Below are positions 1 to 47,909 of a stretch of 47,909 nucleotides of DNA, in pieces (position 1 is the first letter of the stretch; each line of letters begins with the position of its first letter). The DNA lies in contig CAJXGD010000013.1 of assembly GCA_913053845.1 (NCBI GenBank), positions 1-47,909 of the forward strand. Reading direction: 5' to 3'. The DNA comes from an uncultured bacterium (GTDB taxonomy: Bacteria; Bipolaricaulota; Bipolaricaulia; RBG-16-55-9; DRJF01). The notes below the pieces were generated by a model. The model made no database searches. It worked only from the letters and a program-made list of their open reading frames with translations, and was not told where the DNA came from. Both the position numbers and the translations under genes were made by a program.

Positions 1-91
1 TTAAACTCTCGGGTGAACCTCCGTCGCTTGACTGCCACTCCTTGACCTCCTTCACTGAGATTGAAGCTTAACTCATTGTCTCAGTCAAGGG

Positions 92-502
92 GTGCAGTCC
101 AGTCTTGATACTTCGTTTTGCCGCTCCTTCGAATTTCACGTGACGAACCTAGAAGCAGAGTTTACACGTTCCGCAGAAGCATACTGTGGCGTAATCACGG
201 GCTTCGCAGAGTCCGAGGCAAAGATGTGGGAGCTTTGGGAGCACGATGAGGGTTTGAGAAAAGTACTCGGATCGGCAGCGGAGGTCGAGGCACAAGTAGC
301 TCTTGCATGTGTGTTGGAAGGTCCAGAGGCTTTTTACATAAAACATTTCGAGATGATTTCTTACGCGTCTCAACGTATGGGGTTCTCAGAGCGCGCTTTA
401 TTTGAAGGGTCGGCTCAACTTGGCCTTCCGAACCTTAGTTTTCCGAAACCGTACGTACGACAGTATTTGAGCAGGAGATTTGGGATCAGGTGTTCATCTT
501 AA
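92..502 (+). CDS. hypothetical protein, possibly an integron-cassette gene
   Basis: An open frame of 136 codons beginning with GTG. I do not recognise the protein. It is acidic and mostly helical-looking, with no signal peptide and no membrane segment. The start is uncertain: the purine run AAGGG directly abuts this GTG with no spacing, and an in-frame GTG exists 16 codons further in. An in-frame stop at 62 limits the gene on the left. It ends about 58 bases before a site that looks like an integron attC (561-618), so it could be the gene of a cassette. That is inference from context; no integrase is visible. Confidence 0.5.
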   Translation: MQSSLDTSFCRSFEFHVTNLEAEFTRSAEAYCGVITGFAESEAKMWELWEHDEGLRKVLGSAAEVEAQVALACVLEGPEAFYIKHFEMISYASQRMGFSERALFEGSAQLGLPNLSFPKPYVRQYLSRRFGIRCSS

Positions 503-560
503 CTCGTTCTGACGCTGAGTGCTTTCAATTCAGCAGCTTGTCTGTGACGGCTGCTTTGAC

Positions 561-618
561 ACCTACCCTCGCGCTGCAGCGGACGCGGTACCCGCGCGGC
601 TGAGCTTGGGCGTTAGAT
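561..618 (+). repeat. attC-like integron recombination site
   Basis: The 58-base stretch ends in the core GTTAGAT (612-618, pattern GTTRRRY), preceded by GCGCGGCTGAGCTTGGGC, which resembles the right half of classical aadA/aadB attC sites. The left half carries GCGCTGCAGCGGACGCGG. The two halves fold on each other: GCTGCAGC on the left against GCTGAGC on the right, leaving one unpaired base, as in the extrahelical bases of attC sites. The apex is CGCGG-TAC-CCGCG. The left core (ACCTACC) departs from RYYYAAC by one base. Recognition is by eye. Confidence 0.55.
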
Positions 619-640
619 ACAACGGAAGGTGGTTATCGTG

Positions 641-1195
641 ATGACGAAGAAGTGGCAATCGTATGAGGAACTTGCCGCATACCTACTCAACCGATTTGCC
701 AAGGAATTCGGCTTAAAGCGTGTCGAAGGGAAACAGAAGGTTCCTGGACGACGTAGCGGAACCGACTGGGAGATTGACGCGAAGGGAGTTCGAGAGAACA
801 ACGAGGGATTTGTGATAGTCGAATGCCGACGCTATACAACATTAAAGCAGAACCAGGAGAAATTGGGTAGCCTGGCGTATCGGATGATTGATACAGGTGC
901 GAATGGCGGCATCATGGTCAGTCCGCTGGGCATTCAGGAGGGTGCAGCTAAGATTGCAGCATCGGAAAACATCTGTAACGTCCAACTGGATGCAGATAGT
1001 ACTCCTCAGAAGTTCGCTATGCAATTTCTTAACAAGATCATGGCTGGTGTCTCTGAGACCATCCGCCTGTCTGACAGCCTGTCGTGTGAACTCATTTGCA
1101 CGTGTAAACAATGCGGTGAAAGATTCACTGTGAAGGGAAACGGAGCACTGTGCCCCGTCTGTGCTGAACAAATCAGGTCAGAGGGTAGTGCCTAA
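641..1195 (+). CDS. restriction-endonuclease-like (Mrr/PD-(D/E)xK) protein with zinc ribbon
   Basis: A 184-residue protein. The N-terminal half has the layout of Mrr-type restriction endonuclease folds: a helix, then GTDWEIDAKG, then FVIVECRRY about 15 residues later. This matches D...(E)xK with an altered last residue, followed by a helix and GGIMVSPLGIQEGA. The C-terminal 40 residues carry CTCKQC...CPVC, a zinc-ribbon pattern. The ATG at 641 is chosen because AAGGTGG (626-632) lies 8 bases ahead; the longer frame from a GTG at 629 would begin inside that ribosome binding site. The gene lies between two attC-like sites, so it may be a mobile cassette. Type IV restriction or DNA repair is possible; substrate unknown. 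The missing lysine in the catalytic motif leaves nuclease activity open. Confidence 0.6.
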   Translation: MTKKWQSYEELAAYLLNRFAKEFGLKRVEGKQKVPGRRSGTDWEIDAKGVRENNEGFVIVECRRYTTLKQNQEKLGSLAYRMIDTGANGGIMVSPLGIQEGAAKIAASENICNVQLDADSTPQKFAMQFLNKIMAGVSETIRLSDSLSCELICTCKQCGERFTVKGNGALCPVCAEQIRSEGSA

Positions 1196-1276
1196 CCAGG
1201 CGCTGCACCGGACCGCGCTATAGCGCGCGCTAAATCGAGTCCGGTTTGGCATTTGTAAGTTGGTTCTTTGTTAGAT
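1189..1276 (+). repeat. second, degenerate attC-like site
   Basis: It starts at the end of the nuclease gene with GCCTAAC (RYYYAAC pattern) followed by CAGGCGCTGCACCGGACCGCG, close in sequence to the left half of the site at 561. ACCGGAC pairs with GTCCGGT downstream, with a CG-rich apex between. The distal half no longer matches well, but a core-like GTTAGAT sits at 1270-1276. A further GCGGCTGAGCT identical to the first site occurs near 1297-1307. This may be a composite or decayed site. Confidence 0.4.
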
Positions 1277-1355
1277 TACACTGTGCAAGAGCCGCGTGGC
1301 GGCTGAGCTCATGGGGCAAACGTCGGCAAAGTAGTCCCGCGTGGAGGCGAGTTAA

Positions 1356-3431
1356 GTGGAGTATAACGCAGAGCTGGGTCTCGAACTGCTCCGCCTAGGT
1401 ACTGGCCTTCCGAGCGCGCGGTTTCGCGAAGGTCAGGAGAATGCCATCCGCTACATCGTGGAGGGGCGCGGCCGGTTGCTCGTGGTTCAAAAGACCGGAT
1501 GGGGTAAGAGCTTCGTCTACTTCATCGCGACGAAGTTGCTGCGTGAGGCGGGGATGGGTCCGGCTTTGCTCATCTCCCCGTTGCTTGCTCTCATGCGCAA
1601 TCAGATCGCGGCAGCACAGCGGATGGGAGTGCGTGCTGTCACCATCAACTCCGATAACAGGGAGGTTTGGGAGAGCGTCGAGGACCGGCTCTGCCGGGAT
1701 GAGGTGGACGTGCTTCTCATTTCACCGGAGCGGCTTGCCAACGAACGTTTTCGGGTTGAGCTCCTCGCGAGCATCGCCGAACGCATTGCGCTCCTGGTGA
1801 TCGACGAGGCCCACTGCATCTCCGATTGGGGTCATGACTTCCGTCCCCACTACCGGCTGATCGAACGGATCTCTCGGATGTTGCCTGCCAATCTCCGGCT
1901 GCTCGCCACAACCGCGACTGCCAATAATCGGGTGATGGACGACCTGCAGACGGTGCTCGGTCCTGATCTCAAGGTACTGCGGGGAGATCTGCACCGACCG
2001 TCGCTCAGGCTCCAGACGATGCGGCTGCCGAGCCAGGCGGAGCGCTTGGCTTGGCTGGCTGAGCAGGTGCCGCTGCTCCCGGGTCATGGGATCATCTATG
2101 TGCTGACGGTCCGCGATGCAGTACAGGTGGCCGATTGGCTCAAGTCACGGGGGCTGGAGGTGGAGTCCTACACCGGCCAGACGGGAGATCGCCGAGAGGT
2201 GCTCGAGCAGGCGCTGCTTGAGAATCGCCTCAAGGCGCTCGTCGCGACAACGGCCCTCGGCATGGGCTTCGACAAGCCGGACCTCAGCTTCGTGATTCAC
2301 TACCAGACACCGGGCTCGGTGGTGGCCTACTACCAGCAGGTGGGGCGAGCGGGGCGAGCGTTGGACGCTGCCTACGGAGTGCTGCTCAGCGGCGAGGAAG
2401 AGACCGATATCACGGACTATTTCATCGAGAGTGCCTTCCCAACGAAGGATGAGGTCCGGCAGGTGATTGCCGCCCTGGAGAGCGTAGCCCGAGGTCTCTC
2501 TATCCCGGAGCTCCTTGCTGCGGTCAATCTTAGCAAGGGACACATCGAGAAAACGATCGCGTTGCTTTCGCTCGAGTCGCCCGCCCCGGTTGTGAAACAA
2601 GGGTCGAAGTGGCAGTTGACCGCGGCGAGCCTGAGCGACGAGTTCTGGGAGCGAGCAAGACGCCTCACCGAGCTCCGGCACGGGGAGCAGCAGCAGATGC
2701 AGGAATACGTTAATCTCGATTCGGGGCACATGGAGTTCCTCGTCCATGCACTGGATGGAGATCCTGCGACGGTACAGCATCCTGACTTGCCGCCACTTCC
2801 CACCACCACGGACGCGGCGGTTGTGCAGGAGGCGGTAAGATTTCTACGCCGCACCAGCCTACCCATCGAGCCGCGCAGGCAGTGGCCCATGGGCGGTATG
2901 CCGCAGTACGCGATCAGGGGGCGCATTCCAGTGGAGCTCCGGGCGGAGCCCGGCAAAGCCCTCTGCGTCTGGGGCGACGCCGGGTTGGGTGATCTCGTTC
3001 GACGCGGCAAGTATCACGATGGCCGTTTCGCGAAGGGGCTGGTCGAGGCCTGCGTTGCGTTGGTGCAGGAGTGGGATCCGCAACCGGCACCGGTCTGGGT
3101 AACCGCTATCCCGTCGCGGCGGCACCCAGCGCTAGTTCCGGAATTCGCCCAGCGACTGGCAGCGCGCCTTGGGTTGCCGTTCCATCCTGCGCTTGAAAGG
3201 ACGGATGACCGTCCTGAGCAGAAGGCGATGGCTAACAGAACTCAGCAGGCGCGGAACGTCGACGGATCGTTTGCCGTTGGCATGCAACCGTTTCCCCCAG
3301 GGGCAGTGTTGCTCGTGGATGACATGGTCGATTCGCGCTGGACGTTGACCGTTGGCGCCTGGCTGCTGCGCTCTCACGGCTGCGGAGAAGTGTGGCCTCT
3401 CGCAGTTGCCTTCGCAGGTTACGGCAGATGA
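1356..3431 (+). CDS. RecQ-like helicase fused to phosphoribosyltransferase domain (RqlH/PsyrT-like)
   Basis: A 691-residue protein. Helicase motifs in order: Q-like FREGQ (23-27); Walker A GWGKS (48-52); [25 protein letters not shown] around residue 149; TTATAN; and QQVGRAGR with [12 protein letters not shown] before it. The C-terminal about 150 residues form a type I phosphoribosyltransferase-like domain, with a PRPP-binding-like [13 protein letters not shown] loop near residue 651. A RecQ-PRTase fusion followed by a DprA-like gene is the architecture of E. coli RqlH/RqlI and of the PsyrTA toxin-antitoxin phage-defence pair, where the helicase fusion is the toxin. GTG start with GGAGG (1343-1347) 8 bases upstream. 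Its stop overlaps the next start (ATGA), implying coupled translation. Function here is inferred from architecture. Confidence 0.85.
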
Positions 3432-4432
3432 GGAACGAGCTCTCCCCCAATACACAAGCGATCCTGCTGCTGACGGCACCGTTGATTGTGGGGCGTGGCA
3501 AGGCTTCAGTGGCCCCGCTGAGCGCGGGTGAATACAAGCGCCTTGCACGTCGGCTCGTAGATATCCGGCGTGAGCCCGCCGATCTGCTGGGTCTGGGGGC
3601 CGATGAAGTCCTGAAGGAATGCCGACTCGACCTCGATGGCACGCGGGTCGAGCGTCTACTCGGGCGTGGATTCCTGCTCAGCCAGGCAGTGGAACACTGG
3701 CAGGCCAGGAAGATCTGGCTGGTCAGCCGTGCGGATGCTGAGTACCCACAGCGGATCAAGCAGCGTCTCGGTGAAAACGCCCCGCCGGTGTTCTACGGCT
3801 GCGGGGATGCTGCGATCCTGGATACGGGAGGACTCGCGGTCGTCGGGTCCCGGCATGTGGATGATGAGCTGATCGAGTACACCGAACGCGTCGGTCAACT
3901 TGCCGCTGCTGCGCGGCGTACGATCGTGTCCGGCGGCGCCCGAGGGATCGACCAGGCGGCGATGCGCGGTGCGCTGGAAGCTGGTGGGAAGACGGCGGGG
4001 GTCCTGGCCAACGGGCTCGAGCGGGAGGCTATGGCCCGCGAGCACCGAGAAGCGCTGATGGACGGAGGACTGATCTTGATCTCCCCCTACGACCCCGCGG
4101 CGCGGTTCCATGTGGGGCACGCGATGCAACGCAACAAATTGATCTACGCGCTGGCGGATGCGGCTCTGGTCGTCAACTCCGACTGCGGAAAAGGGGGCAC
4201 CTGGGCTGGTGCCGTCGAGCAATTGAAGCAGCGGGGCTTCGTGCCGATCTACACGCGTTCCAACGGAGAGATCGGAAAGGGTTTGGAGGCACTTCGCCGT
4301 AAGGGTGCACGAGCATGGCCGAACCCTGAGACACCAGAGGAGTTCGAGCGAGTGCTGGGCGCACCGACGCCCTCGCAAGCGGACGCCTCACCACAGCTAA
4401 GTCTCTTCTCGCGCACGGAGCCGATGGCATGA
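3428..4432 (+). CDS. DprA/Smf-like protein (RqlI/PsyrA-like antitoxin partner)
   Basis: 334 residues from the ATG at 3428, which overlaps the stop of the helicase gene as ATGA; the frame is open further upstream but that would only lengthen the overlap. The Rossmann-like DprA/Smf core is recognisable: [28 protein letters not shown], a nucleotide-binding-like [26 protein letters not shown] and [13 protein letters not shown]. Classical DprA binds single-stranded DNA and loads RecA. In the RqlHI/PsyrTA pairs the DprA-like partner restrains the helicase fusion. The tight coupling here argues for that role rather than for competence. Family assignment is firm; the antitoxin role is inference. Confidence 0.82.
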
Positions 4433-4496
4433 CACCAATGAAGCAGCCATTTCGCGGGTTAAAACCTTATCTTTACGGCTGTTGGCCGATCACGTA

Positions 4497-4525
4497 TTGC
4501 AACCAGGCAGGGCAATCGCTACAAT
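4497..4525 (+). promoter_or_regulatory. sigma70-type promoter of hslVU
   Basis: TTGCAA (4497-4502) and TACAAT (4520-4525) are separated by exactly 17 bases. The predicted start near 4532 gives a leader of about 17 nt before the hslV ATG, with AAGGGG at 4538-4543 as the ribosome binding site. Confidence 0.55.
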
Positions 4526-4548
4526 ACGCGAATGCCTAAGGGGTTTCT

Positions 4549-5091
4549 ATGATCATTCACGGGACTACGATTTTGGCCCTTCGCTCCGAAGAGGAGCGCC
4601 AGGTGGTCATCGCCGCCGATGGCCAGGCGACGGCCAACAACCTGATCATCAAGTCCAGGGTGCGTAAGACCCGCAAGCTCTATCACGATCAGGTCTTGGT
4701 CGGCTTCGCCGGCTCCACCGCCGATGCCCTGACACTGTTCGATCGCTTCGAGGGCAAGCTGCAGGAGTACGGCGGTAATCTCAAGCGCGCCGCGGTGGAA
4801 CTGACCAAGGATTGGCGCACCGATCGCGTCCTGCGCCGCCTGGAGGCGCTGTTGGCCGCCGCCGGACGGGAAGGGCTGTTGCTCATCTCCGGCTCCGGCG
4901 ACGTGCTCGAACCGGACGATGGGATGCTAGGCCTGGGCTCCGGCGGAGCATACGCCCTGGCCGCCGCGCGAGCGCTGCGCCAAGAGACCGAGCTGACCAT
5001 CGGCCAGATCGCCCCCAAGGCCCTGCTGATCGCCGCGGCGATAGATGTCTATACCAATGAGCATATCGAAGTGGAGACGTTATCCTGGTGA
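4549..5091 (+). CDS. hslV: ATP-dependent protease proteolytic subunit HslV
   Basis: 180 residues, the normal length for HslV, the threonine peptidase of the cytoplasmic HslVU protease. The catalytic threonine is expected after a five-residue propeptide MIIHG, at TTILALR. Other family hallmarks: IAADGQAT, VGFAGSTADALTLF, LTKDWRTDRVLRRLEALL and LGSGGAYALAAARAL. ATG start with AAGGGG 5 bases upstream. It is followed at once by hslU, and a perfect 8-bp hairpin sits in the 54-base gap. A longer N-terminal propeptide than the single Met of E. coli is seen in some lineages, including Bacillus. Confidence 0.95.
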   Translation: MIIHGTTILALRSEEERQVVIAADGQATANNLIIKSRVRKTRKLYHDQVLVGFAGSTADALTLFDRFEGKLQEYGGNLKRAAVELTKDWRTDRVLRRLEALLAAAGREGLLLISGSGDVLEPDDGMLGLGSGGAYALAAARALRQETELTIGQIAPKALLIAAAIDVYTNEHIEVETLSW

Positions 5092-5100
5092 GAGCATAGC

Positions 5101-5118
5101 GGCGACGCCTGCGTCGCC
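5101..5118. repeat. palindromic REP-like hairpin between hslV and hslU
   Basis: GGCGACGC-CT-GCGTCGCC is a perfect 8-bp inverted repeat with a 2-base centre, followed by CCGAC. There is no T tract, so it is not an ordinary terminator. A related element, GGGCAACC...GGTTGCCC followed by CTAC, sits between panB and panE at 37629-37653. Confidence 0.5.
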
Positions 5119-5145
5119 CCGACCTGAAAGATGGGAGAATTCAAG

Positions 5146-6540
5146 ATGAATGAGATCAGCCAGAGCTTTCCTGTAGTGGTAGCCCGGCCAGAGCGGCCCC
5201 TGCGGCCGGATGAGTTGAGCCCCCAGGCGATCGTGGCCGAGCTGGACAAATACATCGTCGGCCAGGCCGAGGCCAAGCGGGCGGTGGCCATCGCCCTGCG
5301 CAATCGAGTCCGGCGCCAGCGGGTGCCCTCCCCCATGCGCGAGGAGATCCAGCCCAAGAATATCCTGATGATCGGACCGACCGGCGTAGGCAAGACGGAG
5401 ACCGCCAGGCGGCTGGCCAGCCTGACCGCCTCCCCTTTCATCAAGATCGAGGCCACCAAGTTCACCGAAGTGGGCTATGTGGGACGGGATGTCGACTCGA
5501 TGATCCGCGATCTGGTAGAGGTCAGCGTGGGCCTGGTCCATCAGGAGGAGGTGCTCCGCGTGGAGGCTCCCGCCCACCAGTTGGCCGAGGATCGGCTGCT
5601 CGAAGCGCTGATTCCCGCCCCGACCTCTCAGCCCGATGAGGAACGCGACTCGCTCCAAGCCACCCGCGAAAAGTTCCGTCAGAAGCTGCGCGCCGGTGAG
5701 CTGGAGGAACGCAGCGTGGAGCTGCGCATCTCTGAATCACCTCTCTCGCAGGTCAATGTCTTCTCTTCCGAAGGCATGGAGCAAATGGGGATTGACCTGG
5801 GCATGTTGGCCGACTTCATGCCCCAGCGCACGGTGACCAAACGGCTGAGCGTGCGCGCGGCCCGCCAACTGCTTTTCAAGCAGGAGGCGGAAAAACTGAT
5901 CAATCAAGAGGAGATCCGCAGCCGAGGATTGCGGCGCGCCGAGGAGATGGGCATTATTTTCCTCGATGAGATTGACAAGATCGGCGCCGGCGGACGGGCC
6001 GAGCACGGCGGACCGGGTGTCTCCCGTCAAGGGGTGCAGCGCGACCTGCTACCGCTGCTGGAGGGAGCGACGGTGCGCACCCGCTACGGCAATGTCAGCA
6101 CCGAGAATATCCTCTTCATCGCCGCCGGGGCCTTCAACATGTCCAAGCCTTCGGACCTGATTCCCGAGCTGCAAGGGCGCTTGCCCATCCGGGTCGAGCT
6201 GCACTCCTTGGGTGAGGCCGACTTCCGCCGCATCCTCACCGAGCCGAAAGATGCGCTGGTCAAGCAGTATCAAGCCCTGTTGGCCGTCGAGAATTTGCAA
6301 CTGGATTTCAGCAAGCAGGCCTTGAATGAGATCGCCCATATCGCCTATCAGCTCAACCAGTCCATGGAGGACATCGGGGCGCGACGGCTACAAACGGTGA
6401 TGGAGCGCCTGATGGAGGACCTGCTCTTCGAGACCACCGAGCTGCCCCGACACCAGCGCTTTGAGATCGATGCCGATTATGTGCAGACCAAGCTAGCCCA
6501 GATCGCCGAGGATCTCGATTTGAGCCGCTATATCTTGTGA
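5146..6540 (+). CDS. hslU: HslVU ATPase subunit HslU
   Basis: 464 residues from the ATG at 5146, chosen because GGGAG (5133-5137) lies 8 bases ahead; another in-frame ATG at 5131 has no spacing from its purine run. This is the AAA+ unfoldase that feeds HslV. Seen: the N-terminal VAELDKYIVGQ sensor, Walker A GPTGVGKTE, ATKFTEVGYVGRDV pore region, a charged insertion (I domain) between roughly residues 115 and 235, Walker B IIFLDEIDKI, arginine-finger region ELQGRLPIRVEL, and the C-terminal DLSRYIL tail that docks into HslV. Same transcript as hslV. Confidence 0.95.
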   Translation: MNEISQSFPVVVARPERPLRPDELSPQAIVAELDKYIVGQAEAKRAVAIALRNRVRRQRVPSPMREEIQPKNILMIGPTGVGKTETARRLASLTASPFIKIEATKFTEVGYVGRDVDSMIRDLVEVSVGLVHQEEVLRVEAPAHQLAEDRLLEALIPAPTSQPDEERDSLQATREKFRQKLRAGELEERSVELRISESPLSQVNVFSSEGMEQMGIDLGMLADFMPQRTVTKRLSVRAARQLLFKQEAEKLINQEEIRSRGLRRAEEMGIIFLDEIDKIGAGGRAEHGGPGVSRQGVQRDLLPLLEGATVRTRYGNVSTENILFIAAGAFNMSKPSDLIPELQGRLPIRVELHSLGEADFRRILTEPKDALVKQYQALLAVENLQLDFSKQALNEIAHIAYQLNQSMEDIGARRLQTVMERLMEDLLFETTELPRHQRFEIDADYVQTKLAQIAEDLDLSRYIL

Positions 6541-6551
6541 AGTCGGTCTAG

Positions 6552-6791
6552 CTAATCACCGAGGCCCAACAACTTTTCCAGCCGCGGGCGGTCGAAGCCG
6601 ATGACGATCTTGCCGCCAATATCAATGACCGGCACGCTCATCTGGCCGCTTTTAGTGACCATCTCTTGGGCTTTCTGCTGGTCTTGACTTACGTCATGCT
6701 CGGTATAGTTAACGTTATGCTCCCTGAAGAACTGCTTGGTCGCCGCACACCAGGAGCAACTGGGGGTAGTATAGATTTCGACTTCGGGCAT
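6552..6791 (-). CDS. glutaredoxin-family protein
   Basis: 79 residues, a single thioredoxin-fold domain of the small glutaredoxin/NrdH type. The redox motif CSWC follows the first strand (EIYTTPSCSWC). The cis-proline motif is SVPVIDIGG, followed by KIVIGFDRPRLEKLL, where glutathione or partner binding occurs in the family. It converges on hslU from the opposite strand. Reductant and partners cannot be told from sequence. Confidence 0.88.
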   Translation of the reverse strand: MPEVEIYTTPSCSWCAATKQFFREHNVNYTEHDVSQDQQKAQEMVTKSGQMSVPVIDIGGKIVIGFDRPRLEKLLGLGD

Positions 6792-6999
6792 AATGCACCT
6801 CCGTAGTGCTTTAAGATAGAGTCAAATAGCTATGCAGTAATTGCGCTAGTTCAGCATCTTGCTGGTCCCCGGCGCGCACCCCGGCCAGGCATTCGCGGGT
6901 ATAACCCTAGAAGATATGGTAACCAGATTATAAATGCCAGTTCACTACTTGTCAAATCCGGGCAAAAACGCCGATGGCATCGCCCTTTGCTTCCTGTTC

Positions 7000-7028
7000 T
7001 TGACAGCCGACCGACCCGCTGTTATACT
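7000..7028 (+). promoter_or_regulatory. consensus sigma70-type promoter of the RND/PadR/MFS operon
   Basis: TTGACA (7000-7005), 17-base spacer, TATACT (7023-7028). Same boxes and same spacing as the rRNA promoter at 20226. Start expected near 7035, about 50 nt ahead of the RND gene. It lies in the 296-base gap between the glutaredoxin and RND genes, otherwise without a recognised feature. Confidence 0.65.
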
Positions 7029-7036
7029 GCTCGGTG

Positions 7037-7064
7037 TATCGGAACCGATATATCGGCTCCGAAT
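7037..7064 (+). promoter_or_regulatory. tandem inverted-repeat operator, candidate PadR site
   Basis: TATCGGAACCGATA (7037-7050) is a perfect inverted repeat of 6-bp arms with a 2-base centre. It is followed without gap by TATCGGCTCCGAAT (7051-7064), an imperfect second copy. The pair covers the expected start of transcription, right for steric repression. The operon encodes a PadR regulator at 10383, the obvious candidate binder (inference). Confidence 0.55.
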
Positions 7065-7087
7065 AGTCTAACCACCAGGGAGGCAGC

Positions 7088-9451
7088 ATGTTTTTAAGGC
7101 GCTGGACGGGCAAAGTGATCGATCATCCTTGGCTCACGCTGGGGGGTATTCTGATCCTGACAATCTTCTTCATCTACTTCATCCCCCAAGTCAGGTCAGA
7201 GACCGATTTTGAGAAGCTCCTGCCGGCTAATGATCCGGCCACTCAGGCGCTGCATCGCGCCGAGAAGACCTTCGGCTCTCAGGATTTCTTCATGGTGATG
7301 ATCGAGGCACCTGATACGATCTTCAAGGTTCCCACGATCGCCAAGATCCACCAGATGGAAGAGCAGTTCAAGGCCTTGCCCGGCGTGGACAAGGTGATAG
7401 GGCCCACCACCGCCGACGTCATCTCAGCGACCGCAAAGACGCTCACCATCGAGCCGGCGGCCCAGATCTTGCCCCAGACGCCCCAGGCTCTGGAGGCCTA
7501 TCGCCAAAAGGTGATGGGCGATCGCGATCTGCGGGGCTATATCTTCGCCCCGGACGGCAAGGCCGCCGGCATCCTGCTCAAGGTCAACCCCTATCTCAGT
7601 GACACCAACACCTTGGTCGCGCAAGTGAACCGGATCGTCCGCAGCTACCGAGCGCAGATGCCGGGACTGAAGCTTTACGTGGGCGGCATGCCCCAGATTC
7701 GTGCCTCAATCGTTAAGAGCATGCAGGGGGATCTACAGCTACTCATTCCGCTGGTCATCCTGGTGATGGAGATAGTAGTCTTCTTGGCCTTCCGCACCCT
7801 TCGGGGGGTCAGCCTGCCCTTCCTGCTGATGATCTTGGGCACGATATGGACCGTGGGGACGATGGGACTGGTGGGCTCACCGGTGACGCCCTTTTCCTTC
7901 TTCATGCCGGTGATGCTCATCATGGTGAGCAAGGCTTACGGAATATATACCGTCAATCGCTACTATGAGGAGGTGATGCATCACGGTCGTCTCTCGAAGA
8001 AGGAGATCGTTTTGAACACGATGGCGGGGATGGGCCGGCCACTTTCCATGGATGCCCTAGCCGAGGCCACGGGTTTTCTCTCACTGTTGGCAGCCACCTT
8101 TTGGCCTCAGCAGACCTTTGGCCTCTTCATCGCTGTGGGGATCGCTTACACCTTCCTGCTCAACTTCACGCTCCTGCCAGCTCTCTTGGCCCTGCTGCCG
8201 CTCTCGCGGAGGAAGGGGCATGACTATGAGCACGGTTGGCTGGCCAATGGGCTGGCCGGCTTCGGTAACCTCATAGGGCGGCGCCGAGGATGGGTGCTGG
8301 GCCTCTCGGGAGCCATCTTGATCGTCTTCGCGGTGGCCATCCCCAGCCTGCGGGTCGAAACGACGCCCGAGGAGTTCCTGGGTAAGGAGAATCCGGCGAT
8401 GATCGCCAGCAACGCGCTGGAACGCCATTTCGGGGGCTCCGAGCAACTGGCGCTCGAGATTGACACCGGTAAGCCCAACGGCCTACAAGATCCGGTGCTC
8501 TTGAAGAAGATGGTCGCCCTGCAGGAGTACCTCAAAGCGCAACCGGAATATGGAGGCAGCGTCTCCTCGGTGGCCAACCTGGTCCGCAACATGAACCAGA
8601 AGTTCCACGCCGACAATCCCAAGTACTACGTCATCCCCAACAACCCTAACCTGGCCGCGCAGCTACTGGTTCTCTTCACTTTCAGCGGTGGAGATCTGGG
8701 GCAGATGGCCAACGCCAACTTCTCCAAGGGTGAGGTGCTTATGCGCACCAAAATGCTCGGCACCACCCAGATCTCGGGTCTGCTGCGCCGGGTTAACGGC
8801 TATATCGCCCAGCACTTCCCGCCTACGATGAAGGTCGAGGCGGTGGGCAGTATGCGCGCCTTCGCCTCGATGGCCGCTGGAACGCTGCCCGATACGGGGC
8901 GTACGATCCTGATCGCCTTGATCGCCGCTTTCTTGATCGTGGCCCTGCTGCTGCGCTCAATCGTCGCCGCGCTGGTGGCCATCTCACCGATGGTCGTGAC
9001 CATCGTGATGAACCTGGGCACGATGGGTTATCTGGGTCTGCCGCTCGATCTGTCTTCCTTGATGATCGGCTCCATCGCCGTGGGGGTAGGCATAGACTAT
9101 ACCATCAACTTCATCGTGCGCTGGCGCGCCGAGGTCACTCGGGGCCACAGCTTGTCACGGGCCCATGAGATCACCATGCGCACCATGGGGCGTGGCATTC
9201 TCTTCAACGCGCTCACTCTGACCTTGGGCTTCGCCGTCTTCTATCTCTCCAATTTTCAGGGACTGCGCAACTTCGGCCTGCTGATCAACCTGACGATGAT
9301 CTGGTCCTTCTTGGGCTCTTTCACGCTCATTCCGGCCCTGCTGCTGACGCTGAAACCACGTTTCTTGACCACGGGCCGGGACGTATCGCCCTACGCCCCC
9401 GCGCCGGCGACATCGAAACCTCAATCGACCGAGGAGGTCAATCTACCATGA
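7088..9451 (+). CDS. RND-superfamily (MMPL-type) exporter
   Basis: 787 residues with the duplicated RND layout: an N-terminal membrane helix (about 15-35), a periplasmic loop of roughly 170 residues beginning ETDFEKLLPANDP, a block of about five membrane helices, then a second helix near residue 400, a second large loop and a final membrane block. Such proteins are proton-driven exporters of lipids, hopanoids or hydrophobic compounds, without the third component of tripartite pumps. ATG with GGGAGG 5 bases upstream. It overlaps the LolA-like gene by ATGA, a common pairing that suggests lipid or lipoprotein movement toward an outer membrane. Substrate unknown. Confidence 0.85.
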   Translation: MFLRRWTGKVIDHPWLTLGGILILTIFFIYFIPQVRSETDFEKLLPANDPATQALHRAEKTFGSQDFFMVMIEAPDTIFKVPTIAKIHQMEEQFKALPGVDKVIGPTTADVISATAKTLTIEPAAQILPQTPQALEAYRQKVMGDRDLRGYIFAPDGKAAGILLKVNPYLSDTNTLVAQVNRIVRSYRAQMPGLKLYVGGMPQIRASIVKSMQGDLQLLIPLVILVMEIVVFLAFRTLRGVSLPFLLMILGTIWTVGTMGLVGSPVTPFSFFMPVMLIMVSKAYGIYTVNRYYEEVMHHGRLSKKEIVLNTMAGMGRPLSMDALAEATGFLSLLAATFWPQQTFGLFIAVGIAYTFLLNFTLLPALLALLPLSRRKGHDYEHGWLANGLAGFGNLIGRRRGWVLGLSGAILIVFAVAIPSLRVETTPEEFLGKENPAMIASNALERHFGGSEQLALEIDTGKPNGLQDPVLLKKMVALQEYLKAQPEYGGSVSSVANLVRNMNQKFHADNPKYYVIPNNPNLAAQLLVLFTFSGGDLGQMANANFSKGEVLMRTKMLGTTQISGLLRRVNGYIAQHFPPTMKVEAVGSMRAFASMAAGTLPDTGRTILIALIAAFLIVALLLRSIVAALVAISPMVVTIVMNLGTMGYLGLPLDLSSLMIGSIAVGVGIDYTINFIVRWRAEVTRGHSLSRAHEITMRTMGRGILFNALTLTLGFAVFYLSNFQGLRNFGLLINLTMIWSFLGSFTLIPALLLTLKPRFLTTGRDVSPYAPAPATSKPQSTEEVNLP

Positions 9452-10380
9452 CACACCTTAGCAGAATCGTCCTGACCGGCTGTGCGCTGGCCGCGCTAGC
9501 ACTGCTCTTCTCGCTCGCACCGGCTTACTCGCAAGCTACCCCTCTGACCGGACAGCAGATCTTGCAAAAGGTCGACGCCCGCGGGGGCATCGGGGGCATC
9601 GGCAGCACCATCTCCCTCTCCACCTTTGATGTCGTGGACAAGACTGGAACGGAGCAGCAGAAGAACTTCATCTTCTTCGGTAAGAACTCTGCCGACCCTA
9701 AGGTTCCCAATCGGGTGCTGATCTACTTCCTGGAACCACCTAAGACGACCTGCGGGACGATCTTTCTCAGCATTGACCATAAAATCGTCGGCAAGCAGGC
9801 CGATCTCTTCCTCTTCCTGCCGGCTCTGGGTCAGACCAAACAACTGGTCACCACCAATGAGCGCAAGGGCAGCTTTGCCGGCTCGAACCTGCAGTTCGAT
9901 CAGATCGGGCGCAGCGAGCTGCATAGTGACTTCAACGCCAAACTGATCGGTGAAGCGACGGTCCAAGGAGTGACGATCAACGGCAAGAAACAGGATCGCC
10001 AAGCTTACGTCCTGCAGCTGACCGTGAACAAGGAGAACGACCCCAACGAGAGCTTCCCTCAGCGTAAGCTCTGGGTGGATCAGCAAGAGTTCATCATGCT
10101 CAAGTCGGAAGATACTAACACAATTGGCAAGCTGCAGAACAAGACCTCGCTGGACGATCTGGTCAGCTTCAGAGGTCGCTTGGAGCCCAATCTGATCAAA
10201 GTCGTCAACGTGCTGGATAACAGCTCCACGACGGTGACCATCAGCGACCGCCAGGATGCCGACAAGCTGCTGGGCGGGCTGCCCGATAGCCTTTTCGCTC
10301 CGGATAGCCTGCCCCAATTCGATCCCACCCAGTTCAACGACAAGTTGACAACTAAGGTGCCCGATCCGACCTGTCCGTAA
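9448..10380 (+). CDS. outer membrane lipoprotein-sorting (LolA-like) protein
   Basis: 310 residues with a signal peptide (hydrophobic stretch up to about residue 27, likely cleavage after AYSQA). The rest is the beta-rich LolA/LolB-like fold, recognisable by the ILQKVDARGG start, the FFGKNSADPKVPNRVLIYFLEPP block, LFLFLPALGQTKQL, and the repeated strand pairs after QRKLWVDQQEF. It is periplasmic and probably a hydrophobic carrier working with the overlapping RND exporter. The gene starts in the ATGA overlap and ends 2 bases before padR. Confidence 0.8.
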   Translation: MTHLSRIVLTGCALAALALLFSLAPAYSQATPLTGQQILQKVDARGGIGGIGSTISLSTFDVVDKTGTEQQKNFIFFGKNSADPKVPNRVLIYFLEPPKTTCGTIFLSIDHKIVGKQADLFLFLPALGQTKQLVTTNERKGSFAGSNLQFDQIGRSELHSDFNAKLIGEATVQGVTINGKKQDRQAYVLQLTVNKENDPNESFPQRKLWVDQQEFIMLKSEDTNTIGKLQNKTSLDDLVSFRGRLEPNLIKVVNVLDNSSTTVTISDRQDADKLLGGLPDSLFAPDSLPQFDPTQFNDKLTTKVPDPTCP

Positions 10381-10382
10381 CC

Positions 10383-10943
10383 ATGCAACGCGGCTTTTTG
10401 AAGTATTATCTCCTCAAGTTGCTCAGCGAGCGGGAGCACTCCGGCTATGGCCTGATGAAGGCCATCGAGGCGGAGACCGGCTTCTGGAAACCATCGGCCG
10501 GCTCGATCTACCCCCTGATCGGGGCCCTGCAGGAGCAGGGGCTGATCGAGCTGGCCCCCTCCGCTGAGCATGACGACAAAGAGAAGAAGAGCTACCGGCT
10601 GACGGCGGCCGGTCGGCAGGCCATTGAGGAGGCCCGGCAGGCCAAGGCGGAGATCTTCGCCAGCCTCAAGCGGGCCCTGGAAGTCTTCGCCCGCATCTTC
10701 GGCGACGAGGAGGCGGCCGAGCTGGCCCGGCAGATGGAAAGCTGGTTCAAGGAGGGCATACCACCCAATTGGGGGGAGATTCCCCGCAGCGTCCGGCCCA
10801 GGTTGCAGCTCTTGCGCCAGACGCTACTGGGTTTGCCTTATGAAGAACTTTCCACGCAGCAGCTCGATCAGGTGATCAGGATCATCGATGAGAGCACCCG
10901 ACAGTTAGGACGGCTGTTGCAGGACACCAGCGATGCGGGCTAG
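10383..10943 (+). CDS. PadR-family transcriptional regulator
   Basis: 186 residues. The N-terminal winged helix is typical of PadR: LKYYLLKLLSEREHSGYGLM, then GSIYPLIGALQEQGLIE and the wing KKSYRLTAAG. The C-terminal half is a long helical dimerisation region of the two-domain PadR type. It lies inside an operon with two exporters and overlaps the MFS gene by 11 bases. Autorepression through the tandem TATCGG-N2-CCGATA site at 7037 is the likely control; the inducer is probably an exported compound. Confidence 0.9.
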   Translation: MQRGFLKYYLLKLLSEREHSGYGLMKAIEAETGFWKPSAGSIYPLIGALQEQGLIELAPSAEHDDKEKKSYRLTAAGRQAIEEARQAKAEIFASLKRALEVFARIFGDEEAAELARQMESWFKEGIPPNWGEIPRSVRPRLQLLRQTLLGLPYEELSTQQLDQVIRIIDESTRQLGRLLQDTSDAG

Positions 10944-12600
10944 CCTGGGCGCCCGCCGGCAGGCCCACGCGACCAGCAACCGGATCACCGGCAATCGGCG
11001 CTGGTGGGCGCTGGGCGCGGTCTTGCTGACCATGTTCTTCTCCTCCTTGGATCAGACGGTGGTCTCAACGGCAATGCCGGTGATCATCGGAGACCTGCAG
11101 GGCTTCTCGCTCTATGCCTGGGTCTTCACCGCCTATATGATCACCTCGGCGGTGACCGTGCCGATCTACGGCAAACTCTCCGATGTCTACGGTCGCAAGC
11201 CCTTCTATATCTTCGGCCTGGTCGTCTTCATGATCGGCTCGGCGCTGAGCGGGCAGGCTCACGACATGCTGGGGCTGATACTCTTCCGGGCGCTACAGGG
11301 GGTGGGGGCCGGGGCGATGCTCACCATGCCTCGGGCCAGCATAGGTGACATCTTCAACCCGCGCGAACGCGGCCGCTGGATGGGGGTGCTCTCCTCAGTC
11401 TTCGCTGTGGCCATGATCGTGGGTCCCCTCTTGGGTGGTTGGATCACCGACTCCATCGGCTGGCGCTGGGTCTTCTATATCAACCTGCCGGTGGCGCTGG
11501 TAGCCCTGATCGCAGTGAGTTATGCCTTGCCTTCCGTGCGGACCGAGGGGCGCTTGAAGCTCGATTGGCTGGGGAGTCTACTACTGGCGCTGGGCCTGGT
11601 CCCCGCGCTGCTGGCCTTCAGTTGGGCCGGGAGCCGCTATCCCTGGAGCTCAGCGCCCATATTGGGATTATTTGGCCTCTCTGTCGCCTTGATGAGCCTT
11701 TTCTGGGCGGTCGAGCGGCACGCCGCGGAGCCGGTGCTCGCTCCGGAGCTTTTGGGAAACCGGATATTCACCTCGACGGCCATGATAGGCTTCTTGATCT
11801 CGCTGGGCATGTTCGGCAGCCTCATCTACCTGCCGGTCTTCATCCAAGGGGCGCTGGGAGAGTCGGCGCTGCGCTCCGGCCAGGTGATGATGCCCATGAT
11901 GCTCAGTTTCATCGTGGGCAGCGTGGTGGGTGGGCAACTGATCAGTCGCACCGGCCGCTACCGGCTTCAAGCCATCGTGGGGACGCTGCTCATGGCCCTG
12001 GGGACCTGGTTGCTCACCCGGATGGGGACCGAGACGCCTCTGCTGACGGTCATTCGCAACATGATAGTGATCGGCCTGGGGATCGGTGCGGTGCTGCCGC
12101 TGCTCAACGTTGTGGTTCAGAACGCCTTCCCCTACAAGATTATGGGCATGGTCAACGCCACCCAGCAGTTCGTCCGCTCGCTGGGGGGCATCATCGCTGC
12201 GCCCATCTTGGGCACGGTGCTGGCCAATACCTTTGCCACCCAGCTCGCCGAGCGGATGCCCAGCGGGCTAAAACAGGCCATCGGGCAGCTACCGCCGGCC
12301 CAACAGGGCCAGCTCTTCGACCCTCAGGGGCTGACCAATGCCGGTGCTCAGCAGGCTATCCGTCAGATGTTTGCCGGCTTTGGCCGGCAGGGCCCCGGCC
12401 TGTATCATCAGTTCATCGAGCTGGTGCGGCAGGCGCTCGCTGCCGGCACGGCGCATCTCTTCACGGTGGCGCTGGTCTTCGCGGGGCTGGCCTTTCTGGC
12501 GGCCTTCTTCCTGCGAGAGCTCCCGCTGCAACACGATGAGTTCTTTGAGCAGAGGGCTCAAGCCGAGCGTGACACCGGTTTGAGATATGACAAGAATTAA
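10933..12600 (+). CDS. MFS exporter, DHA2 (EmrB/QacA) type
   Basis: 555 residues, fitting the 14-helix drug:H+ antiporter-2 family. It shows SSLDQTVVSTAMPVI in helix 1, GKLSDVYGRKPFY (motif A) in the first cytoplasmic loop, and RALQGVGAGAM with the helix 5 motif C-like region MIVGPLLGGWI. The stretch around residues 450-500 is a loop before the last helices. The start codon overlaps the end of padR by 11 bases. Multidrug or metabolite efflux; the coupled PadR gene supports drug-responsive control. Confidence 0.88.
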   Translation: MRASLGARRQAHATSNRITGNRRWWALGAVLLTMFFSSLDQTVVSTAMPVIIGDLQGFSLYAWVFTAYMITSAVTVPIYGKLSDVYGRKPFYIFGLVVFMIGSALSGQAHDMLGLILFRALQGVGAGAMLTMPRASIGDIFNPRERGRWMGVLSSVFAVAMIVGPLLGGWITDSIGWRWVFYINLPVALVALIAVSYALPSVRTEGRLKLDWLGSLLLALGLVPALLAFSWAGSRYPWSSAPILGLFGLSVALMSLFWAVERHAAEPVLAPELLGNRIFTSTAMIGFLISLGMFGSLIYLPVFIQGALGESALRSGQVMMPMMLSFIVGSVVGGQLISRTGRYRLQAIVGTLLMALGTWLLTRMGTETPLLTVIRNMIVIGLGIGAVLPLLNVVVQNAFPYKIMGMVNATQQFVRSLGGIIAAPILGTVLANTFATQLAERMPSGLKQAIGQLPPAQQGQLFDPQGLTNAGAQQAIRQMFAGFGRQGPGLYHQFIELVRQALAAGTAHLFTVALVFAGLAFLAAFFLRELPLQHDEFFEQRAQAERDTGLRYDKN

Positions 12601-12618
12601 ATCGAGGAGGCGAGCAAG

Positions 12619-13629
12619 ATGAAGATGCGTTTCTTGGGTAGTACCGGCCTCAAGGTCTCCGCGCTCTGCTTGGGAACGATGACCTTTGGCGGGCGGGGCT
12701 ACTGGCAGGCAATCGGTGGCCTGGAGCAACCGGAAGCGGACAAGTTAGTCGGGATGGCTTTGGACGGCGGGATCAACTTCTTCGACACCGCCGATGTTTA
12801 TTCCGAGGGTCGCTCGGAGGAGCTATTGGGCCAAGCGCTGGGCGCCAGGCGTCCGCAGGTCATCCTGGCCACCAAGGTGCGCGGCCGGATGGGAGAAGGG
12901 CCCAATGACGTAGGGCTCTCCCGCCATCATATTATCGAGGCCTGTGAGGCCAGCTTGCAGCGTTTGGGCACCGATTATATCGACCTCTATCAGGTGCACA
13001 GCTTCGATCCGCACACCCCGCTGGAGGAGAGCCTACGCGCGCTCGATGATCTGGTGCGCCAGGGCAAGGTGCGCTATATTGGCGCCTCGAACTTCGCCGG
13101 CTGGCAGTTGATGAAAGCATTGGCTATCTCGGAAAAACAAGGCTTGGAGCAGTTTGTGACCCTGCAAGCCTACTACTCGCTGGTAGGTCGGGATTTGGAG
13201 CACGAGCTAGTGCCGCTCTGCCTCGATCAAGGGCTGGGCATCCTAGTTTGGAGCCCGCTGGCCGGAGGGTTTCTCACCGGAAAATACCGCCGCGGGCAGT
13301 CCCGGCCGGAGGGGGCCCGGCGCAGCGACCCCGAAAAGCAGTTCCTGCAATTTGATGAGGAGCGAGGGTTTACCATCGTCGAAGCGCTGGACCAGATCGC
13401 CCGGAAACACCAGGCGACCGTGGCCCAGGCGGCGCTGAGCTATCTGCTGGCTAAGCCGGGGATCACCTCGGTGATCGTCGGGGCGAGAAGGCCGGAGCAG
13501 CTCGCCGATACGCTGCAGACGACCGAGTGGGAGATGAGCCCGGAAGAGATCGCCAGTTTGGATGAGCTCAGCCAGCCGCCGCAGCTTTATCCGTACTGGA
13601 TGCTGGCCCTGGGCGCACAGAACCGCTGA
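12619..13629 (+). CDS. aldo/keto reductase
   Basis: 336 residues, full-length NADPH-dependent aldo/keto reductase of the voltage-channel-beta/AKR11 type. Seen: FFDTADVYSEGRSEELLGQAL (catalytic Asp and Tyr), the conserved Lys in ATKVRGR, the DLYQVHSFDP strand, YIGASNFAGWQ, and the late cofactor loop SVIVGARRPEQL. Ribosome binding site GAGGAGG before the ATG, 18 bases after the MFS stop. Substrate cannot be inferred. Confidence 0.88.
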   Translation: MKMRFLGSTGLKVSALCLGTMTFGGRGYWQAIGGLEQPEADKLVGMALDGGINFFDTADVYSEGRSEELLGQALGARRPQVILATKVRGRMGEGPNDVGLSRHHIIEACEASLQRLGTDYIDLYQVHSFDPHTPLEESLRALDDLVRQGKVRYIGASNFAGWQLMKALAISEKQGLEQFVTLQAYYSLVGRDLEHELVPLCLDQGLGILVWSPLAGGFLTGKYRRGQSRPEGARRSDPEKQFLQFDEERGFTIVEALDQIARKHQATVAQAALSYLLAKPGITSVIVGARRPEQLADTLQTTEWEMSPEEIASLDELSQPPQLYPYWMLALGAQNR

Positions 13630-13645
13630 GCGAGGAGGCCCAAGC

Positions 13646-14353
13646 GTGCAAGAAACCCGACAAGTTGCCGGAAATAACCCGCAGCAGCGAGAGTACAATT
13701 ACGCCCACTTCAGCTTGCAGCAGTACAAGCCGGAGCGACCTTCAGGTCCCCAAGTGGGCCAACCGGCCCCCGATTTCGCTGCGCAGACGCTCTCCGGCGA
13801 GAGGGTGCATCTGGCGGATTTTAAGGGGCAGATAGTGGTCCTTGAGACGGGCAGCATGACCTGTCCGGTCTATGTGGGCAAGATCACCCGTATGCAGCAA
13901 CTGGTCAGCCGTCATCCGGAGGCGCGTTTTCTGGTCCTCTACGTGCGCGAAGCCCATCCTGGCGGACGCATCCCGCAGCATACTTCTCTGAAGCAGAAGC
14001 GGCGCTGCGCCGAGCGCCTGGTGAGCGAAGAGGGGGAAAAGCGGCTGATCCTAGTGGACGAGCTGGACGGCCAAGCCCATCAGGCCTACGGTCTGCTGCC
14101 GGATATGGCCTATGTGATCAACGCAGCGGGGCTGATTGCCTATCGGGCTAGCTGGAACGATCCGGACGAGCTCGATGGGGTATTGGAGCAACTGAAGTCC
14201 AAGCGGTCCTTGACGGTCGGCGAATCGCGCAAGTTCGTCCCCAGCCCTCAGGCGCTGCTGCGCACGCTGCGGCGAGCCGGTTGGCGGGCGGTGCTCGATT
14301 TTTTCGTGGCCATGCCCAAAATGGTCTGGCTGCACTTCGTCAAGGGGCAATGA
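13646..14353 (+). CDS. deiodinase-like redoxin (Cys form)
   Basis: 235 residues from a GTG at 13646, with GAGGAGG 7 bases upstream; the longer frame from 13562 would overlap the reductase gene. The thioredoxin-like core starts at VGQPAPDFAAQTL. The stretch LETGSMTCPVYVGKITRMQ, then FLVLYVREAHPGG, resembles iodothyronine deiodinase and its bacterial relatives, in which the selenocysteine position is held here by Cys (TCP). A single active-site Cys is seen. The bacterial role is unknown; a peroxiredoxin-like thiol reaction is plausible. Downstream of the reductase by 16 bases and part of the same operon. Confidence 0.7.
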   Translation: MQETRQVAGNNPQQREYNYAHFSLQQYKPERPSGPQVGQPAPDFAAQTLSGERVHLADFKGQIVVLETGSMTCPVYVGKITRMQQLVSRHPEARFLVLYVREAHPGGRIPQHTSLKQKRRCAERLVSEEGEKRLILVDELDGQAHQAYGLLPDMAYVINAAGLIAYRASWNDPDELDGVLEQLKSKRSLTVGESRKFVPSPQALLRTLRRAGWRAVLDFFVAMPKMVWLHFVKGQ

Positions 14354-14387
14354 GCAAGATGATGGTAGCAACGATTTTTCGGCTCCC

Positions 14388-15350
14388 ATGAAACTAGGCA
14401 TCTGCATCTCGCTGCAAGGCGGCTGGCTCAAGGACTTAAACGAACCGGTGAGCTTCGACTCCGTCCGAAAGATCGCCCTCTTTGCCGAAGCAGCCGGCTT
14501 CGATTCCCTGTGGCTGCCCGATCATCTGCTCAACCCCATTCATGGTGAGCGGGCACCCTGCCTAGAGGGCTGGACGGTGGCCGCGGCGCTGGCTCCGCTG
14601 ACTAAGCGCATCAAGCTGACCCATACGACGCTTTCGGCTGCCTTTCGCTACCCTGCGGTGCTGGCCAAGCAGGCGGCGACGCTGCAAGAGATCAGCGACG
14701 GGCGCTTCTGGCTCAGCCTGGGGGCCGGCTTCTTCGAGCCGGAATTTCGCGCCTACGGCCTCCCCTGGGCCGAGCACGACGCCCGCATAGCCCGGGCCCG
14801 CGAGGTCCTCCAGATCATAAAAGCGCTCTTTGTGGAGGAGACGGTGGACTTCCAAGGGGAATATTATCGGCTAGAACAAGGCATTCTGGAGCCCAAGCCC
14901 CGGCCCAGGCCGCTGATCTGGTATGGGGGCGACTCGGAGCCCTCGCGGGAGCTGGCCCTAGATCATGCCGATGGCTGGCTAGCCGGTGGGGCAGGTCCAG
15001 TAGAAGTACGGGCGAAGCTACAAGCGATGAAGGAGCAGCTTGCACGTCGAGGGCCTAGGCGACTGTTATATGGCCTGCTCACCGGTTTGGTGATCGTGCG
15101 AGCGAGCGATGCTCAGGCCCAGGCAGCCGCCCGCCGGCTGGTGGGGGAAGTTGGGCTGGAAGGGGCGCTCCGGACCGGTCTGGTGGGATCACCGGAGACG
15201 GTGGCGGGACAGATTGAACAATACGCTCAGTCGGGGGTGGACCAGTTGATCTTGCGCTTCAGTCCCGGCTTAGCCGAGTTGGAGCGCTTCGCCGAGGGGG
15301 TAATGCCCTTGAGGCTCTCACAGGGTTCGTCAATTACGCATCTTGCGTAA
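14388..15350 (+). CDS. LLM-class flavin-dependent oxidoreductase
   Basis: 320 residues with the luciferase-like TIM-barrel pattern: KLGICISLQGGW, FAEAAGFDSLWLPDH, LTHTTLSAAFRYPAVLAKQAATL, and DGRFWLSLGAGFFEPEFRAYG, followed by RPLIWYGGDSEPSRELA. FMN or F420 could be the cofactor; no diagnostic residue was used to choose. The stop codon falls inside the palindromic element at 15333-15365, so the last residues (THLA) are encoded by the repeat. Confidence 0.85.
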   Translation: MKLGICISLQGGWLKDLNEPVSFDSVRKIALFAEAAGFDSLWLPDHLLNPIHGERAPCLEGWTVAAALAPLTKRIKLTHTTLSAAFRYPAVLAKQAATLQEISDGRFWLSLGAGFFEPEFRAYGLPWAEHDARIARAREVLQIIKALFVEETVDFQGEYYRLEQGILEPKPRPRPLIWYGGDSEPSRELALDHADGWLAGGAGPVEVRAKLQAMKEQLARRGPRRLLYGLLTGLVIVRASDAQAQAAARRLVGEVGLEGALRTGLVGSPETVAGQIEQYAQSGVDQLILRFSPGLAELERFAEGVMPLRLSQGSSITHLA

Positions 15351-15365
15351 CGCACGATGCGTAAT
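15333..15365. repeat. 33-bp palindromic element, copy 1
   Basis: Arms ATTACGCAT and ATGCGTAAT flank a 15-base centre. It overlaps the 3' end of the oxidoreductase gene. It matches copy 2 (16513-16545) at about 28 of 33 positions when one copy is inverted, including the internal TGCGTTACGC. Confidence 0.75.
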
Positions 15366-15381
15366 CTCCCATCCTGTTATG

Positions 15382-16512
15382 TCAAGTTGTCCGTTGCACC
15401 CAGATTCTAAAGAAGCGATCTGCCATCAGGTAAGAGCCATCATCCCGGTCGATCACGTCTCGCGAGAGTAGAGCTTCCGCTGCCCGTTGGGCGTTGGAGG
15501 CGGCCCCCAGACGGTAGGTCTGGATGAATGCGGCCGAGAACGGTTTTGCTCCGGGAGGTTCATGGGCCAGCCCCTCGAGAAAGCGTCGCTGGTTCTGCGA
15601 CAAGGATTCCCACAGGGTGGCGTAAGCATAGCTCTCCCGCTCCAAGAGCAACTGGACCGCTTCTTCGACGAGATCATCGCTGATCCTCGCGCCCGGCTCG
15701 CACAGCTCCCAGAGAGCATGACAGAGGTGCTGGGTGTAGAAGGGATGCCCTTGGGTCAATTCGTAGATCGAATGGACCTGCTCGGCGGAGATCTGCTTGT
15801 CCGCCCGCTCGAAGCGCTCTTGGATGAAGGGTAGCCAATGCTTTTCGGCGATAGGTTCCAAGGGATAATGTCCGCCGGCGCGATAGAGGGGGCGGGATTC
15901 GTCGAGCACCATCTGTTGGATTAGGTGTTTGCGGCTGCCAAGCAGGATATAAGCGGTGCCTTCATGGGTCTGGATTATGCTGCGCAGTTTGCGCTCCACC
16001 AGATCGCTGCCGTACTCCAAAACCTGCTGGAACTCGTCGAAGACGACCACAACTTGCTTGCGTCCGTGTTGGGAGAGCTTGGTCGGAGCCTCCAAGACTT
16101 CCTCCAGTTCCTGTCCGGTCTCTTTGGTTGCGCGTAACCGGAAGCTGACCTGGGGTTTGCCCGACTCATCGAGGGTAACGCTGGGCGCCAGCCTCCCGAA
16201 GAACCGTTTCGCGGTCTCCAGCAGCTTGTCCGCAGTGGTGCTGAGAGCTTCCGAGATGGCTTTCGCTGTAGCGGTGGCAAAGGTCAACTCCCCCTCTGTG
16301 GGCCAGAGATCAACGTAGATCTTGTAGAACCGTTCCGCATCGAGCTGCGCTAGAGCGGTCTTCACCAGTGATGTTTTGCCCATCCGGCGCTCGGAGTAGA
16401 CGAAGAGCTTGTCGCCGTTCTCCATGGCCCGCTTGAGGTCATGGAGCTCCTTCTGACGGTTGCAGAAGGCTGCTCCGGTGACGACGCCGCCGTAGTGAAA
16501 AGGGTTCCTCAT
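15382..16512 (-). CDS. AAA ATPase (ATPase_2/archaeal ATPase-like)
   Basis: 376 residues from the ATG at 16512 (MRNPFHYGG); a longer frame starts at 16521 inside the palindromic element. P-loop ERRMGKTSLV near residue 45, Walker B VVVFDEFQQV, and a sensor-like LLGSRKHLIQQM. The C-terminal part has a winged-helix look (QRRFLEGLA, then a domain ending in FFRIWVQ). Members of this group are scattered in archaea and bacteria in variable copy number; their role is not established. The gene is framed closely by two copies of a 33-bp palindrome. Confidence 0.75.
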   Translation of the reverse strand: MRNPFHYGGVVTGAAFCNRQKELHDLKRAMENGDKLFVYSERRMGKTSLVKTALAQLDAERFYKIYVDLWPTEGELTFATATAKAISEALSTTADKLLETAKRFFGRLAPSVTLDESGKPQVSFRLRATKETGQELEEVLEAPTKLSQHGRKQVVVVFDEFQQVLEYGSDLVERKLRSIIQTHEGTAYILLGSRKHLIQQMVLDESRPLYRAGGHYPLEPIAEKHWLPFIQERFERADKQISAEQVHSIYELTQGHPFYTQHLCHALWELCEPGARISDDLVEEAVQLLLERESYAYATLWESLSQNQRRFLEGLAHEPPGAKPFSAAFIQTYRLGAASNAQRAAEALLSRDVIDRDDGSYLMADRFFRIWVQRTT

Positions 16513-16545
16513 ATTACGCATTATGCGTTACGCGCCATGCGTAAT
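16513..16545. repeat. 33-bp palindromic element, copy 2
   Basis: ATTACGCAT, 15-base centre, ATGCGTAAT. It begins directly upstream of the ATPase start and lies 24 bases beyond the end of leuS. See copy 1 at 15333. Confidence 0.75.
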
Positions 16546-16568
16546 GCAACTTCCCGCCCGGCATCAGC

Positions 16569-19136
16569 TTACTTCACCACCAGATTGACCAGCCTCCCCG
16601 GCACGACGATGACTTTTTTGATTTCTTGCGCATCCAGCTTGGCGCCAAGCTGCGCCCGCGCCCGCCGCTCCAGCTCGCCCCGATCAGCGGAGAGCGCCGC
16701 CGGCACGCGCAGCCGGTCCCGAACTTTCCCATTGACCTGGATCACGATCTCTTGCTCTTCGAGCTCCAGCGCTGCCGGGTCGAGTTTGGGCCAGGCGTGC
16801 TCCAGCACGCCTTGATCATCCCCGATGGCGCGCCACAGCTCCTCGCCGATGAAGGGACAGATGGGCGAGAGCATCAGGAGCAGGTCTCCAATAGCCCGCG
16901 CGAAGAGCGGCCGATTGATCGCCTCGGCGCCGGGCCGCAGATGCTCATAGAGCGCATTGGTCAACTCCATCAGGGCGCTGACCACCGTGTTGAAGTGAAA
17001 TCCGACGATGTCCTCACTCACCGACTGAATCGTCAGATGCAGCTTGCGCCACAATGCCCGGTCGCTCTCACTAAAGCCGGTCGGCTCCAGCGCCTCCCCT
17101 CGCCCGGCGCGGGCCAGATCGGCCCAGTCCTGCGTCAGCGTCCAGACCCGCTTGAGGAAGCGATAGGCCCCTCGCACTCCCTCGGCGCTCCATTCGATGT
17201 CCCGCTCCGGCGGCCCCATGAAGAGCGTGTAGAGTCGCTCGGTGTCCGCACCATACTGCTCAATGATCTCTGCCGGCGAGACCACATTCTTCTTCGACTT
17301 GCTCATCTTGGCCAGCTCGGTATGCAGGGGTGCGCCACAACGCGAGCAGCGCTCATCCCCAGCGACCTCCTCCGGCTTGAGCCAGCCGTGTTCCGCGCAG
17401 CGATAGGCCCGGTGGGTGATCATCCCCTGGGTGAAGAGCCGCTTGAACGGCTCGTCAAAATCGAGAAAACTCATGTCGCGCAGGGCCTTGGTCACGAAGC
17501 GCGAGTAGAGCAGGTGCAAGATGGCGTGCTCGATCCCGCCCACGTACTGGTCCACCGGCAGCCAGGCGTTGACCAGCTCCGAATCGAAGATCTTTTCGCT
17601 ATCGCTCGGCGAGATATAGCGCAGATAATACCAGGATGAGTCCACGAAGGTATCCATCGTGTCGGTGTCCCGCCGCGCCGCGCCGCCGCATTGGGGGCAG
17701 TTGGTCTCATAGAACTCCGGAATCTCGGCCAGCCCCTTCTTGCCCAAGAACTCGACCTCCGGCAGGAGCACCGGCAACTGCTCTTCTGGAACGGGCACGA
17801 TGCCGCACTGCTCACAATGAATCATCGGAATGGGTGTGCCCCAGTAGCGCTGGCGGGAAATCAACCAGTCGCGCAGGCGATAGCTGACCTGCCTTTGTCC
17901 GAAACCCTGACGCTCGAAATGCTCGATGAACTTTCTGATCGTCTCCGGACCGGAGGGTTTTCCATTGAACGGCCCGGAGTTGATCATCACGCCCTTATTT
18001 AAGAAAGCCTCGCTGATCGTCTGGCCATCCGGCACCCCATTTCCCGGCGCTATGACCGGGATGACCGGCAACTGGTGTTTCCTGGCGAACTCGAGGTCTC
18101 GTTGATCATGAGCCGGCACGGCCATGATCGCCCCGGTGCCATAGCCCATCAGCACATAGTCGGCTATCCAGATGGGAATCTTTTCGCTGCTGGCCGGATT
18201 GATGGCGTAGGAGCCGGTGAAGCAACCCGTCTTGGCCCGATCGGCCCGCTGGCGCTTGATCTCGCTCTCGACCAGAGAGCTGGCAATATAAGCCCGCACC
18301 ACCTCTTGATGCTCCGGTGTAGTGAGCTGCTCCACCAAGGGGTGCTCCGGGGCCAGGACCATGAAGGTCGCCCCATAGATCGTGTCCGGGCGGGTCGAAA
18401 AGACTTTAAGTTCTTCGGAGCGGCCCTCGAGGGGAAAGCGAATCAGCGCCCCCTCGCTGCGCCCGATCCAGTTGCGCTGCATGGTGCGCACCCGCTCCGG
18501 CCAGTGCTCCAGTTGATCGAGATCGTCCAGCAGCTCCTGGGCATACTTGGTGATGCGAAAGAACCATTGGGTCAGCTCGTGCTTCTGGGCTTCGGCGCTG
18601 CAGCGCTCGCAGTGGCCCTCGACGACCTGCTCGTTGGCCAGGACGGTGTCACAGCCGGGGCACCAGTTGACCAGGGCATCTTTGCGATAGGCCAAATCAT
18701 TTTTATATAATTGCAGGAACAGCCATTGATTCCACTTATAATATCCGGGGTCGCAGGTGGCCAGCTCGCGCTCCCAGTCGAACTCCACGCCCCACTGCCG
18801 GAACTGTCGCCTGAAGGTCTCGATATTATTGTAGGTCCAGGTCTTAGGGTGGGTCTGGTGATCTATCGCGGCGTTCTCGGCGGGCAGGCCGAAGGCGTCG
18901 TAGCCCATGGGGTTGAGCACCCGGTAGCCCTGCATGAGCAGATAGCGGCAATAGGCATCACCGATGAGCCAGTTGCGCCCGTGGCCCACATGCATCTTGC
19001 CTGAGGGATAAGGAAACATATTCAAATAATAGAACTTGCGCAACCGATCGTTCAGATCGGGCTTGAAGTAGCTCTGTTTGCGCCAGAAGTCGCGCCAACG
19101 GTCTTCGATCCGCTTGAAATCATATCGTCGAGCCAT
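16569..19136 (-). CDS. leuS: leucyl-tRNA synthetase
   Basis: 855 residues, a complete bacterial-type class I LeuRS. Signature HIGH is HVGH in [22 protein letters not shown] is MSKSKKN. The CP1 editing domain is present ([13 protein letters not shown], and the [18 protein letters not shown] threonine-rich and Asp region). Zinc-type cysteine pairs occur near residue 155 (CPGC...CERC). The anticodon-binding and C-terminal domains close with [15 protein letters not shown]. Charges tRNA-Leu in the cytoplasm. Its promoter is probably at 19185-19214. Confidence 0.95.
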
Positions 19137-19184
19137 GCTGCAGCGATCACCTCATGCAGGTTGAGTTTTCTTTTGCCCTGCCAG

Positions 19185-19214
19185 TTTATACCATACTATC
19201 GGCAAGGTTGTCGA
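19185..19214 (-). promoter_or_regulatory. probable leuS promoter
   Basis: On the minus strand TCGACA (19209-19214) and TATAAA (19185-19190) are separated by 18 bases, about 50 bases ahead of the leuS ATG. Confidence 0.4.
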
Positions 19215-19315
19215 GTGGGGATTTGCCTGGGGGCGGCGGTAGAGACTAGACTATAAAGTAGAGCTGCTTATCAGAGGGTGCGTGGGAAGTGGTCAGATAG
19301 GGTATACTCTGAGAC

Positions 19316-19663
19316 ATGGCACGGAAAGCATATCCGAGCGACTTGACCGATGGGCAATGGGCATTGATAGCACCTCTGCTGCCAGCAGCCAAACCTGGCG
19401 GTCGACCGCGCACAGTGAGTCTGAGCGAGGTGCTCAATGCCATCTTTTATCTGGTGCGGAGCGGTTGTTCTTGGCGAATGCTGCCCCACGATCTTCCACC
19501 GTGGGGGACGGTGCATTATTATTACCGCTGCTGGCGGCTGGATGGGACCTGGGGTTGTCGATACGATCGGCTTGCTCCTGGCGGTGGTAGTCCACACAGC
19601 CGATCTCCAGGATCTGGAGGGGGCGAAACTCGTCTTGGCGCGGTTAGTTGGGCGCTTCCCTAT
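19316..19663 (+). pseudogene. IS5-family transposase remnant with internal deletion
   Basis: The first about 80 codons read as the N-terminal domain of IS5-type transposases ([33 protein letters not shown], the [12 protein letters not shown] block). At about 19550 the frame changes and the text jumps to a mid-protein segment, [20 protein letters not shown] followed by GAKLVLARL. In intact relatives a stretch of roughly 40-60 codons, including the first catalytic Asp region, sits between these parts. No C-terminal DDE residues follow. It is a dead element; the ends could not be fixed. Confidence 0.75.
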
Positions 19664-19694
19664 CTATGTCAACACGGATCTCAGGGTCTACCAT
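19644..19694 (-). pseudogene. start of a truncated minus-strand gene next to the IS remnant
   Basis: AAGGAGG on the minus strand, 5 bases before an ATG at 19694, leads into only 16 codons ([16 protein letters not shown]) before a stop within or next to the IS remnant. This looks like a gene start cut by the insertion. The protein is not recognisable. Confidence 0.3.
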
Positions 19695-20225
19695 GGTTGC
19701 CTCCTTCTGCTTGGGATTGAGACGGATAGCTCATCCAGAAGATCACGTCTACCAAACAGAGCCACAAGCCAGGTGGGCCGGCACCATCCCGGTGGACGTT
19801 CCCTGGATGAAAGAAGCAGCGGGGGCGGCATTTCAGAGGTGAGCAGTACCCTACTACCGGGCTGCGGACCCCAAGAGCCACACCCCCGCCACGTCAACAT
19901 ACCACCCAATAGAGCCACGCCCATCATCCGCATAAATCCAATGGTAGACCCCTCGTGAGAGGGTTTCCCTGACGTCACGTAGCCGGGAAATTCATTTCCC
20001 GGTGTGATCTCCCTCTCCCACGTTTGAGAGAGCAGCCCGGGCGATGGAGAGCGCCAGGACGCGCCGGTCTATACCTAAGATATCCAAGATGCTGCGCATT
20101 CGCAGATTTCATCCTTTTCGGGCCGTAAATGGGAGGCTCCTAGAGCTCAGCCCGCAGCTCATGGAGGACGGAGCACCGTCAGTTCCCTCATATTTGGCAG
20201 TATAGCCCCCAGTTAGCAAATTTGC
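19695..20225. other. gene-poor stretch ahead of the rRNA unit
   Basis: About 530 bases without a gene I can support. Frames on both strands are short and unlike any family I know. A perfect hairpin CCGGGAAA-TTCA-TTTCCCGG lies at 19983-20002, without a following T run. No 16S rRNA or tRNA sequence was seen here. Confidence 0.5.
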
Positions 20226-20254
20226 TTGACAACCGGCGGGGCCTTTGTTATACT
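20226..20254 (+). promoter_or_regulatory. strong rRNA promoter
   Basis: TTGACA (20226-20231), 17-base spacer, TATACT (20249-20254). Start expected near 20261, about 50 nt upstream of mature 23S. An AT-rich tract (CAAATTTGCT) precedes the -35. It shows that the 23S-5S unit has its own transcription start. Confidence 0.7.
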
Positions 20255-20286
20255 TGGCGTCACTCACCGAGGGAGAGGTAGATCGG

Positions 20287-20309
20287 TCATTGAAAAGTGG
20301 ATAGAGTGG
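20287..20309 (+). other. 5' arm of the 23S processing stem
   Basis: Pairs with 24324-24346 over 23 bases with a single mismatch, bringing the two ends of 23S together. Such stems are RNase III substrates in rRNA maturation. Confidence 0.75.
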
Positions 20310-21517
20310 GTCAAATCGCGCAAGCTCAGTACGAGCAAATGGTGGATGCCTTGGCAGTTGGAGGCGATGAAGGGCGTGGTAGGCTGCGATAAGCCACGGG
20401 GAGCCGCCGAGCAGGCACTGATCCGTGGATGCCCGAATGGGGTAACCCACCTCGATGGAGTCGAGGTATCTGGGGCCGAACTGAGTAGGCCCTAGAAGCG
20501 AACCCGGGGAAGTGAAGCATCTCAGTACCCGGAGGAAGAGAAATCAACAGAGATTCCCTAAGTAGCGGCGAGCGAACGGGGAAGAGCCCAAACCTCAGGT
20601 GCGTGATAGGCTGCATCCGTTGTTCCTGAGGGGTTGTAAGCAGTTCCATCTCGGTCATGCAGGACCGAGCAGGGTTACAAGTAAAGCCTAGCCAAACGGC
20701 CAGCAAAGTCACTGGAACGGGCGACCATAGAGGGTGATAGTCCCGTAGGCGAAAGGCCAAGCTACCCTGGGGATTTGCTTGAGTAGCGTCGGACCCCAGA
20801 AATCCGGCGTGAAACCGGGAGGACCACTCTCCCAAGGCTAAATACTCCCAACTGACCGATAGTGGACTAGTACCGCGAGGGAAAGGTGAAAAGAACCCCG
20901 GAAGGGGAGTGAAATAGAGCCTGAAACCATTTGCTCACAGACAGTGGGAGGGCCCAGATCTCCTACCATAGCACGGGCAAAACTCCTTCGGGAGTGGCAC
21001 CCAGCGCTATTGGAGTTCGGCCTGACCGCATGCCTTTTGCAGTATGATCCGGCGAGTTATCTTAGGTGGCAAGGTTAAGCCGCGAGGTGGAGCCGCAGCG
21101 AAAGCGAGTCTGAATAGGGCGCTTTAGTCACCTGGGATAGACCCGAAGCCAGGCGAACTATCCATGGCCAGGTTGAAGCCTATGTAACAGTAGGTGAAGG
21201 ACCGAACCCGTAGAGGAGGAAAACTCTTGGGATGAGCTGTGGATAGCGGTGAAAAGCCAGACGAGTCCTGGTGATAGCTGGTTCTCCCTGAAATAGCTTT
21301 AGGGCTAGCCTCACGCACCGAAGCGCACGGGGGTAGAGCGACCGAATGGATGCGGGGCAACCCTATTCCAACCGAACTCCGAATACCGTGCGTGAATCCG
21401 TGAGAGTCAGACGGTGGGGAATAACTCCATCGTCGAGAGGGAAACAACCCAGACCGCCAGCTAAGGCCTCAAAATCCGGGCTAAGTGGGAAAGGATGTGC
21501 GATTGCTTAGACAGCTG

Positions 21518-21567
<50 letters not shown>

Positions 21568-22073
21568 CAGTCGAGCGGTTGTGCGCCGAAGATTTAACGG
21601 GGCTCAAGCCCGGTGCCGAAGCTGCGGGTTGGTCAGGTCTCTTCGGGGACCAGGCCAGCGGTAAGGGAGCGTTCCGCCATAGGATGAAACCGGTCCGTAA
21701 GGGTCGGCGGACGAAGCGGAAGTGAGAATGCCGGAATGAGTAGCGCGAGCTGAGCGAGAAACTCAGCCACCGAATGCCTAAGGTTTCCTGGGGAAGGCTT
21801 ATCCTCCCAGGGTAAGGCGGTCCTAAGTTGAACCCGAAAGGGGCAGGCGATGGATAGCCGGTTAATATTCCGGCCCCTCTCTTTAGGCGTTGACCACGGG
21901 GTGACGCCGCAGGTCGGGACGAGCGGGCGGACGGAAGTGCCCGTCCAAGCGTCAAGGCGTCGGGCTCTAGGCAAATCCGGAGCCCGGTTAAGTCGAGGCG
22001 TGATGGGGAGCTGCTACGGCGGCGAAGGAAGTCTGATCAGCGGCCAAGAAAAACCTCTAGGGAGCCTAGGAGA

Positions 22074-22105
<32 letters not shown>

Positions 22106-22366
22106 GCGAGTAGCCTCAGGTGGGCGAGATAACCCTCGTTAAGGAACTCGGCAAAATAATCCCGTACGTTCGCAATAAGGGATGCCTCTCTCGCGAGAGA
22201 GGGGCCGCAGAGGATAGGCTCTGGCGACTGTTTAGTAAAAACACAGCTCCCTGCCAACCCGAAAGGGGATGTATAGGGAGTGAAACCTGCCCACTGCTGG
22301 AAGGTCAAGGGGAGGGGTGCAAGCTCTAAACTGAAGCCCCAGTGAAGGGCGGCGGTAACTATAACC

Positions 22367-22406
<40 letters not shown>

Positions 22407-22710
22407 GTGCATGAATGGTCCAACGACTGGAGCGCTGTCTCAACGAGGGGCTCGGCGAATTTGAAGCACCGGTGAAAACGCCGGTGACCCACGGCAGGAC
22501 GGAAAGACCCCGTGGAGCTTTACTGGAGTTTGGTCTTGAGTCTTGGCGTCTATTGTGTAGGATAGGTGGGAGCCTATGAAGCCGGGGCGTTAGCCTCGGT
22601 GGAGGCGTCCTTGAAATACCACCCTGTAGGCGTTATGGCTCTAACCGATTCGCCGTGAAGAGCGGCGATGGGACAGGGCTAAGCGGACAGTTTGACTGGG
22701 GTGGTCGCCT

Positions 22711-23670
22711 CAAATGTGGGGCGCTCTGGCGGCAACGTCAGAGGCAAATCTGGCTGTATGCTGGGAAATCCGTTTTGCAGGCGCCAGCTGTGCCGTTATC
22801 CAGTTGGCAGCCGAGCAAGTGTAGTATTTGGCACTACCAAGCGAAAGTCGCTTGGTGAAAAGGTGACCAATGCGGATAATCAGCAGGGAAGTCAGGGAAG
22901 AAAATCCCTTGACCCCTCAACGACTGCACGCCAGACATCCCACTGGGATGATGATACAGTCTGAACTTCCAGGCGACTGGAAGCCGGATAGTTCGGGGTT
23001 TGGTCGTTCTGAAGGAGCAAATCGTACTATGCGATCCAATGAGATCGAAGAGTACAAGAAAGGCTTGAAGCTTACTGAAGAGCAACGAGCAGTGCTGATC
23101 GGTCTAATGCTGGGCGACGCTCATCTTGAGACGCAGAACCAAGGTCGTACCTATCGCCTCAAGATCGAGCAGAGTGAGGCACATTGTGCCTACGTTAGAC
23201 ACCTTTACCGGCTGTTCGCTGAGTGGGTGCGAACCCCCCCTCAGGCCAAGAGGGTGACAAGCCGAGGTCATGTCAGTCGCAACTGGTGGTTTCAAACTTT
23301 GAGTCACAGCGCTTTCCGCTTCTATGCCCAACAGTTTTATCGGGAGGGGCGGAAACAGGTGCCAAAGTTGATCCATCGTTGGTTAAGTCCTCGTGCGTTA
23401 GCCTACTGGTACATGGATGATGGCTCGGTGAAATCGGCGCAGTCGAAGGGCGTGTTGCTCAATACCCAAAGCTTCAGCCTGAGTGAAGTGGAGCGCCTTT
23501 GCCAGGTACTTCAGGAGAAGTACTGCTTGAAGGTCAAGTCGCGCAAGCAACGCTCAGGTTATCAGATCTACATCTCGGGTGACTCATACGAGACGTTACG
23601 CGATCTGATTGAGCCTTATCTCATTGCAGAGATGCATTACAAGCTCCCGACGGCCAGACAAACACAATTG
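22711..23670 (+). mobile_element. group I intron in 23S rRNA, 960 nt
   Basis: The exons join as GGTCGCCT/CCTAAAAGGTAACGG, matching the E. coli sequence around U2262 by my count from the P-loop. The 5' exon ends in U and the intron ends in G, the group I rule. P1: exon CGCCT pairs with guide GGGCG (22719-22723) with a U-G pair at the splice site. P7: GACTG (22922-22926) with CAGTC (22957-22961). P8: CATCCC (22936-22941) with GGGATG (22945-22950). The core (P, Q, R, S elements) lies at roughly 22860-22965; the endonuclease ORF fills the 3' part. Confidence 0.85.
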
Positions 23671-23682
23671 CCTAAAAGGTAA
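23029..23682 (+). CDS. LAGLIDADG homing endonuclease of the 23S intron
   Basis: 217 residues from the ATG at 23029, with AAGGAG 11 bases upstream; the frame is open back to 22870 but that part is intron core. Two LAGLIDADG motifs: [12 protein letters not shown] (residues 23-34) and [11 protein letters not shown] (about 124-134), so it should act as a monomer that cleaves intronless 23S genes at the insertion site. Related to the LAGLIDADG_2 type found in organellar and bacterial rRNA introns. The frame runs across the 3' splice site: the last three codons and the TAA lie in exon 2 (CCTAAAAGGTAA). It can therefore be translated whole only from unspliced RNA. Confidence 0.88.
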
Positions 23683-23834
23683 CGGAGGCGTACAAAGGTC
23701 CGCTCAGGCCGGTTGGCGATCGGCCGTGGAGTGCAAGGGCACAAGCGGGCTTGACTGCGAGACCGACGGGTCGAGCAGGAGCGAAAGCTGGTCCTAGTGA
23801 CCCGGTGGTGCTGCGTGGAAAGGCCATCGATCAT

Positions 23835-23865
<31 letters not shown>

Positions 23866-24323
23866 AGTACCGCCCGAGAGTTCACATCGACGGCGGTGTT
23901 CGGCACCTCGATGTCGGCTCACCTCATCCTGGGGCTGAAGCAGGTCCCAAGGGTCCGTCTGTTCGCCGGTTAAAGAGGTACGCGAGCTGGGTTTAAACCG
24001 TCGTAAGACAGGTTGGTCCATATCCGCCGTGGGCGTAGGAGACTTGAGGGGCACTCTTCCTAGTACGAGAGGACCGGAAGGGCTAGACCGCTGGTCTACC
24101 AGTCGTCCCGCCAGGGGCGCCGCTGGGTAGCTATGTCTGGAAAGGATAAGCGCTGAAGGCATCTAAGCGCGAAGCCCACCCCAAGATTAGGTCTCCAGGG
24201 TCCAAGCGCCTTCGGGCGCGCGGACCGAGAGGTCCCTGCGAGAATAGCAGGTAGATAGGCCGCAGGTGGAAGCGCAGTAATGCGTGCAGCCGAGCGGTAC
24301 TAATCGACCGATCGCTTGCGCGA

Positions 24324-24346
24324 CCACTCTATCCACTTTTGAATGA
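24324..24346 (+). other. 3' arm of the 23S processing stem
   Basis: Complement of 20287-20309, 22 of 23 bases paired. It is followed in the 23S-5S spacer by a second hairpin, 24345-24356 with 24366-24377, 12 bp with one wobble. Confidence 0.75.
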
Positions 24347-24386
24347 CTCGATCACCTCAACTCACGGTGATTGAGTCTAAGTGATT

Positions 24387-24504
24387 CCAGGTGGCCCAAT
24401 GGCGGAGGGGAAACACCCGATCCCATACCGAACTCGGTAGTTAAGCCCTCCAGCGCCGATGGTACTGGCCTCGCGAGGGGTTGGGAGAGTAGGACGCCGC
24501 CTGG
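24387..24504 (+). rRNA. rrf: 5S ribosomal RNA
   Basis: 118 nt. The terminal helix pairs CCAGG (24387-24391) with CCTGG (24500-24504). Conserved 5S text includes CCCATACCGAACTCGGTAGTTAAG and CGCCGATGGTACTG, as well as GAGAGTAGGACGCCGCC. It lies 64 nt after 23S in the same transcript. Confidence 0.95.
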
Positions 24505-24517
24505 TTTTTCTTTTCCT
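24495..24517 (+). terminator. T-rich end of the rRNA unit
   Basis: The GC-rich 3' strand of the 5S closing helix is followed directly by TTTTTCTTTTCCTCTT (24505-24520), which should stop transcription right after 5S. Confidence 0.5.
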
Positions 24518-24518
24518 C

Positions 24519-24620
24519 TTAACTCGCCTCTAGGAGGGCTGTGAGCACCTGCGCCGGAAAGCCGTGAGGGTTGAGGAGCGCTGACACCCAGACATTTGTG
24601 TCAACCAGGGCGCGTGGCAT
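24519..24620 (-). pseudogene. truncated PIN-domain toxin (VapC-like), 33 codons
   Basis: From an ATG at 24620, overlapping the end of the antitoxin gene by 20 bases, the frame reads MPRALVDTNVWVSALLNPHG and continues to a stop at 24519. DTNVWVSALL is the start of PIN-domain ribonucleases and includes the first acidic metal ligand. The remaining about 100 residues are gone: the frame ends within 3 bases of the T run that follows 5S rRNA. The toxin must be inactive. Confidence 0.75.
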
Positions 24621-24909
24621 GAGCTCTACGGCGACGTGACCTCTGCGAAGCAACCGTGATATCTGCCTCTATCTCCTCCGGTGAGTAGGCGCTTGTCCGT
24701 TGGCGTACCCGAGCGAGCAGCTGCTCCAAGCGCCGGTTCCACTCTTCTGGGGAGGCACCCCCTGCCTTGCTCTGATAGCGATCTAGAAACTCACCAAGCG
24801 CTCGGCGAACCAGCTCCGTGAAGCTAAGCCCCTCCTCCACTGCAACGTGTTTGAGAAACCGGAGTTGATCTTCTTGCAAGTAAATATTGGTCCGCTTCAT
24901 GGCCTGCAC
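24601..24909 (-). CDS. ribbon-helix-helix antitoxin
   Basis: 102 residues. The N-terminal RHH domain reads KRTNIYLQEDQLRFLKHVA followed by GLSFTELVRRALGEFLDRY, the CopG/MetJ fold that binds DNA as a dimer. The C-terminal tail is basic and would wrap the toxin. It is encoded directly upstream of, and overlapping, the truncated PIN toxin. A palindrome in its promoter fits autorepression. It now lacks a functional partner here, though it could still neutralise a related toxin encoded elsewhere. Confidence 0.8.
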   Translation of the reverse strand: MQAMKRTNIYLQEDQLRFLKHVAVEEGLSFTELVRRALGEFLDRYQSKAGGASPEEWNRRLEQLLARVRQRTSAYSPEEIEADITVASQRSRRRRAHATRPG

Positions 24910-24922
24910 ACCTCCAACGTCG

Positions 24923-24952
24923 ATTATACATCATGATGCCAAGATGGGGCAA
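24923..24952 (-). promoter_or_regulatory. antitoxin promoter with operator palindrome
   Basis: On the minus strand TTGCCC (24947-24952) and TATAAT (24923-24928) with an 18-base spacer. The perfect palindrome CATCATGATG (24929-24938) abuts the -10 inside the spacer, a good site for an RHH repressor dimer. Confidence 0.5.
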
Positions 24953-24963
24953 ACGTGCATCTC

Positions 24964-26047
24964 CTAACCATGCCCCGCCCGGCGCAGATACCCCTCGATA
25001 AACGGATCCAGATTCCCGGCCATCACGCTCTCAATATTGCCCACTTCAACGCCGGTGCGATGGTCCTTGACCAGTTGATAAGGCTGGAAGACATAGGAAC
25101 GGATCTGGCTGCCCCACTCTATTCTCTTTAATTCGCCTCGAACTTGTGAAAGCTCCTCCTGCTGCGCTTGCCGCTGTAGCGCGTGCAGCCGCGCTTTGAG
25201 TATCCGCAAGGCGATCTCTTTATTCTGATGCTGCGAGCGCTCCTGCTGGCTAGCAACTACTATCCCAGTGGGCCGATGGGTGATCCGCACCGCCGAGTCG
25301 GTCTTGTTGACATGCTGTCCTCCGGCACCGCTGGCCCGATAGGTGTCAATCTTGAGCTCTTCATCCCGGATCTCCACGTCGGTCTCCTGCACCTGGGGGA
25401 TGACCGCGACGGCAGCAAAGGAGGTGTGACGCCGACGATTGGCATCGAAGGGCGAGATGCGCACCAAACGATGGACCCCTTGCTCTCCCTGGAGATAGCC
25501 ATAAGCGTATAGGCCCTTGACCTCAACGGTGGCGCTCTTGATCCCGGCCACCTCGCCGGGACTGGCCTCGACCAGCTGCGCCCGATAGCCACGGGCTTCG
25601 AACCAGCGAAGATACATGCGCAGCAGCATCTCGGCCCAGTCCTGGGCGTCGGTGCCGCCGGCCCCGGCGTTGACGCTCAAGTAACAGTCATTCCGGTCAT
25701 ACTCGCCGTCCAGGACCGTCTGCAGCTCCAAGCGGTCAATGGCCTGGGCCAAGCGGGCGCCCTGCTCTTCAACCTCTCGGAGGGCGTTCTCATCTGACTC
25801 CTGCTCACCCAGCTCGGCCAAGACCTCCAAATCGTCCAACCGGTCTGCCAGCTTCTTATAACCGCTGAGCGCAGATCTCTTCGTTTCGACCGCTTGGGCC
25901 ACTCGTTTGGCCTGCTGACGGTCCTCCCAGAAGCCGGGCCGGCTCATCTGGGCCTCCAGGGCCTGGAGATCTTTTTCTAGTTGGGCCAGGTCAAAGGCGA
26001 TCACGGATCAGGACGAGTTTAGCACGCAACTGCTGCAACAAGGACAT
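24964..26047 (-). CDS. prfB: peptide chain release factor 2, with programmed +1 frameshift
   Basis: RF2, recognising UGA and UAA. The SPF codon-recognition motif (RISPFDANRRRH) and the GGQ hydrolysis motif (GAGGQHVNKTDSAV) are present. The intact long frame (346 codons) starts only at 26004, but the true start is an ATG at 26047 with AGGGGAG just upstream. It gives 18 codons (MSLLQQLRAKLVLIRDRL) and then TGA in the context CTT-TGA-C (25990-25996), the classical RF2 slip site. After the +1 shift the product continues DLAQLEKDL, for about 360 residues, the normal length. The Shine-Dalgarno-like stimulator seen ahead of the E. coli slip site is weak or absent here. The long frame's own start codons lie inside the overlap and are not needed. 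Confidence 0.92.
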
Positions 26048-26079
26048 CAGATCTCCCCTTTCATCTTTCACGGTTCAGA

Positions 26080-26108
26080 TTGCTCAGGATCGCGATCTAT
26101 TCTAGAAT
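26080..26108 (+). promoter_or_regulatory. probable rsmI-otsB promoter
   Basis: TTGCTC (26080-26085), 17-base spacer, TAGAAT (26103-26108) within the palindrome TATTCTAGAATA (26098-26109). The predicted start at about 26115 leaves almost no leader before the rsmI ATG at 26118. Confidence 0.4.
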
Positions 26109-26117
26109 ATAGAGGTC

Positions 26118-26984
26118 ATGACTGCAACGGGAACGCTCTATCTGGTGGCCACGCCCATCGGCAATTTGGAAGATATTACTATACGAGCCCTCAACGTCCT
26201 GCGCCAGGTGGACCTGATCGTCGCCGAGGACAGCCGCCACTCGGCCCGACTGCTCCAGCGCTACGAGATCAGCACCCCTTGCACGCGCAGTTATTATCAA
26301 GGGGTCGAACGGCAGCGCACGGCGCCCCTGCTGGCCCAGCTCCAGGCGGGAAAGCAGATCGCGCTGATCTGTGACGCCGGGACGCCGCTGATCTCCGATC
26401 CGGGCTATCCGCTGGTGCGCAGCGCCGTGGAAGCCGGCATCCCCGTCCGACCCATCCCCGGACCGACCGCCCTGATTGCCGGCTTGATAGCTTCCGGGCT
26501 GCCCAGCAACGCCTTCATCTTCGACGGGGTGCCGCCCAAAAAGGACAAGCGACGCCAAGAGTACTTTCGCTCGCTGCTGGGTGAGCGCCGCACCGTGGTG
26601 CTCTACGAGTCGCCACATCGCATTCTCCAGACCTTGCGAGCGATCGCCGAGATCCTGCCTGAGCGCCCCTTGGTCCTCTGCCGCGAGCTGACCAAAGTTC
26701 ACGAAGAGCTGCTGCGCGGCCGTGCCAGAGAGATCCGGGAGAAACTAGCAGTGCGTCCGGCGATCAAGGGCGAGTTTGTATTGATCATTCGAGGTGCCGA
26801 GCAACCGGAAGCTTCAAGCGAGCGAGAGGAGCTTTCGATCACGGCACAGGTTCAGCGACTGGTTGAAGCAGGCTGGGACCGCCGGGACGCCCTGAAAGAG
26901 GTCGCCCGGCTATGCGGCCTTCCTAAGCGCGAGGTGTACGACGCCGTAGTCGCCGCCAAGTTGATTCCCAAGGGGAAAGCGTGA
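26118..26984 (+). CDS. rsmI: 16S rRNA (cytidine1402-2'-O)-methyltransferase
   Basis: 288 residues, tetrapyrrole-methylase fold. Signatures: TLYLVATPIGNLEDIT, VAEDSRHSARLL, ICDAGTPLISDPGYPLV, IPGPTALIAGLIASGLP, and PPKKDKRRQEYF. Uses SAM to methylate the ribose of C1402 in 16S rRNA. A C-terminal region after residue 235 resembles the HTH-like tail of the family (AGWDRRDALKEVARLCGLPK). No ribosome binding site at a normal distance is seen, in line with a leaderless message. Confidence 0.93.
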   Translation: MTATGTLYLVATPIGNLEDITIRALNVLRQVDLIVAEDSRHSARLLQRYEISTPCTRSYYQGVERQRTAPLLAQLQAGKQIALICDAGTPLISDPGYPLVRSAVEAGIPVRPIPGPTALIAGLIASGLPSNAFIFDGVPPKKDKRRQEYFRSLLGERRTVVLYESPHRILQTLRAIAEILPERPLVLCRELTKVHEELLRGRAREIREKLAVRPAIKGEFVLIIRGAEQPEASSEREELSITAQVQRLVEAGWDRRDALKEVARLCGLPKREVYDAVVAAKLIPKGKA

Positions 26985-27001
26985 TAGAATGAAACTATTA
27001 C

Positions 27002-27796
27002 ATGAAGGTTCTCAAACGAGGATTGGATCTCGAGCGATTCTTCGCCTCTGTGAGGCAGGCGGACTGGCGAGTCTTGTTGTTGGACTACGACGGGACGCTG
27101 GCCCCTTTCCAGGCGGAGCGAGACAAAGCCTTCCCCTATGATGGTGTGCCCCAACTCCTGAACAGGCTCATCGAAGCCGGGGATACCCGAGTCATCTTGA
27201 TCAGTGGGCGGCAAATAAGCGATCTGCTGCCCCTGCTGGGTCTCAAGCGACTGCCTCAGATCTGGGGGTCTCACGGCTGGGAGCGGCTCAAGCCCGATGG
27301 TGCTTATGAGGCAGCCCAGCCGAGCAGGCGGGCCCGGCAAGCGCTGACCGAAGCGTATGCCTGGGCTCAGGCGCAGGGCTGGCAGGCGTGGGCTGAGCGT
27401 AAGCCGGGCTCACTGGCCCTGCACCTGCGCGGACTGGCTCCCCATGATATGAGCGAGATACGCCGGCGAGCGCGGCAGGGCTGGTCGGCTCTGGCTGCAA
27501 AGGCGGGCCTGACGCTGGCCGAGTTCGACGGCGGTCTGGAGTTGCGGGCCCCCGGCCACGACAAGGGCAGCGCGGTGCGCACGGTGCTGGCCGAGATAGG
27601 CCCAGACGCGGCCTTGGCCTATCTGGGTGATGACCTGACCGATGAGGACGCTTTCCGAGCCATCAAGCGGCACGGACTGGCCGTGCTGGTCCGCAGGGAG
27701 CTGCGCCCCACCGCTGCTGATCTGTGGCTGAAACCGCCCGACGAATTATTGGAATTTCTCTCGCGTTGGCCAGCGGCCGCTGGAGGTGAGCGATGA
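27002..27796 (+). CDS. otsB: trehalose-6-phosphate phosphatase
   Basis: 264 residues of the HAD superfamily. Motif I is LLLDYDGTLAPF, motif II VILISGRQ, and motif III/IV GHDKGSAVR and LGDDLTDEDAF. It removes phosphate from trehalose 6-phosphate, the second step of trehalose synthesis. It overlaps the mscS gene by ATGA; otsA follows after mscS, so the three form one osmotic-stress operon. Confidence 0.93.
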   Translation: MKVLKRGLDLERFFASVRQADWRVLLLDYDGTLAPFQAERDKAFPYDGVPQLLNRLIEAGDTRVILISGRQISDLLPLLGLKRLPQIWGSHGWERLKPDGAYEAAQPSRRARQALTEAYAWAQAQGWQAWAERKPGSLALHLRGLAPHDMSEIRRRARQGWSALAAKAGLTLAEFDGGLELRAPGHDKGSAVRTVLAEIGPDAALAYLGDDLTDEDAFRAIKRHGLAVLVRRELRPTAADLWLKPPDELLEFLSRWPAAAGGER

Positions 27797-28881
27797 CCCC
27801 CTTAGATTGGATCTATTACGGCAACACCCTCTGGAGCTGGCTCTTGGCGCTGCTGATCGCAATTGCCACCATGATCACGCTCAAGATCTCCAAGGGGATC
27901 ATTGTCCGGCGTTTAAGCGACTTTGCCCAAAAGACGGCGACGAAACTGGACGATCTCGTGGCCGATCTGTTGGGTAGAACCAAGCTGGTCTTCTTGCTTC
28001 TCCTGGCAGTCTACATCGGTTCGCTAGCGCTGGCACTGCCCGAGGTGATCACCCGTTTGATCAGCGGCGTCGTGGTGATCGCCTTATTGTTTCAAGCCGC
28101 CATCTGGGGCAATGGCCTCATCTCCTTCTTCATCAGCCGTTATCTGCAGCACAAGATGAAGGAGGATGTCGCCGGCGCGGCGACGGTCAACGCGCTCGGT
28201 TTTATCAGCCGCTTGATCCTCTGGTCGGTCATCCTGCTGCTGGTGCTGGACAATCTGGGGGTGAATATTACCGCCATGATCGCCGGCCTGGGAGTTGGCG
28301 GCATCGCGGTGGCGCTGGCGGTCCAGAACATCCTGGGGGACCTCTTCGCCTCCCTGTCCATCATGTTGGATAGACCATTTGAGATCGGCGATTTCATCAT
28401 CGTGGGTGAGCACCTGGGGACGGTCGAGCATATCGGCCTCAAGACGACGCGCCTGCGCAGCCTCTCCGGGGAACAGATTGTCTTTGCCAACAACGATCTG
28501 CTCAACAGTCGGGTGCGCAACTACAAGCGGATGTTTGAGCGTCGGGTCGTCTTTTCCATTGGAGTGATCTACCAAACGCCTGTGGAGAAGCTCGAGGCGA
28601 TCCCCCCGATGATCCGCGAGGCCGTTGAGGCTCAGGAGCAGACGCGCTTCGATCGGGCGCACTTCAAGGCCTACGGTGACTTCGCGCTCGTTTTTGAGGT
28701 CGTCTACTACGTAAAGAACCCAGATTATAACGTTTACATGGACATTCAGCAGGCGATCAACCTGACCCTCTTCCGCCACTTCCAAGAGCAGGGGATCGAG
28801 TTCGCCTATCCCACTCAGACCCTCTATCTCAGAGGAGCTGCCGGAGACGATCGACCCCAGGAGCACCATGAGCATGCTTAG
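27793..28881 (+). CDS. MscS-family mechanosensitive channel
   Basis: 362 residues. Four membrane segments are predicted within the first 185 residues. The pore-lining helix and beta domain follow: GLGVGGIAVALAVQNILGDL, then SIMLDRPFEIGDFIIVGEHL, VEHIGLKTTRLRS and GEQIVFANNDLLNS. The C-terminal cytoplasmic alpha-beta vestibule ends about residue 350. It opens under membrane tension to release solutes after osmotic downshock. Its place between otsB and otsA means the solute-making enzymes and the release valve are transcribed together. Overlaps both neighbours. Confidence 0.9.
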   Translation: MTPLDWIYYGNTLWSWLLALLIAIATMITLKISKGIIVRRLSDFAQKTATKLDDLVADLLGRTKLVFLLLLAVYIGSLALALPEVITRLISGVVVIALLFQAAIWGNGLISFFISRYLQHKMKEDVAGAATVNALGFISRLILWSVILLLVLDNLGVNITAMIAGLGVGGIAVALAVQNILGDLFASLSIMLDRPFEIGDFIIVGEHLGTVEHIGLKTTRLRSLSGEQIVFANNDLLNSRVRNYKRMFERRVVFSIGVIYQTPVEKLEAIPPMIREAVEAQEQTRFDRAHFKAYGDFALVFEVVYYVKNPDYNVYMDIQQAINLTLFRHFQEQGIEFAYPTQTLYLRGAAGDDRPQEHHEHA

Positions 28882-30295
28882 ACGCCTAGTGGTCGTCTCC
28901 AACCGGCTTCCGGTCGCCATCGAGTCGACCGGTAAGCGGGGTGGTCGGCAGCTCCGCCCCAGTGTCGGGGGACTGGTGACCGCGCTGGCCCCGATCATGG
29001 AGGAGAATCATGGGCTATGGATCGGCTGGCCTGGCTGGGATCAGGAGCCTCACTCGGCCCGGCTGCTCCAAGAATTCAACCGACGGCACGCTTATGAGCT
29101 GAGACCGGTCTGGCTCAACTCAGAGGAAGTAGATGGCTACTATCGCGGTTTTTCTAACGAGACGCTTTGGCCACTCTTCCACGACCTGCTCGGTTATTGC
29201 AAATTCGAAACTGAGCATTGGCAGGCGTACGCACAAGCCAACCACCATTTCGCCCAGGTCATCGCCGCCTCGCTGCGAGCGGACGACTTCGTCTGGGTTC
29301 ATGACTACCAGCTCACGCTGGTCGCGCAACACCTGCGAGCCATGAAGGTCCGGCACCGCTTGTCCTTCTTCCTGCATATTCCCTTCCCTTCACTAGATCT
29401 GTTCCGTCGCTTGCCCTGGAAGCAGAGTATCATTCAGGCCCTGATGGAATACGACCTAGTGGGTTTCCAGACGCTGCGCGACCGGCGCAACTTCATCCAA
29501 TGCGTCAAGGGTCTGATCCCGCAGGTGGCGATCGAGGTCAGGCGGCGCTATTCGCTGATCCACTACGGTCCGCGCATGGTCAAGGTGGGACATTTCCCCA
29601 TCGGCATTGACTTCGAGGAGTTCAACAGGGATGCCCAGGCGAGCGCCGTCGCCGAGAACGCTCAATATTTCCGGCGGCAATTCGGGAGTCGCACCCTGAT
29701 CTTGGGAGTTGACCGCTTGGACTACACCAAGGGCATCCCGGAGCGCTTTCTAGCCTTCGAGCGTGCCCTGGAGAAGTATCCCGATCTGCAAGGCAAGGTT
29801 TCCCTCTTTCAGGTGGTCGTTCCCAGCCGAACCCATGTGCCCTATTACCAGGATCTCAAGGAGATCCTGGAGGGAATGGTCGGTCGGATCAATGGACGAT
29901 TCTCGCGACTGGGCTGGATTCCCATTCATTATATGTATCGTATGCTCGATCGGGTCAAGCTGCTCGGCTGCTATCGAGCTTGCGAGATCGCCCTGGTCAC
30001 CCCGCTGCGCGACGGGATGAATCTGGTGGCCAAGGAGTACTGCACCAGCACCATTGACGGCAACGGGGTGCTGATCCTCAGCGAGTTCGCCGGCGCTGCC
30101 GATCAGCTTGCCAAAGGTGCCTTGATCGTCAACCCCTACGATCGGGAGGAGATGGCCGATGCGATCTACCGGGCCTTTACTATGGAGCTCGGCGAGCGGC
30201 GGGAGCGCATGAGAGTGTTACGCGCCCAGATCAGACGCAACGACGTTCACCGTTGGGTGCAGTGGTTCCTGGAATCGGATCGCGCCGTCGGCTAA
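28868..30295 (+). CDS. otsA: trehalose-6-phosphate synthase
   Basis: 475 residues, glycosyltransferase family 20. Seen: [12 protein letters not shown] at the N terminus (shorter glycine loop than some), [60 protein letters not shown] and the late donor-binding [10 protein letters not shown]. Makes trehalose 6-phosphate from nucleotide-glucose and glucose 6-phosphate. It overlaps the mscS stop by 14 bases. Start either of two close ATGs (28868 or 28874). Confidence 0.94.
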
Positions 30296-30304
30296 CCCCT
30301 CAAC

Positions 30305-30333
30305 TTGATTTTCTCAGCGGGTTGCGCTAAAGT
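30305..30333 (+). promoter_or_regulatory. possible promoter of the nucleotidyltransferase gene
   Basis: TTGATT (30305-30310), 17-base spacer, TAAAGT (30328-30333). The -10 is a weak match; spacing and place are right. Confidence 0.3.
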
Positions 30334-30390
30334 GGAGCAGGTGCATAAATCTAGCAATCTCCACTGGCCTCAAAGGGGTGAACTGAGCGT

Positions 30391-31461
30391 TTGAAAGCCG
30401 TCGTCCTCTGCGCCGGAGAGGGAACGCGCCTCAGGCCCCTGACCTACACCAGCGCCAAGCACCTGATCCCCTTGGCCAATAAACCGGTGATTTATTACAC
30501 CCTGGAATCCCTGCGTGAGGCCGGCATCGTTGACATCGGTGTGGTGGTCAGCCCCAACGTGGAAGAGGAGTTTCAGAGCGCCCTGGGCGACGGTCGCGCT
30601 TGGGGTATCAAGATCGAATATCTCTTGCAGCGCCAGCCCAAAGGCCTGGCCCACGCAGTGAGCTGCGCCCGCGACTATGTAGGCCAGGAGCCCTTCTTGG
30701 TCTATCTGGGCGACAACTTGCTGCAGTACGGCGTCAAGGAGCCGGTGCAGCGCTTCTCGCAGAGCCAGGCCCAGGCGACCCTCCTGCTCACCGAAGTGGA
30801 GGACCCGCGCAGCTTCGGGGTCGCCCGGCTCAACGCCCAGGGGAACGAGATCATCGAGCTGGTAGAAAAACCCCAGCGACCACCGAGCCGGCTGGCCATC
30901 ATCGGCGTATATCTCTTCGATCGGCGCATCTTCGAGGCCATCGAGCAGATCAGCCCCTCCGGGCGAGGCGAGCTGGAGATCACCGATGCCATCCAACGGC
31001 TGATCGACCAGGGTCACCGCGTCACCCCGCAGTTGCTCCAGGGCTGGTGGAAGGACGTCGGCCGCCCGGAAGACATGCTCGACGCCAACCGGCTGCTGCT
31101 CGAAGGGCTCCAGACCGTGATTCGCTCGCCCTTGGGTCCAGAGGTGATCGTCAAGGGACGGGTGGAGATCGCCGAGGAGGTCCTGATAGAGCGCAGCGAG
31201 CTGCGCGGCCCGTTGATCATCGGCCGAGGCGCCCAGATCCACGACTCCTTCGTGGGTCCTTTCACAGCATTGGCCGAGAATGTGCGTCTGGACAAGAGCG
31301 AGGTCGAGTACAGTATCGTGATGGAAGGCGCGCAAATCGAGCAGGTGGGGCGCATAGATCACAGTCTGATCGGGCGTGGGGTGCACCTCTGGCGGCGCCG
31401 GCGCCCACCGGATGCCTACAACTTCGTCATCGGAGATAAGAGCCAGGTCCGATTGATCTGA
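30391..31461 (+). CDS. glucose-1-phosphate thymidylyltransferase, long form
   Basis: 356 residues from a TTG start. Nucleotidyltransferase core: KAVVLCAGEGTRLRPLTYT, HLIPLANKPVIYYTLESL, LVYLGDNLLQYG, the EKPQRPPS loop, and GWWKDVGRPEDMLDANRLLL. The C-terminal third is a left-handed beta-helix of hexapeptide-like repeats (PEVIVKG, PLIIGRGAQIHDS, VGPFTALAENV), as in the long RmlA-type enzymes. The likely product is dTDP-glucose for cell-surface or antibiotic sugars. Other NTPs or sugars cannot be excluded. No other rml genes are nearby. Confidence 0.8.
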   Translation: MKAVVLCAGEGTRLRPLTYTSAKHLIPLANKPVIYYTLESLREAGIVDIGVVVSPNVEEEFQSALGDGRAWGIKIEYLLQRQPKGLAHAVSCARDYVGQEPFLVYLGDNLLQYGVKEPVQRFSQSQAQATLLLTEVEDPRSFGVARLNAQGNEIIELVEKPQRPPSRLAIIGVYLFDRRIFEAIEQISPSGRGELEITDAIQRLIDQGHRVTPQLLQGWWKDVGRPEDMLDANRLLLEGLQTVIRSPLGPEVIVKGRVEIAEEVLIERSELRGPLIIGRGAQIHDSFVGPFTALAENVRLDKSEVEYSIVMEGAQIEQVGRIDHSLIGRGVHLWRRRRPPDAYNFVIGDKSQVRLI

Positions 31462-31474
31462 GCATTTTACAGCT

Positions 31475-32071
31475 ATGTCAAGCAAAAAAGTTCTCGACGA
31501 ATCTCTGACCAGGGACATCGAGTGCATCATGATCTCGGCCGCTCAGCTTCAGGCACGTACTCAGGAGTTGGGCAGAGAGATTAGTCGCGACTACCGGCGA
31601 CTACTGGGCTCGGCGCTGGAGGAGAACACGCCCATCGCCATCGGCCTGTTGCGCGGGGCGATCACCTTTATGGCCGATCTGACCCGCGCGCTGTCCATCC
31701 CCATCGAGTATGATTTCATGCAACCGTCAAGCTACGGCCAGAGCCATGAGGCTGGCCCCTTGAGGCTGCTGCATGACCTGACCCAACCGGTCGTCGGCAG
31801 ACACCTGCTGGTGATCGAGGACATCGTGGATACCGGCCAGACGCTCAGCTATCTCAAGGAGAAGCTGCTGCAACGCGGCGCCGCTTCGGTAAAGCTCTGC
31901 GCCCTGCTGGACAAGCCGGCCCGCCGGCAGCAGGCGGTCACCCTGGATTACACCGGCTTTTGCATCGAGCAGGACGCTTTTCTGGTGGGCTACGGGCTGG
32001 ACTATGCCGAGCGCTACCGTAATTTGCCCTACGTCGCCGCCCTCAAGCCGCAGGCCTATCAAGGGGAGTAG
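31475..32071 (+). CDS. hpt: hypoxanthine phosphoribosyltransferase
   Basis: 198 residues, purine salvage PRTase. PRPP loop LLVIEDIVDTGQTLSYL; N-terminal AIGLLRGAITFMADLTRAL; catalytic-loop region DFMQPSSYG; and near the end FLVGYGLDYAERYRNLPYVA, all as in bacterial HPRT. A start nearer to 31530 (MISAAQLQ) is possible because the first about 18 residues are not conserved. Followed 5 bases later by tsaD. Confidence 0.92.
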   Translation: MSSKKVLDESLTRDIECIMISAAQLQARTQELGREISRDYRRLLGSALEENTPIAIGLLRGAITFMADLTRALSIPIEYDFMQPSSYGQSHEAGPLRLLHDLTQPVVGRHLLVIEDIVDTGQTLSYLKEKLLQRGAASVKLCALLDKPARRQQAVTLDYTGFCIEQDAFLVGYGLDYAERYRNLPYVAALKPQAYQGE

Positions 32072-32076
32072 CTGCC

Positions 32077-33075
32077 GTGTATACGCTGGGCATCGAGAGC
32101 TCCTGCGACGAGACTGCCGCGGCGGTGCTGCGCGGCGAGCGCGAGCTGCTCTCCAACGTAGTTTATTCCCAGATCAAGCTGCATCGGCCCTACGGCGGCG
32201 TCGTCCCCGAAGTGGCCTCACGCGATCACCTGCAAAAACTCCCCGGCGTGATAGAGCAGAGTTTGCAGCAGGCCCAGGTGAGCCTGCGCCAAATAGAGCT
32301 GATCGGCGTCACTTATGGCCCAGGCTTGATGGGCTGCCTGCTGGTGGGTCTTTCTTATGCCAAAGCGCTGGCCTATGGTCTAAAAAAACCCTTCATCGGC
32401 GTCAATCATCTGGAGGGTCATCTGTTCGCCCATTATCTGGAGCATCCGGAGGCCCCGCCGCCCTTCATCGCCCTGCTGGTCTCCGGCGGCCACACTGCGC
32501 TGATCTACGTGAAAACCTACGGCGATTATGAGCTGCTGGGGCAGACGCGCGACGACGCGGCCGGTGAGGCCTTTGACAAGGTAGGCAAGCTGCTGGGCCT
32601 GCCCTATCCGGCCGGAGCGGAGATAGACAAGTTGGCCAGGGAGGGTAATGCTCAAGCCGTAGCATTTCCGCGACCGATGCTGGCTTCGGGCAACTACCAG
32701 TTCAGCTTCTCCGGACTGAAGACGGCGCTGGCGCTCTACCTGCGCGCTCACCCGAAGCAAGAGCTGCGGGCTGACGTGGCCGCTTCTTTTCAGGAGGCGC
32801 TCATTGACGTCTTGGTGAAAAAGACCCTGCGGGCGGCCCAAGACAAAGGCGTAAGGCAGGTCGTCGTCGTCGGGGGAGTGGCGGCCAACTCCCGGCTGCG
32901 CCGACGCCTGCTCCAAGCTGGTCAACAGTTGGAGGTGGCGGTCAGCTTTCCCTCGCCGGCACTGTGCGGCGATAACGCGGCCATGATCGCCGCGGCAGCA
33001 TATTTCAACTACCGGCAGGGCCGGCGCTCGGAACTGAGCCAGACGCCGGAGCCAGCGCTGGAATTGGCCGGGTAG
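32077..33075 (+). CDS. tsaD: tRNA N6-threonylcarbamoyladenosine synthase catalytic subunit TsaD
   Basis: 332 residues from a GTG. ASKHA fold with the metal-binding HLEGHLFAHYL (two histidines), N-terminal LGIESSCDETAAAV, GLMGCLLVGLSYAKALA, LVSGGHTALIYV, RDDAAGEAFDKVGKLLGLPYP, and VVGGVAANSRLRRRL. It transfers the threonylcarbamoyl group to A37 of ANN-decoding tRNAs. Complete length. Confidence 0.95.
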   Translation: MYTLGIESSCDETAAAVLRGERELLSNVVYSQIKLHRPYGGVVPEVASRDHLQKLPGVIEQSLQQAQVSLRQIELIGVTYGPGLMGCLLVGLSYAKALAYGLKKPFIGVNHLEGHLFAHYLEHPEAPPPFIALLVSGGHTALIYVKTYGDYELLGQTRDDAAGEAFDKVGKLLGLPYPAGAEIDKLAREGNAQAVAFPRPMLASGNYQFSFSGLKTALALYLRAHPKQELRADVAASFQEALIDVLVKKTLRAAQDKGVRQVVVVGGVAANSRLRRRLLQAGQQLEVAVSFPSPALCGDNAAMIAAAAYFNYRQGRRSELSQTPEPALELAG

Positions 33076-33092
33076 CTAAGGAGGAGATGCAG

Positions 33093-33134
33093 ATGAAGTT
33101 AAAGCTGTTGGGCCTGGCCCTATCGTGGGGCTGA
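33093..33134 (+). pseudogene. leftover start of a secreted-protein gene
   Basis: AAGGAGG right after tsaD precedes an ATG at 33093. It reads MKLKLLGLALSWG and stops. In the next frame the text continues IVGLSVSRVVEWLR, so it looks like a signal peptide broken by a frameshift and truncated. The body of the gene is missing. Confidence 0.4.
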
Positions 33135-33230
33135 GCGTGAGTCGAGTGGTAGAATGGTTGAGATAGGGATCGAACAAAGAACCAACCTTGAGCTGCTAAC
33201 TATGCCAGCCAAAGGGGAGGAGGATTTCAC

Positions 33231-34109
33231 ATGCGTAGCTGCAAGCTTTTCGCAGTAGGTGTGGTCTTGGTCTTGGTGGCCTTGGCTGCGGGAAACAGCG
33301 GACAGGCTCAGACGCCGCCGCCGGGGATGGCGCTGATCCCGGCGGGCAACTTTCAGATGGGGGACAGCTTCAACGAGGGCGGCTCCGACGAGCGACCGGT
33401 GCGCACGGTGTTCGTGAGCGCGTTTTCCATGGACCAGTTCGAGGTGACCAAGACCTTGTGGGACGAGGTGGCGGAGTGGGCAGCGGCTAACGGGTACGAC
33501 ATCGGGCCGGGAGATGGTTCTGGTAAGGCAGGGAGCCATCCTGTCATCAACGTCTCGTGGTACGAAGCGGTGAAGTGGGCCAATGCGCGCAGCGAGAAGG
33601 AAGGGCTGATGCCGTGCTACTACACGGACAGTGGGCAGACCCAGATGTACCGGACGGGGAGGGTGAACGTGAAGAGTGGCTGGGTGAAGTGGAACGAGGA
33701 CTGTTACCGGCTGCCGACGGAGGCGGAGTGGGAGAAGGCGGCGCGCGGGGGCGTGGAGGGGCATCGCTACCCGTGGAGTGATACGGATGAGTTCGATTCC
33801 TCGCGGGCGAACTGCGACGCTAGTAGAGGGGGGACGACTCCGGTAGGGTCGTTTGCGCCTAATGGGTATGGGATGTTTGACATGGCGGGGAACGTATGGG
33901 AGTGGGTGTGGGATTGGAAAAGCCCAGAATTGCCTGATGGGATCGACCCGCGTGGGCCGGCGTCGGGCTCGTTCCGCGTAAGGCGCGGCGGCGGTTGGCT
34001 CAGCTTCGCGATCGACTGCCGCGTCGCCAATCGCATCCTCTACTCGCCCGGCAACGGGAGCATCAACCTGGGCTTCCGCCTGGTGAGGGCAGTGTCGTCC
34101 TTGCCGTAA
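33231..34109 (+). CDS. DGR target: secreted FGE-sulfatase/C-type-lectin-fold variable protein
   Basis: 292 residues. The signal peptide (hydrophobic stretch up to about residue 20) has likely cleavage after GQAQ. The rest is a formylglycine-generating-enzyme-like (SUMF1) domain: GMALIPAGNFQMGDSF, FSMDQFEVTKTLWDEV, HPVINVSWYEAVKWAN, YRLPTEAEWEKAARGG, PNGYGMFDMAGNVWEWV and FRVRRGGGW. In diversity-generating retroelements this C-type-lectin fold carries the hypervariable ligand-binding face at its C terminus. Here residues 259-286 are the variable repeat; F259, D262, I269, L270, Y271, G276, S277 and I278 replace template-encoded residues (seven Asn and one Glu). A strong GGAGGAGG precedes the ATG. 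Expected outside the cytoplasmic membrane. Confidence 0.88.
   Translation: MRSCKLFAVGVVLVLVALAAGNSGQAQTPPPGMALIPAGNFQMGDSFNEGGSDERPVRTVFVSAFSMDQFEVTKTLWDEVAEWAAANGYDIGPGDGSGKAGSHPVINVSWYEAVKWANARSEKEGLMPCYYTDSGQTQMYRTGRVNVKSGWVKWNEDCYRLPTEAEWEKAARGGVEGHRYPWSDTDEFDSSRANCDASRGGTTPVGSFAPNGYGMFDMAGNVWEWVWDWKSPELPDGIDPRGPASGSFRVRRGGGWLSFAIDCRVANRILYSPGNGSINLGFRLVRAVSSLP
34005..34087 (+). repeat. DGR variable repeat (VR)
   Basis: 83 bases at the 3' end of the target gene, 132 bases upstream of the matching template repeat. Ten positions differ from the template (34005, 34006, 34014, 34036, 34038, 34039, 34041, 34057, 34060, 34063), every one an adenine in the template. Its 3' end, CTGGGCTTCCGCCTGGTGAG, is identical in both and would be the homing-initiation segment. 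Confidence 0.9.
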
Positions 34110-34455
34110 GGGTATTCGCGAAGGGGGCCCTTTCTTAACGCGATCAACTGCCGCGTCGCCAATCGCAACAACAACTCGCCCGGCAACGAGAACAACAACC
34201 TGGGCTTCCGCCTGGTGAGCACAACGCACGGCAAGGACGCGCTGTCCCATCCACGGCTGCCCGTGCCCCGCGGAAGCGGGGACGAACATGGCCAACCCGA
34301 GGGGGCAAGTACCCCGACGCGTAAGGGGTCGGGGGAACGCCCCGGCGGGCTTGCCTTGCGGCGATTCAAGACAGGCTGAAAACGTGAAACCGCGGCGCGA
34401 GCGCCTCCGGGGAGTGGATCCACAATAAAGGCCGAGCCATATAGGAAATCTCGGT
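34110..34455 (+). ncRNA. candidate TR RNA and spacer region, no RT gene
   Basis: The 346-base gap between the variable protein and the metallopeptidase gene holds the near-palindrome AAGGGGGCCCTT (34120-34131) before the TR, the TR itself, and then two strong hairpins. CCCCGC-GGAA-GCGGGG lies at 34266-34281 (GNRA loop, extended by CGT/ACG). CCCCGAC-9-GTCGGGG lies at 34312-34334. Structured RNA after the TR is needed for priming in studied DGRs. No reverse transcriptase or Avd reading frame is present here on either strand. RNA ends are not defined. Confidence 0.5.
34137..34219 (+). repeat. DGR template repeat (TR)
   Basis: 83 bases, beginning 27 nt after the target gene's stop codon. It contains 23 adenines, mostly as AAC codons lined up in the reading frame of the target (three AAC in a row twice), the usual design because A-mutagenesis of AAC yields many residues but no stop. 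Ten adenines differ from the VR; 60 of 60 other bases agree. Confidence 0.9.
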
Positions 34456-34812
34456 TTACAGACCGATGCGCCGCACACCCGCCTCGTCGAAGCCGAAATA
34501 ATGGCCGATCTCGTGCATCACCGTCTGGCGCACCTGCTCCATAATCTGCTGCTCGCCCTGGCAAATAGCCTCAATATTGCGCTGATAGATGGAGATAACG
34601 TCCGGATAGGGATAGGCATTCCAAACGCTGCGCTGCGAGCGTGGCACCCCCTGATAGAGACCCAAGAGCAGTTGGCCGGGGTGTTCATCTGCCAGATCGG
34701 GCGGGGGCAGATCTTCAACTATGATAGCTACGTTCTCCAGTTTAGCGCGGAAGAACTGCGGCAAGGCGGCCACCGCCTGCTCGACCAGTTCGGTGAACCG
34801 TTCGCTGGTCAT
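34456..34812 (-). CDS. small zincin-like metallopeptidase
   Basis: 118 residues of the minimal MMP-like family. The zinc motif HEIGHYFGFDE sits near the C terminus (HExxHxxGxxD), with PYPDVISIYQRNIE as the preceding edge strand. Cytoplasmic, substrate unknown. It is the last gene of the panB-panE-tig-clpP run, 12 bases after clpP. A chaperone-protease context hints at protein quality control (inference). Confidence 0.85.
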   Translation of the reverse strand: MTSERFTELVEQAVAALPQFFRAKLENVAIIVEDLPPPDLADEHPGQLLLGLYQGVPRSQRSVWNAYPYPDVISIYQRNIEAICQGEQQIMEQVRQTVMHEIGHYFGFDEAGVRRIGL

Positions 34813-34824
34813 GGCTGGCCGGTA

Positions 34825-35442
34825 TTAGCCGCTGGCCGGCGGCTCGGCCTTGCGCGAGCCGATGATCTCGTCAATTAGACCATATTCAAGAGCTTCTTGG
34901 GCGCTCATGAAGAAGTCGCGGTCGGTGTCCTTCTCGATCCGCTCCAGCGATTGACCGGTGTGGTGCACCAGCAACTGGTTGATGCGCTCACGCGCCTTGA
35001 GCAGCTCCTCGGCATGGATCTTGACATCGGAGGCCTGTCCTTGTGCGGCGCCCAGCGGCTGATGCATGTGGATGCGCGAGTTGGGCAGCGCCAGCCGTTT
35101 GCCCTTGGTGCCCGCGGTCAGCAGGATGGTGGCCATGCTAGCCGCTTGGCCGATACAGATCGTCGAGACCTCAGAGCGTATATACTGCAAGGTGTCGTAG
35201 ATCGCCAGGCCGGCGGTGATCACCCCGCCCGGACTGTTAATGAAAAGCTGAATATCTCGCTCCGGGTCCTTGGAGTCCAAAAAGAGCAACTGGGCGACCA
35301 CCAAGTTGGCCGTATGATCTTCAATGGGACCTTGCACGAAGACAATGCGATCTTCCAACAAACGAGAATAGATGTCATAAGTGCGCTCATATTGACCGGT
35401 GCGATCTATCACGAAAGGTATCTGCAAACGCTCAGCACTCAC
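34825..35442 (-). CDS. clpP: ATP-dependent Clp protease proteolytic subunit
   Basis: 205 residues, complete. Catalytic Ser in [11 protein letters not shown], His in RIHMHQPLG, Asp in TDRDFFMS. N-terminal loop [19 protein letters not shown] and [20 protein letters not shown] are typical. Starts with GTG overlapping the trigger factor stop (GTGA), so translation of the two is coupled. No clpX lies in this window. Confidence 0.95.
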
Positions 35443-36662
35443 GATTGTTCCCCCTCATCGGCTGCATCATCGGCCTTGATGATCTTCGCTTTCTCCAGCA
35501 ACAACTCCAGCGCTCGCTCATCGTTCTGCGTCGCCCGCAGCCCCTCCAGCCGTCCTTCGCGTTCCAGCAACGCCTTGAACTTGATGGGGTTCATCTGTTG
35601 ACTCTGGGCCTGCTCCTTGAGGTAGGCCTCAAACTCCTCATCGCTGAGCTTGAGCCCTTCTTGCTCCTCAATGGCTTCCAGCACCCGTTGGCGCTTGAGC
35701 TGTGCGCGGATGGACTCTTTGAATTCGGTCAGCTCCGCCTCCTCGAGCTGCTGCTCATCGGCCCGTTGGAGCTCGGCCTGAGCCAATTGGTCCACCAGGC
35801 GCGTAGGGATAGGCACCTCCGACTTGGCAATGACCGCATCGAGCACGGCGCGCTTGAGCGCCGCCTGCCGCGCTTGCTCGTGCTCATGCTCCAATTCCTG
35901 ATGCACCTGAGCCACCAGCTCCGTGGCGCCGTCATGGCCCAAGGTCTGGGCCAGGTCGTCCAAGTCCGGCCGCTCGATCCGCTCGATGGCCACGATCTCC
36001 AGCGGCCCTTCCATCTGGTCCAAGGGCAAGCGGACAACATCGCCGATCAGGTGGCCGAGCAACGCCGCACTAAAATGTTCCGGGCGCGCCTGCAACTGAT
36101 AGGTATCACCGTGCCCCGGCCGCCGAACCCGCACCATGTCCTCGACCTCCACCTTGGCTCCTGGCTGATCCTTAGGTACCAGAGTAGCGTTTTGTAAGCG
36201 CAATTCCTCCAGCTCATTGTCAATCTCGGTCTGGCTCACCGGCTCAAGGGGCAGATCGGGCACCTCGAGGCCAGCATAGTCTGCCACCACCGGCCGAGGG
36301 AATATCTCCAGCTTGGCCGAGAATCGGAAAGGCTGACCGCTGCTAAACTCCTTGGTCTCCGTCTCCGGGGGCACGATCGGTTGCAGTTCAGCCTCTTGCA
36401 GGACCTCCGGCAGCACTTGGCCGATCAGCTCTCGTTGGACATCTTCGGCGAGAAAGTCCTCGCCAAAGCGGGCTTCGATCAGGCTGCGCGGGACATGCCC
36501 GCGGCGAAAACCGGGCAACTCGATCTCGCGGACCGCCTGGCGATAGCTCTCTTCCAGTTTGCGCTTAACCTGCTCGGCCGGGACGGTCACCTGCACCAGA
36601 TATTCGGTGTCGCTTAGCTTTTCGACGCTGTGCTCCACTTGAGTGCTTTCTTCTAAGCTCAT
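35439..36662 (-). CDS. tig: trigger factor
   Basis: 407 residues. Ribosome-binding N domain with the [17 protein letters not shown] signature, a shortened central region where the FKBP prolyl-isomerase domain sits ([16 protein letters not shown] to about residue 225), and a long helical C-terminal chaperone domain. Binds nascent chains at the ribosome exit tunnel. The tig-clpP order is widespread in bacteria. The PPIase part looks reduced or diverged compared with E. coli (432 residues). Confidence 0.9.
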
Positions 36663-36669
36663 ACGCAGA

Positions 36670-37614
36670 TTATACCCGATGGTGGCGCGCTTGCCGAGTG
36701 CTTCCGGCCACCAACGCCCAGAGCAAGCGATTCAAGGGTAGCGACCGTCCTCGGCGCCGACCCTCCTCAAGCAAGGCACCGGTGATAAAATCTATCTCAG
36801 TGCGCTTGCCCCCCCGCAGGTCTTGGAGCATCGAAGAGATATTGCCAGATGTCGCACGACAAACTTGCTCCACGCGGGCGACCGCCTCCTCCGGCGAGAG
36901 CCTGACGCCATGCTGTCGGGCCAAGGGCAGCGCTTCGGCGATGATGTCGGAGAGTATCACCCTCAGAGTGGGCTCCTCCACCAGGCGACCGTTGGGGAGA
37001 TCGAGGAGCGCCGTCAGAGGGTTGATCGCGGCGTTGACCAATAGTTTTTCCCAGAGCACAGCTTCGAGCTGCCGTGTGAAGCCGGCCGGGAGACCAGCTC
37101 TACCCAGCGCAGCGATGATCTCTTGGGCCTGTGGCTGGGGAGGCTGAGCCACACCGGGCAGCAGGCCCAAGAGAGTCGGACCCTGCCCGGCCCAGCGGAT
37201 CCTGCCTGGCTCCAGCAGCGTTGCCCCTTGAGCGGTGCTGCCACGCAGCAGGCGTGCCGTTGGCACAAAGCGGGCGATGATCTCCTCGCTGCCCAGACCG
37301 TTTTGCAGGCTGAGCGCCCAGCTCTGCGGGCCGATTAGCGGGCGCACGCCCTCCAGAGCAGCCTTCGTATCGTAGGCTTTGACGAACAGGCCCAAGAGAT
37401 CAACCGGCGGCTCGATCTCGCTCAGATCGGTGGTCGCCGATACCTGGATGCGCCAAACAGCTTTATCAGTCTCGATGAGCAGGCCCCGGGCCCGAATGGC
37501 CTCGATGTGGGCTCGAAACGAAGGGTTATACAGCCAAACTTTCTCTCCGCTGCGAGCCAGCAGGCCGCCGAAGAGGCTGCCCAGCGCGCCCGCACCGACG
37601 ATGACGATGTGCAT
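36670..37614 (-). CDS. panE: 2-dehydropantoate 2-reductase
   Basis: 314 residues from the ATG at 37614 (MHIVIVGAGALGSLFGGLLA); a GTG at 37638 is in frame but lies inside a palindromic repeat. Rossmann NADPH motif GAGALG at the start; QNGLGSEEII and the catalytic Lys in LWEKLLVNAAINPLTALL. It reduces ketopantoate to pantoate for coenzyme A. It follows panB by 36 bases on the same strand, so the two consecutive pantothenate steps are encoded together. Confidence 0.9.
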   Translation of the reverse strand: MHIVIVGAGALGSLFGGLLARSGEKVWLYNPSFRAHIEAIRARGLLIETDKAVWRIQVSATTDLSEIEPPVDLLGLFVKAYDTKAALEGVRPLIGPQSWALSLQNGLGSEEIIARFVPTARLLRGSTAQGATLLEPGRIRWAGQGPTLLGLLPGVAQPPQPQAQEIIAALGRAGLPAGFTRQLEAVLWEKLLVNAAINPLTALLDLPNGRLVEEPTLRVILSDIIAEALPLARQHGVRLSPEEAVARVEQVCRATSGNISSMLQDLRGGKRTEIDFITGALLEEGRRRGRSLPLNRLLWALVAGSTRQARHHRV

Positions 37615-37628
37615 GGAGCCTATCCCCA

Positions 37629-37654
37629 GGGCAACCACAAGGGGTTGCCCCTAC
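37629..37654. repeat. REP-like palindrome between panB and panE
   Basis: GGGCAACC, 6-base loop, GGTTGCCC, followed by CTAC. The stop codon of panB (TAG, 37651-37653) is part of the flanking CTAC. Related in form to the hairpin at 5101-5118. Confidence 0.55.
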
Positions 37655-38496
37655 TGGCCGGCCAGCTTGTCTATGACCTCTTGGTCCATAGAGAAGCTGT
37701 GTTCCTCTAGCAGCGGAAACTCTTTCGCCTTGACCTCCTGACGATAGGAGACGAGCGCCTGCTCGATCAGCTCGGCCAAGTTGAGATAGCGCTTGGCAAA
37801 CTTGATCTTCAACTCGGAGAGCCCCAGCAGGTCATGGCTCACCAGCACCTGACCATCGCAATAGGGGCCGGCGCCGATCCCGATGGTGAGAATCTTCAGC
37901 CGCCGGGTGATCAACTGAGCCAATTGCCAGGGGATTTTCTCCAGTACCAGTGCGAAGGCTCCGGCCGCCTCCAGCGCCAGCGCGTCGGCCAGCAATTGGC
38001 GGGCGCGGGGCTCATCGCGGCCTTGCACGCCGTAGCCGCCCAACTGTGAGACCCGCTGCGGGGTGAGGCCGATGTGGCCCATGACCGCGATGCCGGCCCG
38101 CTCCAGCGCCTCGACGCGCCCGGCCATCACCGCACCGCCTTCCAGCTTGACCGCCTCCGCCCCGGCCTCCTTGAGGAAGCGTCCCGCGTTGGCGATCGCC
38201 TGCTCATCGGAGCTGTTGTAAGACAAGAAGGGCATGTCGCCCACCAGCAGCGCTCGCCGCACGCCGCGGCGTACGGCGCGGGTGTGGTGCAGCATCTCCT
38301 CCATGGTCACCGGCAGGGTGCTCCGGTAGCCCAGCACGTTGTTGGCCACCGAATCGCCCACCAGCACGATCTCGATCCCCGCCCGGTCGCAGAGCTGCGC
38401 CAGGGGATAATCATAGGCGGTCAGCGAGGTGATCGGCTCGCCGGCAACCTTCATCGCCTGCAACTTCGGGATGGTAACTTTCTCATCGGCCTTCAT
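37651..38496 (-). CDS. panB: 3-methyl-2-oxobutanoate hydroxymethyltransferase
   Basis: 281 residues, TIM-barrel enzyme making ketopantoate from ketoisovalerate and methylenetetrahydrofolate. Signatures: SLTAYDYPLAQLCDRAGIE, VGDSVANNVLGY, LVGDMPFLSY, AEAVKLEGG, GHIGLTPQ, and GIGAGPYCDGQVLVSHDLLG. Complete, first gene of the minus-strand run that continues with panE. Confidence 0.94.
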   Translation of the reverse strand: MKADEKVTIPKLQAMKVAGEPITSLTAYDYPLAQLCDRAGIEIVLVGDSVANNVLGYRSTLPVTMEEMLHHTRAVRRGVRRALLVGDMPFLSYNSSDEQAIANAGRFLKEAGAEAVKLEGGAVMAGRVEALERAGIAVMGHIGLTPQRVSQLGGYGVQGRDEPRARQLLADALALEAAGAFALVLEKIPWQLAQLITRRLKILTIGIGAGPYCDGQVLVSHDLLGLSELKIKFAKRYLNLAELIEQALVSYRQEVKAKEFPLLEEHSFSMDQEVIDKLAGQ

Positions 38497-38597
38497 GGTG
38501 GTTTTATCTTACTCTCCCAGGGGGCGCTCAGGCAATCTTGCGTTTGCCAGATAGCCGGCGGCCAATTATGATGATGCCCACAAGAGGGGGTGTCTAG

Positions 38598-38921
38598 ATG
38601 CAACTGGGGCTCTTATGGATTGGCCTGGTGGGCCAGGCCGGAGGTGGGTCAGATGGTCTGCGCGGCTTTTTTGATCAAGCGCTCACCTTTCTCTATACGG
38701 CGGCCCATTGGCTGGGCCAAGTAGTGGAAAATATCGTGCAGGCGATCGTCGGCTATGCGTTGCCAACAGATCTGATTGACCCTATCGGCTTTCTCATTCT
38801 ACTAACTATCTTTCTGGCCATCTCCGAGATCGCCAAGCGGCTGGCCTGGGTGATCGTGGTGGCCGGCTGGGTGCTGATCGTGGTTCGCATCGTGATGGAG
38901 GTCTTGAGAACCCACGGCTAA
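38598..38921 (+). CDS. small membrane protein of unknown function
   Basis: 107 residues. Not recognised. A hydrophobic N terminus, an amphipathic middle, then two likely membrane helices (PIGFLILLTIFLAI and LAWVIVVAGWVLIVVRIV) with SEIAKR between them. It stands alone between two minus-strand operons with its own direction. A weak ribosome binding site (GAGGGGGTG) precedes the ATG. Confidence 0.55.
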   Translation: MQLGLLWIGLVGQAGGGSDGLRGFFDQALTFLYTAAHWLGQVVENIVQAIVGYALPTDLIDPIGFLILLTIFLAISEIAKRLAWVIVVAGWVLIVVRIVMEVLRTHG

Positions 38922-38984
38922 CTAGAGAACAAGCCTTGGTCAAACCTCATCGCCAATTGGCGCGTTCATCAGGGTACCTGGCCT

Positions 38985-40382
38985 TCAGCTTGACCCATCT
39001 ATCAGACGATAAACCTCGGGCCAATCGGCGATGTAATGCTTAGCTTCCGGAGGCAAAACCAGCGCCCCGCCTGGTCCGCCCAGCCGTCCGATGATCTGTG
39101 GCTGATGGCCCAGCACTTCCAACTCCGTGCCCAGGCGTTCGATCAGCGCCGGCGCACCGATCAAGGCCAGCGCCCCGTTGGTGCCAGCAGTGCCGTTGGG
39201 CAGCAAGAAGTTTTCTGAAGACTCCCGCACCAAAGCTTCGTTGGAGAGAGGTAGGCGCTCTAGCACTACATCACGACCCACCCGCTCGGCCAACTCGCGG
39301 AAGACGTCAACGCCCGGCCCAGAGATATCGGTCGTGGCCTTAATATGGCGCTCTGCAGCGAAAGGTTCGCCCATCTCAGGGGAGAAACGTTGGATCAGCC
39401 GGCCTACATCGAGATTGGGCCTTCTCATTACAGCTATGTGCTCGTCCACCGCGCGTTGCAGCTCCACTCGCGAACGACCCAAGCTATGCCCAGTGCCATC
39501 GCCGGTCATCAACTGCTCGATCAGCAGGTTGATCGGTGCCAGGTCTCCGAAGGAGCGATGGACCAAGATCAAATCCCCCTGGAGTATCCGGTCGTAAAAC
39601 GTAGGCAGTTGCCGCGACGAAGCACCAAAGACGGTCGCACCGATCAGCAAGGTACTTTCGGAGATAGGCTCTTGCCGATGATAGACGAAGCCGTATTTTC
39701 GGCAAAAATTACTCATGTTTTCGGCGATCTGCGCGGCCAGCGAGCCGCTGGGCGCGGCATAGAAGGGATAGACCTGGATATCCTCGACGGCCCCCAGGCT
39801 GAAGAGATCGTTGAGCGCGTTGCTAAGCGCCACTTCGCTCTGCTCCGGCGCGCCCAGCTCGCGGGTGGGATCAATGAGTTGAATCGTATCGTTGTTGGCC
39901 ACCTGCCAGCCGGGCCGAGCTGCGCCGGCAGAGCGATAGAAGTCAAAATGCACGAACTCATCGTCTGGAGTGTAAGCTTCGATGGTGTGCCCCTTGCCGA
40001 TCTGCAGGCCGGCCCCCTGGGCCAGCAGCGCCCGGTAGAATGCTAGCCAGCGCCGGGCCAGCTCTCTGGCGCTCTGGGGTCGATAGACGGAGCTGACGGT
40101 CACCGCCCGACGCTCATCGCCCGGAGCCAAGGGCACTACCTGCTGCGCATCAAAGCGATAGATGCGCCGCTCGAAGGACAGCTCCGCCGAGCGGGGAAAG
40201 ATGTCTGCATCTTCGCGCCGGGCCAGCCGCAGTCCCAATGCTTCCAGCTCGGGACGGATCGCCCGCAGGGCAGGATAGACCACCCGTTGCAGGTCAAGCT
40301 TTACCGCGCAGCCGCAGGCCAGCCGATGGGGGTCCAGCTTCAGCCGGCCAATGCTCGCTTCAACTTCACTCCATTCTTTCAA
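38985..40382 (-). CDS. SelD/AIR-synthase-like protein of a sulfur gene cluster
   Basis: 465 residues. The N terminus has RLACGCAVKLDL, resembling the Cys-rich loop of selenophosphate synthetase (GCGCK). Later GDLILVHRSFGDLAPIN and TGDGTGHSLG fit the AIR-synthase/SelD fold. The likely chemistry is phosphoryl transfer from ATP to a small (sulfur or selenium) substrate. Its overlap with cysteine synthase, and tusA and dsrE upstream in the operon, favour sulfur. TTG start inside a TTGA overlap with the cysteine synthase stop. No other selenocysteine genes are in the window. The exact role is unknown. Confidence 0.6.
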   Translation of the reverse strand: MKEWSEVEASIGRLKLDPHRLACGCAVKLDLQRVVYPALRAIRPELEALGLRLARREDADIFPRSAELSFERRIYRFDAQQVVPLAPGDERRAVTVSSVYRPQSARELARRWLAFYRALLAQGAGLQIGKGHTIEAYTPDDEFVHFDFYRSAGAARPGWQVANNDTIQLIDPTRELGAPEQSEVALSNALNDLFSLGAVEDIQVYPFYAAPSGSLAAQIAENMSNFCRKYGFVYHRQEPISESTLLIGATVFGASSRQLPTFYDRILQGDLILVHRSFGDLAPINLLIEQLMTGDGTGHSLGRSRVELQRAVDEHIAVMRRPNLDVGRLIQRFSPEMGEPFAAERHIKATTDISGPGVDVFRELAERVGRDVVLERLPLSNEALVRESSENFLLPNGTAGTNGALALIGAPALIERLGTELEVLGHQPQIIGRLGGPGGALVLPPEAKHYIADWPEVYRLIDGSS

Positions 40383-41371
40383 GAGCGCCTCCTTGAAAAC
40401 GTATCGGTCGAGAGATAGCGCGCGCCTTCATCGGGCAAACAGATGACTATGTTAGCCTTGCGTCTTCGTTCTCTGGTCTCTTTTGCCAGCTTGAGGGCTG
40501 CCCGCCAGGCCGCCCCTGAAGAAGGCCCCAGCAAAAGCCCCTGAGAGCGGGCCAGCTCGCGCGCCCCCGCCTTAGCCTCGGCATCGCTGATCTCTATCAC
40601 CCGGTCTATCCGACGCTCGTCATAGATCGCCGGGCGCGCTTCGCCCTCCGGACGCCTCAGCCCCATGATCCATTCTTCTGGCCAGACGGCGATGACTTCA
40701 ATATCAGGATTCGTTTCCTTGAGGCGCCTCGAGACGCCCATCAGCGTCCCGGTGGTACCGGAAGGGGCGATAAAGTAGTTGATTTGAGGACACTGCTCCA
40801 GAATCTCCGCCCCGGTGGTCAGATAATGTGCCCAAGCGTTGACCGGGTTCTCATGCTGGGCCAGCCAGCAGTAGGCCGGATCCTGGCTTAGGGCACGGGC
40901 GGCCTCCACCGCCCCATCGGTGCCCCGCTCCGCCGGCGTGAGTTCTACCTTGGCCCCATAGGCAGCGATCAGGTGTCGGCGCTCCTCGCTGACATTGGCC
41001 GGCATGAAGATCGTGACCGGATAGTGTAAGACCGCGCCGATCATCGCCAGGGCGATGCCGGTATTGCCCGAAGTGCCTTCTATCAAAGTCACTCCCGGCC
41101 CCAGCCGCCCGAGCTCCAGGGCCTCGGCGATCAGATAAAGCACGATGCGATCTTTGAGCGAACCCGAAGGATTGCGCCCCTCCAATTTGGCCCAGAGCGC
41201 TATATCCAGCCTCGGCGAGGGCAGTGGCAAGAGCGGCGTCCGGCCGATCCGCGTTATGACAGAACCGGGATGGGCTGCTAATAATTGGCTGACTCGCCGG
41301 TCAAGCCACGCCAGCATCTCTCGCTGGTCCGGTGTGAGTGGGGCGGCCAATACAGTTGGCGTTGCGCTCAT
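40379..41371 (-). CDS. cysteine synthase family PLP enzyme
   Basis: 330 residues, fold-type II PLP enzyme. The PLP lysine is in GRNPSGSLKDRIV, the substrate loop in EGTSGNTGIALA, and the phosphate-binding loop in PSGTTGTLMG; PSSGAAWRAALK holds the pyrimidine-contacting Ser. About 30 extra N-terminal residues precede the usual start of CysK/CysM. Makes cysteine from an activated serine and sulfide or a sulfur carrier. With tusA and dsrE in the operon, a carrier-fed variant is possible (inference). Overlaps both neighbours by 4 bases. Confidence 0.85.
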   Translation of the reverse strand: MSATPTVLAAPLTPDQREMLAWLDRRVSQLLAAHPGSVITRIGRTPLLPLPSPRLDIALWAKLEGRNPSGSLKDRIVLYLIAEALELGRLGPGVTLIEGTSGNTGIALAMIGAVLHYPVTIFMPANVSEERRHLIAAYGAKVELTPAERGTDGAVEAARALSQDPAYCWLAQHENPVNAWAHYLTTGAEILEQCPQINYFIAPSGTTGTLMGVSRRLKETNPDIEVIAVWPEEWIMGLRRPEGEARPAIYDERRIDRVIEISDAEAKAGARELARSQGLLLGPSSGAAWRAALKLAKETRERRRKANIVICLPDEGARYLSTDTFSRRRS

Positions 41372-42156
41372 CCGACGCTCCTTTCCAAGCTCTTGGTCTG
41401 GGGATTGAGCTCCTGCCAGAGCCGACGGGTGATCCGGCTGAACTCGGCCGACCAGCGCAGCTCCGGCAGCGAGCGCTTCCGGTCCAGCTCGATTTTGTGC
41501 TCGGCCACCACCCGGCCCGGCCTGGCGCTGAGCACGATCACCCGTTCGGCGAGCAGCACGGCCTCTTCGAGGTCATGGGTGACCAGCAGAAAAGTCTGGT
41601 GCGTCTCACGCCAGAGCCGGCGAAGCTCCTCTTGCAGGACCAGCCGCGTCTGGGCGTCCAAGCTGCCCAAGGGCTCATCGAGGGCGATCAGCTCCGGATC
41701 GTAGATCAGCGTGCGGACCAGGCTGACCCGCTGGCGCATCCCGCCGGAGAGCTCGTGGGGATAACTGCGCTCGAAGCCGGCCAACCCGAAGCGCTCCAGC
41801 ATCTCCAATGCTTGCCGCCGGCGCACCTGCCGGGGCAGGCCGTGCAGTTCCAGGGGCAACTCGACATTGGCCAAGACGGTGCGCCAGGGTAGCAGTGTGT
41901 CCCGCTGGGTCAGATAGCCCAAGGCGCCCCGACGGCGCAGTCGCCCATCCCAATGGATTATGCCGCTCTGGCGGGCTCCGGGGGGCAACAGGCCGGCCAG
42001 GGCGCCCAGCAGCGTCGTCTTGCCGCAGCCAGATGGCCCGATGATCGCCACAAACTCCCCCGCACGCATCTGCAGATTAACCTCGGCCAGCGCCTGGAAC
42101 TGGCCATCCTGCCCGGGATAAGATATGCCCAGTCGCTCAACTTCCAAGAGGCACAC
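41368..42156 (-). CDS. ABC transporter ATP-binding protein (NitT/TauT/SsuB type)
   Basis: 262 residues. Walker A GPSGCGKTTLL, Q-loop YLTQRDTLLPWRTV, signature LSGGMRQRVSLVRTL, Walker B LIALDEPLGSLDAQ, H-loop LVTHDLEEAVLL. This subtype energises uptake of nitrate, sulfonate, taurine or similar. In this sulfur operon a sulfonate-type substrate is likely. Its permease and binding protein are not intact here (see 42137-42421). GTG start. Confidence 0.9.
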   Translation of the reverse strand: MCLLEVERLGISYPGQDGQFQALAEVNLQMRAGEFVAIIGPSGCGKTTLLGALAGLLPPGARQSGIIHWDGRLRRRGALGYLTQRDTLLPWRTVLANVELPLELHGLPRQVRRRQALEMLERFGLAGFERSYPHELSGGMRQRVSLVRTLIYDPELIALDEPLGSLDAQTRLVLQEELRRLWRETHQTFLLVTHDLEEAVLLAERVIVLSARPGRVVAEHKIELDRKRSLPELRWSAEFSRITRRLWQELNPQTKSLERSVG

Positions 42157-42421
42157 GAGCGATCACCTGCCTGCTCTTCCAAGCGCCGGCCTGGCGCTCC
42201 AGTCGCCGCAACGCTATATCTGCGAGAATACCCCAGACAGCCAAGAGGAGCAAGATAGCCAAGGCGCGGTTGGTCTGCAAAAAGCCCTCAGCGAAGCCGA
42301 TCTTGACCGGTGTGCCGCCTTGGGCGCTCAAGGGGAAGGCACCGCCCAGCGTCAGAGCCAGCGTCCCTCCCAGTGCTCGCAGGAAGCTCCGGCGAGTCAA
42401 ACTTCCAAATGTCTGGCTCAT
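42137..42421 (-). pseudogene. deletion fusion of ABC substrate-binding protein start and permease end
   Basis: 94 codons. The first about 42 residues are the Tat-like signal peptide and first strand of a binding protein (TRRSFLRALGGTLAL, then TPVKIGF). From about residue 46 the text is the last membrane helix and tail of an ABC permease (NRALAILLLLAVWGILADI, then LRRLERQAGAWKSR). Between them most of both genes, roughly 1.5 kb, is missing. The remaining frame is open by chance, and the chimera cannot do either job. Either a real deletion or an assembly error. Confidence 0.75.
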
Positions 42422-42444
42422 CGTAAATCATTGCTCCTTCCAAG

Positions 42445-42813
42445 CTAAATAAATGATAGGAGCGTGTCGGGGCCGACCGGCTTGAGGTTGAGCAAGAAAC
42501 CGGTTACGTCCTCGATCTTAACCCCCTTATCTAAGAGATCTTCGGTGATGCCCTGCTGTTCCAGCATCTCTCTGGAAGGGGCGCAGGCCGAGATGCTCAC
42601 GCCGCCTTTGAGGGCATCTTGCAGATACTGTGCGATGGGGGGCATGCCCGGCAGCTCGATGCTCCGGCGCCGCTCTGGGTGCAGTACATCCAAGCCCCCC
42701 ATGGTACAATAGAGATGCACCTCATCGCCCATCGTGGCCGCGGCCAGGGCGAAAGTGAGCGCAGGATAGGCCCGCTCGGGATCGTTTGAGAGCAAGACCA
42801 AGTGTAATTTCAT
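42445..42813 (-). CDS. DsrE/DsrF-like sulfur-relay protein
   Basis: 122 residues from the ATG at 42813; a longer open frame exists but runs into tusA. DsrE-type fold: KLHLVLLSNDPERAYPALTFA, GDEVHLYCTMGG, and a conserved Cys in SISACAPSREML. Such proteins carry persulfide sulfur with TusA partners. Starts 2 bases after the tusA stop. Confidence 0.8.
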   Translation of the reverse strand: MKLHLVLLSNDPERAYPALTFALAAATMGDEVHLYCTMGGLDVLHPERRRSIELPGMPPIAQYLQDALKGGVSISACAPSREMLEQQGITEDLLDKGVKIEDVTGFLLNLKPVGPDTLLSFI

Positions 42814-42815
42814 GG

Positions 42816-43073
42816 CTAGCTGCCTCCTTTTTCCAGGACGATGGCCCAATCTGAATCTGAGAGCTTTGCGGTCGAGATCACTCGGTGGCCTTGCAATCGG
42901 GCCCAGCGGGGGATGGTCTCCAGCGCGGCCGGATGATCGAGCCAGACCTCCAGGCGTTCTCCGCTGGGGAGCCGATCGAGATCTTTTTTGGTCAACACCA
43001 GATTGTAGGGACAGACCTGCCCACGGGCATCGAGCCGATGGGCAACGCCAACTGCCGTTGCGCTCATGCACAC
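42816..43073 (-). CDS. TusA-family sulfur carrier protein
   Basis: 85 residues. The TusA core LDARGQVCPYNLVLTKKDLDRL carries the active CP dipeptide (CPYN), followed by ERLEVWLDHPAALETIPRW. The active Cys holds a persulfide passed between DsrE-like proteins and biosynthetic enzymes. First full gene of the operon. A second ATG two codons in is also possible. Confidence 0.88.
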   Translation of the reverse strand: MCMSATAVGVAHRLDARGQVCPYNLVLTKKDLDRLPSGERLEVWLDHPAALETIPRWARLQGHRVISTAKLSDSDWAIVLEKGGS

Positions 43074-43203
43074 ACCACCTCGTTCAGGTATTTATTTGCG
43101 AATGGGAAGCTGAAACGCACCCACAGCGAACTTAGAGGGAACTTTAACTCACAGGGAAGAACAACAGGGAAAGGAAAGGCTGGTACGACCCCGACAAAGG
43201 CAA

Positions 43204-43248
43204 TCACCGATGCTGATAATCAGCTTGACAAAGGCGACCACCGCTCAT
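43204..43248 (-). CDS. possible leader peptide upstream of tusA
   Basis: 14 codons (MSGGRLCQADYQHR) behind an excellent AAGGAGG, 26 nt after the predicted start of transcription. Translation is well supported by the ribosome binding site; a regulatory role, for example sensing of cysteinyl-tRNA through its one Cys codon, is only a possibility. Confidence 0.35.
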   Translation of the reverse strand: MSGGRLCQADYQHR

Positions 43249-43280
43249 TTTATAACCCTCCTTGAGGACGAAGTTGGCGA

Positions 43281-43309
43281 ATTATAACACGGGCAATCCG
43301 GAGTGTCAA
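43281..43309 (-). promoter_or_regulatory. perfect consensus promoter of the tusA-dsrE-cys operon
   Basis: On the minus strand TTGACA (43304-43309) and TATAAT (43281-43286) with exactly 17 bases between. Transcription should start near 43274, leaving a leader of about 200 nt. Confidence 0.7.
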
Positions 43310-43366
43310 GGTCCGGGTTTGAAGTGGGATTTGGACCCACTGCTACGTTTTGGACAACTCTCGCAT

Positions 43367-43395
43367 TTGCATCTAGTCCACCACGGCACTACAAT
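43367..43395 (+). promoter_or_regulatory. promoter of the dpp-type operon
   Basis: TTGCAT (43367-43372), 17-base spacer, TACAAT (43390-43395); start near 43402, 22 nt before the permease start codon. Confidence 0.5.
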
Positions 43396-43423
43396 TCCTC
43401 CAAATTCTTTGGGGTGATCATCC

Positions 43424-44443
43424 TTGGGGGGAATTGGTAAATACATTCTCACGAGATTGTTGCTTACCATTCCCATGTTGTTCATCCTCCTGACCTTGGT
43501 CTTCCTCATCCTGCGGGTCATGCCCGGGAATCCTTGCCTTTCAATGCTCGGTGGGCGGAACGTGCCTCAGACAGTCATCGTTAGATGTGAGCAGAAATAT
43601 GGCCTGAATAAGCCCCTATATGTGCAATACGTCGAGTATCTTGTTAATATCGCCCGAGGGAACTTCGGCACCTCCTATCGTACCGGGAACCCTGTGCTTC
43701 ATGATATCTTTGATCGATTTCCCGCGACCTTTGAGTTAGCGATCTTCTCCATGTTTTTTGCCATACTCATCGGGATGTCCACCGGGATCTTCGCCGCTAC
43801 CCATAGCGATCGACCGGCAGATCACAGCCTCAGGATCTTTAATATCGTCTCCTTCGCCATGCCGATCTTTTGGGTCGGCCTGATGGCCCAGCTCATCTTT
43901 GCGGTCGATTTGAAGGTACTCCCCGTAGGGGGGAGGCTTGAGCCGATCACCGCGGCCTACTTCCACTCCATCACTGGATTCTATGTGCTGGACAGCATCC
44001 TGGAGGGAAACTGGGGCCTACTGGTCCAGGTACTGAAACACCTTCTGCTGCCCTCTTTGACCCTAGGTCTGGTCCAATCTGGTTTTCTAGGTAGGATTGG
44101 CCGCGCCTCCATGCTTGAAGTTCTCGATAAGGACTATGTGACCACCGCTCGCTCCAAGGGCTTAAGGAGAAAAACAGTAATCTACAAACACGCACTGAAG
44201 AACGCCCTCATCCCCATCGTCACCATCACCGGCCTGCAGTTCGCCCTGCTCCTCTCGGGTGCCATCTTGACCGAGACCACCTTCTCCTGGCCGGGGCTTG
44301 CCAGATATCTGCTTCAGAGCATCAATGCACGCGATTTCTATGCCTTGCAGGGTACTATTGTCTTCTTCGGCATCTTTATCTCCACTGTCAATCTAGTCGT
44401 AGATATTATTTACTCCTTTATCGATCCGCGGGTGAAGTACTGA
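43424..44443 (+). CDS. peptide/nickel-type ABC transporter permease (DppB family)
   Basis: 339 residues from a TTG. Six membrane segments; the first (TRLLLTIPMLFILLTLVFLI) leads into RVMPGNPC, typical of DppB. The EAA-type loop is RASMLEVLDKDYVTTARSKGL, where the ATPase docks. Ends with FIDPRVKY, as in the family. No ATP-binding genes follow in this window, so the ATPases must be encoded elsewhere. Overlaps the next gene by one base (TGATG). Confidence 0.88.
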   Translation: MGGIGKYILTRLLLTIPMLFILLTLVFLILRVMPGNPCLSMLGGRNVPQTVIVRCEQKYGLNKPLYVQYVEYLVNIARGNFGTSYRTGNPVLHDIFDRFPATFELAIFSMFFAILIGMSTGIFAATHSDRPADHSLRIFNIVSFAMPIFWVGLMAQLIFAVDLKVLPVGGRLEPITAAYFHSITGFYVLDSILEGNWGLLVQVLKHLLLPSLTLGLVQSGFLGRIGRASMLEVLDKDYVTTARSKGLRRKTVIYKHALKNALIPIVTITGLQFALLLSGAILTETTFSWPGLARYLLQSINARDFYALQGTIVFFGIFISTVNLVVDIIYSFIDPRVKY

Positions 44444-45288
44444 TGCTCTCTAAGTGGCTGTTGGGCCAGCTTCATCTACTCGGCAAGCAACATCTGTTGA
44501 TCGTCGGCTTGATCATCGTTGGCTTCGTCGTTTTGACTACCGTTCTCGCCCCATTCATCGCCCCCTACGATCCGGTCAACTATCAAAATGGAGGCCGCTT
44601 AACTCCACCGAGCCTGAAGCACCCGATGGGGACTGATCAACTGGGGCGAGATGTGCTCAGCCGGATCATCTATGGGGGGAACATCCCCCTGAAGGTGGCA
44701 GGAATTGCAGCATTGATTGCCCTGGTAACGGGGATGATCATTGGCCTCCTTTCCGGCTATCGAGCGGGGATACTGGATCGGGCCCTCTCCTTGGTAATGG
44801 ATGCGATGTATTCCTTCCCCGGGTTAATCCTAGCCATCGCGATCCTGGCCACCATGGGAGCGGGGATTTTCGGCATGATCTTCGCTATTTCCTTCGTCTA
44901 TATCCCGACCTATTTCCGCGTCGTTCGTGGTCAGGTGCTGCAGCTCAGAGAGCAGGAGTTCGTCGAGGCCGCGCGGGCTGAAGGGGCGAGTGGTTTCAGG
45001 ATTCTGTTGAGACACATCGCCCCCAACACGATCAACAGCGTGATGGCCGTGCTCTCCTTCAACATCGCCGATGCTATCCTCACCGAGGCCGGCCTCTCAT
45101 TTTTGGGCTTCGGCCTGCCACCGCCGGCGCCGGACTGGGGATTCGATATCTCCAACGGCCAGAGATTTCTCTTGGCTGGAGACTGGTGGCTAATCACATT
45201 CCCAGGGATAGCGATCATCTTGCTCTGTCTAGGTTTCGGGATGATCGGCGAGGGGATCAGCGATATGATCAATCCCAGGCGTAGGTAG
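44443..45288 (+). CDS. peptide/nickel-type ABC transporter permease (DppC family)
   Basis: 281 residues. N-terminal membrane helix, then the PFIAPYDPVNYQNGG and HPMGTDQLGRDVLSRIIYG segment that marks DppC. The EAA loop is EFVEAARAEGASGFRILLRH, and the end is GEGISDMINPRRR. Pairs with the DppB-type permease to form the membrane channel. Confidence 0.9.
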   Translation: MLSKWLLGQLHLLGKQHLLIVGLIIVGFVVLTTVLAPFIAPYDPVNYQNGGRLTPPSLKHPMGTDQLGRDVLSRIIYGGNIPLKVAGIAALIALVTGMIIGLLSGYRAGILDRALSLVMDAMYSFPGLILAIAILATMGAGIFGMIFAISFVYIPTYFRVVRGQVLQLREQEFVEAARAEGASGFRILLRHIAPNTINSVMAVLSFNIADAILTEAGLSFLGFGLPPPAPDWGFDISNGQRFLLAGDWWLITFPGIAIILLCLGFGMIGEGISDMINPRRR

Positions 45289-45296
45289 AAGCAAGC

Positions 45297-45325
45297 TTGA
45301 CAAGCAGCGTATTCCATGCTAGTAT
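45297..45325 (+). promoter_or_regulatory. internal promoter for the substrate-binding protein
   Basis: TTGACA (45297-45302), 17-base spacer, TAGTAT (45320-45325). It would give the binding protein extra transcript over the permeases, a common need of ABC importers. Leader about 80 nt ending in AGGAGGG. Confidence 0.55.
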
Positions 45326-45411
45326 TAAGGTTAGAGGAGATGACAAAGGGGAAGAAAAAGGGTTACCGACCCAATGAATCAGCTTAATAAAACATTAGGA
45401 GGGATAATAAG

Positions 45412-47178
45412 ATGTCCTTACGGGTACGACTTATAGGAGTTGCTGTGTTGGCCCTCATCTTAGGGTTGCTTCCATCCACAGGAGCCCTGACTCAAACTCA
45501 GGGGCAGGTCCTCACCATCGGCACGACGGACCGGATCACGGAACTCTCGCCTGCTAATTCCTATGACTATTGGACCTGGCATGTCTTCCGCCAGACGACC
45601 AACGGTTTGGTCACCATCAAGCCGGGGACCAGCGAAGTGATCCCCGCCCTGGCGAAGAGCTGGGATATCTCAGCGGATGGCACGGTCTATACCTTCAAGC
45701 TACGTCAAGGCGTAACCTTCACCGATGGAACGGCGTTCAACTGCGCGGCGATGAAGTGGTCCATCGATCGAAACCTGAAGCTCAACGGCCCTAAGGGCGG
45801 CGTATACCTCATCAGCATGATCAAGGAGACGAAGTGCCTCGATGACTACACGCTCCAGATCACGATCAAGAGTCCGGATACCACCTTCATCAAGCGGCTG
45901 GATAACCCTCCGGCTTGGGCCTATAGCCCGAAGTCAACCCCGGCAGATACGTTTGCCAAAGGCAAGTGGGCCGGGACCGGGCCTTACGAGATGATCGAGT
46001 ATAAGCCCGAAGAGCGCGTGGTCTATCAGGCCTATGACAAATATTGGGGCTGCAATGACAGCATCGTGACCGCGGCGGAGAAGGCGATCTTCTGCCCTAG
46101 GATCAAGAAGGTTATCGAGGTCTTCTATGCCAATGCCGCAGCTCTGGCCGCGGCAACTCAATCTGGGGAGGTCGATATTGGCTTCCGCACCTTCAACCCT
46201 GACGATATCATCTCCATGGAGAAGAACCCCAACCTGAAGGAGTTCAAGGCTTCCAGCAGCGTCGCCATCAGGTATCTGGTCTTCAACGTCACAATGGCGC
46301 CGTTCAATAACCCGCTCGTGCGGGAGGCCATCGCTCTCAGTGTGGACCGGAGTGCGATCGTCTCCAAGGTATTCGCTGGAATCAACAAGCCGCTTTACAC
46401 CATGGTTCCACCGGGCTTCGCCGAGAGTGAGAATGTCTTCCCAGCCCGCGACTTGGCTACGGCTCGTGAACTGCTCAAACAGGCTGGTTACACCAAGGAC
46501 CACCCGCTGGAGATCACCCTATCGTTTACGCCCAAGCATTATGGCTCGACCGAGTCTGACGTGGCCGCGGTGATGAAGACCAGCTTGGAGGAGACCGGCG
46601 TAATCAAGCTCAACCTCGAGTCCCTGGAGTGGGGCACGATGACCAGCCGGATGTCCAAGGCCGATGAGCTGCCCTTTTTCCTCCTTGGCTGGTATCCGGA
46701 CTTCCTCGATCCTGATAACTTCCTGGCTCCGTGGCTGACCGAGTCAACCAAATCGCTGGGCTCGTTCACCACAGATACGGTGAATGTCAAGTTCCAGAAC
46801 ATGGAGCGCACTGAGACCGATCCAACAGTCAGAGCCTTGATCTTCGCAGCCTGGCAGGGGTACATGGCAGCAGACTGGCCGTGGGAGTCGTTCTCAGCGA
46901 TCCTCAAGGCGAAGCTGGAAGCTATCGCTAATATGACCAAGCTTCCCGCTGTAAAAGGCTTGGCTGAGGAAGCAATTAACCAGATCCCTTGGGGCATCTC
47001 CTCCCTGACTGATCGCTTGGCCAAGGCCAAGGAGCTACAGGACACAGTTCAGCCGGTAGTGGTCATCCCGCTCTGGCAGAACATGGTGCAGATGTATGCC
47101 TTCACCAAACCGAACATCACCGGCGTAGTCCTCGATGTCACCACCTACTTCCGCGACTGGCTGATCGACATGAAGTGA
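45412..47178 (+). CDS. extracellular solute-binding protein, family 5 (peptide/oligopeptide)
   Basis: 588 residues, normal for the DppA/OppA group. Signal peptide to about residue 27. SBP_bac_5 features: GTTDRITELSPANSYDYWTW, SWDISADGTVYTFKLRQGVTF, KWAGTGPYEMIEYKPEERV, NNPLVREAIALSVDRSAI, and DFLDPDNFLAPWL in the C-terminal lobe. The N terminus lacks a clear lipobox Cys, so it may be soluble in the periplasm. Ligand probably a peptide or other large solute; a cysteine pair near C112 and C145 may be a disulfide. Ends before a strong terminator. Confidence 0.88.
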   Translation: MSLRVRLIGVAVLALILGLLPSTGALTQTQGQVLTIGTTDRITELSPANSYDYWTWHVFRQTTNGLVTIKPGTSEVIPALAKSWDISADGTVYTFKLRQGVTFTDGTAFNCAAMKWSIDRNLKLNGPKGGVYLISMIKETKCLDDYTLQITIKSPDTTFIKRLDNPPAWAYSPKSTPADTFAKGKWAGTGPYEMIEYKPEERVVYQAYDKYWGCNDSIVTAAEKAIFCPRIKKVIEVFYANAAALAAATQSGEVDIGFRTFNPDDIISMEKNPNLKEFKASSSVAIRYLVFNVTMAPFNNPLVREAIALSVDRSAIVSKVFAGINKPLYTMVPPGFAESENVFPARDLATARELLKQAGYTKDHPLEITLSFTPKHYGSTESDVAAVMKTSLEETGVIKLNLESLEWGTMTSRMSKADELPFFLLGWYPDFLDPDNFLAPWLTESTKSLGSFTTDTVNVKFQNMERTETDPTVRALIFAAWQGYMAADWPWESFSAILKAKLEAIANMTKLPAVKGLAEEAINQIPWGISSLTDRLAKAKELQDTVQPVVVIPLWQNMVQMYAFTKPNITGVVLDVTTYFRDWLIDMK

Positions 47179-47210
47179 AGTAAGGTGAGCTGGTAATCGA
47201 CCGGAAATGG

Positions 47211-47249
47211 CAAGAGCGCCGGGTGAATGTGCCCGGTGCTCTTGCTTTT
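47211..47249 (+). terminator. intrinsic terminator after the binding-protein gene
   Basis: CAAGAGCGCCGGG (47211-47223) pairs with CCCGGTGCTCTTG (47232-47244), 13 bp with one G-T pair, 8-base loop, followed by CTTTTCC. Confidence 0.85.
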
Positions 47250-47448
47250 CCAATTCAAGTTTCGTCAAGCCAGTGGCCGGGAATAACAGAGAGGTATTGA
47301 GCCGGATTATTACTATAAACCAGCCCTCGTCCCTCTGTCAATGCCGCACCGAGCTCTCAGTTCGGGATCGCTATAGATTCACCGGCCCGGTCGCTCGTCT
47401 GCTGAAACGCTTGACCTTCTATTGACCTTCGTCTAGTGAAAGGGACAA

Positions 47449-47909
47449 TCATAGCTCCAATCTGGCATAGTTGAAGAACGAACGGATGAGACACCCATTC
47501 TGGCGTGTATGAGTGATGGAAGCGTTCACCTCTTGGAGAAGATGGTCCACATCCTCCGGGATGAAGTTGGCCAGATCCGCATACTTGGTGTGATTCCAAA
47601 CCATCTCGACCGGGTTCAACTCCGGCGCATAGCTGGGCAGCCATTCCACTTCGAACCAGTCTACGCCCGCTGCCTGCAAGAGACGCACGGCCTTACGGTG
47701 TGCGCTATAGCGATCCAGCACCAGGATGAACTTCCGGCGCAAATGACGGTGCAGCAGAGAGAGAAAGGCCATAACTTCCTCGAAACATATGTTGTGATCA
47801 TGCACCTGAAAGTACAGCCCCAACCGGCGACGAAGGGGAGCCAGAGTGAGGGCGGCGATGAGCGAAAGCCGGTCGTGCCGATCCCAACTGTACTGGAGCG
47901 GTGTTTCCC
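47449..47909 (-). mobile_element. IS630-family transposase, partial (runs off the right edge)
   Basis: The C-terminal about 153 residues of a DDE transposase; the frame stays open through the window edge, so the N terminus and first catalytic Asp lie outside. Seen: LSLIAALTLAPLRRRLGLYF, the second Asp in FILVLDRYSAHRK, and the Glu motif YAPELNPVEMVWNH. Typical of the IS630/DDE_3 group, which inserts at TA. The inner end of the element lies between about 47250 and 47448; its inverted repeat could not be fixed without the other end. Confidence 0.8.

Follow-up and report, generated by a model that had tools for sequence, protein, structure and literature searches.

A probably disabled diversity-generating retroelement in a Bipolaricaulota genome that keeps its target gene and template repeat

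Introduction

Diversity-generating retroelements (DGRs) act by mutagenic retrohoming, in which an adenine-mutated cDNA of a template RNA replaces the 3′ end of a gene. Efficient homing in BPP-1 depends on a hairpin that follows the VR, the rewritten part of the gene, and the hairpins described for phage DGRs have GC-rich stems of 7–10 bp with a GRNA loop (PMC3240598). Loci without their machinery have been described as well. Strains of Treponema denticola that do not have the core DGR still carry left-behind target genes (PMC4891356). In Nostoc sp. PCC 7120, all3226 shows remnant homology between template repeat (TR) and VR with no reverse transcriptase (RT) gene nearby, which its authors link to removal of the diversification components (PMC7517822). 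Some of the degenerate loci of Thiohalocapsa PB-PSB1 are described as having RT-bearing variants in the same population (PMC10907252). RT-less DGR remnants are already in print (PMC7517822, PMC10907252), and the locus considered here adds one more. Among the papers listed on Acetothermia or Bipolaricaulota we found no mention of DGRs, which is no proof of their absence from print; the main text of PMC8144416 names neither group.

The locus lies in an uncultured bacterium of the Bipolaricaulota. We analysed a stretch of 47,909 nucleotides, called the window below, which is an entire contig (C13), so that the locus is not interrupted by a contig end. The source assembly holds 2,309,948 bases in 91 contigs and is 90.6% complete.

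Results

A gene for a variable protein is followed, on the same strand, by a repeat of its own 3′ end (Table 1). The two copies align over 83 nt without a gap and differ at 10 positions. All 10 fall on the 23 adenines of the TR, and none on its 60 remaining positions. The chance of such a confinement to adenine is 4.7e-7, or 6.3e-6 without the first two positions. These are the counts of the original prediction, which realignment returned unchanged; the substitutions that it had described as A to T, G, and C number six, three, and one. When we scanned the plus strand of the window for direct pairs, 55 nt or longer, whose mismatches (five or more) all fall at one template base, this was the sole adenine-confined pair, and for template C, G, and T there was none. 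The 10 changes alter codons 259, 262, 269–271, and 276–278 of the target in frame, adenine changes can turn no TR codon into a stop, and among the 27 whole codons of the TR, 9 are AAC. In nine comparisons with other FGE genes, each at its 3′ end, the window TR had 5 to 15 mismatches at 58–60 non-adenine positions, as against 0 of 60 for the VR beside it; it is thus the cognate TR of this target.

Table 1. Features of the locus, in positions of the window
Feature	Positions	Strand	Remarks
Target (variable protein) gene	33231..34109	+	PF03781, E 4.6e-55; 292 aa, FGE-sulfatase/C-type-lectin family
VR	34005..34087	+	Ungapped alignment to TR; in frame, 8 changed codons
Spacer, target stop codon to TR	34110..34136		27 nt; holds the putative deletion junction
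TR	34137..34219	+	23 adenines; 5′ end truncated relative to G044 (at least 21 nt) and to G031 and G065 (39 nt)
TR 3′ flank	34220..34280	+	57/61 identical to the G044 TR flank
Hairpin CCCCGC-GGAA-GCGGGG	34266..34281	+	After TR, not after VR; 6-bp stem

The target open reading frame is intact over its 292 codons. It had been predicted to encode an FGE/C-type-lectin protein, and both the PF03781 match and the best solved relative agree with this. That relative, variable protein 1 of T. denticola (TvpA; 2y3c), aligns through the VR with an E of 3.5e-33. By sequence, then, the target combines a C-type-lectin/FGE fold with a VR at the 3′ end of its gene. Its hydrophobic N terminus, judged by eye, looks like a signal peptide. 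An AlphaFold model built on 66 sequences has a pTM of 0.76 but is poor over much of the VR, with pLDDT below 50 at residues 229–270. Nine named records hold a related target: four are Candidatus Acetothermia or Bipolaricaulota metagenome-assembled genomes (MAGs), one is a Thermotoga sp. MAG, two are uncultured bacteria, and two belong to one delta proteobacterium. Among viral contigs there was one partial relative, at 60%.

The gene after the locus is, as predicted, a metallopeptidase on the opposite strand (zincin-like, PF06262, 34456–34812, minus strand). Viewed more widely (33075–36662), the target sits between tsaD and a zincin–clpP–tig cluster. Of 18 further genomes of the order that were searched, 16 have a clpP match. 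In these, trigger factor and clpP occur together, and neither the FGE nor the zincin gene was found within about 1.5 kb of clpP; the order therefore offers no empty site for comparison. A scan of 33000–34500 returned no promoter-like site and two terminator-like sites, both on the minus strand and at about chance level. Elsewhere in the window, a 23S rRNA gene of about 4.0 kb (20318–24323, plus strand) contains a group I intron (Rfam RF00028) with its core at 22701–22983 and a LAGLIDADG endonuclease frame at 22870–23682 (PF03161). A 5S rRNA follows at 24387–24505, and 16S rRNA had no match within the window.

The machinery of a DGR is missing from the locus. The absence of an RT nearby, part of the original prediction, was borne out by a profile search of the window with RVT_1 (PF00078), which gave no match; nor were traces of an HRDC or RT gene found there by tblastn (best E 0.07). 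The same profile recovered the DGR RTs of two related genomes, G031 and G065, and the RT fragment of a third, G044, and it matched in 21 of the 100 genomes of the class. Across the source assembly it had a single match, on contig C85. We rejected this RT as a DGR RT: it lies beside cas1 (TIGR00287), a cas2-like frame and a CRISPR array (the latter two identified by eye), and it is nearest to group II RTs (6ar1, 2e-44, as against only 6e-14 for 8ub7, presumably the Bordetella phage DGR RT). Positions 1–4074 of locus L008 on C85 hold, in order, the array, a stand-alone RT gene, cas1, and the cas2-like frame, and they look like an RT-associated CRISPR adaptation locus. A DGR-type RT was found neither in the window nor in the rest of the 90.6% complete assembly.

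The accessory genes gave a similar result. HRDC had one match in the assembly, in a 691-aa frame on contig C1, and none in a gene of accessory size. Its one Avd-like PF05635 match, on contig C55, was set aside as a DGR accessory, as the surrounding 15 kb hold no adenine-only repeat pair. The genome-wide search for a DGR-type RT and further VR/TR pairs that had been suggested with the prediction thus came down to one CRISPR-linked RVT_1 match and no second copy of this TR; besides the locus itself, the TR hit one FGE gene at 73%, together with matches of 16–27 nt. A second FGE gene of the genome (contig C17, match at 1501–1605 of L003) has a 3′ end that resembles the window TR. It was rejected as a live remote target, with mismatches at 14 of 23 adenines but also at 9 of 60 other positions; it is possibly an old one.

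What such a locus can look like when complete is seen in other genomes of the class. TR and flank together had matches in 8 of 100 class genomes at E 1e-5: the window's own, G013, G001, G044, G065, G031, G024, and G059. In G013, G001, G024, and G059 the match falls within an FGE gene, and in the stretches examined no TR was found beside it; we do not read the adenine enrichment of these genes as demonstrating that a DGR once acted on them. G059 has one adenine-only pair, of 46 nt with three mismatches, outside its FGE gene. With the G031 RT as the query, 15 of 100 class genomes matched at E 1e-5. The matches in G031 and G065 stand at 100% (rounded), that in G044 at 52%, and the rest at 27–34%. 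The cassettes of G031 and G065 run in the order target, HRDC (PF00570), RT, TR, with the RT start overlapping the HRDC stop in G031. The best solved match of the G031 RT is 8ub7 (1.2e-43; the next is 2.8e-17). The 126-nt TRs of the two genomes are identical, and between the RTs a single residue of 334 differs. Over 2204 aligned positions the cassettes show 28 differences, of which 19 lie within the 126-nt VR, 15 at TR adenines and 4 at other sites. Compared with its TR, the G031 VR differs at 14 of 31 adenines and the G065 VR at 18 of 31, each with two non-adenine mismatches. Identical TRs, near-identical RTs, and differences concentrated in the VR, mostly at TR adenines, indicate that the class has harboured an active HRDC-type cassette of this kind.

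In the third relative, G044, an intact HRDC gene is followed by a 137-codon RT frame (L024 1093–1506) and a TR longer than the window's. The RT frame matches only residues 144–273 of the 334-residue G031 RT, and the VR has mismatches at 18 of 28 adenines and 3 of 71 other positions over 99 nt, or six non-adenine mismatches over 108 nt. With its short RT frame and these non-adenine mismatches, the DGR of G044 looks decayed too, and for longer; it would be a second decaying DGR of the class, or an assembly fault. The three cassettes share with the window the target family and the kind of TR. They differ in what lies between, as G031 and G065 hold full-length HRDC and RT genes and G044 an HRDC gene with a partial RT frame, whereas the window has neither gene.

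Alignment with G044 also shows where the window departs from these cassettes. The window TR starts abruptly at 34137. To the right of this point, the two genomes agree at 75 of 83 TR positions and in most of the flank (Table 1), so that TR and flank are 92% identical, as against 75% for the target gene outside the VR (249 of 334 positions). The window VR fits the 21 extra TR nucleotides of G044 except at three positions. In the G044 TR each of these three is an adenine, a pattern that suggests that the window VR was at one time templated by a longer TR. The distance from VR start to TR start is 132 nt in the window and 1737 nt in G031. Among 80 RT-bearing viral loci examined, 62 had an adenine-only pair, and in 61 of these the distance was at least 482 nt; the exception is L115, where the TR of the best pair lies upstream. 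The TR 3′ flank is likely to be the spacer of the template RNA. TR and flank folded no better than shuffled sequences in four of four foldings.

Hairpins were examined in the same viral loci. A GRNA-loop hairpin lies within 80 nt after the VR in 24 of 62 viral DGRs with a stem of at least 7 bp and in 27 of 62 with at least 6 bp, in none of the 62 after the TR, and in 1 of 1240 random stretches of the same loci. In the window, 34080–34136 contains no perfect stem of 6 bp or more, and a GRNA hairpin downstream of the VR is thus missing. The sole plus-strand GRNA-loop hairpin of the window with a stem of at least 6 bp is the one after the TR (Table 1). G044 does have such a hairpin after its VR, CCCTGCGC-GGGA-GCGCAGGG. 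G031 has no hairpin there, and G065 has one with a different loop; 3′ of its VR there are 56 extra nucleotides with a 9-bp hairpin, absent from G031. The feature is not universal, and because G031 and G065 are also without it, the hairpin test is weak as evidence against activity.

One related sequence bears on whether the VR of the window is still changing. The 90% cluster of the target has three members, and its representative, P0002, the one that we compared, is 288/292 identical. Of the four differences, S66F and D236G lie outside the VR, and N267S and I269V lie inside it, both on TR-adenine codons. P0002 keeps the same residue at seven of the eight changed codons, and for this reason the window VR looks fixed rather than hypervariable. 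The comparison of a related VR with the TR that the original prediction had proposed thus gave a divided answer, as what does differ within the VR falls on TR-adenine codons. The two proteins would suggest one shared diversification event, followed by two point changes or by a little later activity, as late DGR action could also produce N267S and I269V. The agreement of VR and TR at all non-adenine positions would allow DGR activity until recently or even now. Among the 119 HRDC relatives and the best 120 of 6066 RT relatives, none lies on a contig of 12,615 nt, the length of the P0002 contig; this is a weak test because each cluster is represented by its longest contig only.

Discussion

We consider it probable that the locus is a disabled DGR, whose HRDC and RT genes were lost, probably in one deletion that also took the 5′ end of the TR, and whose target is now frozen. 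It keeps a cognate VR/TR pair, it is missing its RT, and it has intact relatives, as would be expected of a degenerate DGR. An intact HRDC-type cassette would once have stood here, its VR rewritten by mutagenic retrohoming. A deletion of roughly 1.6 kb, if sized from the layout of G031, would then have removed HRDC, RT, and the 5′ end of the TR, and the target would since have persisted as a secreted protein that no longer varies and probably binds a ligand. The original prediction had offered two alternatives, an RT elsewhere that serves the cassette in trans and loss of the RT from the system. Its assignment of the locus to the DGRs and its observation that no RT is nearby both stand. The second alternative gains support from G031 and G065, whose HRDC and RT genes are flanked by target and TR, and from the shortened 5′ end of the window TR; the first has found little support. 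On the best reading, the deletion is recent. It is deduced from relatives that belong to another family of the class, since the window's own family (f1) is otherwise absent from the set.

An extension of this reading would be that DGRs of the phylum are repeatedly silenced by deletion of the RT after a useful variant has arisen, with the target and even the template and its flank kept. Under it, the window, where HRDC and RT are gone, and G044, with its RT of 137 codons, would be two separate events around a TR and flank that have diverged less than the target gene outside the VR. We hold this broader idea only tentatively and think it rather unlikely.

Several other explanations could, in principle, account for the locus. 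First, the RT-less junction may be an assembly error, or a structural variant of a population whose other cells keep the complete cassette. The genome is an assembly of many contigs, RT-less and RT-bearing versions of one DGR locus are reported to coexist in Thiohalocapsa (PMC10907252), and the sequence at 34110–34137 may be an assembly join rather than a deletion. The junction, however, does not fall within sequence that is repeated in the VR, and the two repeats are both present and separated by unique sequence; a collapse of repeats is disfavoured because it would have cost one copy. That none of the HRDC and RT relatives compared could be placed on the contig of P0002 argues weakly in the same direction. 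We therefore regard this explanation as unlikely.

Second, the VR may still be diversified in trans, by an RT and an accessory protein that come from the unassembled part of the genome, a phage, or a plasmid and use the RNA of this TR. The incompleteness of the assembly leaves room for such genes, the VR and TR still agree at 60 of 60 non-adenine positions, both VR differences of P0002 lie on TR-adenine codons, and trans service has been inferred for some RT-less loci of Thiohalocapsa (PMC10907252). Against this, neither a DGR RT nor an accessory-sized HRDC gene was found in the assembly, where the only RVT_1 match is CRISPR-linked and the only HRDC match is the large frame on C1. Moreover, no second TR copy was found in the genome, the TR of the window is cut at its 5′ end, and no GRNA hairpin follows the VR, although the last point applies to G031 and G065 likewise. 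Outside the genome, one TR-core and one flank pattern occurred in 0 viral contigs (exact matches only), and plasmids gave no match. Diversification in trans thus seems quite improbable.

Finally, we think it very unlikely that the locus is a simple duplication that picked up substitutions by chance, or that it reflects ordinary selection acting on a repeated motif. FGE genes of the class without a detected TR likewise vary more at TR adenines than at other positions (compared with the window TR, Fisher p 0.00007 to 0.09), and some enrichment may therefore come from protein-level variability alone. However, the nine other 3′ ends all carry non-adenine mismatches to this TR whereas the window VR has none (p 4.7e-7), and similar plus-strand pairs for the other three template bases are absent.

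Thus, the loss of HRDC and RT by deletion seems the most probable origin of what is, in effect, an orphan VR/TR pair whose missing part relatives help to place. Surveys of DGRs that are anchored on the RT would, we suggest, overlook loci of this kind. A VR that proves fixed in sequencing reads would make the locus a clear example of a binder that evolved by diversification and was then frozen. Mixed bases confined to template adenines would speak for service in trans or for cells that carry the RT. The ligand of the target, once named, would reveal what was being selected by the DGR among these bacteria.

Among described systems, the HRDC-type DGR of T. denticola is close (PMC4891356). Its HRDC accessory gene overlaps the RT gene, as in G031, and its target is an FGE/C-type-lectin protein with the VR at the 3′ end, as in the window. 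The order of parts differs, as the accessory gene of T. denticola is described as lying between TR and RT, whereas G031 has target, HRDC, RT, and TR in succession. The remnants differ as well: those described for T. denticola have neither RT nor TR (PMC4891356), whereas the window keeps target and TR and is without HRDC and RT. Like the window, Nostoc all3226 shows TR–VR homology with no RT gene nearby; Nostoc, however, has two other DGRs (PMC7517822), whereas no other was found in the assembly of the window, and it is in the window that relatives allow the missing segment to be placed. In the degenerate loci of Thiohalocapsa PB-PSB1, as here, the machinery is missing or broken. For two of those loci, activity in trans is supported by another locus with a matching TR (PMC10907252); for the window, none was found, and its relatives instead point to a cassette that once held its own HRDC and RT genes between target and template.
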